Source of the DNA: Syntrophales bacterium
Lineage (GTDB): Bacteria; Desulfobacterota; Syntrophia; Syntrophales; UBA8958
Length of the DNA: 51,786 nucleotides
NCBI GenBank assembly: GCA_026417625.1
Contig: JAOACW010000011.1
Location: forward strand, 1 to 51,786
Reading direction: 5' to 3'
Shown here: positions 1 to 51,786 of the stretch, piece by piece
Numbering within the stretch: position 1 is the first letter of the stretch
Layout of the letters: every line of letters begins with the position of its first letter
Notes under the pieces: model-generated
What the model saw: only the letters and a program-made list of their open reading frames with translations
Databases searched by the model: none
Told to the model about the DNA's origin: nothing
Program-made: the position numbers and the translations under genes

Positions 1-169
1 GAAATTCAAGTACTGTGGTAGGAGTCCTAGTGCTAGCGGTTCTTGTAGCAAAAGCCCGACAAAAGGCCTTGTGCTTAATCGCTAATCGACATGAATTTTT
101 CAACTTTTTGAGAGGGGTGAGCAACCAGTTTACCCCTCCGCTCACCAATGAATTTAAGGAGATGCGCCT
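1..169. other. Left edge, no confident gene
   Basis: An open frame runs in from the left edge and encodes a short hydrophobic stretch rich in Val, Leu and Ala. It has no recognisable family and continues out of frame into the next gene, so I do not call it. Positions 112-118 and 132-138 form a 7-bp inverted repeat with a 13-nt loop; 116-122 can alternatively pair with 140-146. This lies just before the ribosome binding site of the next gene and could be a leader structure, but it has no U tract. Confidence 0.3.
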
Positions 170-619
170 ATGGGGTGGTCAATTCAGTGTAACAACCCTG
201 ATTGCAAAGAATACACATGGGCATCGAACATAGTAGATTTGATAGACAATCATACCGACTCTCAAGGATGGTTTGTTTGCGGGCGTTGTGGTGCTTCCGG
301 TTTCATCAAAAAATCCTTCGACTTGCAAGAGCCAGGTGAAACGTGGAAGCCATATTTGCGTGGGGCCATTCGCCTCGGAGATCCAGAGGAAACTTATCAG
401 CCTTTTGTTTTCATGGTCAGCTACGAACCAAATGGGACGGTCAATGACCTATGGTTCTCTTACTACAAAGACCTTCGTGAAACTGGAGGTCGCCTAAAAT
501 TGGGCTATGGTCCAGGTGGCCCTCCAGTTTTGGGAACAGAGCAGATATTGTTCTTGCTAAAAACCTTGACGAAGCTCGGCTTGATAGACAAAAACAAAAT
601 TATAGAGTTGGTGGAATAA
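170..619 (+). CDS. Hypothetical protein with zinc ribbon
   Basis: A 149-residue protein that I cannot assign to a named family. The start is supported by an AAGGAG-type ribosome binding site about 8 bases upstream. The N-terminal part has two cysteine pairs, C-x4-C around residues 7-12 and C-x2-C around residues 37-40, which resemble a zinc ribbon. The rest is soluble, with no signal peptide or membrane segment. The C-terminal 40 residues look helical and follow a Gly/Pro-rich turn. No neighbour on the same strand helps: the next gene is convergent. A nucleic-acid or protein-binding role is possible but is only inferred from the ribbon. Confidence 0.6.
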   Translation: MGWSIQCNNPDCKEYTWASNIVDLIDNHTDSQGWFVCGRCGASGFIKKSFDLQEPGETWKPYLRGAIRLGDPEETYQPFVFMVSYEPNGTVNDLWFSYYKDLRETGGRLKLGYGPGGPPVLGTEQILFLLKTLTKLGLIDKNKIIELVE

Positions 620-724
620 CAACCGCATCAACTAGGATTGACAATTCCGTTGCGCTCTGTACTAGCCCCCATTTACACCAGACACCCTTCTAACCAAAAT
701 ACGTCCGTCCGCCAGAGGCGCATA

Positions 725-772
725 CATCATCCCTATAAAAAGCTTAAGATGAGATCTCCAAGTAGGATGATG
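725..772. repeat. Perfect 8-bp inverted repeat between convergent genes
   Basis: CATCATCC at 725-732 is matched by GGATGATG at 765-772 with a 32-nt spacer. It lies in the 232-bp gap between the convergent genes ending at 619 and 852. No U tract follows on either strand, so it is a weak candidate for a bidirectional transcription end or a processing structure. Confidence 0.3.
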
Positions 773-851
773 AAAGAATAAGGATAGTGGGAATAGCTCT
801 TTTTTAGAAAGCAATAGAAACTCACATAAGTTTCCTCTGTTTAATGTATGT

Positions 852-2150
852 TCAGTTGATTTTGTGCTGTAACTTTAAAAACCTGCCGAGGTGTTTGTCC
901 AATTTTGTTGTATGATTTAAAAGCCAATCCGTAACCAGTATCTGCGCCTTAAAAAGAAGAAATACCCTGTGAGTATTGAGGTCTTTTCTTATCTCCTCTT
1001 TAAATGCAGTGAAATAATCTGTAAACTGCCTGTGTTGATTTATCTGGAGGTCCACAAAGGGGTAATCAATCTCTCTCATAAGCTCCTCTTCTGTTTGAAA
1101 GTGCTCAACAACATAATTACTCAAAAATTCAATGAGATTGTTTAATTGCGAATAATCATATGCCCTGTCCATAGCCTCTACGAGACTGCTGGCATGTTCA
1201 ATGAGACTTTTATGCTGTTCGTCTATGACCGGATGACCGATAAGCATGGAATCATCCCAGCGGACAGCAAGACCTGCTTCGCCGCTACTCTCGTGGATAC
1301 CGGTTTCAAGGAATCGCTTGCAACGTTCATAGTATACCCGGGCAACAGTATCACCCGGTGCAATATCCAAACACTGAGACAACATATCCATTGCCTCAGG
1401 GATTTTTTTCAGGTGATAATGGGCAAGAGCTTCTTCAAAAATCCCTTTAGTCTCCATTTTTGCCTTTCTCAATTTTAAAGGATCCTTATCAAAGACCTCA
1501 TATATAGATTGACATTGCTGTTTCCCCTTAACCTTTACCCTGTCGACAAAACGGATATGATAAACTGAAGAATCATGAAGGCTATAATATGTATGTTCGC
1601 TTATTAAAATCGATGTCATATAATCTTTTGTCATGGATTCTATACGCGAGGCAAGGTTCACGGCATCACTTATCACTGTACTTTCCATATAGTGTTTTCC
1701 CCCTATTATTCCAAGCATCATCAGGCCTGTATTGATGCCAATACCTATTTTTATTGATTTATGCCCTTTTCTCTCCAGCGCTGAATTGTAAGCCTCAAGT
1801 TCTTCAAGCATACCTATTGCGCCCTTTAATGCCGAATCAGCACCCTGTGGAAAAAGTGCCATGATCCCATCACCTATATACTTGTCTATGATCCCTCCTG
1901 AATTTGCAATAACCGGCTCCATCCTTTCGAGGTAAGAATTTATAAAAGAAAAATTATCCTTAGGTGACATATTTTCCGAAATGGCTGTAAAATCTCTTAT
2001 ATCAGAAAAAAGTATCGTCATGGTGATCTCTATATGGTCACCAAGCTCTACATTCATTATATTGTCTTTGCCCATCAATTTAATAAATTCCTGGGGAACA
2101 AAACGACTGTACGCATCAATTATTTTATCAATGGATTTATCCATGGACAT
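852..2150 (-). CDS. Class III nucleotide cyclase fused to bacteriohemerythrin
   Basis: A 432-residue cytosolic protein with no membrane segment. Residues about 40-220 form a class III adenylate/guanylate cyclase domain. The metal aspartates are D50 (FSDIRDFT) and D94 (IGDGIMA), the purine-site lysine is K90, and the transition-state pair is N165/R169 (NLASRIES). Residues 235-285 look like one or two TPR-type helices. Residues about 297-428 form a hemerythrin domain with di-iron ligands H313, H350, E354, H373, H413 and D418. The ligand expected four residues before H373 is Q369, encoded by CAG, not His. The architecture suggests cyclic nucleotide output controlled by O2, NO or iron status; the coupling is inferred. 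It stands alone on the minus strand. Confidence 0.88.
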   Translation of the reverse strand: MSMDKSIDKIIDAYSRFVPQEFIKLMGKDNIMNVELGDHIEITMTILFSDIRDFTAISENMSPKDNFSFINSYLERMEPVIANSGGIIDKYIGDGIMALFPQGADSALKGAIGMLEELEAYNSALERKGHKSIKIGIGINTGLMMLGIIGGKHYMESTVISDAVNLASRIESMTKDYMTSILISEHTYYSLHDSSVYHIRFVDRVKVKGKQQCQSIYEVFDKDPLKLRKAKMETKGIFEEALAHYHLKKIPEAMDMLSQCLDIAPGDTVARVYYERCKRFLETGIHESSGEAGLAVRWDDSMLIGHPVIDEQHKSLIEHASSLVEAMDRAYDYSQLNNLIEFLSNYVVEHFQTEEELMREIDYPFVDLQINQHRQFTDYFTAFKEEIRKDLNTHRVFLLFKAQILVTDWLLNHTTKLDKHLGRFLKLQHKIN

Positions 2151-2197
2151 CCATCAACCTATTTGAAAGATTTTCCGCATCAGTGTCCCATATTCCA

Positions 2198-2284
2198 CTA
2201 AGAGGCATCGCCAGAGGCAAGAAAAGCAGCCGTTTTTGCCACCTCTTCTAGCTCACCACTTCTCAAAAGCGTCTGATCGATAAA
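2198..2284 (-). pseudogene. Remnant of a short-chain dehydrogenase C-terminus
   Basis: Reading the minus strand from 2284 to an in-frame TAG at 2198-2200 gives 28 residues containing LRSGELEEVAKTAAFLAS. This matches the conserved C-terminal segment of FabG-type short-chain dehydrogenases (the usual GxPEEVAxxxxFLASDxAS pattern). The segment stops just where the family normally continues with YITG, and I find no start or Rossmann core upstream. It is best explained as a decayed gene fragment. A chance similarity is possible because the stretch is short. Confidence 0.45.
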
Positions 2285-2426
2285 GGTCACTGTTCGGCAA
2301 TGCTATTGGTAACACAAGACAACGTTTTTTATAAGAACAAGTTTTGCTCCTCTCTATTTATCCAACAGCATCTCCACGTGCTCAAGAAACTGTGCGATCA
2401 CCCCAATTGCTTAACCAGTCTGTGGA

Positions 2427-2663
2427 TCACTGTTCTTTTAACCACGAGGCTATCTCTTCTTTCGTTGGAATCTTACCCATAGATTTCACTTTTCCGTTCA
2501 CCATAACGGCTGGAGTGGAGAGAACCCCGTGTTTCGCGTACTCTTTAACATCCTTTACCTTCGTTATAGTGGCCTCTGTTCTTGTCTCCTCTAGGACCTC
2601 CTTGACCATTTTTTCAACAGCCCCACAACGGGCACATCCTGGCCCAAAAATCTTTATTTCCAT
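2427..2663 (-). CDS. Thioredoxin-like small redox disulfide protein (TIGR00412 type)
   Basis: A 78-residue thioredoxin-fold protein. The active-site motif is C10-A-R-C13 in the sequence GPGCARCGAVEK, and the cis-proline motif STPAVMVNG follows at about residues 49-57. Length and motif order fit the small redox-active disulfide protein 2 family, which is common in anaerobes. A GGGGG ribosome binding site lies a few bases upstream of the ATG. A strong promoter at 2758-2786 would drive it alone. It follows the 11-gene metal cluster on the same strand after a 222-bp gap, so it probably forms its own transcript. The partner protein is unknown. Confidence 0.85.
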   Translation of the reverse strand: MEIKIFGPGCARCGAVEKMVKEVLEETRTEATITKVKDVKEYAKHGVLSTPAVMVNGKVKSMGKIPTKEEIASWLKEQ

Positions 2664-2751
2664 ATTAAACCCCCTTCAGTTTTTTTAAGCCACATGTTCA
2701 AAAAACTATCCCCAAAAACCCATTTAAGCTTAATGGCCCACATACGCCGCC

Positions 2752-2786
2752 TTGGGTTTTATATATACCCAAAACAGCATTGTCAA
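2752..2786 (-). promoter_or_regulatory. Sigma70-type promoter with dyad over the -10 element
   Basis: On the minus strand TTGACA (2786-2781) is followed after exactly 17 bases by TATAAA (2763-2758). A 6-bp dyad, TTGGGT at 2752-2757 with ACCCAA at 2767-2772, brackets the -10 element and the expected start near 2751. This is the layout of a repressor site. It drives the thioredoxin-like gene ending at 2427. Confidence 0.65.
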
Positions 2787-2885
2787 TCTCAGTTCACCTG
2801 TACCCATTTGAAAACATCAAGACCGAAAGACCAAGGGAGAGCTCACAATTCAGAATTTCTTTACATTAAAGTCAACTATAATTAC

Positions 2886-4715
2886 TCACACCATTTCGCA
2901 CATTTCTCTCTTTTTCCCCTGAACAATCTCCACGAGGTATTCCGCCTTTAAGGTATCAAAGTTATAATAATCCGCATCGAGAAGATAAGCCATCCTTGCA
3001 GCCAAGTCGGTTTTAAGAAAATTTCTCTTATCTTCTGTATCTATAACGATGTAGTCCGTTGACGGTAGTTTTTTGAGATAAAAGGACAACCTCTTTAACT
3101 CTTCCCAGACAGGAATACCCGATATGCTGTGGTTAGCCCGCCCGTCAGTGATGAGTACAACCAAGAACCTCATATAAGGTGTTTTTAAAGTCATCTTTTT
3201 TACAAGGTTATACGTTTCCAAAAGACCAGCAGACAGTGGAGTTTTCCCTCCCACAGGCAATCCTTTCAATCTTTTATACGCCATTTCCACACTGGATGTG
3301 GGAGGAAGTACCACTTCCGCACTATCTTTGCGAAAAAGTACCAGAGCAACCTTGTCCCTCTTCTGATAGCAATCGAGAAGCAATGACTGTATAGCTCCTT
3401 TCGTCTCTATCATTCTTTTATTAACACCCATAGAACCGGAACCATCAACAACAAATACAACAAGGTGTCCTGTTCTCTTCTCTCTCTGTTTGAACCTCAA
3501 ATCCTCATCTCGGAGAATTATCTTGTCCTTTCTTCCCCGTAAGATCTGAAATGGTGCCGCCGCACGGATCGTAGCATCAAAAGCAATATCACCGTTTCTT
3601 CTCAATACACTACGTATATATCTACCGGATGCGCCCCGGCTTATCGTCTTGGTTCTTCTACCTCCTCCACGGCGGATAATCCTATCTTTCTTTAGTAAAA
3701 AACGGCGAACCTTAAATGAAGATCCTATTTCGAAAACGTGTTCCTTTGACCTAGTCTCCCCAATGTAACGGACATTAGCACAGCAATCTCCTTTCTCTCC
3801 TACATTAGAGTACTTCTCCCCTCTATCTCGCCACTCAGAATGGTCATGATGGCGTTCATGATCAGCAGAACCATTCCCCATTTTTTGTACAGCTTCATGC
3901 ACAAGATGATCTTCATCAAAACATGACTTCCTATGAGCAAAAACAAAAGGAGAAACCACATCCACATGCTCCTTAGACACTTCGGTGGCACCGGTAAAGG
4001 CAGCAAAGGCGCGGGAAGCGTATAACAGAAAAATTTCGCCTCTGTGTCCCTCAATTTTATTTGTTACACACAAATCAACTATGTACTCCATAATCCGCTC
4101 TGAAATACGAATATCACTGAGCCCCAAACGGGCATTTGCGATCCTACGTCTTAGCTCTTCATCACCGTCAGGCGGATCATTGTCCAAAAACCTACGCAAC
4201 ACATCTGCCCTCTCTTCAAAATCAGGGTGAGAAACAAAAAATACACACATGCCGAAACGATCAAGGAGGTGGGGTGAAAGCTCTCCCTCATCTGGGTTCA
4301 TGGTAGCTACAACAATAAAATCACTAAAAGGAGGGGAATCTTCTGAGAGAGATAAACTCATACCCTGTTTTTTTAACAGCACACTTAATATTTCCGGAGG
4401 GAGAAGGTTTATATCATCTATATACAGAATTCCACCCGCAGCACGATCCAGTACCCCCTTCTGGACCACCTTCGCTCCACTTTTGATGCTCGCTTCAATA
4501 TCTAAGCTCCCTACGAGGGATTCTATTGTAACGTTTAAAGGGAGCTCCACATACGGCATCCCATCCTGCAAAAGATTCCTGACCTGCCTTGCCAAGGTGG
4601 ATTTGCCACAGCCTCTTCCCCCAACAAAGAGCACACCACCACAGTTCTTATCAATGGCATTAAGAACCAAAGCGAGCTTTGCATTTTCATGACCAACAAA
4701 ACTTGAAATTAGCAT
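2886..4715 (-). CDS. chlD: ChlD-like chelatase subunit (AAA+ and VWA domains)
   Basis: A 609-residue protein that would form the AAA+ ring with the ChlI-like subunit and drive the CobN-like metal chelatase. The AAA+ domain has an intact Walker A (GGRGCGKS, residues 32-39) and Walker B (YIDD, 98-101). Many ChlD proteins have lost these, so this subunit may hydrolyse ATP. The central linker contains a His-rich patch (residues 285-295, four His) and then a basic Arg-rich stretch. The C-terminal VWA domain has the MIDAS motif DGSGSMG (424-430) and the GGKTPL loop. It starts 4 nt after the upstream stop and is the last gene of the cluster. Confidence 0.88.
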   Translation of the reverse strand: MLISSFVGHENAKLALVLNAIDKNCGGVLFVGGRGCGKSTLARQVRNLLQDGMPYVELPLNVTIESLVGSLDIEASIKSGAKVVQKGVLDRAAGGILYIDDINLLPPEILSVLLKKQGMSLSLSEDSPPFSDFIVVATMNPDEGELSPHLLDRFGMCVFFVSHPDFEERADVLRRFLDNDPPDGDEELRRRIANARLGLSDIRISERIMEYIVDLCVTNKIEGHRGEIFLLYASRAFAAFTGATEVSKEHVDVVSPFVFAHRKSCFDEDHLVHEAVQKMGNGSADHERHHDHSEWRDRGEKYSNVGEKGDCCANVRYIGETRSKEHVFEIGSSFKVRRFLLKKDRIIRRGGGRRTKTISRGASGRYIRSVLRRNGDIAFDATIRAAAPFQILRGRKDKIILRDEDLRFKQREKRTGHLVVFVVDGSGSMGVNKRMIETKGAIQSLLLDCYQKRDKVALVLFRKDSAEVVLPPTSSVEMAYKRLKGLPVGGKTPLSAGLLETYNLVKKMTLKTPYMRFLVVLITDGRANHSISGIPVWEELKRLSFYLKKLPSTDYIVIDTEDKRNFLKTDLAARMAYLLDADYYNFDTLKAEYLVEIVQGKKREMCEMV

Positions 4716-4719
4716 AAGA

Positions 4720-5733
4720 TTAATACTCCGCTAGTAAAGATAAAACCTTTTCGTGACTGTGTTCCACATCCTCAAATGGTGAACGCTTTAACCTGTGACT
4801 CAGTGCTAGTGCGGCCGCCTCTTTGATATCAGACTCTTCAATGGATGATTTTCCATATAAGGCAGCAATAGCTCTGGATGCTTTCATTATTACTATATCC
4901 GCTCTATGGCCATCAATGTTAAAAGATGAGGTGATCTCTACAATCCTCTCCAGCACTTCATTCGTCAGGACAATACTTTCCAGTTTAGCTTTAGCATTTG
5001 CGATTGTTGTGGCAAGGGACCTCTGTTCATGTTCCCATCGCTTGGCAAAAGTCTCCGGATCTGCATCAAAAGAAGCTCTTCGTCGGAGTATTTCCACTCG
5101 TAATTCTTTGTCAGTTACAGACGAGACTCGGACACACAATCCAAAGCGATCAAGAAGCTGGGGACGGAGATCGCCCTCCTCAGGATTCATTGTCCCCACA
5201 AGGATGAACCTCGAGGGATGAGAAAAGGAGACACCCTCCCTTTCAACAGTGTTTACACCCATAGCAGCGGAGTCGAGTAAAAGATCCACCAGGTGGTCCT
5301 CCAAAAGATTAACTTCATCCACGTAGAGAAAGTTTCTGTTGGCCTCAGCAAGAATCCCCGGTTCGAATCTCTTCTCCCCTCTTTTCAGGGCATACTCAAT
5401 GTCCAATGTTCCCACCAGCCTATCTTCCGTAATACCAAGGGGCAATTCCACAACCCGCATTTTCTTGTGTGCCCGCTCGAGCACCCCTTTTCTTTCTATA
5501 GATTCCTTACACCTCTGACACAATGGACCATCAGGGTCACAATTGAAGGGACAGTCCTTGACAACCTCGATCTCTGGAAGCAACTCTGCAAGAGCACGAA
5601 CTGCGGTACTCTTGGCTGTCCCCTTCTCACCCATTATCAGCAAACCACCAATGGTAGGATCAATAACGTTTATGACCAGTGCTTTCTTCAACGCCTCCTG
5701 ACCCACAATAGCTGTAAAAGGAAAAACTATCAT
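4720..5733 (-). CDS. chlI: ChlI-like chelatase AAA+ ATPase subunit
   Basis: A 337-residue AAA+ ATPase of the BchI/ChlI family. Walker A is GEKGTAKS (35-42), Walker B lies in LYVDEVNLL, and the sensor/arginine region is LLDRFGLCV. An insertion near residues 61-75 carries four cysteines (C61, C65, C72, C75), seen in a subset of ChlI-like proteins and possibly a metal or structural site. The start ATG overlaps the stop of the CobN-like gene by 4 nt, so the two are translationally coupled. No other bacteriochlorophyll genes are in the window, so a role in chlorophyll synthesis is unlikely. Confidence 0.9.
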
Positions 5734-8700
5734 TTACTTTCCTCCCATTCTTCTCTCCATTTTGACGCATCAGCTACAGTATAGATATCTATGTTACCTC
5801 CCTGAAAATCGCCACGGACATTTTCCATCCGCTCCTCCAAAAAACCCTCGATCTCCATGTAGATTTCCCTCAAAGCTCCCTCAACGTCAGGAGAAGGTGT
5901 CCAGAGTCCCCTTTCTGTAGCTTCCAACAATCTTCGGGCCATTTCTTCTAAGGCCCATGGGTTACTCTCCGCAAAAAACCTTCTATTTTCTTCATTCATA
6001 ACGAAGGTCCGTGCGATATCGTCAAAAATCGTTCCGTCCACCTCTTTAGCCGTTGCCTGCCAACCGTACAATCTACCAACCCTTTTGCTTATTTCACTTG
6101 CTCCTTTGTAACCGTGCCTCTTCATGCTTTCAATCCATCGAGGATTGAGAATCTTAGCCCTCGCTATCCTCTGTATCTCCTCGGCAAGTGTTCTCACTGT
6201 TACACGGTTCGGTTCCCTCGTATCACCGTAAAAATTTTTAACATCTTTACCTGTTAAAACCCTTGTGGCATTGATCATTCCACCATGAGTTCCAAAATAC
6301 CCACAGCAACTTGTCAAATCATATTCGTCAGTCACTGCCTTATTGAAGGTAACTTCCACGGTTCTTAAAGCACCTCTTAAACCCTCATGAGCTGGGGTCC
6401 CAAAAACCCCTTTCCCATACGCATAACCGTTCCACCTAACAAAAACTTCTGCAAGATCAGCCTCCGATCTCCATGCAGATGCATAAACAGCAAGTTGTGT
6501 CCCCGCTTGATAGGTTCCTGGCATACTGGCAAATATCCGATAAGTATATTTGCGAAAAAGCTCATCAGAAATAACCGAATGATGATCATGGCTCTGAGCA
6601 CTTTCTTTCCTGATCTTTTCAAAAGTGTGTTTCTTCACAAAATTCCATTCCGGCAACTCATCAAGAGAAGCCACATGCTGCACGATTTCGTCTAAAAGCT
6701 CAATACATCCAGGGAAGTTATCCCTCGTTATTCCCGACACTCTCACCGTTACGTCAATCCTGGGTCTACCAATCTCTGACAGTGGTATCACTTCGAACCC
6801 CTTTACCCTTCCACTTTTGTCCCACACAGGTTTTACCCCCATGAGATACATCATCATTGCCATTCCTTCTCCACCAGACCACATAATGTCACTACACTGC
6901 CAATAAAAAGCGATGTTCTCTGGATACCTCCCCTCCGATTTAAAAAATCTCTCAACTGTTTTCTCCGCCAATTTTATTCCAATCAGCCAAGCTGATGGCG
7001 TGGGGATTCTTCGGGGATCAAGGGAGTAAAAATTACGTCCAGTAGGCAGCACATCGCTCCTGCCCCGTGTGATTAAGCCTGAAGGACCCGGCTCTATATA
7101 GCCACCGCTTAGGCCATTTAGGAATGAACCAATCTCATCAGAAGCTTCTATACGGACAATAACCTCTTTTATTCTCTCCTCTACTTTTGCAAGCCGAATG
7201 TGATCCTCCTTTTTTATGGTGTAAAGTTCCTCAAGTTGAGTCCTTAAGGATGTTCTTCCTAAAACAAAATTACGGCAAAGGTCCCTTAAACATTCATCAA
7301 TTTTTTCCTCCAGAGCATCTTCACCCAAGAGTCCTTGTCGGGCTATTATGTCCCTTAACACGCTCTTGGGGGCATCGGAAGAATCATCGAAACGAATGAT
7401 AGAATAAACAAAATCCGCTAATTTTTCCCCACAAGGGACCTCTCCGAATACGTGCATTCCTTCTGGGAAAAAGGTGCTCTTCATTAAGGAAAGTCTTTCA
7501 TGAAGTTCCTGGAAATTGTTATGGGTTCTCTCTCCAGTTTCTATCTCTTCCTCCAACAAATTTAGCTGTTTGGCTTTATCATGGATCATATGTGCTATTG
7601 TATGGGCCTTTGCAGGTTCTTGGACCTCATACCTCCTGTATTCTTCCAGCAATCTTTCCAGTTCCTCCATTTCTCCATATAGTTCTCCTTTAACCAACAC
7701 CGTCTGCATATGGTCCACTATAACAGCGTAGCTCCTCCTCTTGGCCACCGTTCCTTCAGCTGGATTATCCGCATTGTATATGTAAAGATGAGGCATAGAA
7801 TCTACAGCAATATCAGGGAAACACATCTGCGAGAGACCGGAAGATTTTCCCGGTAAAAACTCCAAATTTCCATGTGTACCTACATGGACTATAACATCGG
7901 TTTTGAAAATCCTGGATAACCATCTGTACGTAGCAACGTAATGATGAGGGGGTGGCACAGAAGGATCATGAAGGATCTTACAAACCTCACCATCACAACG
8001 TGCCCCAGCACAACCTCTCTTTGGTTGAACACAAATTACAACATTCCCAAACCTCACACCCGTAATCAGTATCTTCCCCTCATACACCATAGACGTGCCC
8101 GGAGGATCCCCCCAAGCGGCACACATCCTCTCGCGACTACTTTCCTGAAGTTCTTCAAACCATTCCTCGTACTGCTCCCTATCAACGAAATCTAATACGC
8201 CCCCCTTATCCACTATCTCCTCAACCGTCGTCCATCGGAACTCAGAAATAGCTTTTTTTTCCATTATTTCCTCAATTAGAGCACTTCCACTTTCCGGTGG
8301 TATCACATCGTAACCCTGCTCCTTCATCCGCCGCATAATAACAACAACACTCTCCAGTGTATCAAGGTGCGCCCCACCTCCTACCGTACCTTCCAGAGAA
8401 GCACAGGGATTGTTGTGAAGGATAAAAGCTACCTTCTTCTCACTATTTGGCTTCTTCCTCAGCTCTAACCATCGGGCAACGCGCTGAGCCATACGCTCTA
8501 TCCTTTCATTAAAGGGAGCGTAGATATCACCATCCGAACCGGAAATACTTTGCACCGCACCGATCACCAAAGGTTCAATTACACCCTCAAACTCCGGCAA
8601 GGCTATGCTCCACGCTACCTGCACACCTAACCCTTCGGGGTCCTCAAGCCATTCCTTTTTACTCCGGTAATAAGAAATCACAGGATTAAACAGCGGAATG

Positions 8701-9521
8701 TTCAACTGCTTGAATATATCGACCCCTCCTTTCGCACCCGAAATATCTTCATCCCCTTTACCGGACCCCAAAAAGAAAGATGTTAATTTAACAACACCTT
8801 CCACAATTGGCCTGCCATCCTTCAGAAAAAACCTCTCCACAACATCTCTTCCGCTTAAATTCCCCAAAGAATCATCCTTCAATGAATAAAGAAAAACGGG
8901 AACAACACCAAAGTTAAGCTTTTCCATCGACTCTATAAAAGCCTTCTCCACCTCCATATTCCCAGTGACCCAGTTGGTCCGCGGATAGAGAAGACCAACA
9001 AAAGCCTTTGGGGTGAACAAAAGGTGTTGTTGATAAAAACGGAGAAATGACTCGGTATCTTCAAATATCCCATCAATCCGAGGGTGATGAATACCCTCCC
9101 AGGGTATTTCCACAGGTTCTGAAAATGGTAAGTCCTTTTGAAAAAGCTGGGAGAGGAGATAACAGAACATGTTCTGGATATTCTCAAAACCGTTAAAGAT
9201 CAAATAGCGGTAAACGGTAAAAGCGATCTCAGTAGACACATTTGACAAAGCCATAAAAGTTGGATCACTGCCCGTCACGACTACAGGGATACTTTTTTTT
9301 GCAGCACTAAGCGTATCCTCCAATTCCCCCCAGAAGGGATCATTTGTTCTGTAAAGCAATATGAGATCTGCATCGAGCATCTCCGCCTGGATTTTCTTTA
9401 CTATTTCGGGAGCTGTGCTCAGCACTTTAGTGGAATAAGAAAGAAGATCAATTCCCAGAACTTCTGCTGCGCGTTTCATAAGGGGAAGGTAACTTGACCA
9501 GCTTATCGCAAAGATTTTCAT
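5730..9521 (-). CDS. cobN: CobN-like metal chelatase large subunit
   Basis: A 1263-residue protein of the CobN/ChlH family, the subunit that binds the tetrapyrrole and metal. I chose the ATG at 9521 because GGAGG precedes it at the right distance; the frame extends 11 codons upstream without a site. Landmarks are the [10 protein letters not shown] motif (546-555), the [11 protein letters not shown] segment (about 805-815) and the HGGM region (about 1079-1082). Two features are unlike typical CobN: a C-x4-C-x4-C insert at 504-514, beside the QPxRG motif, and a Cys-Cys pair at 1072-1073 where Asp/Tyr-rich sequence is usual. With NikR heading the cluster, nickel rather than cobalt may be the metal; that is inference. 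Confidence 0.85.
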
Positions 9522-9534
9522 CGCCTTTCCTCCG

Positions 9535-10281
9535 TTATTCGTTGTATCTTGCAATCAAACGGGATCCCCACAGGAACAAAAGAGTCGCGTAAATCGTAAG
9601 TACAAGAAGCGAAACAAGACCCTCTCCATCGAAAATCGTCTTTCTTATGAGGATACTCGTATGGGTAAGAGGCAAGAGGTATATAAATGACTTCAACACA
9701 AATGGGAGCTCATTTATGGGGAAAAATGTTCCGCTAAAAAAAGCCATAGGCATGATGAATAAATTTGAATAAGTCGCTGTCTCTTCATGGGATTTCGTGC
9801 GCATACCAACGACAACACCCAGGCTCGAGAAGAGAAAACAGTTTACAAACAGTGAAATGAGCAGTGGCATGGTTATGGAAAAATGAGAAGATGCGAGTAT
9901 TCCAGCAATGATGATAAGAGATGAGGCAAAGATCCCCTTTACCATTCCTGCTAGAACTTCTCCTATCATAATGGAAGATGGAGAAATTGGAGCCTGGATG
10001 AAAATCTGGAACGTCCTAAAGTACAGTCTGTTAATATTCAGAGAACTGGCGATCCACGCATAAGAATTGTACATAGAACTCATAGCAACCAATCCAGGCA
10101 GTAAAAAGGCTAGATAATCACCATCACCGATCTGAACGTTCCGTCCCAATCCGAAACCAAAGGCCACAAGGTATATAAGAGGAACAATCATAGCTGAAAA
10201 GAGATATCCCAACTTCAGGAGTTTTCTTTTAAAGTGCAACATTTCCTTCAAAAAAACAGGATACCACTCTGCCCTAATCAC
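9535..10281 (-). CDS. ABC-2 type transporter permease
   Basis: A 248-residue permease of the ABC-2 family (DrrB/NodJ type) with six predicted membrane segments between residues about 20 and 245. The GTG start overlaps the stop of the ATPase gene in a GTGA, with a GAGAGG site upstream. It pairs with the ATPase ending at 10278. ABC-2 systems usually export, which is unexpected inside an uptake operon. It could expel the metal-free ligand or a synthesised chelate, or insert something into the envelope. The substrate is unknown. Confidence 0.85.
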   Translation of the reverse strand: MIRAEWYPVFLKEMLHFKRKLLKLGYLFSAMIVPLIYLVAFGFGLGRNVQIGDGDYLAFLLPGLVAMSSMYNSYAWIASSLNINRLYFRTFQIFIQAPISPSSIMIGEVLAGMVKGIFASSLIIIAGILASSHFSITMPLLISLFVNCFLFSSLGVVVGMRTKSHEETATYSNLFIMPMAFFSGTFFPINELPFVLKSFIYLLPLTHTSILIRKTIFDGEGLVSLLVLTIYATLLFLWGSRLIARYNE

Positions 10282-11129
10282 TCTATCCTCTCACCCGTTA
10301 ATTTTATAAACACGTCTTCCAGATTCGACCTGCGGATCGTCACGTTTTCATCTATACCTTTTGCAATTTGGTGTGCCTCATCACGACTTCTGCATATATG
10401 TTGTATAAGCTTCCCCTCCCCGTTTATGTATTCCACAACGTATTCCCCCACCGTACCCTTCAAACGCGAAGGGGTATCCACCGCGATTAAACGCCCCCGA
10501 GATATAATACCCACCCTATCACAGAGAGCCTCAGCCTCTTCAATGTAATGGGTTGTTAGAATCACGGTCCGCCCATCCATTTGCGTTCTCCTCACTATAT
10601 CCCAGAGGTGACGTCTTATCTGAGGATCTAACCCCGTGGATGGTTCATCGAGAAATATAACCTGTGGTTGGGTAAGAAGGGCTCTAGCTAAAAGCAACCG
10701 TCTCTTCATACCACCAGAATACTCCGAAACTACCTGATTCCTTCTCTCCCAGAGATCCACCATCTTAAGATGCTCGTTGATCGCCTGATCCAAATTATCT
10801 ACACCATGCAACATTCCATAAATGAGGAGATTTTCGTACGCCGTTAACTCAAGATCGAGATTGTTTTCTTGGGGCACAACCCCAATAATCTTTCTAATCT
10901 CCCTGGGATGCTCCCTAACATCAAACCCACCAACTTTGCACGTACCCCCATCTGGAAGGCTAAGTGTGGTCATGACTCTAATGGTTGTGGTTTTACCTGC
11001 ACCATTTGGTCCTAGAAGCCCAAAAATCTCCCCCTGCACCACAGTAAACGTAACATCATCTATAGCTTTCAACTCCCCGTAAGTTTTTGTAAGGTTCTTC
11101 AACTCTATTATCGTTCGATTTTTGGGCAT
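10278..11129 (-). CDS. ABC-2 type transporter ATPase
   Basis: A 283-residue ATPase of the DrrA/CcmA-like family. Walker A is GPNGAGKT near residue 40, the signature is YSGGMKRR, and Walker B is VIFLDEPSTGLD. The C-terminal 60 residues resemble the DrrA-type accessory domain. The ATG start has an AGAGG site and lies 22 nt inside the preceding ATPase gene, so the two overlap. It works with the permease that immediately follows. Confidence 0.9.
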   Translation of the reverse strand: MPKNRTIIELKNLTKTYGELKAIDDVTFTVVQGEIFGLLGPNGAGKTTTIRVMTTLSLPDGGTCKVGGFDVREHPREIRKIIGVVPQENNLDLELTAYENLLIYGMLHGVDNLDQAINEHLKMVDLWERRNQVVSEYSGGMKRRLLLARALLTQPQVIFLDEPSTGLDPQIRRHLWDIVRRTQMDGRTVILTTHYIEEAEALCDRVGIISRGRLIAVDTPSRLKGTVGEYVVEYINGEGKLIQHICRSRDEAHQIAKGIDENVTIRRSNLEDVFIKLTGERIE

Positions 11130-11884
11130 AAGAACCTCTGTCCATTTACGGCAAAAATACTACAGCTGACCTTGTATATTTCCTTTATATTTTTCTCTGT
11201 TATTATCTCATCGGGTGGTCCTTGATTTACAACTTTACCGTCGTCCATCAAAACCACATAATCGGAAAACTGAAGAGCCAAATTGGGATCGTGGAGTGTC
11301 ATTAGAGCAATGAGTTGCCTTTCGATAACGAGCTTTCTCAAGGTGTTCAAAACCAGCACCTGATGACGAAAATCGAGATGGGCCGTTGGTTCATCCAGTA
11401 GCAAACATGGAGCCTCCTGGGCCAACGCACGGGCTATTAAAACGAGCTGTCTTTCCCCTCCACTTACAGCTGTGTAAGGCCTGTCCTTCAGGGGAACAAT
11501 CCCAAGGGTCTGCAATGTTCTCTCCGCAATTCCATAATCCTGAGGAGATGGAAGGGCAAATGGAGATATATAGGGTGCTCTTCCCATCAGTACAACCTCA
11601 AGTACTGTGTAAGGGAAAGGCGGCACATGATCTTGGGGAACCGCTGCAAAAATCCGCGCCCTTTCAGTAACAGAAAGAGCCGACACATCATTCCCATTCA
11701 CCATTATCTGGCCCCTAGAGGCAGACCATAAACCCGTTAAACATTTAAGAAGAGTGGTTTTTCCTGATCCATTGGGTCCCAAAATGGCAGTTACCAATCC
11801 CTTACTCACGGCAAAGGACACCCCTTGTAGCACCTCTTTTCCGAGTGAGTGATGTGCATAATAAAGGTCTCTAACTTCCAACAT
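11108..11884 (-). CDS. FecE/BtuD-type ABC importer ATPase
   Basis: A 258-residue ATPase for the importer with the FecCD permease. Walker A is GPNGSGKT (about 36-43), the signature is VSGGERQ, and Walker B is CLLLDEPTAHLD. All match the iron-siderophore, heme and cobalamin importer subfamily. GGAGG precedes the ATG and overlaps the end of the permease gene. Substrate specificity cannot be read from this subunit. Confidence 0.92.
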   Translation of the reverse strand: MLEVRDLYYAHHSLGKEVLQGVSFAVSKGLVTAILGPNGSGKTTLLKCLTGLWSASRGQIMVNGNDVSALSVTERARIFAAVPQDHVPPFPYTVLEVVLMGRAPYISPFALPSPQDYGIAERTLQTLGIVPLKDRPYTAVSGGERQLVLIARALAQEAPCLLLDEPTAHLDFRHQVLVLNTLRKLVIERQLIALMTLHDPNLALQFSDYVVLMDDGKVVNQGPPDEIITEKNIKEIYKVSCSIFAVNGQRFLCPKIER

Positions 11885-11889
11885 TCACC

Positions 11890-12891
11890 TTACCTCCCCC
11901 AGCTTTCCCTTCCCCCCTTTTTGAGTAGGTAAACAAAAAAGGGGGCTCCAGTAATAGCCGTCACCAAACCCACAGGAAGATCGTAAGCGGTAAGGACTCT
12001 CGCTATCGTATCAGCAGTTATGAGAAACGCCGCTCCACCAGACATAGAAAGAGGTATCAGTAATCTATGATCGGGACCGGAAATCATCCTAACGAGATGT
12101 GGCACCATAAGTCCAACCCAACCAATTATGCCGCTTGCCGACACGGCAGTGCTCACCGCTAAGGTGGACGCTGTGATGAAAATAGCCCTGTCTCTCTTGA
12201 TATCTACCCCCATCGCCCTAGCTTCCTCACCCATGCTTATCACATTCAGACGCCATCTCATTAGGTAGATAGGAGTCAAACCCAAAAGAGAAGTGAGACC
12301 CACAATAAAAACAGACTTCCACTCCGCAAGGGAAAAACTACCCATCAACCAATATACTATGTTCTGAAGCTTTGCGGGATCCACGAGGAATTTAACGATG
12401 GACACTAAAGCGGTAAAAAAAGCTGAAACCACTACTCCAGAAAGTACCATTGTTAAACGACTTTCATGCCCCCATTGAGATATCCAGCACGTGAGCAAAA
12501 CCGCCAGAATTCCGAAGGAAAAAGCAAAAAGCGATGTCGTATAGTAAGGCAAAAAACCGATGGAAATGGCGCAACCAAACGCTGCCCCAGCGGAAATGCC
12601 CAGAATGTAAGGATCCACAAGGGGATTACGAAACAAACCCTGAAATGTAGCACCTGTGGCTGCCAGTACAACACCTACAATTCCTGCGAGGAGGATCCTA
12701 CACAGGCGGATATCAAATACTACCACCCATTCAGCGCTGTCGAAACTTCCACTTGGATTAAGAATTGCGCGGACAAAAAAACGGAGAACATCCGTAACTG
12801 CAATGTCATACGAACCGACAAACAGAGATAAAATCCCCACAAATAATGGGGAAAGCAGAATGATAAAGTATAGAGATCTTCTAGGTCTCAA
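11890..12891 (-). CDS. FecCD/BtuC-type ABC importer permease
   Basis: A 333-residue inner-membrane permease with about ten hydrophobic segments, typical of FecCD/BtuC proteins. The conserved coupling segment GxxxFxGLVxPH appears as GIIGWVGLMVPHLVR. The start is TTG at 12891, forming a TTGA overlap with the stop of the binding-protein gene. A GGAGGAG site 7 bases upstream supports this unusual start. It would carry the ligand delivered by the binding protein into the cytoplasm, where the chelatase acts. Confidence 0.92.
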   Translation of the reverse strand: MRPRRSLYFIILLSPLFVGILSLFVGSYDIAVTDVLRFFVRAILNPSGSFDSAEWVVVFDIRLCRILLAGIVGVVLAATGATFQGLFRNPLVDPYILGISAGAAFGCAISIGFLPYYTTSLFAFSFGILAVLLTCWISQWGHESRLTMVLSGVVVSAFFTALVSIVKFLVDPAKLQNIVYWLMGSFSLAEWKSVFIVGLTSLLGLTPIYLMRWRLNVISMGEEARAMGVDIKRDRAIFITASTLAVSTAVSASGIIGWVGLMVPHLVRMISGPDHRLLIPLSMSGGAAFLITADTIARVLTAYDLPVGLVTAITGAPFFVYLLKKGGRESWGR

Positions 12892-13904
12892 AAAACTCCT
12901 CCATGACTGCTCGGAATGCCAAAAAATTTACGATAAAAACGGTCTGCGGTGAGCGTAAAACTCACCTCCTTAAAAAGGTCCGGATGGATCTTCATAGCCA
13001 TCCACAGTGCCAGCAGGGCAACTCGGGGTGACCACGTGGACCACTCCGGGGCCTTATACACCCTGCCCTTTTTCACCGCATTAACAATTCTCCAACGAGG
13101 GTTGTTCAATATTTGGTGCACACCGTACCTTGCACTTCCCCAGATGAAAATCACATCAGGATTCCACTTGATGATTTGCTCCAAAGATACCTCTATGTTG
13201 CGGTACGGTAGATCGCCCGCAGGATTTTTTCCGCCACCAATACTTATCAACTCGTGACTTATGCTGTGACGACACGCAACTGTTGTAGGTCTGGATCCCA
13301 GCCAGAGCACTCGGGGGATCTGTGACTCCCGTAAATAAGCTAAACGTGCACGTATATCCCTCAAAACCGACTCCATCTCAACTATCACACGGGATACCCG
13401 CTGTTCACACTGAAAAATTCTACCTAAAAGGCGCATAAATTCGCAGAGTTCATTAATAGTCTCCGGATACTCAGCGATAATCCTGAATCCCTTCCTCTCC
13501 AAGAAACGGACTTGCTCTGGTGTTGCCGCCCAGGTGATTATCAACTCCGGTTTAACTCCTACAAGGACCTCTAGATTTATATCCGTCCCACCACCAACAA
13601 TAGGGTACAGTTTACTCACGTTTGGCCGGGCTGCCATCAAAAGATCATTTTTTATAGCATATCTACTCAGTCCCACCACGCGATCCCAGATCTCAAGGAC
13701 CGGGATCAATTCATACATCTGGAGGAACACAACTCTCTTTACAGGAACAGGAATTTCCACATGTCGACCCAATCTATCTACGTGACGAAGAGCAGTGGCA
13801 GCAACCGAAGGACGAGCTGCCACTGCTATACCCACAAAGAGAACCACTGGTAAGAAAGTGAGAATTTGTAAGGATCTTAAAATACGTAAGTCCTCGTTAT
13901 ACAT
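12888..13904 (-). CDS. Periplasmic binding protein of the FecB/BtuF family
   Basis: A 338-residue exported protein. Residues about 10-35 are a hydrophobic signal peptide ending in Ala-rich sequence. The mature part has two lobes joined by a long helix, as in BtuF and siderophore-binding proteins; landmarks are the DRLGRHVEIP N-terminal strand and the NPDVIFIW segment. It begins 4 nt after the receptor stop and overlaps the permease. It should hand the ligand from the outer-membrane receptor to the permease. There is no clear lipobox, so it is probably free in the periplasm. Confidence 0.88.
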   Translation of the reverse strand: MYNEDLRILRSLQILTFLPVVLFVGIAVAARPSVAATALRHVDRLGRHVEIPVPVKRVVFLQMYELIPVLEIWDRVVGLSRYAIKNDLLMAARPNVSKLYPIVGGGTDINLEVLVGVKPELIITWAATPEQVRFLERKGFRIIAEYPETINELCEFMRLLGRIFQCEQRVSRVIVEMESVLRDIRARLAYLRESQIPRVLWLGSRPTTVACRHSISHELISIGGGKNPAGDLPYRNIEVSLEQIIKWNPDVIFIWGSARYGVHQILNNPRWRIVNAVKKGRVYKAPEWSTWSPRVALLALWMAMKIHPDLFKEVSFTLTADRFYRKFFGIPSSHGGVF

Positions 13905-13908
13905 CTCT

Positions 13909-16161
13909 TTAAAACTTCAATTCCAACTCCGCGAACCACAACCTTCCCGGTGCCCTGTATGATTCATAGTGTTCCTCTCCAAACACATTTTCCACAGTGA
14001 TGGATGCCTTTATGTGTTTGTTAAACTTATACGAAACCTTCGTATCCCACCTAAAGAAAGGATCGTAGGAACCAGGAACGCTGTTAACAGTATCCTTATT
14101 CTCATCATCTGTGTAGCGCTTACTGAGATACCTGCCAGTCACAGACGCAAAAAAGGCCCCTCTCTCAAGCTCTGCTGTTACGTTGAACATCTTATCTGGT
14201 ACGTATGTCAATCTCTTATCCACTGTGGAGGGTTTGGCAATATTTTCCTTGATTCTTGCATCTTGATAAGTAAAGTTCCCCACTAAACGCAACCAATCTG
14301 CGATACGTTGTTCCATCTCCAAAGAAACACCTCTGCACTCGGCTTTACCAGCATTTATGAAGACATCTTCCCTAACCCATATACCACCACTCTGAACAGT
14401 ATCACCAGTTTTCCTGTAAATAAGGTCTTTGAGGTGGTTTTCAAAATAGGTAACACCAAAGCCAGCACCTCTCCAAAGTTGCTGCTTTACTCCCATATCC
14501 CATGCCCAAACCTTCTCTGGTTGTAGATCGGGGTTACCTTTGTACGTAACTCTAGGGGAAGACTGACTAGACCCAGTTCCTGTTCCAACCCAGGTTCTAT
14601 AAAGTTCGTATATAGTTGGTGGACGGAACGCTTTTCCCACAGAACCTTTCAGAGTAGTTTTCTCAAAGGGCCTGTAGACCAGCGACAACTTGGGACTGAA
14701 AGACGAAGAACTACGTGAATCGTATGTCTTTGCAAAAGCACCAGTTCCAAATTGGTTCGCATAACCATCGTACGTTCTCCACCAATCGCCCCTAAGACCA
14801 ACAAACACGCTCAAATTTTCCAGAATAGCAATCTCATCCTGGGCATAAACCGCGAAAACCTCATCCTTACCTCCAGAATTGTACGTCAAGTCCTTTTTTG
14901 AATCCTCATCTTTGTAGTACTTGACATTATGCTCCTCCGTGTTTGCCCTTCCCAACTTGTAAGAAACACCCAACGTTAAAAAGTGCATCTTCAGTAGCGG
15001 AATAGAAAACTGTAAATCGCTCAGGAAGTTCTGATTAGGACTGCTGGAGAGTTTGCCATTTTCACCGCTCAGAGTCGCGTACGGTGATGTAGCAGTATTG
15101 GGCAAAGTGTACCAGTTCTTTTCCACATCATTCAAACCAACTGTAAGCTTCGATTTTACAGATCCTATCTCTGTCTCCAATTGGGCATCGTATATGTTAA
15201 TTACTCTCATGCCCATCCCGCTCGTGTAAGCACTTTCCCTCACCGTACTCGAACCTGACGTGTAGGAATAAACGGGATTCCCATTGGCATCCCTTATGTA
15301 CGTGTGAGGTTCGTCATAGTTGTACTTATAGCGGGTCCTCATGAGGGAGAGCTTCAGGTTGGCTTTTGTACTTAAAGCGTAGGCGGTTCGGACACTTAAA
15401 CTATCATCCCACCAGGTGTTATCTCCTTTGTCACCGATCAGATAATTCGTCGCTCCCTGCGTAGAAGAGATGTAGGACCACCCTGTATACCCACTTGGTG
15501 GTTTTACAGAGGTGGTTACGAGATCCTTCGGATAACCGTTTGTGGCTTTGTACCCATAGCTAACAAGGAGCTTCCAATTATTAGTTAGTTTATCACCGTA
15601 CGAAATGTAATACGTCTGGAGATCATCAAGACTTTCTCCTCGATGCCAGCTCGTTCCATAACCACCCCTTAAAATGAGTTCCCTTTTCTCGGGTAATCGG
15701 GTGATGATATTCACCACCCCTCCCATCGCATAACCCCCGTAGAGACTGGAATATGGTCCCTGTGCTACCTCGATTTTTTCAACATCACCTGTTGCCATGC
15801 TTGTAAGCGTAACATCTCCCGTATAGGCACTGTTTAGAGGTATACCATCTTTCATCACAAGTGTTCGGCTTTGACCAGGTATACCGCGGAGTGTCACCGA
15901 TGATAGAGTATCCATCAAGTTCGTCCGTCTTACAAATACACCTGGAAGCGCATTCATAGCGCTATCAACTGTAATAACGTTTCTCTTCTCAAAATCTTCT
16001 TTTGATATTAGCCTTGTTTCACCAGGCACTGCTTCCAAACTCTTCTCCGTCCTAGTGGAAGTAACTACAATGTCCTTCATCCTGGTTTCATAAAGCCCAT
16101 CAGCCATGACATGAGAAACTGTGAAACAAATAAAAACAAGCGTCATACACAATCGCTTCAT
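13909..16161 (-). CDS. TonB-dependent outer-membrane receptor
   Basis: A 750-residue receptor. I chose the ATG at 16161: it has a GGGGAGG site and begins a classic signal peptide (residues 1-20), while the open frame continues 24 codons upstream without one. The plug domain starts with DIVVTSTR, a likely TonB-box region, and shows GVFVRR and GGYAMGGVVNIIT landmarks. The rest is the 22-strand barrel, ending in a C-terminal Phe as outer-membrane proteins do. BtuB-like receptors carry cobalamin, but homologues also carry nickel and iron chelates. Its place behind nikR and tonB suggests a nickel chelate. Confidence 0.92.
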   Translation of the reverse strand: MKRLCMTLVFICFTVSHVMADGLYETRMKDIVVTSTRTEKSLEAVPGETRLISKEDFEKRNVITVDSAMNALPGVFVRRTNLMDTLSSVTLRGIPGQSRTLVMKDGIPLNSAYTGDVTLTSMATGDVEKIEVAQGPYSSLYGGYAMGGVVNIITRLPEKRELILRGGYGTSWHRGESLDDLQTYYISYGDKLTNNWKLLVSYGYKATNGYPKDLVTTSVKPPSGYTGWSYISSTQGATNYLIGDKGDNTWWDDSLSVRTAYALSTKANLKLSLMRTRYKYNYDEPHTYIRDANGNPVYSYTSGSSTVRESAYTSGMGMRVINIYDAQLETEIGSVKSKLTVGLNDVEKNWYTLPNTATSPYATLSGENGKLSSSPNQNFLSDLQFSIPLLKMHFLTLGVSYKLGRANTEEHNVKYYKDEDSKKDLTYNSGGKDEVFAVYAQDEIAILENLSVFVGLRGDWWRTYDGYANQFGTGAFAKTYDSRSSSSFSPKLSLVYRPFEKTTLKGSVGKAFRPPTIYELYRTWVGTGTGSSQSSPRVTYKGNPDLQPEKVWAWDMGVKQQLWRGAGFGVTYFENHLKDLIYRKTGDTVQSGGIWVREDVFINAGKAECRGVSLEMEQRIADWLRLVGNFTYQDARIKENIAKPSTVDKRLTYVPDKMFNVTAELERGAFFASVTGRYLSKRYTDDENKDTVNSVPGSYDPFFRWDTKVSYKFNKHIKASITVENVFGEEHYESYRAPGRLWFAELELKF

Positions 16162-16191
16162 ACAAGAACCTCCCCAAACAATCTTTACAAT

Positions 16192-16286
16192 CCACCTCCT
16201 CTTTGCTAGGATATTATGAGGTGGTTCGATCAATCACCTTTAAAACGAGGTGGGGGTGGTATCCGCAGCCCCCATCTCACACCTCG
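16192..16286 (-). promoter_or_regulatory. Structured leader upstream of the TonB receptor
   Basis: The 170-nt gap between tonB and the receptor contains two hairpins. One pairs CGAGGTG and CACCTCG (16246-16252 with 16280-16286), has an inner G/C stem, and is followed on the minus strand by TTTT (16245-16242), like an intrinsic terminator. The other pairs 16192-16198 with 16218-16224. Both use GAGGTG/CACCTC sequence, so arms could swap. It may end tonB transcripts or attenuate the receptor. No B12-box (GCCACTG) is present, so it is not a cobalamin riboswitch. Confidence 0.45.
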
Positions 16287-16331
16287 GTACGCTAACTTTC
16301 AGACCTAACCCTTAACACCCCCTCTCAATGT

Positions 16332-17012
16332 TCACTCTAGTTTGAACCAGACTGTCAGTAATGCCCGACAATCCACGTGCTTTCCATTACGTATGGCAGG
16401 AATGAAAGTGGATCTTTTCACAGCCTCTATTGCCGCTTCTGTAAATCCAAGTTCACCAGGTTGAACAACTTCAACATGTCTTAGAACACCGTGCTTATCT
16501 ATAAAAAGACGCAAAACAACGTGCCCCTCTCTGCCCAACCGCTTGGCCAAAAAAGGATACACCGGTTTTTCTTGGTGGAGAAATTTAGGTCCTTCTGAAT
16601 TTCCAAAACTCGTATCTAACACTGTTAGACCTGATGCGGAAAATCCAGCGGCGGATGTAACATCTTTTGAACTCACTCCAGCTGTAACATCAGACGGAAC
16701 CACATCCTTTTTCTCTAACTCCACAGACTGCACATCTTTCACCGGCATTGGAGAAGTATAAGGTAACTCACGCCCCTGATCAGGAACCGTATCAGATAAC
16801 TTGGGTATGCTCTTTTTTACAGTTTCCCTCCGAGATAAATCACTTTCCCTGCGAAGATCACTATAAGAAACTAAAGACACATGAATGGTATCCGAGCGAG
16901 TAGAAACTCCAATAGCTGGGGCGATAAAAAAAAGCGAAAAAACAAGAAGATGCAAAACAATCGACGAAACTATACCAATCTCTTTCTCTGAAAATCCCGA
17001 GTACTGCCCCAT
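16332..17012 (-). CDS. tonB: TonB energy-transducing protein
   Basis: A 226-residue protein with one N-terminal membrane segment (about residues 11-34), a charged periplasmic linker and a C-terminal TonB domain (about 145-226). Landmarks of the domain are KPVYPFLAKRLGREG, the V-V-L-R-L-F strand and the final FKLE. The linker is less Pro/Lys-rich than in E. coli TonB. No clear ribosome binding site precedes the ATG. It would couple the receptor to the proton-motive force; its ExbB and ExbD partners are not in this window, so it must share them. Confidence 0.9.
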   Translation of the reverse strand: MGQYSGFSEKEIGIVSSIVLHLLVFSLFFIAPAIGVSTRSDTIHVSLVSYSDLRRESDLSRRETVKKSIPKLSDTVPDQGRELPYTSPMPVKDVQSVELEKKDVVPSDVTAGVSSKDVTSAAGFSASGLTVLDTSFGNSEGPKFLHQEKPVYPFLAKRLGREGHVVLRLFIDKHGVLRHVEVVQPGELGFTEAAIEAVKRSTFIPAIRNGKHVDCRALLTVWFKLE

Positions 17013-17061
17013 AATTTGTGTTATTTATATAAAAAACGTGCTACGAAATGACAATAAAATT

Positions 17062-17478
17062 TCAGTTAGACACGTTGGTTGAAATACTCAACGATGCATT
17101 CACAACACCTTTTAACGATCTCAGAGAGTTGAACAGGTTATCAATCACAGAAAATCTCCCCTTTACAGCAACAACTTCCAGACAATTGTGATGATCAAGA
17201 TGGATGTGCTGGGAAGACTTAATTACCTCTAAATAGTTATGCTGAATATCTGTTATTCTATTCAGCAGTTCCCTCTGATGGTGATCGTAAATAAACGTTA
17301 TTGCACCTGCGACTTCACGGTCCTCCTCAATCTCCTTCTTTGCCAGTTCCTGACGTATAAGGTCACGTATCGCCTCGGACCTGTTAGTATAGTGCCTTCT
17401 TCTGATCAGCTGATCAAAACTCTCAAGTAACCACCTATCAACCGATATACCGAAACGTACAAGATCCGACATGCCCAT
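17062..17478 (-). CDS. nikR: Nickel-responsive regulator NikR
   Basis: A 138-residue transcription factor with an N-terminal ribbon-helix-helix domain (residues about 7-50, with NRSEAIRDLIR) and a C-terminal ACT-like nickel domain. The high-affinity square-planar nickel ligands of E. coli NikR (H76, H87, H89, C95) map to H80, H91, H93 and C99, all present with the same spacing. It should therefore bind Ni(II) and repress when nickel is replete. It is the first gene of the metal cluster, 49 bp before tonB. A second in-frame ATG lies at 17472. Confidence 0.95.
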   Translation of the reverse strand: MGMSDLVRFGISVDRWLLESFDQLIRRRHYTNRSEAIRDLIRQELAKKEIEEDREVAGAITFIYDHHQRELLNRITDIQHNYLEVIKSSQHIHLDHHNCLEVVAVKGRFSVIDNLFNSLRSLKGVVNASLSISTNVSN

Positions 17479-17479
17479 C

Positions 17480-17525
17480 GTGTTACTTTTTACAATTTCA
17501 TAGCATTACGAAGGCGTACTGTCAA
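17480..17525 (-). promoter_or_regulatory. nikR promoter with overlapping putative NikR operator
   Basis: On the minus strand TTGACA (17525-17520), 17 bases, then TATGAA (17502-17497) make a good sigma70 promoter starting near 17490. An imperfect dyad, GTGTTAC at 17480-17486 and ATAGCAT at 17500-17506 with a 13-nt spacer, overlaps the -10 element and start. All mismatches between half-sites are transitions. From memory, half-sites of this type with 13-14 nt spacing are proposed for NikR outside enterobacteria. NikR binding here is inferred. Confidence 0.55.
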
Positions 17526-17602
17526 CTATTTTCCTCTTGCCCATTTACCATTAATTATTTAAATTAATAAGGGGTACTCATAATAAAAAAGGAGAAGATG
17601 CA

Positions 17603-18784
17603 ATGGCAGGCCCATTAACTGGTTTGAAGATCCTCGATTTTACAACTCTCCTACCCGGCCCATATGCCACCATGTTCCTCGCAGATTTAGGTGCCGATGT
17701 CTTGCGAGTAGTTGCACCATCTCGTCCCGACCTCGTTGAGCTCCTGCCTCCCAAAATACCAGGAACGGAAATGGGTGCCGTGTCTGCATATTTAGGTAGG
17801 GGGAAACGAAACTTATCCTTGAATCTCAAAGATCCAAGAGGAATCAAGATAATTCACCAGTTGATCATGGATTACGATATAATAGTCGAACAGTTCCGCC
17901 CCGGAGTAATGGCCAAACTTGGGCTTGATTACGAGAGTCTTAAAAAGGTAAATCCAGCTATTATCTATTGCTCCATAAGTGGGTACGGACAAACAGGGCC
18001 CCTAAAGGAAAGGGCAGGGCACGATATAAACTATCTTGCCCTCTCCGGCTTGATGTCTTATTCAGGTCGAAAAGAAACAGGACCAGTTCTAACGGGGATG
18101 CAAATAGCCGATATCGCTTCTGGATCCTACAACGCTATTTTAGGAATCCTTGCGTCAGTTATATACCGAATGAAAACTGGAAAAGGTCAGTACATAGATA
18201 TCTCCATGACAGACGGAGTTGTGGCATTTAACGCTATGGCCGGGGCAGCTTTTTTAGTTGATGGTAAAGAACCGGGTAGGGAGGGTAACTGGCTGAACGG
18301 AGGATCTCTTTACGATTTTTACGAAACAAAAGATGGAGAATACATAAGCGTGGGAAGTCTGGAACCTCAGTTCTTTGCAGCTTTCTGCCGTGCTATAGGT
18401 AGACCAGATTTAATCCAGGAAACTGTGGTACCCAAAAACCTGGACAAAGTGAAGAACGAGATCAGAGATATATTTCGCTCCAAAACGCGGGACGAATGGG
18501 TGGCCATCTTTAAAAACGAAGACTGCTGTGTAGAACCCGTTCTTTCATTAACAGAGGCGTTCAACAGTGAAAACGTAAAGGCCAGAGAAATGGTTGTTGA
18601 TGTACCTCTGCCAAACGGGGGATCGGTGCGTCAACTGGCTAACCCCATCCGGTTTTCAGAAACCAAACAAGAATATAAAAGCATAGCCGTTCCCTCAGGA
18701 TTCCACAACCGAGAGGTACTTAAGGAGCTCGGTTACACAGACGAAGAAATAGACGAATTCCAAAAAACGGGTCTGTTCTCATAA
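17603..18784 (+). CDS. CaiB/BaiF family (class III) CoA-transferase
   Basis: A 393-residue enzyme that would move CoA between carboxylic acids. It opens with PLTGLKILDFTTLLPGPYATMFLADLGADVLRV-type family sequence, has EQFRPGVM at about 94-101, and carries the catalytic aspartate in ERAGHDINY (near 142). Length is typical. GGAG precedes the ATG. It is divergent from nikR and is followed by an FmdB-type gene. The acid substrate cannot be predicted; alpha-methylacyl-CoA racemase belongs to the same superfamily and is an alternative. Confidence 0.88.
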   Translation: MAGPLTGLKILDFTTLLPGPYATMFLADLGADVLRVVAPSRPDLVELLPPKIPGTEMGAVSAYLGRGKRNLSLNLKDPRGIKIIHQLIMDYDIIVEQFRPGVMAKLGLDYESLKKVNPAIIYCSISGYGQTGPLKERAGHDINYLALSGLMSYSGRKETGPVLTGMQIADIASGSYNAILGILASVIYRMKTGKGQYIDISMTDGVVAFNAMAGAAFLVDGKEPGREGNWLNGGSLYDFYETKDGEYISVGSLEPQFFAAFCRAIGRPDLIQETVVPKNLDKVKNEIRDIFRSKTRDEWVAIFKNEDCCVEPVLSLTEAFNSENVKAREMVVDVPLPNGGSVRQLANPIRFSETKQEYKSIAVPSGFHNREVLKELGYTDEEIDEFQKTGLFS

Positions 18785-18818
18785 GAACAGAGGAAATAAA
18801 CTGAAAGGAGGAATGTGT

Positions 18819-18983
18819 ATGCCGACCTATGAGTATCAATGCGAGGGATGCAAACATCAGTTCTCTGTAGTTCAGCGTATTTCCGACCACGGTAAAACAG
18901 AGGTTACCTGTCCCAACTGTAAAAGCACGAAAGTCAAACAGCAAATTTCAATATTTCAGGTAAAAACGAGCAAGAAAAGCTAA
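18819..18983 (+). CDS. FmdB-type small zinc ribbon protein
   Basis: A 54-residue protein beginning MPTYEYQC with two CxxC knuckles (C8/C11 and C31/C34), the hallmark of the FmdB/CxxC regulatory family. I chose the ATG at 18819 over the in-frame ATG at 18813, because family members start MPxYEY and the GGAGG site is correctly spaced for it. It lies 34 nt after the CoA-transferase, probably in the same transcript. Function in this family is poorly known. Confidence 0.85.
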   Translation: MPTYEYQCEGCKHQFSVVQRISDHGKTEVTCPNCKSTKVKQQISIFQVKTSKKS

Positions 18984-18999
18984 AAATGAAATCTTAAAA

Positions 19000-19056
19000 C
19001 GCAGGGTAGTCAATGCCTAGAACGGCAAATTCTTGAAGAAGGCATTGGACCCTGCG
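19000..19056. repeat. Long interrupted hairpin between convergent genes
   Basis: CGCAGGGT (19000-19007) pairs with ACCCTGCG (19049-19056), and CAATGCCT (19011-19018) pairs with AGGCATTG (19040-19047), separated by a small AGT/G internal loop. The 21-nt apical part can fold further (AGAA with TTCT). This makes a 16-bp stem of unusual stability. It has no U tract on either strand, so it may be a bidirectional end, a small structured RNA or a REP-like element. Confidence 0.55.
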
Positions 19057-19108
19057 TGCAGTCGAACCTTCGAACTTTATTTTCCCTTTCCCCAATCCAA
19101 TAAGAAGG

Positions 19109-20893
19109 TTAACTTTTCTTTTTTACCCTTTGACCTCCCTTTTTCAAAGATGACGGTGGATTGTTAACTTTTTCATCTCTGCTCTCAAAATCTTTAACGG
19201 TAAGCCCTGTCACTTTGTAATTGAACTCGTAATTTAGGGCCCCACTCCAATCCTCCTGATAAACCCCCTTATAGCGTGTCCCATCCACTGGACCAACAGG
19301 TTTCCCATAGGTGTAAAACCAATTAACAATGGGACTGCCTGTAAATCCGAGGGCAATCCAGTACGCTCCAGGCATAAGTTCCGGACTTTCATTCCTGAAA
19401 TCGAAGGCTGTCCATCTGTAGCCGGGCTTTAGTGACAATGCATCTAAGGGTACCATATCACTGGTTGCGATTAATTCCCCTGGTTTTCCCTTGTTGTCTC
19501 TATAAAGATCTACCCACAGCCAACCATCACCACCGAAATTATGAAGAGCAAGGGCTACTTCCTGAAGCTTCAATGGTCGCTTCAATATGAATACCTGTGC
19601 ATACTGAATTAGTTTAGTTGTTACATACTCTGCTGTCTCCACAAAAAAATTCTTCCTCATCTCAAATGTACCCGATCCCGTCTCCTGAGTAGTACGAGGA
19701 AAAGCAAAATCCACATCCTCAGGGAATTCCAGATTCCCAAAAACGTAAGGGATCTCGTAACGCAACTTTTTCTTCTGCTCCTCCGTCGGCGGTGGAGGAA
19801 GCGGTGGCGGAGGTTCAACTTTCACTGGTTCAAACATGGCTTTTACATTGGGCGTTAACAGGAGATTACGAGGACCATAAGATTCCCGAACCCCCGCGAC
19901 TTTTATTTTGTCCAATCTGAAAGAAACAGATATATTTTCCTGAAGCAGGGGTTGCTTTGCGTCCTTCAACTGTGCCCAACGGAGCAAGCCATCATTTTTA
20001 GTTTCGTTATTATCCACTCCCACCTCAACCCTTATAAAGCGATTCGATACAAAAAGAACAGTGTTCTGAGGATCAAAAGGAGCCCACCCCAGATCAGGAA
20101 ACCACACCTCAATCCACGAATGTCTCCCCTGACCCATCTTTAGTGTTAAGGTTCCCTTTTCCAACTCGATATCATAGGGGTGATTGAGAGTAATACCATT
20201 TACAATGCGTACTGGTATTCCCGAAGCCCGGAGCAGTGCGGCACTCAAGTGTGAATAGTTTTGGCAGTTACCCTTCCCTGATTCTAACGTATAAAGGGCA
20301 TCGTACCTAACCGGAGGCGTGACGTACTTTACATTGTCTACGACCCAAGAAACAATACGCAAAACTGCATCGAATTCTGTATTCACGCCCCTCGTAAGTT
20401 TTTCGGCCAATTCTTTTATCTTGGGGTGATCGGATTGGACAAGCTCCGTAGCTCGCAAATAATCTTGAAGATCTCCTTTTATTTCAGTCAGTGGAAACGG
20501 TGCCCTTGTTTCCAGGATTTTTAAAGTAGTTGCGCTTTTTACATGACAGGAGAGTCGCGCGTCTATACTTCTGGGAGGCGAAAACCACGTTGCCGTTACT
20601 ATAGTATTGCCCCTTTTGTCATTTGATCTCGACTGACTTCCTGGCTCAGGATTGAAGACCAACCTAAAATCACTTATCTCCTGGCTATACGTCGGCGAAG
20701 AGAAACTCTCCGGTATCACAAAACTCAAAACAAGCTCGTTTATTCCTCCCTCCAGCGTGATCTTGTCTTGAAGTTCATAGATAAACGAAGATTCCATATT
20801 ACCCGTTAACGTGAAGTTCTCGCTTCGGATATGCCCGGGGAAAACTAGAAGGAGTAAAACAACTAAAATCAACGATACATTGTGCTTATTCAT
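19109..20893 (-). CDS. Exported transglutaminase-like protein
   Basis: A 594-residue protein. I start it at the ATG at 20893, which opens directly into a signal peptide (residues 1-24); the frame extends 10 codons upstream into the previous gene. A transglutaminase core spans about 160-280, with catalytic C210 (GNCQNYS), H258 (GRHSWIEVW) and D274 (FDPQ). A Pro-rich segment near residue 360 separates it from a C-terminal beta-rich region. Such bacterial proteins are usually cysteine proteases or peptidases; the substrate is unknown. Confidence 0.8.
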   Translation of the reverse strand: MNKHNVSLILVVLLLLVFPGHIRSENFTLTGNMESSFIYELQDKITLEGGINELVLSFVIPESFSSPTYSQEISDFRLVFNPEPGSQSRSNDKRGNTIVTATWFSPPRSIDARLSCHVKSATTLKILETRAPFPLTEIKGDLQDYLRATELVQSDHPKIKELAEKLTRGVNTEFDAVLRIVSWVVDNVKYVTPPVRYDALYTLESGKGNCQNYSHLSAALLRASGIPVRIVNGITLNHPYDIELEKGTLTLKMGQGRHSWIEVWFPDLGWAPFDPQNTVLFVSNRFIRVEVGVDNNETKNDGLLRWAQLKDAKQPLLQENISVSFRLDKIKVAGVRESYGPRNLLLTPNVKAMFEPVKVEPPPPLPPPPTEEQKKKLRYEIPYVFGNLEFPEDVDFAFPRTTQETGSGTFEMRKNFFVETAEYVTTKLIQYAQVFILKRPLKLQEVALALHNFGGDGWLWVDLYRDNKGKPGELIATSDMVPLDALSLKPGYRWTAFDFRNESPELMPGAYWIALGFTGSPIVNWFYTYGKPVGPVDGTRYKGVYQEDWSGALNYEFNYKVTGLTVKDFESRDEKVNNPPSSLKKGGQRVKKKS

Positions 20894-20912
20894 TTTTCTA
20901 CCCTGGAAATTT

Positions 20913-21491
20913 CTAAAAATCACACGGTTTGCATATAAATTCCCTAACCTTCAGGTCAAAAAAATTAAAACTGTTGGCAGGTTTTAAAATTAAGGCTGTA
21001 TCCACTCCCGACTCTGTCCCACCGAGTGCTATAACGTCTTTATCAGTTCGCACAAGCCCAGCATCAGCTACCATCAACGTTATTTCGATGGCCACCTTTG
21101 TACCCTGACCAAAAACCCTTAAGGTATAGGCTATGATCTCCTCAAGCTCATACGTACCCAATTTACGGCGCACCGCTCTACCCACACCACCAAAGGCATG
21201 TTGTCCCGTATATACTGTAACACCCATACCCTCGAGTTTTCTTCTAGTAGTTAAGTCCATTTCCTGAAGATTCGGTTCGACAAAACCTGTAACATGGGTT
21301 ACTGTAATTATACGCGCCTTATCTCCCAGTATCTCCCTTGCCATGAAGGCCGTTTCTCCTGTGCAGGATGGAACCACTACTGTATCAATCCCCGTTGTCA
21401 CAACAGTCCTCAAAACCGCCTCCAAAACATCCCTCGTATTGCCAGGTCCAGGTTTATCAAAGAGCAGACACTCACCGATTGTACGTGACAT
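20913..21491 (-). CDS. Pyruvate kinase C-terminal-like domain protein
   Basis: A 192-residue soluble protein resembling the stand-alone pyruvate kinase alpha/beta domain family. Landmarks are TVVVPSCTGETAFMAREILG near residues 40-60 and ALGGTESGVDTALIL near the C-terminus. I chose the ATG at 21491 because AGGGGG lies at proper distance; the frame continues 33 codons upstream without a site. It lacks the catalytic barrel of pyruvate kinase, so it is not that enzyme. A ligand-sensing role is possible. The next gene downstream is the transglutaminase-like one. Confidence 0.78.
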   Translation of the reverse strand: MSRTIGECLLFDKPGPGNTRDVLEAVLRTVVTTGIDTVVVPSCTGETAFMAREILGDKARIITVTHVTGFVEPNLQEMDLTTRRKLEGMGVTVYTGQHAFGGVGRAVRRKLGTYELEEIIAYTLRVFGQGTKVAIEITLMVADAGLVRTDKDVIALGGTESGVDTALILKPANSFNFFDLKVREFICKPCDF

Positions 21492-21588
21492 CACTACCCC
21501 CTTTACTTCTCTATTGATTATCTTCTTATTCCATACTAACAGAAAAGATAACTTATCAGCAAACAGAAAGTTTCGGGAGTTTACCATC

Positions 21589-23151
21589 ATGAAAGTAGTT
21601 ACTGTTTCCGAAATGAGAGAAATTGATAAATATGCAATTGAATATCTAAATATCAGAGAAGAAATCCTTATGGAAAATGCGGGTCTCGCCGCCTATCAAG
21701 TTATCGAGAGAGAAGTAGGTAAAATCAAAGGGAAAATAGTCGTTGTAGTATGCGGAACGGGCAATAATGGAGGTGACGGACTCGTAGTAAGCCGCAAAAT
21801 ACATTCCCAAGGTGGTGATGTTCGTGTTTTCATAGTAGGATCTCACACTCAGTTCAAGGGGGCAACACAGCTCAACTTTCAAATAGTCAAAAATTTAAAT
21901 ATACCGGTTCACATAAACCCCTCCCAAGAACTACTCAGCAAAGATCTCTCAGAGTGTGATTGCATAATTGACGCCATTTTCGGCACAGGCCTTTCACGTC
22001 CGATTGATGGTTACATCAGAGAGATTATTGAGACCATCAATGAAAGTGGGAAAAAAGTGCTAAGTCTCGACATCCCATCAGGGGTAAATGGGAATACGGG
22101 TATTATCATGGGTACAGCAATTAAAGCTCATGCAACGGTGACTTTTGGTTTACCAAAACTAGGGAACCTTCTATACCCAGGATTCAAAATGGGAGGCAAA
22201 TTGTACATAAGTAATATATCCTTGCCACCTGAACTTCTGGAAAAGGACTCACTGAAAGTTGCCGTTAACGAGCCTCCACCTTTACCACCACGAGATCCCG
22301 AAGCACACAAAGGCAGTGTTGGAGACTGTCTCTTCATAGCCGGATCATCCGGATACTATGGAGCTCCGTATCTTGCAGCCATGTCCTTCTACAAAGCAGG
22401 AGGTGGATATTCCCGTCTCGCAACTCCTCGTTCAATAGTAGGCTTTCTCTCCCGGGGCGGCAGTGAAATTGTATTTCTACCACAAGATGAAACCAATGAG
22501 GGTACAATCGCATACAGCAACCTGGATAAATTACTTTCTCTTGCTGATAGAGTGGATATTGTTGTTGTTGGACCGGGTCTATCCCTTCACGAGGAAACAA
22601 AAAAGCTCGTTCGCAGCCTCACCGCTGAAATTAAAAAACCACTTCTCATCGATGGTGATGGCATAACGGCCATTGCTGACTCACAGGATGTTATAAGGTC
22701 AAGAGAAAAACCCACTATTATTACCCCCCATCCGGGGGAAATGACCCGTCTAACAAAGATGACCATTCATGAATTAACAAAAGACAGAGTAGAGATCCTA
22801 AGAAAAACATCTGATAAACTGCGTTCTATCATCGTACTCAAGGGGGCTCACACATTAATTGGGTATCCTGATGGACGAGTACTGATCAACACGACAGGAA
22901 ACGCAGGGATGGCGACGGCAGGGTCCGGTGATGTGCTCACAGGAACAATTGCAGCCATGTACGGGTCCGGTTTATCCATCGAAGATGCGGTAGCCAAAGG
23001 TGTTTACATACACGGCCGTGCCGGAGATATTGCTGCCTCCCGTCTGGGCATGGATGGCATCACCGCTTCAGATATTATGGAAACTCTGCCTTACGCACTT
23101 CAAGAAGAACGCTTGAAGCAACCTGTGGAAAAGGCCTACACTGAAATCTGA
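21589..23151 (+). CDS. nnr: Bifunctional NAD(P)HX epimerase / dehydratase
   Basis: A 520-residue repair enzyme for hydrated NADH and NADPH. The N-terminal YjeF/NnrE domain (1-215) has GTGNNGGDG at 56-64. The C-terminal NnrD domain of the ribokinase fold (230-510) has the NAGMATAGSGDVLTG motif at about 438-452. I chose the ATG at 21589, where the YjeF domain begins with MREIDKYAI; the frame remains open much further upstream but overlaps the divergent gene. GGGAG precedes it. It ends 3 nt before the convergent ridA. Confidence 0.93.
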   Translation: MKVVTVSEMREIDKYAIEYLNIREEILMENAGLAAYQVIEREVGKIKGKIVVVVCGTGNNGGDGLVVSRKIHSQGGDVRVFIVGSHTQFKGATQLNFQIVKNLNIPVHINPSQELLSKDLSECDCIIDAIFGTGLSRPIDGYIREIIETINESGKKVLSLDIPSGVNGNTGIIMGTAIKAHATVTFGLPKLGNLLYPGFKMGGKLYISNISLPPELLEKDSLKVAVNEPPPLPPRDPEAHKGSVGDCLFIAGSSGYYGAPYLAAMSFYKAGGGYSRLATPRSIVGFLSRGGSEIVFLPQDETNEGTIAYSNLDKLLSLADRVDIVVVGPGLSLHEETKKLVRSLTAEIKKPLLIDGDGITAIADSQDVIRSREKPTIITPHPGEMTRLTKMTIHELTKDRVEILRKTSDKLRSIIVLKGAHTLIGYPDGRVLINTTGNAGMATAGSGDVLTGTIAAMYGSGLSIEDAVAKGVYIHGRAGDIAASRLGMDGITASDIMETLPYALQEERLKQPVEKAYTEI

Positions 23152-23154
23152 ATT

Positions 23155-23544
23155 TTATTTCCACGACTGCCTCATTGCAATAGCCTCAATCTCTATTTGA
23201 GCATTTCTCGGCAGCCGGGCCACTTGAACCGTTGTCCTTGCGGGGTAATCCCTCTCAAAGAAACGGGCGTATATCTCATTCACCACAGGGAAATCATCCA
23301 TATCAACTAGAAAAAGGGTTACTTTTACAACATCCTCAAGGTCCACACCAGCCGACCTAAGAACCTCTCTCAAGTTGTTCAACGCCTGTTCGGCCGCTTT
23401 GGCAACATTGCCCGTCACAACTTCTCCCGTCTTTGGATCGATGGGAATCTGTCCCGAACAGAAAATAAATGGACCCGCCTCAACTGCTGAAGAATAGGGT
23501 CCAATTGCGGGAACAGTTTCGCAAATGATCGCATTTTTTTTCAT
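23155..23544 (-). CDS. ridA: RidA family enamine/imine deaminase
   Basis: A 129-residue protein of the RidA/YjgF family, which hydrolyses reactive 2-aminoacrylate and related imines made by PLP enzymes. The key Arg lies in YPARTTVQVARLP (near residue 103) and the acidic catalytic Glu in IEIEAIA. Length is typical and AAGGAGG precedes the ATG. It is convergent with nnr, another metabolite-repair gene. Confidence 0.93.
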   Translation of the reverse strand: MKKNAIICETVPAIGPYSSAVEAGPFIFCSGQIPIDPKTGEVVTGNVAKAAEQALNNLREVLRSAGVDLEDVVKVTLFLVDMDDFPVVNEIYARFFERDYPARTTVQVARLPRNAQIEIEAIAMRQSWK

Positions 23545-23595
23545 AACTCGGCCCTCCTTATCATCATGTTATTACTTTAAGTCACTCCCCCTGAG

Positions 23596-24921
23596 TCAAT
23601 TCTTCGCATGTATAATCTCCGCAATTCTAATCAGATCTCTACCCACATCATCAAGGCCAGAAGAGGGTGCGTCTTGTGCGTCCGGTAGATGAACATTGTT
23701 AACTATTATTACCAAGGCCAAATTGCGTCCCTTCACAGTGGTTATATATCCTGCCACACCCTTGGATTTAATCAAACTGGTGTTATTTAGAACGTCGAAT
23801 GACTTCAAAGTTCCCGTTTTACCGATTAACTTACCATATATGGGACTCTCTTTGCCAACAACGCTCTGTAACGTGCCATCAACACCTAGGACAGATAAAC
23901 ACTCTTTAAACGCCTTTGTCTCCCTATGGGCATTCATAAAAACGAGCAGTTTAACCACACTCTCTGGGGTTAGAAGATTGGCTGGAGAAATGCCAGAACA
24001 ATCGCCAAAGGAAACAGCCATCGCGTCAATACGGGCCATCAACAATACATCTGTCAACCTCCGTATCCCCTCTTCGAAAGTTCTCTTACCATCTTCTAAC
24101 GCAAGCAACATGGGAATCATATCCGCACCTGGATTATGACTGTACTTAATGATCACCTTGAGATACTCCCTAAGCGGAGGAGATTCATATTCCACAAGCA
24201 CCTCTTTCTTTCTAGAGAACTTCTTCCTTTTACTCCTTTCACCCACCTCTTGTAGTTGAACCTTTATTCCCTCCTCAGTCAAAGCTCTCTTAAAAAAAAT
24301 CGGCAAATACCGGCTAGGCTCCTTAGTATTTCCTTCAAAAGACGAAGGAGATATAGTGTAAAGAAACACTCCGGGTCGTAAAAGACTATAAATACTCCTC
24401 CGCTCGAACACTCGATCATCCACGAGTACGTTGCCCACAATTCTGTTAATCCCCTTACTCTTTAAAGAAAGAACAATAGTTTTAAGACCACTTGGTAGCG
24501 ACAGACCTTCCCCATGGTTACTGCCAAACATTTTTTTCCAACCATTTAAAAACACATCTCCTCTCGGTACAATTATAAGATTTCCGTGAAATGTCCCCCT
24601 TCTGTCCAAAAACCCATCACCAAGAACGGTGGTTTTTACTCTATAATCTCCACCGAGGTGCTCTAATGCAGCCGCCGCAGTGAACAACTTAGTTATCGAA
24701 GCGGGATGGAAAAACTCTCCAGCATTCAAGGAATATAGAATTTCGTTCGTTTCGATATCCACTACGTGGATCCCCCATTTCGCATACCTATAAATAGGTT
24801 TACCCAAAACAACGAGAACTTCTCCAGGGAGAATCTTCTCGTTTGCTCCAAAGAGGCAAGACGGCAAAAACAAAACAACTGTAATGAAAAAGGCAGCTAT
24901 CCTCATAACAAAATGATGCAT
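23596..24921 (-). CDS. dacB: D-alanyl-D-alanine carboxypeptidase, PBP4 (DacB) family
   Basis: A 441-residue peptidoglycan carboxypeptidase/endopeptidase. Penicillin-binding motifs are S75-I-T-K78, S261-H-N263 (SDN in most relatives) and K368-T-G370. The 23-residue start is a signal peptide; LPSC at 19-22 could be a weak lipobox, so it may be a lipoprotein. The insert between the first two motifs has the size of the PBP4 extra domain. It acts in the periplasm and has no operon partner. Confidence 0.9.
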   Translation of the reverse strand: MHHFVMRIAAFFITVVLFLPSCLFGANEKILPGEVLVVLGKPIYRYAKWGIHVVDIETNEILYSLNAGEFFHPASITKLFTAAAALEHLGGDYRVKTTVLGDGFLDRRGTFHGNLIIVPRGDVFLNGWKKMFGSNHGEGLSLPSGLKTIVLSLKSKGINRIVGNVLVDDRVFERRSIYSLLRPGVFLYTISPSSFEGNTKEPSRYLPIFFKRALTEEGIKVQLQEVGERSKRKKFSRKKEVLVEYESPPLREYLKVIIKYSHNPGADMIPMLLALEDGKRTFEEGIRRLTDVLLMARIDAMAVSFGDCSGISPANLLTPESVVKLLVFMNAHRETKAFKECLSVLGVDGTLQSVVGKESPIYGKLIGKTGTLKSFDVLNNTSLIKSKGVAGYITTVKGRNLALVIIVNNVHLPDAQDAPSSGLDDVGRDLIRIAEIIHAKN

Positions 24922-24980
24922 GGCTTCCTCAGCAATGGGATAACTTGACGAGTAGAGTTTTTTAACCTATAACACAAACC

Positions 24981-25520
24981 ATGTCCATCACTATTAAAAG
25001 AAAACCCCCGATTGTGGGTGTTATGGGCGGTTCCGACATCAAAGGAAACCTTCTACAAGAAGCGTATCTCCTGGGGGAGGGTATTGCAAAAAGAGGATAT
25101 GTACTCCTCACCGGTGGTGGACCTGGCGTTATGAGGGCTGCCTCTGAGGGTGCTTGGAGAGCGGGTGGTCTCGTTATTGCGATTTTACCCAACGACAGGA
25201 CACATCCCATGCGGGGATATCCAAACGAATTCGTAGACATACCCATTTACACAGGTCTTATGGACGCCCGCAACGTCATAAACGTAAAAACTCCCCACGT
25301 GGTAGTGATTATGCCGGGAGGACCAGGAACCTTCTCAGAATTGGCTCTCGCTTTGAAAGCCGGAACGCCTGTTGTAGGCTTACATATTTCTCCTCCTGAT
25401 TTTATAAAGGGAAACCTATATTACACACATGTCAAGAGCGTGGAGGAAGCTCTGGTGTCAGTGGACAAACTGTTGACGACATCTAAAATAGAGGATTATC
25501 CGCCGCCGTTCGTGGGATAA
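24981..25520 (+). CDS. TIGR00725 / LOG-like Rossmann-fold protein
   Basis: A 179-residue protein of the SLOG superfamily. Motifs are GGGPGVMRAASEGA (near 45-58) and PGGPGTFSELALAL (near 111-124). The latter is close to the PGGxGTxxE site of LOG-type cytokinin-activating phosphoribohydrolases. TIGR00725 members are also read as DprA-like nucleotide-binding proteins. A nucleotide-derived ligand is likely; the reaction is unknown. No clear ribosome binding site. The next gene begins 28 nt downstream. Confidence 0.8.
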   Translation: MSITIKRKPPIVGVMGGSDIKGNLLQEAYLLGEGIAKRGYVLLTGGGPGVMRAASEGAWRAGGLVIAILPNDRTHPMRGYPNEFVDIPIYTGLMDARNVINVKTPHVVVIMPGGPGTFSELALALKAGTPVVGLHISPPDFIKGNLYYTHVKSVEEALVSVDKLLTTSKIEDYPPPFVG

Positions 25521-25548
25521 GCACTTATTAGAAATATCGGGGGGATAC

Positions 25549-26046
25549 ATGCCCATTTACGAGTTTTTATGCACGCAATGCAACACAATCTTTAACTTCT
25601 TTTCCAAACGGGTGAACACGGATAAAATACCTATGTGCCCAAAATGTAAAAATGTCGCACTGAAGCGGCAAGTGTCGTTATTCGCCAAAATATCGAGGAT
25701 CAGTAAAGAAAGCGAAGACGTTCCAGACACACCACCAATTGATGAGGAACGTATGGAAAAAGCTATTGAAGCAATTGCGAGTGAGGTAGAACATGTTGAC
25801 GATGAAGATCCAAGGCGAGCGGCCAGCCTGATGAGAAAACTCTCCGAAGCAGCGGGGATGCGTTTCGGTCCCGCCATGGAAGAAGCTATAAGGCGTTTAG
25901 AGTTGGGTGAAGACCCAGAAAAGATTGAAGAAGAAATGGGTTCCCTTTTGGAAGAAGAGGAACCCCTCCTATTCACAACCCAATCACCAAAGCTGGGGAA
26001 GAGACAGAAAAAACCAAAGGTTGATGAAACAATATATGAACTCTGA
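25549..26046 (+). CDS. FmdB-type zinc ribbon protein with long acidic tail
   Basis: A 165-residue protein starting MPIYEFLC with knuckles C8/C11 and C30/C33, then a helical, strongly acidic region rich in Glu and Asp (residues 55-145) and a basic end (KRQKKPK). GGGGGA precedes the ATG. It is the second FmdB-type gene in the window, three times longer than the one at 18819. The charge pattern suggests a protein-interaction tail. Function unknown. It ends 3 nt from the convergent priA. Confidence 0.78.
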   Translation: MPIYEFLCTQCNTIFNFFSKRVNTDKIPMCPKCKNVALKRQVSLFAKISRISKESEDVPDTPPIDEERMEKAIEAIASEVEHVDDEDPRRAASLMRKLSEAAGMRFGPAMEEAIRRLELGEDPEKIEEEMGSLLEEEEPLLFTTQSPKLGKRQKKPKVDETIYEL

Positions 26047-26049
26047 TCA

Positions 26050-28098
26050 TTACAAAAAACTTATAGGATCCACATCTGCCTTAACGCTAACACCAGAACG
26101 CACTTTAATGGCCAGAAGATTCTTAGCTAAAAGATGCAGGTCTTCAGAATTACCTTTAAGCAGCATATGCCAGCGATACCGACCCCTTAGCTTAAAAATA
26201 GGTGCTTCTGCTGGACCAATAATCTCTAAAGTCTGATTGAAGTTACAAGTATCAGCAAGTTTACGTGCTTCTTCTCCAATACGTTTCGCTTCGACAGCAC
26301 CTTTCTCCACGTGGGGACATGTAATCCAGATCTGGATTAACCTCGAAAATGGTGGAAAATTAAGGGATTCTCTAATAGCAATTTCGTCCTCAAAAAATCT
26401 TGAAAAATCACGGTGTTTGATCCACTTAACCGTGTAATGCTCGGGATTAAACGTCTGAATTACGACACGTGCAGGTTCTGCTTCTCTGCCTACCATACCG
26501 ACAACTTGGCCCAACAGCTGAAATGTTCTCTCTGAGGCGCGAAAATCAGGTAGGTTTAAAGCTGTATCTGCAGAAACAACTCCTACAAGAACAACTCCAG
26601 AAAAATCATGCTCCTTTACAACCATCTGAGTACCAATCAATATATCTATCTCTCCCCTCTCCAATGATAAAAGAATCTTGTCATATACAGCCCTGCGGGT
26701 TACCGTATCACGATCCATCCTGACAATACGACTGTGGGGAAAGTGCCTGCGCATAATAGCCTCCAGCAGCTCCGTTCCATAACCGTAACTCACTACCGGT
26801 CCACCACTACAATAGGGGCAACGCAACGTATCCTTCATAGAAAAACTACAGTAGTGACACTTCAGCGCATCATTGTCAGCATGAAAAGTTAAAGTTGAAG
26901 AACAACTATTACAGCGCAACGCCTCATTACACATCCTGCAGATCTTCACCGTGTGAAAACCACGCCGATTGAGAAGGAGCAATACTTGCTTTCCTCTGTT
27001 GAGAACATCCCGTATAGCCTGAAAAAGAAAGTTGGATATAATCAGTGGTTCCTCCTCCTTCATCTTTTTTCTTTCCCGCCTCATGTCCACTATGGTAATT
27101 TCCGGTAACGGATGATTATCCTCACGAGGCGGGAGGAAAAAATATCCATGTTCACCTTTTATCATCTGAAAATAGGACTCCACCGACGGAGTTGCTGAAC
27201 TCAGCACAACCACAGCGTTCGCCAATCGTGCCCTCTGGATAGCAAGATCCCGGGCATTGTAACAAAGCTTCGCGTCCTGTTTATACGATTCATCATGTTC
27301 TTCTTCTACAATCAACAGCCGTAACCCTCTCACCGGCGCAAAAAGAGCTGACCTGGTTCCAAGTACGAATCTTACCTCTCCATTGCGGAGGAGGCTCCAC
27401 ATACTTGCCCTCTTGCCACGGGATACACCACTGTGAAACAATGCAATAGGTTCATCTGGGAAACAACCTTTGATGCGCTTCAATAAATAAGGTGTGAAAC
27501 CAATCTCGGGCACAAGATATATAATTCCACCTCCGTTCTTTAACACCTCACGAACAAGCTGAATATGTAACTCAGTTTTTCCGCTTCCTATGGACCCGTG
27601 AAGAAGAAAAGAGCAGAATTTCCTCGAACAAATCCCTTCACAGATCTCCTTGAAAGCTCTTTGCTGATGATCATTAAGTTTCACATCAGCGTAAGTAAAA
27701 GCCTCAATCTTAGTAGTATTTGAACAACTCGTCCCAGTGGGCGCACCCCTTACCCTCCTATTACTGGGTATAATTTCTGCGAACACCTTACCTAAGGGGT
27801 AAAGGTAATAATCGGCAATCCAGCTGTAAAAAGACAGCTCCTCCTCATCAAACCAAGTCTCATCACCGATTACAGTCAGAATCTCCCTTGGGGCTGGAAA
27901 TTCACACACATCATCAATGGACACAACATAACCCTGTAATTGACGAGGACCGAAGGGTACAAGAACTTTACTGCCTACTTTAATCTTTTCTTTTAAATAG
28001 GGGGGGACAATATAGACAAAAGTCTTATCTGTGGGAATGTTCAGGGCCACATGGGCAAATTTCACATCAGTGTTCCCTGAGCCAGAAGAATATCCCAC
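26050..28098 (-). CDS. priA: Primosomal replication restart helicase PriA
   Basis: A 682-residue 3'-5' DNA helicase that reloads the replisome at stalled forks. It has an N-terminal DNA-binding domain, Walker A GSIGSGKT (168-175), the DEAH-like box in LLIVEEEHDESY, and the zinc-binding cysteine cluster in CRMCNEALRCNSC and CHYCSF...CPYC. The start is GTG at 28098, which immediately follows the DksA-like stop; GGAGAA lies 6 bases upstream. It heads toward the convergent FmdB-type gene. Confidence 0.95.
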   Translation of the reverse strand: MGYSSGSGNTDVKFAHVALNIPTDKTFVYIVPPYLKEKIKVGSKVLVPFGPRQLQGYVVSIDDVCEFPAPREILTVIGDETWFDEEELSFYSWIADYYLYPLGKVFAEIIPSNRRVRGAPTGTSCSNTTKIEAFTYADVKLNDHQQRAFKEICEGICSRKFCSFLLHGSIGSGKTELHIQLVREVLKNGGGIIYLVPEIGFTPYLLKRIKGCFPDEPIALFHSGVSRGKRASMWSLLRNGEVRFVLGTRSALFAPVRGLRLLIVEEEHDESYKQDAKLCYNARDLAIQRARLANAVVVLSSATPSVESYFQMIKGEHGYFFLPPREDNHPLPEITIVDMRRERKKMKEEEPLIISNFLFQAIRDVLNRGKQVLLLLNRRGFHTVKICRMCNEALRCNSCSSTLTFHADNDALKCHYCSFSMKDTLRCPYCSGGPVVSYGYGTELLEAIMRRHFPHSRIVRMDRDTVTRRAVYDKILLSLERGEIDILIGTQMVVKEHDFSGVVLVGVVSADTALNLPDFRASERTFQLLGQVVGMVGREAEPARVVIQTFNPEHYTVKWIKHRDFSRFFEDEIAIRESLNFPPFSRLIQIWITCPHVEKGAVEAKRIGEEARKLADTCNFNQTLEIIGPAEAPIFKLRGRYRWHMLLKGNSEDLHLLAKNLLAIKVRSGVSVKADVDPISFL

Positions 28099-28467
28099 TT
28101 ATTCTCCCATTAATTTTTCCATCTTCTCCTGTTTAGTTTTACAATCAATACACAAAGTGGTTACTGGCCTTGCAAGAAGACGCTTCTCTGAAATCTCTCC
28201 TCCACACATCTCGCAAATTCCATAAGTCCCGTTATCGATCCGCTGTAACGCTTCCCTCATTTTAGCAATCAGCTTTCTCTCCCGATCACGTATCCTCAAT
28301 TCGAAATTTCGATCCGACTCTAAAGAGGCACGGTCATTAGGATCCGGAAAATTTTCCTTCGCACTAGTCATTTCCGAAACAGTCTTCTCCGCTTCACTGA
28401 GGAGTTTATTTATTTCCTGAGTAAGCATGTATCGGAAAAATTCCAAACGCTCTGGCTTAAGAGGCAT
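28099..28467 (-). CDS. DksA/TraR family C4 zinc finger protein
   Basis: A 122-residue protein with a helical coiled-coil region (10-75) and a C-terminal zinc finger CEMCGG...CIDC. DksA relatives enter the RNA polymerase secondary channel and act with ppGpp. I prefer the ATG at 28467, served by AGGTGAG, over the in-frame GTG at 28476. The stop abuts the priA start, so they are co-transcribed. The coiled-coil tip lacks the clear DxxDxA motif of E. coli DksA, so the exact activity is uncertain. Confidence 0.87.
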   Translation of the reverse strand: MPLKPERLEFFRYMLTQEINKLLSEAEKTVSEMTSAKENFPDPNDRASLESDRNFELRIRDRERKLIAKMREALQRIDNGTYGICEMCGGEISEKRLLARPVTTLCIDCKTKQEKMEKLMGE

Positions 28468-28549
28468 ACCACTCACCTAAATTTTTTTGGAAGTGTGTTC
28501 TTACATAACGAAGGGAAAAAAGTAAAGAAAAATATAATTAGGACTGATA

Positions 28550-29032
28550 CTATCTGTAACGGGTAACAATTTGACTTATAAGATCAGAAGTAGACCTTCC
28601 CTCTACATAAGTGAGAGCTACAACTCTTCCCCCTCGGGACCTCACAAAATCACCTCCCACTATCGTATCTTCGCTCCAATCCCCACCTTTTACTAGAACA
28701 TCGGGTTCGATGAACCTTATTAACTCTTCTGGCGTGGGCTCGTTAAAAAAAGTTACAAAATCCACCATTTCCAGCGCCGCTACAATTTCCATTCTTTCCG
28801 AGAGGGGTATTATCGGCCTTTTATCCCCTTTTAAACAACGTACGGAAACATCACTGTTTAAAGCCACCACGAGAACATCACCCTGTTTCTTTGCCTCCTT
28901 CAAGTAGCGTATGTGCCCTACATGGAGTAGGTCAAAACATCCATTTGTAAAAACAACTTTCTTTCCCTCCTGCCGGATAATATCCAACCGTCTCTTCAAT
29001 TCATCCCAAGCAAAGATCTTGTTCATCTTCAT
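28550..29032 (-). CDS. rfaE2: D-glycero-beta-D-manno-heptose 1-phosphate adenylyltransferase (RfaE2)
   Basis: A 160-residue cytidylyltransferase-fold enzyme that activates heptose 1-phosphate for LPS core synthesis. Motifs are TNGCFDLLHVGHIRYL (HxGH) near residues 29-44 and the GRSTSDLI signature near the C-terminus. The kinase half (RfaE1) is separate and not here. I chose the ATG at 29032, just upstream of the comF stop; the longer frame runs inside comF. Another ATG lies at 29026. Confidence 0.92.
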   Translation of the reverse strand: MKMNKIFAWDELKRRLDIIRQEGKKVVFTNGCFDLLHVGHIRYLKEAKKQGDVLVVALNSDVSVRCLKGDKRPIIPLSERMEIVAALEMVDFVTFFNEPTPEELIRFIEPDVLVKGGDWSEDTIVGGDFVRSRGGRVVALTYVEGRSTSDLISQIVTRYR

Positions 29033-29033
29033 C

Positions 29034-29786
29034 TCACGACACCACCCGTGCCAAAGTAAGGGCTCCAACCTTCCGAACACCATGTGCTTTTAACACTTTC
29101 GCACACTCCTCAAGGGTGCTACCCGTTGTATAAACATCATCGATGAGAAGTACTTTAGATCCGCAAATCCTACTACCATCCAGGACCTCAAAAACCCCCT
29201 TTACGTTCTGTCTTCGTGCTTTTCGATCCAAGGACGTTTGTGGTTCACCGTGTCTCCTTCTAACGAGAACCTCAAAATCGAGGGGAATTCCAAACCGGTC
29301 AGCCACGGCACGAGCAAGAATCACAGCCTGGTTAAACCCTCTCCGGTATAGACGCCACCTGTGTAGTGGAACAGGTATGATAACTTCATATTCTTCAATA
29401 GAAAAATGCGGATACGTGTTTGTCGCCAACCACTCTCCCAAAACACTTCCAAGTATCGTATTGCCCCTGTATTTAAAATCATGGATGAGCTTGAGAAACG
29501 TACCCTCATACCTGCATAGAGAACGAACCTCATCAACAGTGTGTACCTTAGATACGCACTGGCTACACAGGTGGTCTACGGTTATTGAAGACTCAAAGGG
29601 AAGGCCACAGCGCAAACAAATGGGCGAACCTATGATTTTTATACTGCGGATACAATTTATGCAAAAAGGTTGGTCAATGTCAGAACTCATCTGCGCTCCA
29701 CAGGAAAAACACCGCCTCGGATAAACAACTTCAATAATAGCCGCTACAGATTTTCTGATATTTTCTATAACGATAGACGGGATCAA
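29034..29786 (-). CDS. comF: ComF family phosphoribosyltransferase-like protein
   Basis: A 250-residue protein with an N-terminal zinc-binding region (CFSCG, CINC, CLRCG, CSQC) and a C-terminal PRTase fold with the PRPP loop VLLIDDVYTTGST. ComF supports DNA uptake in naturally competent bacteria, though orthologues are widespread. The start is TTG at 29786, sharing TTGA with the rsfS stop, so translation is coupled. It overlaps or abuts rfaE2 downstream. Confidence 0.9.
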   Translation of the reverse strand: MIPSIVIENIRKSVAAIIEVVYPRRCFSCGAQMSSDIDQPFCINCIRSIKIIGSPICLRCGLPFESSITVDHLCSQCVSKVHTVDEVRSLCRYEGTFLKLIHDFKYRGNTILGSVLGEWLATNTYPHFSIEEYEVIIPVPLHRWRLYRRGFNQAVILARAVADRFGIPLDFEVLVRRRHGEPQTSLDRKARRQNVKGVFEVLDGSRICGSKVLLIDDVYTTGSTLEECAKVLKAHGVRKVGALTLARVVS

Positions 29787-30199
29787 TGAACCACTTTTAA
29801 TCCTGATAAAGTTTTTAATTCCACAGTATCATCATCAAGAGTAACCTTAGGTACATCTATCCACAATCTTTCGATATCATAGAACTCCCTTACGGGGTCC
29901 AGGAAGATATGAATTATAATATCTTCATAATCCATCAAAATCCATCGCCCATGCTGTTCTCCTTCCACGCCGAGGGGAGTCATACCATATCGTTCAAGAT
30001 CCTCCCGGATCCACGAAGCGATGGCCTTTACCTGCCTGTCAGAGGATCCACTGCATATTATGATAAAATCTGCAAAAGAAGAATAACCCTGGACATCCAA
30101 AACCGTAAGCCGTCTGGCCTTGCGCTTTAGCGCAGAATTGACACACCGTAATACTCTTTCCTGCAATCCTTCCTCCACTTTTTTGCTTACCATCGACAT
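29783..30199 (-). CDS. rsfS: Ribosomal silencing factor RsfS
   Basis: A 138-residue Iojap-family protein that binds L14 (uL14) and blocks subunit joining in starvation. Landmarks are [27 protein letters not shown] (near 34-60), [12 protein letters not shown] and the [13 protein letters not shown] segment. I placed the start at the ATG at 30199; an ATG at 30193 is also possible. The frame stays open upstream only through the non-coding region before the csp gene. TTGACA occurs on the minus strand at 30229-30224. Confidence 0.9.
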
Positions 30200-30243
30200 T
30201 CTAATAGTATATGCAAAAAATTGTGTCAACCAACATAAAAAGC

Positions 30244-30334
30244 TTGACTTTTTACCTAAAAAAGTCTTTAGTGCACTTGTTATGTCATTAAGTAAAATGA
30301 TTAGCCACTCCTCACTCATCAATTTGGGAGTGGC
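30244..30334 (+). promoter_or_regulatory. Cold-shock gene promoter and leader hairpin
   Basis: TTGACT (30244-30249), 17 bases, then TTTAGT (30267-30272) form a promoter. A dyad, GACTTTTT at 30246-30253 with AAAAAGTC at 30259-30266, fills the spacer. In the roughly 80-nt leader GCCACTCC (30304-30311) pairs with GGAGTGGC (30327-30334), an 8-bp stem ending 28 nt before the ATG. Cold-shock mRNAs often carry such structured leaders; temperature sensing here is inference. Confidence 0.55.
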
Positions 30335-30362
30335 AAATTTACTAAAAAGAAAGGAAGTAAGG

Positions 30363-30563
30363 ATGACAGAAGGAAGAGTTAAGTGGTTCAGTGAGCAGAA
30401 AGGTTTTGGTTTCATTGAGAAAGATGGAGGTGGTGACGTATTTGTACACTACACTGCCATTCAAGGAAGTGGCTTCCGCACACTAACTGAAGGGCAAAGG
30501 GTACGTTTTGAAATTACTCAAGGGAAAAAAGGTCCCGCCGCTATAAACGTAAAACCCCTGTAA
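30363..30563 (+). CDS. cspA: Cold-shock domain protein (CspA family)
   Basis: A 66-residue OB-fold RNA/DNA-binding protein. The RNP1 motif KGFGFIEK and RNP2 motif DVFVHYTAI are intact. The start is the ATG at 30363 (MTEGRVKWF) with GGAAG upstream; the longer frame is not real. It is monocistronic: own promoter and leader upstream, a perfect 15-bp hairpin right after the stop. Confidence 0.95.
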
Positions 30564-30571
30564 GCTCTCCA

Positions 30572-30612
30572 TACCGGATAAACGGCGACTATCTTCTGCC
30601 GTTTATCCGGTA
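30572..30612 (+). terminator. Perfect 15-bp hairpin after the csp gene
   Basis: TACCGGATAAACGGC (30572-30586) pairs perfectly with 30598-30612 across an 11-nt loop. It begins 9 nt after the stop codon. No U tract follows, so it may be a factor-assisted terminator or an mRNA-stabilising 3' end rather than a classical intrinsic terminator. Confidence 0.6.
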
Positions 30613-30689
30613 CCTAATCCAACTATCCCCTTTCTAACTAATAAGCTCATTCTCCTTTCAAAATTCATCGTTGTTTTGAACACGGGCAT

Positions 30690-31493
30690 GTGGTAGATAT
30701 ACCACCCATGGATGCCATCCCACGCAATGTTCAGATCCATGTGCCCTTCACATACCTTCTAGAACACCATAAGAGTTTAATTCTGGAAAAAAAGATAAAT
30801 CCCGAAATATACTTCAATGCCCAAATGCTCGATAGTTATAATCGCAGTGAACTGGAGTTCATCGGAAGCCTTGTAAAAAAATTCGATCTTTCAGTCACCA
30901 TCCATGCCCCTTATATGGACCTCAGACCGGGCGCACTCGATCCGAAGATAAGACAGATATCCATCGAAAGAATAGTACAGGTCATTAAACTAATTCCGGT
31001 ATTCCATCCTCGGACAATCGTATGTCATCCTTCCTTTGATCCGCGGTACTACTCATCTACGGAAGACCTCTGGGTCGAAAACAGTCTTTCAACATGGTCG
31101 TACCTTATATCATTGATCAACGACACAGAAACCGTAATATGTTTGGAGAATGTTTATGAAACACACCCAAGGCCTCTACGGCGTGTACTGGAGATCTGTT
31201 CATCTCCCCGATTGCGTTTCTGTTTTGACACTGGACACTTCAACTGCTTTTCAAAAGTACCCTTGGAGTCATGGATAGAAGATCTAGCCCCCTACATGGA
31301 GGAAATTCATCTCCACGACAACTTGGGTGAAACGGACCAACATCTACCGATAGGTGAAGGCACCTTTCCGTTTGAGTACATGCTCACCCTTTTGAAGAAA
31401 AAAAACATTAAACCAATACTCACCCTGGAAGCCCACAGTGAAAGCACCCTTAACAAGTTTCTCAACAACCTTCGAAAATTTACTCTGCCATAG
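30690..31493 (+). CDS. Sugar phosphate isomerase/epimerase-like TIM-barrel protein
   Basis: A protein of up to 267 residues with the xylose isomerase-like / AP endonuclease 2 TIM-barrel fold. Likely metal ligands lie in VTIHAPYMD, VICHPSFD-type VCHPSFD, ICLENVYE, CFDTGHFNC and IHLHDN. The frame opens with GTG at 30690; ATG at 30708 is an equally good start because neither has a clear site. The reaction is unknown; relatives include sugar epimerases and endonuclease IV. It lies 9 nt before dppB, which may reflect co-transcription. Confidence 0.78.
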   Translation: MVDIPPMDAIPRNVQIHVPFTYLLEHHKSLILEKKINPEIYFNAQMLDSYNRSELEFIGSLVKKFDLSVTIHAPYMDLRPGALDPKIRQISIERIVQVIKLIPVFHPRTIVCHPSFDPRYYSSTEDLWVENSLSTWSYLISLINDTETVICLENVYETHPRPLRRVLEICSSPRLRFCFDTGHFNCFSKVPLESWIEDLAPYMEEIHLHDNLGETDQHLPIGEGTFPFEYMLTLLKKKNIKPILTLEAHSESTLNKFLNNLRKFTLP

Positions 31494-31502
31494 ATCTTTA
31501 GG

Positions 31503-32477
31503 ATGATAGCGTACATCTTTAAAAGACTGCTATTCATGATACCCCTCCTGTTGGGGATCACCGTCATATGTTTTGTAGTAATGCATCTTGCCCCAGGTTC
31601 TCCAACTGATCTGGAAACGCAGATGAACCCCCGAGTTACTGCTGAAATGAGAGATAGACTAAGGGCACTCTATGATTTAGACAAACCACTACATGTGCAG
31701 TACTGGTTATGGCTGAAAAAAGCAGCGGTATTAGACTTCGGCCGCTCTTTTGCGCCAGACCGCAGACCTGTAAAAGAAAAAATCATGGAGCGCCTACCTA
31801 TCACCATAACATTAAATATCCTCTCAATGATACTCATCGTTGTTGTAGCTATTCCGGTGGGTGTTCTTGGTGCAGTTTACCAAAACTCACTGTTCGATAG
31901 AATAACGACCGTTTTAGTATTTATAGGTTTTGCTATGCCCACATTCTGGCTAGCCCTTCTAATGATGATACTCTTCGGCATTCATCTAGGGTGGTTACCC
32001 ATCTCGGGTATACGATCACTCAACTGGGAATACCTCCCTCCGGGAAAAGCTATACTGGATCTTTTGCAACACCTCATTATGCCAGTTCTCCTATCTGCCT
32101 TCGGTGGATTAGCCGGACTTTCAAGGTTCATGCGATCAAGCATGCTAGAAGTTATAAACCAGGACTATATTCTAACGGCTAGAGCAAAAGGGTTGAGTGA
32201 AAAGACGGTGATCTTTAAACACGCCCTGAGAAACGCGTTGCTCCCCATAATTACTATTCTTGGTCTTTCCATTCCTGGCCTCATCGGTGGGAGCGTTATC
32301 TTCGAAACCATATTCTCCATACCCGGAATGGGACAGCTTTTCTACACAGCTGTGATGGCTCGGGATTACCCCACAGTTATGGGTATTCTCTTCATAGGTG
32401 CTCTATTGACACTGATTGGAAACCTCATTGCTGATGTGTCATACGCCATCGCCGATCCCAGGGTAAGGGTCTCATAA
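31503..32477 (+). CDS. dppB: Peptide/nickel-type ABC transporter permease DppB
   Basis: A 324-residue inner-membrane permease with six membrane segments, the first at about 9-30. The cytoplasmic EAA loop is [27 protein letters not shown] near 220-245. It belongs to the DppB/OppB/NikB family, which carries di- or oligopeptides or nickel. It is followed 9 nt later by DppC. No binding protein or DppD/DppF ATPases are adjacent, so these must be supplied from elsewhere. Confidence 0.92.
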
Positions 32478-32486
32478 CACCTCGCC

Positions 32487-33323
32487 ATGTTTAGGGAATT
32501 CTGGAATAGATTCAAGAGAAATACTCTCGCAGTAACGGGGATTTTGATCATTGGGGTTATCTTTTCCATCTCATTGCTTGCCCCTCTCATAGCTCCTTAC
32601 GACCCCACATTCATAGATCTGGATAACGTATTAAAGGAACCATCTGCTACACATTGGTTTGGAACGGATCAACTGGGAAGAGATGTGTTTTCCCGCATGG
32701 TTCACGGAGCAAGTGTATCTATAAAGGTAGGTTTCATTGCCACTGGCATATCCCTTGTTATCGGCACAATACTGGGTGCACTTGCTGGTTACTATGGACG
32801 ATGGGTAGATGCCTTAATTATGCGATTTGTAGACATCATGTTGTGTTTTCCCACTTTCTTTCTCATTCTCGCCGTAATCGCCTTTCTAGAACCTTCCATC
32901 TGGAATATAATGGTTGTTATAGGTGCAACTAACTGGATGAATATCACAAGGCTTGTTCGTGCTGATTTTCTATCCCTCAAAGAACGAGAGTTCGTTCAAG
33001 CAGCACGTGCCATGGGTGCCAGCGATTTCCGTATCATCTTTCTCCACATTTTACCCAACTCTATGTCATCTATTCTTGTAGCAGCAAACCTTGGCATAGC
33101 TGGATCTATACTTACAGAATCAGCACTTAGCTTCCTTGGTATAGGTGTCCAGCCTCCAACACCAAGCTGGGGTAACATACTCACGGCTGGCAAAGAATAC
33201 ATAGATATTGCGTGGTGGCTTTCCCTTTTCCCGGGTCTGGCAATTCTCATCACTGTCCTTGGCTTCAATCTTATAGGTGAAGGCATCAGAGACGCCCTTG
33301 ATCCCCGCTTGCGCTACAAATAA
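32487..33323 (+). CDS. dppC: Peptide/nickel-type ABC transporter permease DppC
   Basis: A 278-residue permease with an N-terminal membrane segment, the conserved HWFGTDQLGRDVFSR motif (near 56-70) and the EAA loop FVQAARAMGASDFRIIFLHILPN. It forms the heterodimeric channel with DppB. The substrate (peptide or nickel) cannot be told from the permease alone; nickel is worth considering given nikR in the same window, but they are 15 kb apart. Confidence 0.93.
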   Translation: MFREFWNRFKRNTLAVTGILIIGVIFSISLLAPLIAPYDPTFIDLDNVLKEPSATHWFGTDQLGRDVFSRMVHGASVSIKVGFIATGISLVIGTILGALAGYYGRWVDALIMRFVDIMLCFPTFFLILAVIAFLEPSIWNIMVVIGATNWMNITRLVRADFLSLKEREFVQAARAMGASDFRIIFLHILPNSMSSILVAANLGIAGSILTESALSFLGIGVQPPTPSWGNILTAGKEYIDIAWWLSLFPGLAILITVLGFNLIGEGIRDALDPRLRYK

Positions 33324-33354
33324 AAAGGACCCCCTTTCTAAACGGGAGGTCCTT
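33320..33354 (-). terminator. Intrinsic terminator for the Lys/Ala-rich gene
   Basis: AAGGACC (33325-33331) pairs with GGTCCTT (33348-33354), extended by CCC/GGG. Read on the minus strand the hairpin is followed by TTTTTATTT, so it ends transcription of the gene at 33382-33600. It starts directly after the dppC stop and may also slow plus-strand transcripts, which lack a U tract. Confidence 0.75.
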
Positions 33355-33381
33355 CCAAAAGCCCAAAATGGAAAGCTGACT

Positions 33382-33600
33382 TTACTTCTTCTCTTCAGCC
33401 TTCTTCTCTTCAGCCTTCTTTGCCTTCTTTGCCTTCTTTGCCTTCTTTACTTCCTTCTTTTCCTTCTCCTTCGCTTGAGCCTTCTCTTCTGCCTTTGCAG
33501 GCTCAGCGGGCTTTGCGGGCTGCGCTTGCTGAGCAAAGGCTAGACCGCTCAGAGAGAGCGCGAAAAGAACGGATACGAGAATGGAGAGCAGCTTCTTCAT
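33382..33600 (-). CDS. Small exported Lys/Ala-rich protein
   Basis: A 72-residue protein. Residues 1-23 are a textbook signal peptide ending in AFA-Q. The mature part is almost only Ala, Lys, Glu, Pro and Gln, with KKAKKAKKAKKA repeats near the C-terminus. GGAGGTGA precedes the ATG, an excellent site that argues it is really translated at high level. Such histone-H1-like basic tails can bind polyanions, LPS or DNA. No function is known; it has its own terminator. Confidence 0.8.
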   Translation of the reverse strand: MKKLLSILVSVLFALSLSGLAFAQQAQPAKPAEPAKAEEKAQAKEKEKKEVKKAKKAKKAKKAEEKKAEEKK

Positions 33601-33774
33601 CTATTTGTCACCTCCTTTCTTTTTTTTCTACTATGTATGCGAAAGGTATGCCATCAAATTAACGCACACAATCCAGTCAATATCAAGAAACTACGTAGTC
33701 TTTGCCAACCATACACAGTCATTAAGTATAACATTTGGGGAGTTATTCCCCTTATCATGAGGAATTATTCCCTC

Positions 33775-34446
33775 TCATTGAGTGTTTTTCCGAAACTTAT
33801 GAATAATTTTGTCCCTGTAAATATAAGCAACAAACACCATAAAAGCACTTACCAAGAGTAAAACACTTAGCGAACCGTAGCGATTCTGATATGCCAACCC
33901 GCCGCTAATAGATAGCATGCCCGTACCAAATAGTCTCCCTAGCGTTGAAACCAGAAGGAAGCTTCCCACTTTCATGTGACTTAGACCCAGGAGATAACAA
34001 AGTGTATCCTTAGGAAAGCCTGGGATAAGAAAAAGTATAAAGGTTATCAAGAGCCCCTGATGCTCAATGAAGTAGTCATACTTTTTCAATACCGATGGAG
34101 AAACCATCCTCTCTACGAAGGGAAGGCCCAACCATCGCGCCAAAAAAAAGGCGAGCAATGAACCCAACGTGAGACCCACCGTTGAATATATAAGACCCAG
34201 GAAAGGTCCGTAAAGATACCCCCCTATAAATCCAGTTACTTCTCCTGGGATGGGAGCAAAGATCACCTGCAGCACTTGAAGACCTATAAAAATGATAACA
34301 GAAAAAGCTCCAAAGGACTTCAAAAAGTGGGTAAGCTTTTTCCGATCCGTCAGTATGATGTGTAGTTCACACTTATAAACGAACCATCCACCAATAATAA
34401 CAATCGTGGCAATTATTAGTATTCTTAGTATTAAAGATTTCGACAT
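33775..34446 (-). CDS. TVP38/TMEM64 (SNARE-associated/DedA superfamily) membrane protein
   Basis: A 223-residue inner-membrane protein with about five hydrophobic segments. The family core is seen in APIPGEVTGFIGGYLYGPFLGLIYS (near 66-90) and LFLIPGFPKDTLCYLLGL (near 138-155). DedA-superfamily proteins are linked to lipid scrambling or carrier recycling and proton-dependent transport. No clear ribosome binding site. It stands alone between divergent and convergent neighbours. Confidence 0.85.
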   Translation of the reverse strand: MSKSLILRILIIATIVIIGGWFVYKCELHIILTDRKKLTHFLKSFGAFSVIIFIGLQVLQVIFAPIPGEVTGFIGGYLYGPFLGLIYSTVGLTLGSLLAFFLARWLGLPFVERMVSPSVLKKYDYFIEHQGLLITFILFLIPGFPKDTLCYLLGLSHMKVGSFLLVSTLGRLFGTGMLSISGGLAYQNRYGSLSVLLLVSAFMVFVAYIYRDKIIHKFRKNTQ

Positions 34447-34538
34447 ACAAAAAATACAACTTTGATTTATTTTAATCTAATAGTCTAAATTTCTGTTTCT
34501 TATCAAGATAAAAAACCAAGCTCCCATTAGAATGTATA

Positions 34539-34571
34539 TTGACACATGATTTATACGTAAATATACGTAAA
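34539..34571 (+). promoter_or_regulatory. Promoter with tandem direct repeat
   Basis: TTGACA (34539-34544) is followed after 17 bases by TATACG (34562-34567). A 10-bp direct repeat TATACGTAAA occurs twice in tandem at 34552-34571, covering the spacer and -10 region. It would drive the small gene at 34619, tatD, and the following thiN-thiD-cca series. The repeat may be a regulator site. Confidence 0.5.
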
Positions 34572-34618
34572 TAATGACTACATACAAAAATCTCCACAGT
34601 GAAAGGGGGTTTAGATAT

Positions 34619-34780
34619 ATGGGTATCAAGGAAACTTTCGCGAAGCAAGAACTGGACAAACGTATGATTCAACGCAAATTACTCTTAGGGGAGTTAAAAG
34701 AGGAAGATCTCAAAGAGTACCTCGCTATCCTTCCCGATCTTTCAGAATATGCAGAAGAAATAGAATTAGAGGAACCATGA
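34619..34780 (+). CDS. Small conserved-looking hypothetical protein before tatD
   Basis: A 53-residue acidic protein, predicted helical, with alternating Lys and Glu (LLLGELKEEDLKEYLAILPDL). I chose the ATG at 34619: GGGGG lies about 8 bases upstream, while the upstream ATG at 34574 has no site. The stop overlaps the tatD ATG by 4 nt, which strongly suggests a real, co-translated gene. I cannot name it. Confidence 0.75.
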   Translation: MGIKETFAKQELDKRMIQRKLLLGELKEEDLKEYLAILPDLSEYAEEIELEEP

Positions 34781-35547
34781 TAGACAGTCACATTCACCTG
34801 GAAATGGAAGAATTCAACAAAGATCGTGCCGAAGTTATCAAACGGGCAGAACATGCCGGGGTTGAGGCAATGATAACAGTGGGTACCACTGTTGAGGATT
34901 GTTACAAAGCTGTAGAAATAGCTAACTCTTTTAAATGTGTGTACGCAGCTGTAGGCATCCATCCCCATGAAACGAAGGAAATAAACGATAATACATATGA
35001 AAGCTTGCGTAAACTATGTAAGAATAAAAAAGTCGTTGCATTTGGAGAAATAGGACTGGATTTCTTTCGCGATCTCTCACCGAGACATATACAGACATGG
35101 AGGTTTCGCGAACAACTGGAACTGGCCTCTGAACTTGATTTGCCTGTGATCATCCACGACCGCGAAGCCCACTCACAGGTACTGGAAATACTTAGAAAAT
35201 GGAATGGAAAGCGGGGTGGTGTTATACACTGCTTTTCCGGAAACTTGAGAATGGCGGAAGAATTCATAAATCTTGGCTTTTACATCTCCATTGCGGGACC
35301 TGTTACCTACGCAAAGAAAGAGAAATTAAGAGAAGTGGTTCGCTCTGTACCTCTCGAGAGAATTCTAATCGAAACTGATGCTCCCTATCTACCTCCGCAG
35401 CCATTCAGAGGGAAAAGAAACGAACCAGCCTATATAGGTCACACAGCACGGAAAATAGCGGAAATCAAAGAAGTACCTTTAGAAGAGGTAGACCGGATAA
35501 CGAGTATCAACGCTCGCCTTCTCTTCTGTCTCCCTCCGCATAATTGA
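34777..35547 (+). CDS. tatD: TatD family metal-dependent deoxyribonuclease
   Basis: A 256-residue TIM-barrel hydrolase. Metal ligands are visible in order: DSHIHLE (4-8), GEIGLD (near 91), IIHDREAH (near 126), HCFSG (near 152) and ETDAPYL (near 200). Family members are 3'-5' DNases. It overlaps the preceding small gene by 4 nt and is followed at once by thiN, so the set is probably one transcript. Confidence 0.93.
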   Translation: MIDSHIHLEMEEFNKDRAEVIKRAEHAGVEAMITVGTTVEDCYKAVEIANSFKCVYAAVGIHPHETKEINDNTYESLRKLCKNKKVVAFGEIGLDFFRDLSPRHIQTWRFREQLELASELDLPVIIHDREAHSQVLEILRKWNGKRGGVIHCFSGNLRMAEEFINLGFYISIAGPVTYAKKEKLREVVRSVPLERILIETDAPYLPPQPFRGKRNEPAYIGHTARKIAEIKEVPLEEVDRITSINARLLFCLPPHN

Positions 35548-35552
35548 CGAAG

Positions 35553-36251
35553 ATGAATAAAAAAGAAAAGAAAAAAATCGCGTGCATCATCGCAGGTGGA
35601 GCTCTTACAGACCTACACTTCGTGCTTAGCTGCATCCAGCAGCTGAACCCCTCAGTAATTATATGCGCTGATGGGGGAGTCAAACATGCCTTCAGAATGG
35701 GTATAAAACCCCACTTAGCGGTGGGAGATCTGGATTCTATCGATGAGGCAACAATGCGTGACTTGGTAGAATGCAACTGCAAAATTATAAAACACCCTGA
35801 AAAAAAAGACGAAGCTGATTCAATGTTAGCCCTGGAAGAGGCGATAAAACTTACACCACATGAAATTGTAATATTTGGAGCAACTGGCTATAGAATAGAT
35901 CACACTTTGGCCAATTTATCTCTTCTTTTGAAAGGCAACAAAGCAGGTATAACTGTAAGAATTATAGATGAGTGGTGTGAAATATTTCTTGTCGATGATA
36001 AATACACACTAAAAGGCCAAGTGGGACAAACAGTTTCAATCCTTCCATTCCCCGGAAGAGCTACAGGAATTACCCTTCAAGGATTCGAATATCCTCTAAA
36101 GAACGCTAAAATGTATCCTTTAAAACCATACGGTATAAGCAACCGTCTTATCCGTGAAAAAGCAACGATAAAAGTTGAAAAAGGAAAACTGCTGGTCATT
36201 AGGTTCCACAGACCCGGAAGATTTCCCGGAGGTGAAAATAGTGAATGTTAA
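35553..36251 (+). CDS. thiN: Thiamine pyrophosphokinase
   Basis: A 232-residue enzyme that makes thiamine diphosphate from thiamine and ATP. Motifs are ICADGGVKHAF (near 36-46), VGDLDSID and the FGATGYRIDHTLANL segment. The ATG at 35553 is chosen; a TTG at 35544 would share TTGA with the tatD stop, an arrangement seen for two other genes here, so it cannot be excluded. It overlaps thiD by 11 nt. Together they suggest a thiamine salvage pair. Confidence 0.9.
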   Translation: MNKKEKKKIACIIAGGALTDLHFVLSCIQQLNPSVIICADGGVKHAFRMGIKPHLAVGDLDSIDEATMRDLVECNCKIIKHPEKKDEADSMLALEEAIKLTPHEIVIFGATGYRIDHTLANLSLLLKGNKAGITVRIIDEWCEIFLVDDKYTLKGQVGQTVSILPFPGRATGITLQGFEYPLKNAKMYPLKPYGISNRLIREKATIKVEKGKLLVIRFHRPGRFPGGENSEC

Positions 36252-37065
36252 AAGAGTTTTAACAATAGCAGGTTCAGATTCCGGAGGAGGAGCGGGAATC
36301 CAGGCAGATATAAAAACAATAACCCTTCTGGGGGGCTTCGCAATGAGTGTGATAACAGCTGTAACTGCTCAGAACACCTGTGGAGTAAAAGCAATTTATG
36401 AGATTCCCCCAGAGATCATCAAACTCCAACTAGATGCAGTGCTTGAAGACATAGGTGCGGATGCCGTCAAAACCGGCATGCTTTTTTCCTCTTCCACAGT
36501 TCACGCTGTCGCTGAAGGGATGCGTCGCCATAAGGTGGATCTCCTAATTGTTGACCCTGTGATGGTAGCCAAGGGAGGTGTCCATCTACTATTAGAAGAC
36601 GCTGCCCAAACACTCATCCGAGAGCTCATACCCCTTGCGTTCGTAATAACTCCCAACATTCCTGAAGCGGAGTACATTTCCGGAATTATGATCGAGACAC
36701 CTTCTGACATGAAGCATGCGGCTGCAATCATTCACAAAATGGGGGCAAGAAATGTGGTGATAAAAGGGGGACACCTTTCGCAGGGAGCAGTGGACATTCT
36801 GTACGATGGACTTAACTACTACGAGTTTCCCTTTGAACGGATACCTGGTGAAATCCACGGGACAGGATGCACATACTCCGCTGCTCTTGCCACAGCCCTT
36901 GCCAATGGCTCACCTATAACGGAGGCCGTCGCCCGAGCAAGCCGATTCATTGCGCTCAATATAAACAATACTTTGGACATTGGTACTGGGCACAAACCTA
37001 TGGATCACTTTTCATTCTTGAGAAAACACATGGAGAATACATTTTTACAAAACAAATTGAGGTAG
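36241..37065 (+). CDS. thiD: Hydroxymethylpyrimidine (phosphate) kinase
   Basis: A 274-residue ribokinase-fold enzyme that phosphorylates HMP and HMP-P in thiamine synthesis. Motifs are AGSDSGGGAGIQADIKT (near 9-25), TAQNTCGV, DPVMVAKGG and the catalytic GTGCTYSAALA (near 207-217). The start is GTG at 36241, with GGAGGTGA 8 bases upstream, inside the end of thiN. Longer forms of the frame lack a site. Confidence 0.93.
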   Translation: MNVKRVLTIAGSDSGGGAGIQADIKTITLLGGFAMSVITAVTAQNTCGVKAIYEIPPEIIKLQLDAVLEDIGADAVKTGMLFSSSTVHAVAEGMRRHKVDLLIVDPVMVAKGGVHLLLEDAAQTLIRELIPLAFVITPNIPEAEYISGIMIETPSDMKHAAAIIHKMGARNVVIKGGHLSQGAVDILYDGLNYYEFPFERIPGEIHGTGCTYSAALATALANGSPITEAVARASRFIALNINNTLDIGTGHKPMDHFSFLRKHMENTFLQNKLR

Positions 37066-37070
37066 AAATC

Positions 37071-37283
37071 ATGGCTCAAAATATTTTATGGCTTTTTACC
37101 CTACTCACCATACTTTTCGTAGGTCTTCTTATACTAAAGAAGGAAATCTCCCTAGAAAGTGTCTTGCTTGTGGGCATCACAATTGGACTCGCTGTTACTT
37201 TCACCGTTTCCTACATCAAAGGGAAAATTCAGCGACGCAAAGACGAATCGCTTGGTACTGAAGAAAATGATGGAAGCTCGTAA
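37071..37283 (+). CDS. Small two-helix membrane protein
   Basis: A 70-residue protein with two hydrophobic segments (about 5-22 and 28-48) and a charged cytoplasmic tail (KGKIQRRKDESLGTEEND). GAGG lies properly before the ATG, 5 nt after the thiD stop. Its end overlaps the start of the tRNA nucleotidyltransferase by 17 nt. Position and site argue that it is real; function unknown. Confidence 0.7.
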   Translation: MAQNILWLFTLLTILFVGLLILKKEISLESVLLVGITIGLAVTFTVSYIKGKIQRRKDESLGTEENDGSS

Positions 37284-38658
37284 AAAAAAATTAAAGCTGA
37301 ATAAATTTCATTCTCCTTCCCTCGAGAAAGCTACATACATAGTGCAGCGCTTGCGCTCAGCTGGATACGAGGCAAGTTTCGTTGGCGGTTGTGTCCGAGA
37401 TTTTGTTATGGGCGTTATACCGGAGGACTACGATATAGTTACATCCGCTAAACCAGAGAAAATCCAAAAGATTTTCAATCACACCGTAGCGGTGGGAGCA
37501 GCATTTGGTGTGGTGGTAGTGATCATTGACGACAAAAAGTTTGAGGTGGCAACGTACAGAGAGGAAAAAGAATACAAAAACGGAAGACACCCATCAAAGG
37601 TGAATTTTGCAGATGTTATGGAGGACGTTAAACGGAGAGATTTTACCATAAACGGCCTGCTAATGGATCCCGTTACAGGGGAAATAACCGATCTCGTCGG
37701 AGGTATGGAAGACATAGAGAAACGCCTGATCAGAACTATAGGTAAACCTGAGGAAAGGTTTCAAGAAGATCATTTGAGAATGCTACGTGCAATACGCTTT
37801 GCAGCTCAACTGAACTTTACTATAGAAGAGTCCACACTTCTCGCTATTAACTCTCTCGCTTATATGATAAACAGAATAAGTGCGGAGAGAATCAGAGAAG
37901 AGCTTACCAAAATTGTCTCCCAAAAAGGCGCAGATAAAGGATTGGAATTACTCTTTTCTACTGGTCTTCTTGAGGAAATCCTACCAGAGGTAGCTGCCCT
38001 ACGTGGTGTGGAACAGCCACCCACATATCACCCTGAAGGTGACGTCTGGACCCACACACTACGTATATTCGAGATCCTCCCTGATATTAAAGGAACCTCT
38101 TGGGAACCCGTTTTGGCATGGGCAGCGCTCCTCCACGATACTGGAAAACGGGTCACCAAAACAGAAGACGAAAATGGGATCCATTTTTACGGTCATGTCA
38201 AAGCTAGTGAAAATATAGCTGCCAGCATAATGAAACGCCTCAGATTCTCCAACACTGACACAGAGAAAGTAATCTCCCTCATCCATAATCACATGCGCTT
38301 TCTGCATGTTCGCGAAATGAAACTATCAACTCTCAAACGATTTCTCAGAATGCCCGATTTTTCTCTTCACCTCACACTCCATCTTCTCGATTGCCTTGCA
38401 AGTCATGGCATCCTGGAAAATTACGACTACTGCAGAAGAAAATTGGAGGAACTACCCCCAGAGAAACTCAAACCTAATCCTCTTTTAACAGGCCACGACC
38501 TGATTGCCTTGGGATTCACACCAGGTCCTCTATTCGGGAAGATTCTCAAAGAAGTAGAGGATGCCCAGCTGAATGGACAAATTGTAACCAAAGAGGAAGC
38601 AAAAGAATACGTTTTGAAGAACTGGGGATCCACAGTAGGATTCAATGATAAAAAGTGA
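37267..38658 (+). CDS. cca: tRNA nucleotidyltransferase / poly(A) polymerase family with HD domain
   Basis: A 463-residue class II nucleotidyltransferase. The head has G40-G-C-V-R-D45 and the metal pair D54-Y-D56, followed by RRDFTINGLLMD and the EDHLRMLRAIRFA tRNA-binding segment. The C-terminal half has an HD domain (H290-D291 in LLHDTGKR, and HPEGDVWTH upstream). Such proteins add CCA to tRNA or act as poly(A) polymerase. The tRNA-Val in this window lacks an encoded CCA, so CCA addition is needed in this organism. The start could be either of two adjacent ATGs. Confidence 0.88.
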   Translation: MMEARKKKLKLNKFHSPSLEKATYIVQRLRSAGYEASFVGGCVRDFVMGVIPEDYDIVTSAKPEKIQKIFNHTVAVGAAFGVVVVIIDDKKFEVATYREEKEYKNGRHPSKVNFADVMEDVKRRDFTINGLLMDPVTGEITDLVGGMEDIEKRLIRTIGKPEERFQEDHLRMLRAIRFAAQLNFTIEESTLLAINSLAYMINRISAERIREELTKIVSQKGADKGLELLFSTGLLEEILPEVAALRGVEQPPTYHPEGDVWTHTLRIFEILPDIKGTSWEPVLAWAALLHDTGKRVTKTEDENGIHFYGHVKASENIAASIMKRLRFSNTDTEKVISLIHNHMRFLHVREMKLSTLKRFLRMPDFSLHLTLHLLDCLASHGILENYDYCRRKLEELPPEKLKPNPLLTGHDLIALGFTPGPLFGKILKEVEDAQLNGQIVTKEEAKEYVLKNWGSTVGFNDKK

Positions 38659-38678
38659 AGAAAATTTTTTGGTGAAAG

Positions 38679-39092
38679 CTAATCAGAAAACAAACCTTTC
38701 CTTAGTTTTCCTGCTATTCTCTCATGGAGGAACCGGGCAGCTACGTTGTTACCCCCCAGTCCAACAAGAACACTTACCTCGGTTAAATCTCTGTCTGTGT
38801 ACACAACTTTAAATACAGCCTTCTCATCGTGTAATACGCCTGTAATTTGACCTACTCCGATTTTCTTTTCCCTTTCAACGTTTGAGAAATTCATTTCCTT
38901 TACTAATTCCTCCACCGCACTCCACACCATTTCAAAAGGATATCTATATATGTTGACTACATAACCCTCCCCATAAACGAATTTTCCAGACTGAAAACTA
39001 ACGGATTTACTCCCAAGGACAATCCCACCCTCACACGCGACAAACACAATATAAATCCCTACAAAAATACTCAAATAAATAATCCTTTTCAT
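38679..39092 (-). CDS. Putative lipoprotein, DUF3568-like
   Basis: A 137-residue protein. The ATG at 39092 is preceded by GGGGG and opens into a signal sequence with lipobox VFVAC (Cys near residue 20), so it is probably a lipoprotein. The mature part resembles DUF3568-type proteins: a strand-helix-strand pattern with YRYPFEMVWSAVEELVKEM and a C-terminal RFLHERIAGKL helix. It lies 13 nt after the rhomboid stop, likely co-transcribed. Function unknown. Confidence 0.75.
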   Translation of the reverse strand: MKRIIYLSIFVGIYIVFVACEGGIVLGSKSVSFQSGKFVYGEGYVVNIYRYPFEMVWSAVEELVKEMNFSNVEREKKIGVGQITGVLHDEKAVFKVVYTDRDLTEVSVLVGLGGNNVAARFLHERIAGKLRKGLFSD

Positions 39093-39105
39093 ATTTACCC
39101 CCATA

Positions 39106-39936
39106 TCATGGAACAAATACACGAAACAAAACCGCAAGCAAATTTCCCACTATAGTAATAGCAGTAATAACAACAAGGATTATACCTATTACACGATGCC
39201 AAAATGATTCCGGAACTTTACCTTCATGTCCTAGTAGTGCGCTCATAATCACTCCAGATATAAGCCCTCCTACGTGGGCCCAGTTGTTAATCCCCGGCAT
39301 CAAAAGACCAAGAAGCACAAGACCAACCACCCATCCCATAGCCTGCCTGTATATAAATTCACCCCAAATATCACCTCTGCTCTTACCGTAGTAGAGAATA
39401 GCCCCTATCAAACCACATATAGAAGCAGATGCACCTATTGTAAACTTAACACCGGCAATGAGAGAAAGGAAAAAACCCCCTATACCAGAAATTAAATAGA
39501 TAGTAATAAATCTGTAAAAACCGTATTCTCTTTCAACGAAGGGTCCCATATGGTAGAGAGCTATCATGTTAAATAGAATGTGCAAAAAACCACCGTGGAG
39601 GAAACAAGCTGTAATTAGGGTCCACCATCGACCAAAGTAGATAATAGGAATTGTGCCCGTTGCCCCCAAAAGAAAAAGGGATCCATCTGAGGGAGAGAGA
39701 AAGCTAAACGGTGTGAAAACATTGTGCACATTCTCGGGCACAATGAGAAGAGAAATAACGAACATAAACACATTTATAAGAACGAGAGACCGTACAGGAT
39801 TCCAAAGCGAGGGATCAAAGCGACGAAAACGGGATCGCCATCGAGGATTTCTTAATCCACAATAAGGACATTCTGATTCATCAAAGGCTATCAGGCGACC
39901 ACAGTTGGGACATAGTAAAGAATAGCGTCTATACAT
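39106..39936 (-). CDS. Rhomboid intramembrane serine protease with N-terminal zinc ribbon
   Basis: A 276-residue protein. Residues 10-26 form a zinc ribbon (C9/C12 and C23/C26). Six membrane segments follow, with rhomboid landmarks HGGFLHILFNM (114-124, oxyanion Asn123), catalytic S170 in GASAS, and H221 in NNWAHVGG. The active site is complete. The cytosolic ribbon may control substrate or partner binding. It is followed by the lipoprotein gene and is divergent from the Na/Pi transporter. Confidence 0.9.
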   Translation of the reverse strand: MYRRYSLLCPNCGRLIAFDESECPYCGLRNPRWRSRFRRFDPSLWNPVRSLVLINVFMFVISLLIVPENVHNVFTPFSFLSPSDGSLFLLGATGTIPIIYFGRWWTLITACFLHGGFLHILFNMIALYHMGPFVEREYGFYRFITIYLISGIGGFFLSLIAGVKFTIGASASICGLIGAILYYGKSRGDIWGEFIYRQAMGWVVGLVLLGLLMPGINNWAHVGGLISGVIMSALLGHEGKVPESFWHRVIGIILVVITAITIVGNLLAVLFRVFVP

Positions 39937-39992
39937 CTTGCGACTACATATCAGTATTCATAACCCATGTAAAGGTGATAAACAAAATAAGT

Positions 39993-40017
39993 TTGATCAT
40001 TCTGAGATCAATATAAT
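39993..40017 (+). promoter_or_regulatory. Dyad and TATAAT in a divergent promoter region
   Basis: TTGATC (39993-39998) and GATCAA (40006-40011) form a 6-bp dyad with a 7-nt spacer, directly followed by TATAAT (40012-40017). The spacing from TTGATC to TATAAT (13 nt) is too short for a standard -35/-10 pair. The dyad is therefore more likely an operator next to a -10 element of the Na/Pi transporter gene. Confidence 0.4.
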
Positions 40018-40058
40018 AATATGCATGTTTTTGGAGTTTACATATCCATAGATAGAAA

Positions 40059-41660
40059 ATGGGGTACTTGCAACATTTACTTACAGTAGCTGTGGGTGTT
40101 ACTCTATTCCTGTACGGGATGGCGAACCTAAGTGCCGGTATTCAGCGCCTCTTTACAACTAAGATAAGAAAAATAATTCTATACGCCGTCAAACGACCAA
40201 TTTTAGGTTTGTTGACGGGAATTGGAGCAACACTTTTTTTCCAGAGTAGTTCGGCAACGACAACCATTACCGTTGGCATGGTTGGTGCCGGTCTTATAAG
40301 TTTATATCACGCCCTCGCCATACTTCTCGGAGCCGATATTGGATCTACCATGATCATCCAACTCATAACATGGAAAGTAACTGACATTGCACCGATAATT
40401 GTCCTCAGCGGAGGCACTATTTTCTTTCTAACGGAGAATCGCTGGCGAAAAACTGGAGAAATGATATTTCATTTTGGACTGATCTTTTTTGGGCTTGCTC
40501 TTGTGGGTAAAGCAACAGAACCACTCCGGCACTCCCCGATGATAGTTGAAACACTCACAGGAGCACCTAACCCCTGGCTGGGATTCATTCTAGGTCTTAT
40601 CATCGCCGCTTTGGTTCACGCCTCAGCCGTTCCAATAGGTGTCGCTGTAATCCTTGCCCAACAGAGCCTCATAAGCATTGAAATGGCGCTTCCCATAGTG
40701 TTTGGAGCGAATGTAGGAACAACGATTACGGCAATCATGGCCGGTTTTGTGTCCGGCAGGGAGGGACAAAAAGTAGCCATGGCCCATTTTCTTTTTAAAT
40801 CAGTGGGTGCAGTCGTATCAATCCTTGCAATGGTTCCCTTAATTTCAACACTCAAGCACCTTACAAACAGCGTTCCTCAGCAGATCACCTTGGGACATTT
40901 TTTCTTTAATGCGATAATCGTTCTCATTTTCTTCCCTGCACTTTCCGGTGTTTCCCAAGTAATCGAACGAATCTTACCAAAAAAAGAGGAAACCATTTCC
41001 ATCTGGCCTGAGTACCTAAGTGAAGAAGCACTTGACAACAGCGAAGCCGCACTCGATGGTGTAAGAAAAGAACTCATCAGAGAGATAACACTTACAGAAG
41101 AGATGTATCACACAGCCGTATCACTTCGGAAAGAGTTAAAGCGGGAAAAAGTATACAAAATAATGTATTTAGAATCGGTAGTTAATGAACTAAGAGACGA
41201 AATAGTGGAGTATCTCAGAACACTGGCCTGCCGCGTACCCGCTTTAACCCAGTCGCGAATGTTATTCGCTTACACGGCTACCGCTGATGACATAGAGCGG
41301 ATGGCCAATCATATAGTGGTTATCGCCCGTATCGCTGAACTCAAAGCTAAAAGGAAAATACCTTTCAGCACATACGCAGAAGGAGATCTGGAAGTAATAG
41401 AAACCCTTGTGGGTGAAAATATAGCAGCCGCTCGTCAACTAATCGAAAGGGAAAATATGGACATTGTTCATGCCTTAACAAGCCGGGAAGACAAAATAGA
41501 TCTTCTCGTTAAAGAGGCACGTGACAGACATCTCATACGTTTCCACAAGAGAATCTGCCAACCAGAGGCAGGACCCCTTTTTGTGGAAATGTTAATTCGA
41601 CTCGAAAGGATCTCTGACCATTGTCAAAACATAGCCGAACAGTCACAGGAAATTTTTTGA
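40059..41660 (+). CDS. Na/Pi cotransporter family protein with PhoU-like tail
   Basis: A 533-residue protein of the NptA/YjbB type. The membrane part (residues 1-310) has two inverted repeats marked by FFQSSSATTTITVGM and GANVGTTITAIMAG, the family's QSSS/GTT signatures. The C-terminal 200 residues form a PhoU-like helical domain. It would move phosphate with sodium, or serve as an efflux route. The ribosome binding site is weak. It converges on phaC with a 16-nt gap. Confidence 0.88.
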   Translation: MGYLQHLLTVAVGVTLFLYGMANLSAGIQRLFTTKIRKIILYAVKRPILGLLTGIGATLFFQSSSATTTITVGMVGAGLISLYHALAILLGADIGSTMIIQLITWKVTDIAPIIVLSGGTIFFLTENRWRKTGEMIFHFGLIFFGLALVGKATEPLRHSPMIVETLTGAPNPWLGFILGLIIAALVHASAVPIGVAVILAQQSLISIEMALPIVFGANVGTTITAIMAGFVSGREGQKVAMAHFLFKSVGAVVSILAMVPLISTLKHLTNSVPQQITLGHFFFNAIIVLIFFPALSGVSQVIERILPKKEETISIWPEYLSEEALDNSEAALDGVRKELIREITLTEEMYHTAVSLRKELKREKVYKIMYLESVVNELRDEIVEYLRTLACRVPALTQSRMLFAYTATADDIERMANHIVVIARIAELKAKRKIPFSTYAEGDLEVIETLVGENIAAARQLIERENMDIVHALTSREDKIDLLVKEARDRHLIRFHKRICQPEAGPLFVEMLIRLERISDHCQNIAEQSQEIF

Positions 41661-41676
41661 ATAATTCACTTATGGT

Positions 41677-43407
41677 TCAATCAAACACGTACTTCCCTGG
41701 AGCATCCCAACGTGCTCTGTATTTTCCCTTTTCCAGTCCCAGAGGTGGTGGGGGTACAAGCTCTGGAGATGAATTCCGAACCAGCCATTCTTGCCAGGGG
41801 ATCCACCACGAACCCCTGAATTCCGGTGCCTCTTCAAACCATGTGTCAGGATCGACGTACTTCTCCCCTCTCTTTCGTGTAGCCAATCTATAAGTCCTCT
41901 TAACTTTTGTCGGTTCGCTTATGATACCTGCATTATGGCCTCCTGTTGTAAGAACAAAAGTGGTCTCCACAGGGTCGGCATAAAGGTTGAATTTATAAAC
42001 GGACCGCCAAGGGGCTACATGGTCTTGGACTGTTGCCACTATGAACACAGGCACACAGATGTCCCGCAGAGCTATCTCTCTGCCCTCAACCTGATATCTC
42101 CCTTCGGCAAGGTCATTGTTTAAAAATAGCTGACGCAGATACTGACTATGCATACGATAAGGCATGCGTGTACTATCGGCGTTCCATGCCATAAGATCAG
42201 TCATCGGCGCACGTTCTCCCATTAAGTATTCCCTTACCATCCGAGACCATATAAGATCATTGGAACGCAACACTTGAAAGGCACCTGCCATTTGTTTAGC
42301 ATCCAGGTAACCCTGGTCCCACATGATATCCTCAAGGAAATTCACCTGATTTTCGTCTATGAATAGCATCAGTTCTCCCGCCTCTGTGAAATCCGTCTGA
42401 GCAGCCAAAAGGGTCATTGTTTTCAAACGATGATCATCATCCCGGGCCATTGTGGCCGCAGTAATGACCAGTATCGTTCCTCCCAGACAGTAACCCACAG
42501 TATGGATCTGTCTCCCCGGCACAATATTAGAAATCGCTTCAATAGCCTCCATAACACCGAGCTTTCTATAATCATCCAACTCTGTCTGTCTGTAATCAGG
42601 CGTAGGATTTTTCCAGGAAATCATAAATACGGTATGTCCTTTGTCGACCAAGTATTTAACGAGAGAATTGTGGGGGGAAAGATCGAGGATGTAATACTTC
42701 ATAATCCAAGCAGGTACAAAGAGTATAGGTTCTGCGTATACCTTCTCAGTGGAGGGGCTGTACTGAATAAGTTCCATTAAACGGTTGTAGTAAACAACTT
42801 TACCCGGGGTAACAGCTACATTCTTCCCCACTTGAAAATTCTCCACACCTGCTGGCCCAAGACCAGCCAGACGTCTCACTTGATCCTCAATTAAATTCTG
42901 TAATCCTTTAAGAAGATTTGCCCCTCCTTGCTCAAATGTGGTCTTCAACACAACCGGGTTAGTGAATAAACAGTTTGATGGAGAGAATAAATCTAAAATT
43001 TGCCTGCCCAGAAAGTGCAAAACATTCTGGTGATGCTCAGAGACACCTGGGGTGTCCGTGGTTGCACTTCTCCAGAGATCTTCAAAAAGCAAGAAGTATT
43101 TATACATAAAGTTGAACGGCCATTGCTGCCAGTCTGGCTCTCTGAAACGGGGATCAAGATCGGAAGGAACAGGGGCAGGTCGGTTATAAATTATTTCCTG
43201 CAAGCTTTCCCCAATGAGCTTTACAAGTTTGTTTGTAAACTCCTCGAGTAACAGGTACTGCTTCCCTGGGGAATTGGCCAAATTGACCACCCAATCTAGG
43301 TAAGCCAGGGTAACCGCAACAGGTGAAATGCTAAAGGTAAATTTCGCCTGACGGGAATGAACAAACCGATCAACGCTTGCCATACCCTTGAAACGATAGT
43401 CTGTCAT
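41677..43407 (-). CDS. phaC: Class I poly(3-hydroxyalkanoate) synthase
   Basis: A 576-residue enzyme that polymerises hydroxyacyl-CoA into storage granules. The lipase-like box is GYC307LGG, with D462 (QDHVAPWRS) and H491 (GGHNAG) completing the triad. Length and a ~200-residue N-terminal domain match class I rather than the shorter class III. AAGGAG precedes the ATG. No phaA, phaB or phasin gene is next to it, so precursor supply is encoded elsewhere. Confidence 0.93.
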   Translation of the reverse strand: MTDYRFKGMASVDRFVHSRQAKFTFSISPVAVTLAYLDWVVNLANSPGKQYLLLEEFTNKLVKLIGESLQEIIYNRPAPVPSDLDPRFREPDWQQWPFNFMYKYFLLFEDLWRSATTDTPGVSEHHQNVLHFLGRQILDLFSPSNCLFTNPVVLKTTFEQGGANLLKGLQNLIEDQVRRLAGLGPAGVENFQVGKNVAVTPGKVVYYNRLMELIQYSPSTEKVYAEPILFVPAWIMKYYILDLSPHNSLVKYLVDKGHTVFMISWKNPTPDYRQTELDDYRKLGVMEAIEAISNIVPGRQIHTVGYCLGGTILVITAATMARDDDHRLKTMTLLAAQTDFTEAGELMLFIDENQVNFLEDIMWDQGYLDAKQMAGAFQVLRSNDLIWSRMVREYLMGERAPMTDLMAWNADSTRMPYRMHSQYLRQLFLNNDLAEGRYQVEGREIALRDICVPVFIVATVQDHVAPWRSVYKFNLYADPVETTFVLTTGGHNAGIISEPTKVKRTYRLATRKRGEKYVDPDTWFEEAPEFRGSWWIPWQEWLVRNSSPELVPPPPLGLEKGKYRARWDAPGKYVFD

Positions 43408-43537
43408 TGATTTTCTCCTTGAAAATTTTTAACATTAAAATGCCAGATTGGATTAATAAAATCAACTCTAAATAAGAAATTACAACCTTTGTTGATACTT
43501 GACAAGGTTACTAACTGTTGATAATATTTTTGCAGAT

Positions 43538-43610
43538 GGGCGGGTAGCTCAGGTGGGAGAGCGCCACGCTTACAACGTGGAAGTCACAGGTTCGAGTCCT
43601 GTTCCGCCTA
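43538..43610 (+). tRNA. tRNA-Val (anticodon UAC)
   Basis: A 73-nt cloverleaf. D arm GCTC/GAGC, anticodon stem CCACG/CGTGG with loop CTTACAA, variable AAGTC, and T arm ACAGG-TTCGAGT-CCTGT. The acceptor arm is GGGCGGG with TCCGCCT; the first pair is G1-U72 instead of the usual G-C. The discriminator is A and CCA is not encoded (TCA follows). Confidence 0.95.
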
Positions 43611-43626
43611 TCAACTTGAAAATTCT

Positions 43627-43675
43627 GGAAACCATCTTAGCGTGTACGTAAGTCCATGCTGAAAGGTGGTTTTTC
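43627..43675 (+). terminator. Hairpin with U tract after tRNA-Val
   Basis: GGAAACCATCTT (43627-43638) pairs with AAAGGTGGTTTTTCC (from about 43662), with an inner AGCGTG/CATGCT stem around the loop at 43645-43654. The descending arm contains TTTTT (43670-43674). It looks like an intrinsic terminator or processing hairpin between the two tRNA genes. Confidence 0.5.
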
Positions 43676-43723
43676 CCAAGGTTGGATATAGGAAAACCTG
43701 AACTTAAAGTAGTTTACACTCAC

Positions 43724-43800
43724 GGGGTCGTAGTTAAGTTGGTTATAACGCCGGCCTGTCACGCCGGAGGGCGAGGGTTCAAGTCCCTTCGGCCCCGCCA
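43724..43800 (+). tRNA. tRNA-Asp (anticodon GUC)
   Basis: A 77-nt cloverleaf with encoded CCA. Acceptor GGGGTCG/CGGCCCC, anticodon stem CCGGC/GCCGG with loop CTGTCAC, T arm GAGGG-TTCAAGT-CCCTT, discriminator G. It is 113 nt after tRNA-Val. Confidence 0.97.
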
Positions 43801-43809
43801 GTATTCAAT

Positions 43810-43840
43810 AGGGGGTTAGCCAGAGGGTTGACCCCCTTTT
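43810..43840 (+). terminator. Intrinsic terminator after tRNA-Asp
   Basis: AGGGGGTTA (43810-43818) pairs with TGACCCCCT (43829-43837) with one G-U, and TTTT follows directly. It ends 10 nt before the radical SAM start, so that gene depends on read-through or a promoter within the hairpin region. Confidence 0.8.
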
Positions 43841-43849
43841 AATCCACCG

Positions 43850-44722
43850 ATGAAGTACGAAGGACTGATAATAAGACCCCCCAGTGAAGCCAAAAGCCTC
43901 CTGCTGCAAGTCACTGTTGGATGTTCCCATAACAGGTGTACCTTTTGCGGTAGCTACAAAGGTAAAAAATTCCGCATAAAGTCATTGGAGGAAATTGAGG
44001 AAGATATAATTGAAGCCAAACAATTCAGAGGTATTAAAAGGGTTTTTCTCTGCGACGGTGATGCCCTTATAATCCCCCAAAAGAAACTCATCAATATATT
44101 AGAATCCATCAGGAAACATATACCTCAAGTCGAGCGGGTGGGTACATACGCTAATGCCAAAAGCATATTGAGAAAAACGGTTGACGAACTCAGATACTTA
44201 AAGGATCTAGGACTCGGCATTGTTTATTTGGGAGTAGAAACGGGCAGTGAAGAAATACTCTCAAGGATAAACAAAGGAGTTTCGTACAATCAGATGGTGG
44301 AGGCAGCACTGAGAGTGAAAGAAGCAGGCATGACATTATCTGTTACGATAATACTTGGCCTGGGTGGTCTGAAAGGGAGTCAGGATCACGCCCTAAAGAC
44401 AGCTCGAATACTGACGGAAATAGATCCCCATTACGTGGGAGCTCTTACCCTGATGCTGATTCCCGGAACACCCCTGTATGAAGATTACCAAAGTGGTACA
44501 TTTGAACCACTCAATCACTTCGGTTTCATTAAAGAATTGGGTGTTATCATAGCTAACAGTCAGTTCACAAATTGTCTCTTTACTTCCAATCACGCGTCCA
44601 ATTATCTACCGATAAGGGCAAATCTCCCTCAGGAGAAGGAGAAAGTCTTAGACTTAATATCTTACGTTTTGAAAACACGTGACCCAAGAATGCTAAGACC
44701 TGAGTTTATGAGGGCACTATGA
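43850..44722 (+). CDS. Radical SAM protein of unknown reaction
   Basis: A 290-residue enzyme with the [4Fe-4S] cysteine motif C-x3-... as CSHNRCTFC (C25, C30, C33; here C-x4-C-x2-C), after TVG. GVETGSEEIL and a GLGG-type segment follow, typical of Elp3-like radical SAM barrels. It has no extra cofactor domain. The motif spacing C-x4-C differs from the canonical C-x3-C-x2-C. No clear ribosome binding site precedes the ATG. It is followed 15 nt later by corC. Confidence 0.82.
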   Translation: MKYEGLIIRPPSEAKSLLLQVTVGCSHNRCTFCGSYKGKKFRIKSLEEIEEDIIEAKQFRGIKRVFLCDGDALIIPQKKLINILESIRKHIPQVERVGTYANAKSILRKTVDELRYLKDLGLGIVYLGVETGSEEILSRINKGVSYNQMVEAALRVKEAGMTLSVTIILGLGGLKGSQDHALKTARILTEIDPHYVGALTLMLIPGTPLYEDYQSGTFEPLNHFGFIKELGVIIANSQFTNCLFTSNHASNYLPIRANLPQEKEKVLDLISYVLKTRDPRMLRPEFMRAL

Positions 44723-44737
44723 TAAGGATGGGTTGAA

Positions 44738-45595
44738 ATGCTCAAGTCATTCATTTCATTCATTAAAGATGCAATATGGGGTCGGGACTCCCAAAGATTG
44801 GAAAAAGAAATACGTTCCATCATCGATGAAGGTGAAGAAAAGGGATACATCGATCCAGAATCGGGCGAAATGATAGAAAGCATCCTCGAGTTCAGAGATA
44901 CTGTGGTACGAGAAGTTATGGTGCCAAGAACACAAATAGTGGCAATCCCCGTCAACGCTACCATATACGAAATATTGGACTTGGTTCTGAAGCACGGTCA
45001 TACAAGAATGCCTGTATACGAGAAAAGCATAGATAACATCATCGGCGTTTTAAACGTGAAAGATCTTCTTAAGTTCTGGTCAAAACCCATAACTGAAGAT
45101 GATCTCCGAACGTGTCTCAGGAAACCATATTTTATTCCTGAAACAAAAAACGTTCATGCCCTTCTGCGCGATTTAAAAAAGATGAAATATCACATGGCGA
45201 TCGTTATAGACGAATACGGTGGAACAGCAGGTCTTGTAACTCTGGAAGATCTGCTGGAGGAAATAGTTGGGGATATTCGGGATGAACACGATACTGAAGA
45301 AGCGGAAATAATAGATTTAGAGGATGGATCAAGCCTCGTTAACGGTCATGTCGAGATTGAAAAAATTGAAGAACATTTTGGTGTACAATTCGCCGATGGA
45401 AAATTCGAAACTCTGGGAGGATTGATTCTCAGCGCTACGGGTCGCATACCCGTACAAGGAGAAACAATTAGTATAGATCCGTTTGAGATGACAATCGAAT
45501 CTGCAGATGAAAGAAGTATCAAAAAAGTCCGCATAAGAAAAGCTACCGATGACAAATCGAGACAGTTTCCCCTTGTAAGCTCTCCACCCATATGA
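44738..45595 (+). CDS. corC: CorC/HlyC family protein with CBS pair
   Basis: A 285-residue cytosolic protein. Two CBS domains (about 60-180) have [17 protein letters not shown] and [27 protein letters not shown], and a CorC/HlyC accessory domain follows (200-275). It lacks the DUF21 membrane domain, as in E. coli CorC/YbeX. That gene also precedes lnt, and here the stop overlaps the lnt ATG by 4 nt. The role in magnesium/cobalt efflux or ribosome maintenance is by homology. Confidence 0.92.
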
Positions 45596-47145
45596 CGTCG
45601 CTGTACATAATCACCCATATTAAAGCTAAAAGTCTACCCTGGATACTTGCTCTAATTACCGGCATATTAATGATTTTTTCCTTCCCTAAATTCGGATCCG
45701 GAATGTTTGCATGGATTTTTCTTGTCCCCCTCTTGATCTCGCTCCACGGCAAAAATTCTACTAAAGCAGCCGCTCTAGGTTTCTTTGCAGGATTAATTGG
45801 ATACACAGGAATCCTGTATTGGATCTCCCACGTTGTGGTTCAATACGGCAATCTACCTCTTGTATTCGGTATATGTGCGACTCTTCTCCTTGCAGGATAC
45901 CTTTCTTTATACATAGCACTCTTTACCGCAGGTGTAACATTCTTTGAAAAAAGGGGGTTACCCCTTTATCTTACTGCTCCTCCCTGGTGGACTTTACTGG
46001 AGTATGTTAAATCAACTGTACTTACCGGATTCCCGTGGGAAAATCTGGGACACTCCCAGTACCAAAATTTACCAATAATTCAGATAGCAGAAATAACAGG
46101 TGTATACGGTATTTCCTTTCTCCTTGTACTTATTAACGCTCTCATCGCTGAAGTTATCTTGGCGAAAAACCCAAAGAAGTCAGTAAAATTAATTCTAGTA
46201 GGTATCATCGTAATCACCACAACTTACGTCTATGGGATTTGGAGTATTGAGTTTAATGATACACGGATGGAAAAGGCACCAACACTCCATGTAAGCCTCA
46301 TTCAGGGCAATGTCGACCAATCTGTTAAATGGGACCCACTCTACAAGAAAACGACGATGGGAATTTACACTACGCTTACCCGACGTTTTGCACCTCCCCA
46401 AGGAGGGCTAATAGTATGGCCGGAAACCGCAGTACCTTCATTTTTCCAGGACAGAGATGAAGTTCATGAACAGATAGTCAGTCTATGCCGCGAACTCAAA
46501 TCGTGGCTTCTCTTCGGAAGCCCCAGCTACGAACGGAAAGATGATAGATTGATCCTGTTTAACAGTGCATATTTACTCTCACCTAATGACGATAGATACA
46601 TGCGTTATGACAAAGTCCATCTCGTTCCATACGGTGAGTATGTACCTTTGAGGGAGTACTTCCCGTTCATAAAGAAACTCGTCCACGGAATCGGAGATTT
46701 TGGGAGGGGAAAGGACTATTCACCACTGAGTATTGACGGGATAAAGTTGGGTGTCCTCATCTGCTATGAAGGCATCTTTCCCGAAGCAAGCAGAAAGTAC
46801 AAAGAAAAAGGCACCAATATACTCGTAAATATAACTAATGATGCCTGGTTTGGATGGACTTCTGCGCCTTACCAGCACCTATCCATGGCCATTTTCAGAG
46901 CTGTAGAAAACAGGGTATATCTATTAAGAGCAGCAAACACAGGCATATCCGCCATAATAGATCCAACGGGAAGAATTATTTCCTCGAGTGGTCTGTTTGA
47001 AACAACGGGCATTGAGGGGTCAGCTAAAATAATGAAAAATCACACATTATATGATAGAATTGGAGATCTATTTGTCTTAATGTGTTTTTTCGCCCTTTTA
47101 GGACTTTTCATTTACTCAACTCTAAGGAGTAAAAGGTATGATTGA
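45592..47145 (+). CDS. lnt: Apolipoprotein N-acyltransferase
   Basis: A 517-residue inner-membrane enzyme that N-acylates lipoproteins, the last step before Lol export. Six hydrophobic segments cover residues 15-215, then a nitrilase-type domain with catalytic E278 (WPETAVPSF), K341 (DKVHLVPYGEY) and C391 (LICYEGIFPE). A membrane segment closes the protein near 495-512. The prfB start lies inside its last codons. Confidence 0.95.
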   Translation: MTSLYIITHIKAKSLPWILALITGILMIFSFPKFGSGMFAWIFLVPLLISLHGKNSTKAAALGFFAGLIGYTGILYWISHVVVQYGNLPLVFGICATLLLAGYLSLYIALFTAGVTFFEKRGLPLYLTAPPWWTLLEYVKSTVLTGFPWENLGHSQYQNLPIIQIAEITGVYGISFLLVLINALIAEVILAKNPKKSVKLILVGIIVITTTYVYGIWSIEFNDTRMEKAPTLHVSLIQGNVDQSVKWDPLYKKTTMGIYTTLTRRFAPPQGGLIVWPETAVPSFFQDRDEVHEQIVSLCRELKSWLLFGSPSYERKDDRLILFNSAYLLSPNDDRYMRYDKVHLVPYGEYVPLREYFPFIKKLVHGIGDFGRGKDYSPLSIDGIKLGVLICYEGIFPEASRKYKEKGTNILVNITNDAWFGWTSAPYQHLSMAIFRAVENRVYLLRAANTGISAIIDPTGRIISSSGLFETTGIEGSAKIMKNHTLYDRIGDLFVLMCFFALLGLFIYSTLRSKRYD

Positions 47146-48236
47146 TGGATGGACTGAAAAAGTGGAAGATCTGAAAAAGAGAATAGACCATCTAAAGGTG
47201 TGTCTTTGACATCCCAGCCAAAGAAAGCGAAATAACAGCTATTGAGAAAGAGGCATCGCAACCCGAGTTCTGGAATGAACCCCAGAAAGCAGGAGAACTT
47301 TTGAAAAAAAAGGCTGAATCGGAAGAAATGGTAACGAGGTGGAAAAGCTACCTAAATATGTTAAACGAACTAGAAATGATGTACGAGCTAGCACTAACCG
47401 AAAACGACTTTTCAATTTTAGCTGATATCGAAAGAGAACTCACAAAATTGCAGCTTGACATACGTAAAGAGGAAATCAAACTAATGTTGGGGGCTGAGGA
47501 GGATGCACTTAATGCAATACTATCCATAAACGCAGGAGCCGGTGGCACAGAAGCTCAGGATTGGGCAGAAATGTTACTTAGAATGTACCTCCGATGGGCA
47601 GAACGCAAGGGGTACAAAACCACTATCATTGATTTGCAGCCCGGTGAAGAGGCAGGCATAAAAAGCGCCTCAATTACCTTGGAAGGAGAATACGCATACG
47701 GCTTCGCGAAGGCAGAGATTGGTATTCACAGGTTGGTGAGGATTTCTCCCTTCGACTCCAATGCCAGACGACACACCTCATTTGCCTCTGTGTTTGTTTA
47801 TCCGGAGGTAAAAGACGATATTGTTATCGAGATTGACGAGAAAGACCTTCGTATTGACACATTCCGTTCTTCAGGGGCTGGGGGTCAGCATGTCAATAAA
47901 ACTGATTCGGCTGTACGAATAACCCATATACCGACTGGCATTGTGGTTCAGTGCCAGAACGAAAGGTCCCAACACAAGAACAGGGCCATGGCTATGAAAT
48001 ACCTGAGATCAAGGCTCTACGAGTTAAAACTCAAGGAAAAAAGAGAGAAATTAATGGAAATAGAAAAGACAAAAAAAGACATAGCCTGGGGAAGTCAAAT
48101 TCGCTCTTATATTCTTCATCCATACAAACTCGTTAAAGATCACCGTACAAACCTCGAGGTTGGTGATGTAAACAGAGTACTCGATGGGGATCTAGATGAA
48201 TTTATTGAAGCTTATCTTTTGATGCAGCACTCATAA
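47138..48236 (+). CDS. prfB: Peptide chain release factor 2, with programmed +1 frameshift
   Basis: RF2, which reads UGA and UAA stops. Frame one runs from ATG 47138 for 23 codons to TGA at 47207-47209; after a +1 shift at CTT translation continues from GAC at 47208 to 48236, giving 365 residues, the usual RF2 length. The join is 47138-47206 plus 47208-48236. RISPFDSNARRHTS carries the SPF stop-recognition loop, and GGQ is at about 248-250. AAGGAG precedes the start. A plain frame search would begin falsely at 47301. Confidence 0.96.
47194..47210 (+). promoter_or_regulatory. RF2 recoding signal
   Basis: An internal Shine-Dalgarno-like AAGGTG lies three bases before CTT TGA C, the same spacing as the E. 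coli AGGGGG-TAT-CTT-TGA-C signal. The poor UGA-C stop context and slippery CTT complete the autoregulatory element: low RF2 favours the frameshift. Confidence 0.93.
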
Positions 48237-48324
48237 ATTTAATTTTTGCTTGGCTTTTCATCTTTCTTTTGCTACAAAATCCTGGAATTTTGTCCTCATC
48301 AGATTCTCAAAGGGGGTAGAAAAG

Positions 48325-50022
48325 GTGGTGAAGAGGAAGAAGTTCTATGTGTGTTCTTTTTTCACAATTTTTCTACTTCTTCCCTTACTGAGCATACACT
48401 TAAAAACAAGCTACGCAGATCCTAGCGGAAATAGACAAGCACTACCAACGTTGGTTGCGATGGATAAAAAAGAACAAAAGATGGCTACCCACCGAGATGA
48501 GACTAACTCCCAGGAAGATGCGAAAAATAAATTAAAAAGAGAAAAGAAAAAAAACGAAGAACAGGAGATTATTGAAGAAGCCGAAAAGCTAATCGAAGCT
48601 GCTCAAAATTACTGGGAAAAAGGAGACATGGAAAGGGCTATTGAAATGCTGGATCTGGCGTACAGTCTAATTCTCACCGACAGCGAAGAACCGGAGATTG
48701 CGAGACAAAAAGATGATTTGCGTTTTATGATATCTAAAAAAATCCTTGCAATTTACAGTACGAAACAAAACCGTGCCAATGGCATAAGAAGCGAAATTCC
48801 TTTAGTTCTCAACGAAGATGTGGAAAGGGAGATAGAATCTTTTCTAGGACGGGAAAGGGACTTCTTTGTCGCTGCCTACAAACGGTCTTTCCTCTTTCGA
48901 CCAATGATTCTGAAGGAATTGAAAAAAGCCCGTCTTCCTGAAGAATTATCATGGTTACCCCTAGTGGAAAGCGGTTTTAACGTAACTGCACTTTCCCCTG
49001 CCAGGGCTTTGGGGCTATGGCAATTTATTGCGTCCACGGGTTACAAATACGGCCTTGAAAGGGATGACTGGATTGACGAACGTCTTGACCCCGAAAAAGC
49101 CACCAAAGCTGCCATTGCTTACCTTAAAGAACTACACGAAATGTTCGGTGACTGGTTAACCGCACTTGCAGCTTACAACTGCGGTGAAGGTAGAGTTATC
49201 AGGGTAATATCATCACAGAAGATAAACTATTTCGATCGTTTCTGGGATCTGTACCGTCAACTTCCTTACGAAACGGCTCGTTACGTACCCCGTTTCTTAG
49301 CAACGCTCCATATTGTGAAAAATCCAAAACAATACGGTATTGATAAGGAACTAACAGAAACACCTGTTACAACCCCAACATACACCACAGTGAAAACAAA
49401 CAAGCCTATGTTACTAAAGGACATCGCAAATCACTTAAACATCTCAGAAGAGATCCTCTACTTTTTGAATCCAGAACTTAGGTACAAAGCGACACCTAAC
49501 CGGGAATACAATCTCAAAATTCCAGAAGAATCCTTGGAGCAATTCCTCCTCGCAGCTGATCAGATACCTTCCTGGGAAAAACCGGTTAGCTTATCCAAAA
49601 AGAAACGCCTCGTGTTTGTGTACCATAAAGTGAAGAAAGGCGAAACGCTGTCATCCGTTGCCGCGAAATACCATACCTCTGTAAAGTTAATAAAGATACA
49701 CAATAAGAAAACGCTCAAGTCAAAAGGGGTTTACGCAGGTCAATTACTCAAAGTTCCGGTTTACAGTGCACTATATTCACCTAGACATGCAAAAGTTGCA
49801 GCCGTCTCCCACAATGAAACCTCATATACTGTACGGAAAGGGGACACTCTCTCATCAATAGCTACTCGCTTCAACACATCCGTCTCCGAATTGAAGAGAA
49901 TTAACAATATAAAAACTGACAGAGTAGTTGCCGGACAAGTTCTTCTGGTGTCATCCCTGGACAAAGTTAAAACGCAAAACGGAAAAAACAATGGGAAAAT
50001 CACCAGGAGGAAAGAAAGTTGA
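48325..50022 (+). CDS. mltD: MltD-type lytic transglycosylase with two LysM domains
   Basis: A 565-residue exported enzyme that cleaves the glycan backbone of peptidoglycan. I start it at GTG 48325 (GTG 48328 is adjacent), with AGGGGG upstream; the frame runs further upstream only from a TTG. Residues 8-30 are a signal peptide, then a helical charged region. The SLT domain has the catalytic E215 in LPLVESGFN, followed by ALGLWQFI and AAYNCGEGRV. Two LysM repeats lie at about 432-477 and 497-544. Confidence 0.92.
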   Translation: MVKRKKFYVCSFFTIFLLLPLLSIHLKTSYADPSGNRQALPTLVAMDKKEQKMATHRDETNSQEDAKNKLKREKKKNEEQEIIEEAEKLIEAAQNYWEKGDMERAIEMLDLAYSLILTDSEEPEIARQKDDLRFMISKKILAIYSTKQNRANGIRSEIPLVLNEDVEREIESFLGRERDFFVAAYKRSFLFRPMILKELKKARLPEELSWLPLVESGFNVTALSPARALGLWQFIASTGYKYGLERDDWIDERLDPEKATKAAIAYLKELHEMFGDWLTALAAYNCGEGRVIRVISSQKINYFDRFWDLYRQLPYETARYVPRFLATLHIVKNPKQYGIDKELTETPVTTPTYTTVKTNKPMLLKDIANHLNISEEILYFLNPELRYKATPNREYNLKIPEESLEQFLLAADQIPSWEKPVSLSKKKRLVFVYHKVKKGETLSSVAAKYHTSVKLIKIHNKKTLKSKGVYAGQLLKVPVYSALYSPRHAKVAAVSHNETSYTVRKGDTLSSIATRFNTSVSELKRINNIKTDRVVAGQVLLVSSLDKVKTQNGKNNGKITRRKES

Positions 50023-50086
50023 TCACCGATCAAAAACACACTCTCAGGAATCGACAAAACTAATTGAATGGATGCGGCTATTAGTT

Positions 50087-51451
50087 CTAATCGTGGATAA
50101 AGGCATTCATTACCTCATTTAGAGTATATTCTATACTTCTCCGTATGTCCCGTAAACGCTCTTCGGTTGTTGCTTCAAACCGAAGTACAAGCACCGGTTG
50201 AGTATTAGAAGCCCTTATCAGCCCCCAACCATCGATGAACTGGACACGTACACCATCGATATCTACAATTGAGAATTTTTTCTCCAAACGAGATTTTACC
50301 TCGTCAACAACACGAAACTTTATGCTGTCGGGACAATCAATTCTTATTTCAGGTGTGGCGTACGTTACAGGAATATCTGCCATCAACTCACTCAGGTTTT
50401 TACCTGTACGAGAAATGATCTCCAATAGACGAAATGACGCATAAACGGCATCATCATAACCAAAGTACCTATCGGCGAAGAAAAGATGCCCACTCATTTC
50501 GCCGGCAAGCAATGCCTTTTCCTCCTTCATTTTTTGTTTTATCAGCGAATGTCCCGCTTTCCACATAATGGGACGTCCCCCATTCTTCGCAATTTCGTCG
50601 TATAGCTTTTGCGAACACTTCACTTCCCCAATTATCGCAGCACCAGGATTATCCTTTAGTATGTAACGAGCAAAAAGCAAAAGAAGCTCATCGCCCCATA
50701 GGATTTTAGCCATGTCAGTTATGACTCCCAAACGATCTGCGTCACCGTCGTAAGCGATCCCCACATCCGCCCTTTGTCTTTTAACCTCCTTTATAAGGTC
50801 TTCTAAATATTCAGGTATTGTCGGATCTGGAAAGTGATGGGGAAATCTCCCGTCAGGCTCACAGTAAAGGGGGGTAACTTTGCAACCAAAACTCTCAAAT
50901 AAAGGAAGGGCAAAATAACCTCCTGTACCATTGCCCCCGTCCAAAACAACATTTATACCCGGTTCAATATACACTGATTTTAGAATAAAGTCCCCATATG
51001 CATCAAATACCGAAGAACTCTCTACCTCACCTATGCCCCTCTCAAATTCACCCGATCTAATCAGATGATACAAAAATTGAATATCCTCACCATAAATGGT
51101 ATCCGGCCCTATACACACTTTAAAACCATTGAATTCTGGAGGATTATGACTTCCCGTAACCATAACCCCACCTTCTGCATTAAACTGCCGTATGGAAAAA
51201 TAGAGCATAGGTGTGGTACAAAGTCCTATATTTATAATCTTTATGCCTGTTCCCTTAAGGCCCTCAATCAATGCTTCTGCAAATTCTTCCGAAGTCAATC
51301 TACAGTCCCTGCCTACCGTCATCTTTCCAACACCTTTTCGCCGCGCCATCGTTCCAATAGCTCTTCCTATGAGGTAAACAATCTCATAGTTCAGTTGGAG
51401 ATCTACTACACCTCTGATGTCGTATTCTCTAAAAATTGAAGGATCCACCAT
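50087..51451 (-). CDS. manB: Phosphomannomutase/phosphoglucomutase
   Basis: A 454-residue alpha-D-phosphohexomutase. The catalytic serine is in TGSHNPPEFNG (near 100), the metal loop is DGDADRLG (near 237), the sugar-binding loop GEMSGHLFF (near 317), and the phosphate-binding loop RASNTQPVLVLRFEA closes the protein. It interconverts hexose 1- and 6-phosphates for polysaccharide synthesis. AGGAG sits against the ATG at 51451, so the GTG one codon later is an alternative start. Confidence 0.92.
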   Translation of the reverse strand: MVDPSIFREYDIRGVVDLQLNYEIVYLIGRAIGTMARRKGVGKMTVGRDCRLTSEEFAEALIEGLKGTGIKIINIGLCTTPMLYFSIRQFNAEGGVMVTGSHNPPEFNGFKVCIGPDTIYGEDIQFLYHLIRSGEFERGIGEVESSSVFDAYGDFILKSVYIEPGINVVLDGGNGTGGYFALPLFESFGCKVTPLYCEPDGRFPHHFPDPTIPEYLEDLIKEVKRQRADVGIAYDGDADRLGVITDMAKILWGDELLLLFARYILKDNPGAAIIGEVKCSQKLYDEIAKNGGRPIMWKAGHSLIKQKMKEEKALLAGEMSGHLFFADRYFGYDDAVYASFRLLEIISRTGKNLSELMADIPVTYATPEIRIDCPDSIKFRVVDEVKSRLEKKFSIVDIDGVRVQFIDGWGLIRASNTQPVLVLRFEATTEERLRDIRRSIEYTLNEVMNAFIHD

Positions 51452-51536
51452 CTCCTACACCTCTTCTACGTGGATACTATCTCAAAAAAGTGAAGTTAGT
51501 ATTAACTCTTATAATGCTTAACATCTTTGTCGTACG

Positions 51537-51786
51537 TCACGAGATAAAAAATGTCCTCTCAGTTATCAAATTTATCAAAAGCTCAACTCTTTCAATTATA
51601 AAATGTGCACCAGCCGCAACTAGTTCACCATACGTTGATGATCCTGTTAAAACTCCAACTGTAACTGTTCCTACCCTCTGCCCCAACAGAATATCAATAG
51701 GATGATCTCCCACCACAACTGCTTGAGGGGGCAGTATATCGAGGACATTCAGAGCGATCATGAGGTGTTCCGGATCAGGCTTAACC
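51537..51786 (-). CDS. HAD-family phosphatase, C-terminal part (cut by window edge)
   Basis: The frame enters from the right edge. It shows VKPDPEHL (HAD motif III lysine) and VVVGDHPIDILLG (motif IV, with D replaced by HP at a usual D-S/T position), typical of phosphoglycolate phosphatase-like HAD enzymes. The N-terminal catalytic DxD motif is beyond the edge, so the substrate cannot be judged. The stop is 85 nt before manB begins. Confidence 0.82.
   Translation of the reverse strand, partial: VKPDPEHLMIALNVLDILPPQAVVVGDHPIDILLGQRVGTVTVGVLTGSSTYGELVAAGAHFIIERVELLINLITERTFFIS

Follow-up and report, generated by a model that had tools for sequence, protein, structure and literature searches.

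A gene in the genome of a Syntrophales bacterium (assembly GCA_026417625.1) encodes a class III nucleotide cyclase fused to a hemerythrin (Hr) domain in which glutamine, Gln369, stands in the place of a histidine iron ligand. The substitution is real, is kept in relatives of the protein and is more general than a first-pass annotation of the same stretch of DNA could see. That stretch, here called the window, comprises positions 1–51,786 of the forward strand of contig JAOACW010000011.1 (51,786 nucleotides). We propose, at roughly even confidence, that the protein is a soluble adenylyl cyclase of class IIIb type and that the oxidation state of the di-iron site in its C-terminal Hr domain, which reflects O2 exposure, determines its output. 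The features of the gene and its upstream flank are collected in Table 1.

Table 1. Positions in the window of the fusion gene, its parts and the remains of an upstream gene
Feature	Position	Strand	Basis
Class III cyclase–TPR-like linker–hemerythrin fusion gene	852..2150	(-)	ORF of 432 aa without internal stop
Class III nucleotide cyclase catalytic domain, residues 44–213	1512..2021	(-)	Pfam, catalytic residues, fold match
Helical TPR-like linker, residues 225–291, with junction TGIHESSGE (283–291) at its end	1278..1478	(-)	Model helices
Hemerythrin domain, residues 297–424	879..1262	(-)	Pfam, NCBIfam, phmmer against DcrH-Hr, fold match
Codon CAG for Gln369, in the place of a His iron ligand	1044..1046	(-)	Alignment to DcrH-Hr, codon check
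Decayed pieces of a short-chain-dehydrogenase-like gene	2199..2351	(-)	blastn against the nearest relative

The cyclase–hemerythrin fusion described in the first-pass annotation is borne out by Pfam, which places Guanylate_cyc and Hemerythrin within one 432-aa frame, with the Hr domain C-terminal and fused to a functional domain, the cyclase. No other PF01814 match occurs in the genome, whose completeness is 97.8%. The cyclase domain matches PF00211 with an E value of 5.4e-21 and 75.4 bits (cut-off 21.9), and all six expected catalytic residues are present: D50 and D94, which we take to be the metal-binding Asp pair; K90 and T158, presumably the substrate-selecting Lys/Thr pair to which the class IIIb label belongs; and N165 and R169, assumed to be the transition-state residues. 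An AlphaFold2 model of the fusion, built with 30 aligned sequences (mean pLDDT 89), resembled class III cyclases with Z scores of up to 22.4, and all matches listed by Foldseek were cyclases. The catalytic fold gave Z 21.4 against CyaB of P. aeruginosa (3r5g) and Z 20.7 against CyaC of Spirulina (1wc1); the six residues together with the fit to CyaB support the earlier claim that the class III cyclase is complete. Because K90 and T158 align with the Lys and Thr of the adenylyl cyclase CyaB, whereas the chain of the guanylyl cyclase Cya2 has Glu and Gly there, the enzyme is predicted to use ATP, and its product is probably cAMP. The window genome contains five cNMP-binding matches, which are possible cAMP receptors.

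Three helices in the model (residues 225–246, 250–263 and 268–283) connect the two domains. Their likeness to TPR repeats is weak, the TPR_1 match falling under the Pfam cut-off at E 0.028, and matches to numerous class III cyclases elsewhere in the order extend to about residue 280 of the fusion protein. Beyond this linker, the Hr domain has both the four-helix fold and the family profile of hemerythrins: residues 308–421 score 31.0 bits against PF01814 (cut-off 25.3), the NCBIfam models bact_hemeryth and hemeryth_dom give 86.1 bits (cut-off 84) and 91.4 bits (cut-off 51.75), and the model superposes on DcrH-Hr with Z 18.9 and 2.1 Å over 131 residues.

Six of the seven di-iron ligands of the canonical motif are in place (H313, H350, E354, H373, H413 and D418), as first noted, and the seventh is Q369. 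In a phmmer alignment to DcrH (2avk), Q369 corresponds to His78 (chain index), the first His of the HxxxH motif, and the other six ligands match; the spacing of the site is normal (QxxxH). The surrounding stretch, YPFVDLQINQHRQF, has no other His in this column or beside it, and none appears there in the alignments, which rules out a shifted alignment that would place another His at position 369. A sequencing or assembly error is likewise ruled out, as ten further places carry a Gln codon at this site, CAA in some and CAG in others. The HxxxH pair binds Fe1, so the open coordination site suggested in the first-pass annotation would sit on Fe1. An amide ligand at this iron is chemically plausible, because Gln is close to isosteric with the Nε of His, so that its oxygen can reach the same place, and because Gln or Asn ligands are found in the non-heme iron enzymes isopenicillin N synthase and lipoxygenase. 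In hemerythrin sites Fe1 is coordinated by three His and Fe2 by two, with O2 end-on at Fe2 (PMC9388753).

The nearest relative of the fusion is found in a Syntrophorhabdaceae metagenome-assembled genome (JAOAFK010000014.1; hereafter L032); it is 92% identical and also has Gln at position 369. Between the two genes, dN/dS is 0.17 overall, 0.10 for the cyclase and 0.35 for the Hr domain, which is thus less constrained than the cyclase. Searching 155 genomes of the order (a search labelled as class-wide also covered 155, apparently the identical set) returned a separated group of matches in six genomes at E ≤2.6e-48, the next match lying at 8.6e-22. A sample of 395 genomes from the phylum added five genomes, and one of 349 genomes from the phylum of a Comamonadaceae metagenome-assembled genome added seven. 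After duplicates of one place had been collapsed and a remnant without the site (G075) left out, 19 fusion rows were found among the matches read, with the 12 weaker order-level matches and the tails of both phylum-sample lists read in part. Eleven rows, including the window and L032, have Gln at position 369 and eight have His.

The junction TG(I/V)HES(S/T)GE is present in most Gln rows, and two His-type fusions (L097 and L196) have the same cyclase–linker–Hr layout as that of the window; a third (L195) has an extra receiver domain and a fourth (L197) is longer. The remaining four (L224–L227) are larger cNMP–PAS–cyclase–Hr proteins, each without another ligand: H313 is replaced by T, A and T in L224, L225 and L226, and H350 by C in L227, and neither L224 nor L226 has a Pfam hemerythrin match at E 0.01. 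These four are eroded hemerythrin cases. In L224, L225 and L226, cAMP-binding and cAMP-making domains lie on one chain. As for the enzyme, the catalytic residues are intact in eight of the nine Gln rows that cover them. At three Gln-type places (G076, G027 and G510), the cyclase portion is absent, disrupted or truncated and the Hr frame is open, which fits poorly with an indispensable sensor-enzyme. The damaged fusion in G027 adjoins frames that, judged by eye, are transposase-like, and in G075 no more than a remnant of the fusion is left.

We built a tree of the 19 rows after removing columns 369 and 372 from the alignment. It contains a well-supported group of 15 rows around the window, 11 with Gln and four with His, and all four outer fusions have His; the inner order of the group is resolved in part. 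The Gln/His label requires two changes on this tree, compared with a mean of 6.3 when the labels were shuffled (0 of 500 shuffles were as low). A single Gln clade is not rejected (p-AU 0.55), its best tree being 0.33 log units higher, and the label changes just once in 3% of 200 bootstrap trees. The history may therefore have involved one gain of Gln, two gains, or a gain and a return to His; the presence of His in the outgroup makes it the likelier older state.

Gln is retained across considerable divergence. It is constant in a Gln-only subgroup of five rows (support 95/94) whose Hr domains are as little as 44% identical, and two other Gln-only sets, of six rows (91/96) and four rows (87/92), reach down to 39% and 53% Hr identity. 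(The 11-row group is defined by Gln, and the fixity of Gln within it is no evidence in itself.) The conservation that the first-pass annotation had proposed to look for thus holds in part: Gln is found in 11 of the 19 rows, 11 of the 15 in the supported group and all five of the subgroup, but His in eight of the 19. The same annotation had named two observations that would speak against its reading, another His in the ligand position or His-bearing homologues of identical function; no other His fills the site, but His homologues exist, two of them with the same layout. Gln and His rows are told apart by no Hr position other than 369, which says no more than that, position 369 having been chosen as the label. 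Since most close relatives share Gln, a kept change is favoured over a random defect. The pattern in the sequences is that of a residue that replaced His once or twice in the fusion family and was retained thereafter, most probably through selection.

The same pattern could have arisen if Gln369 simply sits as the His would, sensing proceeds as in the His-type fusions, and the residue was fixed by drift and stays. One or two changes in the fusion family suffice for this, in line with the p-AU value of a single Gln clade; Gln is close to isosteric with His Nε on general grounds, and the layout is common to His-type fusions. We nevertheless consider such a neutral replacement fairly unlikely, because Gln has been kept down to 44% Hr identity even though one base change would restore His, and because the 201 domains described below show several changes at this site, always to Gln or Asn.

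A second alternative is that the Hr domain has no metal function and serves as a structural or dimerization module. Its weaker constraint relative to the cyclase is consistent with this, and the lost ligands of the outer cNMP–PAS–cyclase–Hr proteins indicate that erosion occurs in this neighbourhood. However, in the 15-row group, in which Hr identity falls to 25%, only 14 of the 141 Hr positions never vary, and the other six ligands account for six of these, which indicates that the metal site has been kept. (The probability that all six are invariant by chance is 4e-5 in the Gln rows, a set chosen by Gln, so the 15-row figure is the fairer one.) We therefore regard loss of metal function as improbable, and retain the reading of a di-iron sensor.

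To place the substitution in a wider setting, we compared 201 distinct Hr domains (261 domain matches gave 204 distinct cores, three of which were dropped because one of the eight positions compared was a gap). Position 369 is His in 172 of them, Gln in 20, Asn in nine and nothing else, frequencies that are no fair sample because the profile searches used Gln-bearing queries. By source, the cyclase fusions contribute 11 Gln and eight His; non-fused domains of the order have one Gln in 25, the phylum sample two in 86, the second phylum sample six Gln and nine Asn in 65, and the remaining matches none in six. Departures at any of the seven ligands number 33, of which 29 fall at position 369, and every one of those 29 is an amide. 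A rapidly built tree of these domains, which used a simple model and has many weak branches, requires at least seven changes at this site, two of them inside the cyclase fusions.

Outside the fusions there are nine Gln types. They include three MCP-type proteins of 926 aa (in the two run against Pfam, HAMP, MCP signal and Hr domains were found and CZB fell under the cut-off), a 539-aa protein with an HD domain and an Hr domain, and two stand-alone hemerythrins. One of the latter is convergent with a gene for a response-regulator class III cyclase about 0.5 kb away. The nine Asn types are all stand-alone frames of 132–155 aa; they have a Cys after the HF of HFxxEE, and in eight of the nine a His lies two residues past the bridging Asp.

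Three candidate partners of the amide were examined and rejected. Gln372 accompanies 25 of the 29 Gln or Asn types and 27 of the 172 His types (Fisher 1e-13), but comparisons independent of the tree offer three pairs with a median p of 1, so that the link may reflect shared descent. His420, a conceivable spare ligand, is present in 18 of 29 amide types compared with five of 172 His types; it is not a general substitute, because the MCP, HD and two stand-alone Gln types lack it and the His-type fusions L097, L195 and L197 have it. Thr414, at the place of DcrH Ile119, occurs in 12 of 29 amide types and 17 of 172 His types, the latter including His-type fusions, and hence is not specific to Gln.

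The fusions also differ in their neighbours. At five Gln-type places (L032 among them), a frame of 165–195 aa lies immediately 5′ of the fusion in the same orientation, and in G076 a homologue is convergent with the fusion and abuts it; in the stretches around the fusions, this gene thus adjoins six of 11 Gln-type but none of eight His-type places. At one of them (G392), a second, stand-alone His-type hemerythrin (positions 6313–6741 of its stretch, (-)) adjoins the fusion on the 3′ side. The neighbour protein has an invariant E..Y, an ExxH motif and a C-terminal His, and Pfam Rubrerythrin scores above the cut-off in one of the five. Its model (pLDDT 88) best matches TM1526, a ferritin-like di-iron-carboxylate protein (Z 15.2, 2.8 Å, 143 residues); among PDB sequences the best match is symerythrin at E 0.1, and NCBIfam gave no useful name. 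We call the protein ferritin-like on the basis of Z scores of 13–15, which are not strong alone for a helical bundle, with the ExxH pattern adding weight. From its position beside the fusions, it presumably handles O2 or peroxide, or iron.

Among 154 genomes of the order, a profile built from the five same-strand neighbours found the ferritin-like gene in 40, at 45 places in all. In the 42 places examined, with about 2.5 kb on each side and less at contig ends, a class III cyclase lies nearby in 16, a hemerythrin in six, either in 18 and neither in 24. The chance expectation for cyclases is about 0.5 in 42, estimated from four cyclase matches per 1.79 Mb in the window genome, a count that may miss the 270-aa type. 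In eight of the 16 places (the broken G076 fusion included), the cyclase gene touches the ferritin-like gene or lies within 60 nt of it; the other eight have a cyclase of about 270 aa at a distance of 0.8–0.9 kb. In one genome (G064, contig C39, L285, positions 3080–5075), genes for a ferritin-like protein, a PAS–class III cyclase and a stand-alone His-type hemerythrin stand in a row on one strand, as if the fusion had been divided into separate genes next to its ferritin-like neighbour. Elsewhere (G153, contig C301, L302, positions 1339–2247), a single 303-aa frame combines a ferritin-like domain, recognized by our profile, with a Pfam hemerythrin domain.

The fusion in the window has lost this neighbour. 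L032 matches the window at 93.6% over 1,316 nt through the fusion, and its ferritin-like gene, at positions 2619–3107 of L032, has no blastn match beside the window fusion. The matches further upstream (87% over 86 nt at 2281–2199, and 76% over 76 nt at 2351–2287) are remains of a short-chain-dehydrogenase-like gene (named from the start of its frame) that in L032 lies two genes upstream of the fusion. A ferritin-like homologue of 34% identity is encoded on another contig of the window genome, with no cyclase or hemerythrin gene near it. Separately, positions 2886–16233 (-) of the window hold a cluster encoding a VWA/AAA protein (ChlD-like), a ChlI-like protein and CobN (PF02514, 1,242 bits), together with an ABC-2 permease and ATPase, a FecCD permease and ATPase, a binding protein and a TonB receptor, which looks like tetrapyrrole or cobalamin metal insertion and uptake.

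In the sensor that we propose, the Hr domain would hold a di-iron centre on its six canonical ligands. Gln369 would most likely be a weak amide-oxygen ligand at the metal, or else Fe1 would be five-coordinate, and a site altered in this way would favour fast redox-type switching over reversible carriage of O2. A change of state could then shift the N-terminal loop of the Hr domain, as proposed for DcrH, and pass through the junction TG(I/V)HES(S/T)GE and the TPR-like linker to the cyclase dimer; the cAMP so made would act through CRP-like proteins, for which the cNMP-binding matches are candidates. By analogy, a redox switch of the DcrH kind would be the simplest model. The site might instead be adapted to sensing nitric oxide or the availability of iron: with weaker ligands, iron could be bound less tightly or both irons could be left open, and ferritin-like neighbours could equally mark iron handling. 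Nothing specific argues against this, and sequence does not distinguish NO from O2, but we think it rather unlikely compared with a response to O2 or redox state.

Should Gln369 be functional in a redox-responsive cyclase of this kind, it would provide a direct route from O2 or redox state to cAMP in bacteria. The His, Gln and Asn types would form a natural mutant series at a single di-iron ligand across several contexts, suited to studying how O2 binding is balanced against redox sensing by the first coordination sphere of hemerythrin. More tentatively, hemerythrins of a recurrent 'amide type' may exist, in which the same ligand, and hardly any other, is replaced by Gln or Asn, so that a domain that binds O2 reversibly becomes a switch for redox state, peroxide or NO; this type would have been adopted several times, in cAMP, chemotaxis (MCP-type), c-di-GMP (HD-type) and stand-alone proteins, with a ferritin-like/class III cyclase/hemerythrin module in Syntrophorhabdaceae-type bacteria. 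We consider this broader scheme possible but less probable than the proposal for the fusion itself.

A literature search by title returned no study of a class III cyclase–hemerythrin protein, but we do not infer from this that the fusion or its Gln variant is absent from the literature. The architecture figures of one paper include cyclase and hemerythrin domains according to their legend, and such a fusion may be drawn there (PMC1592074); ligand variation in 106 single-domain sequences is reported in a supplementary figure of another (PMC4919030). In passages of a review on Hr-domain sensors, 'cyclase' occurs four times, never for a class III cyclase fusion, and the iron ligands of the sensors reviewed are described as all conserved except in the P1B-5 ATPases (PMC9388753).

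Because the canonical ligand motif is incomplete, we class the fusion as a variant of the hemerythrin-domain sensors, neither a new kind of system nor a canonical member. Its closest parallel is DcrH, the MCP of Desulfovibrio vulgaris (PDB 2avk, 2awy and 2awc), which likewise has a C-terminal Hr sensor of the same fold and shares six of the seven ligands, but differs in its MCP rather than class III cyclase output, in having His78 where the fusion has Gln369 and in having Ile119 (named from the PDB titles) where the fusion has Thr414. CyaB (3r5g) and CyaC (1wc1) have the same catalytic fold, and CyaB shares the Lys/Thr pair; these structures are of cyclase domains without hemerythrin, whereas the fusion carries its sensor C-terminal to the cyclase. 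The P1B-5 ATPases (H-HxxxE-HxE-HxxxxD) also depart naturally from the ligand motif between HxxxE and HxxxxD (PMC9388753), but there HxxxH has become HxE in an ATPase, whereas the fusion has QxxxH with the spacing kept, in a cyclase. Finally, Bhr-DGC of Vibrio cholerae and Bhr-HD-GYP of Ferrovum similarly join an Hr domain to a second-messenger enzyme, with redox control of catalysis; they differ from the fusion in acting on c-di-GMP rather than the predicted cAMP, in their N-terminal Hr domain and in their iron ligands, which are reported as conserved (PMC9388753).
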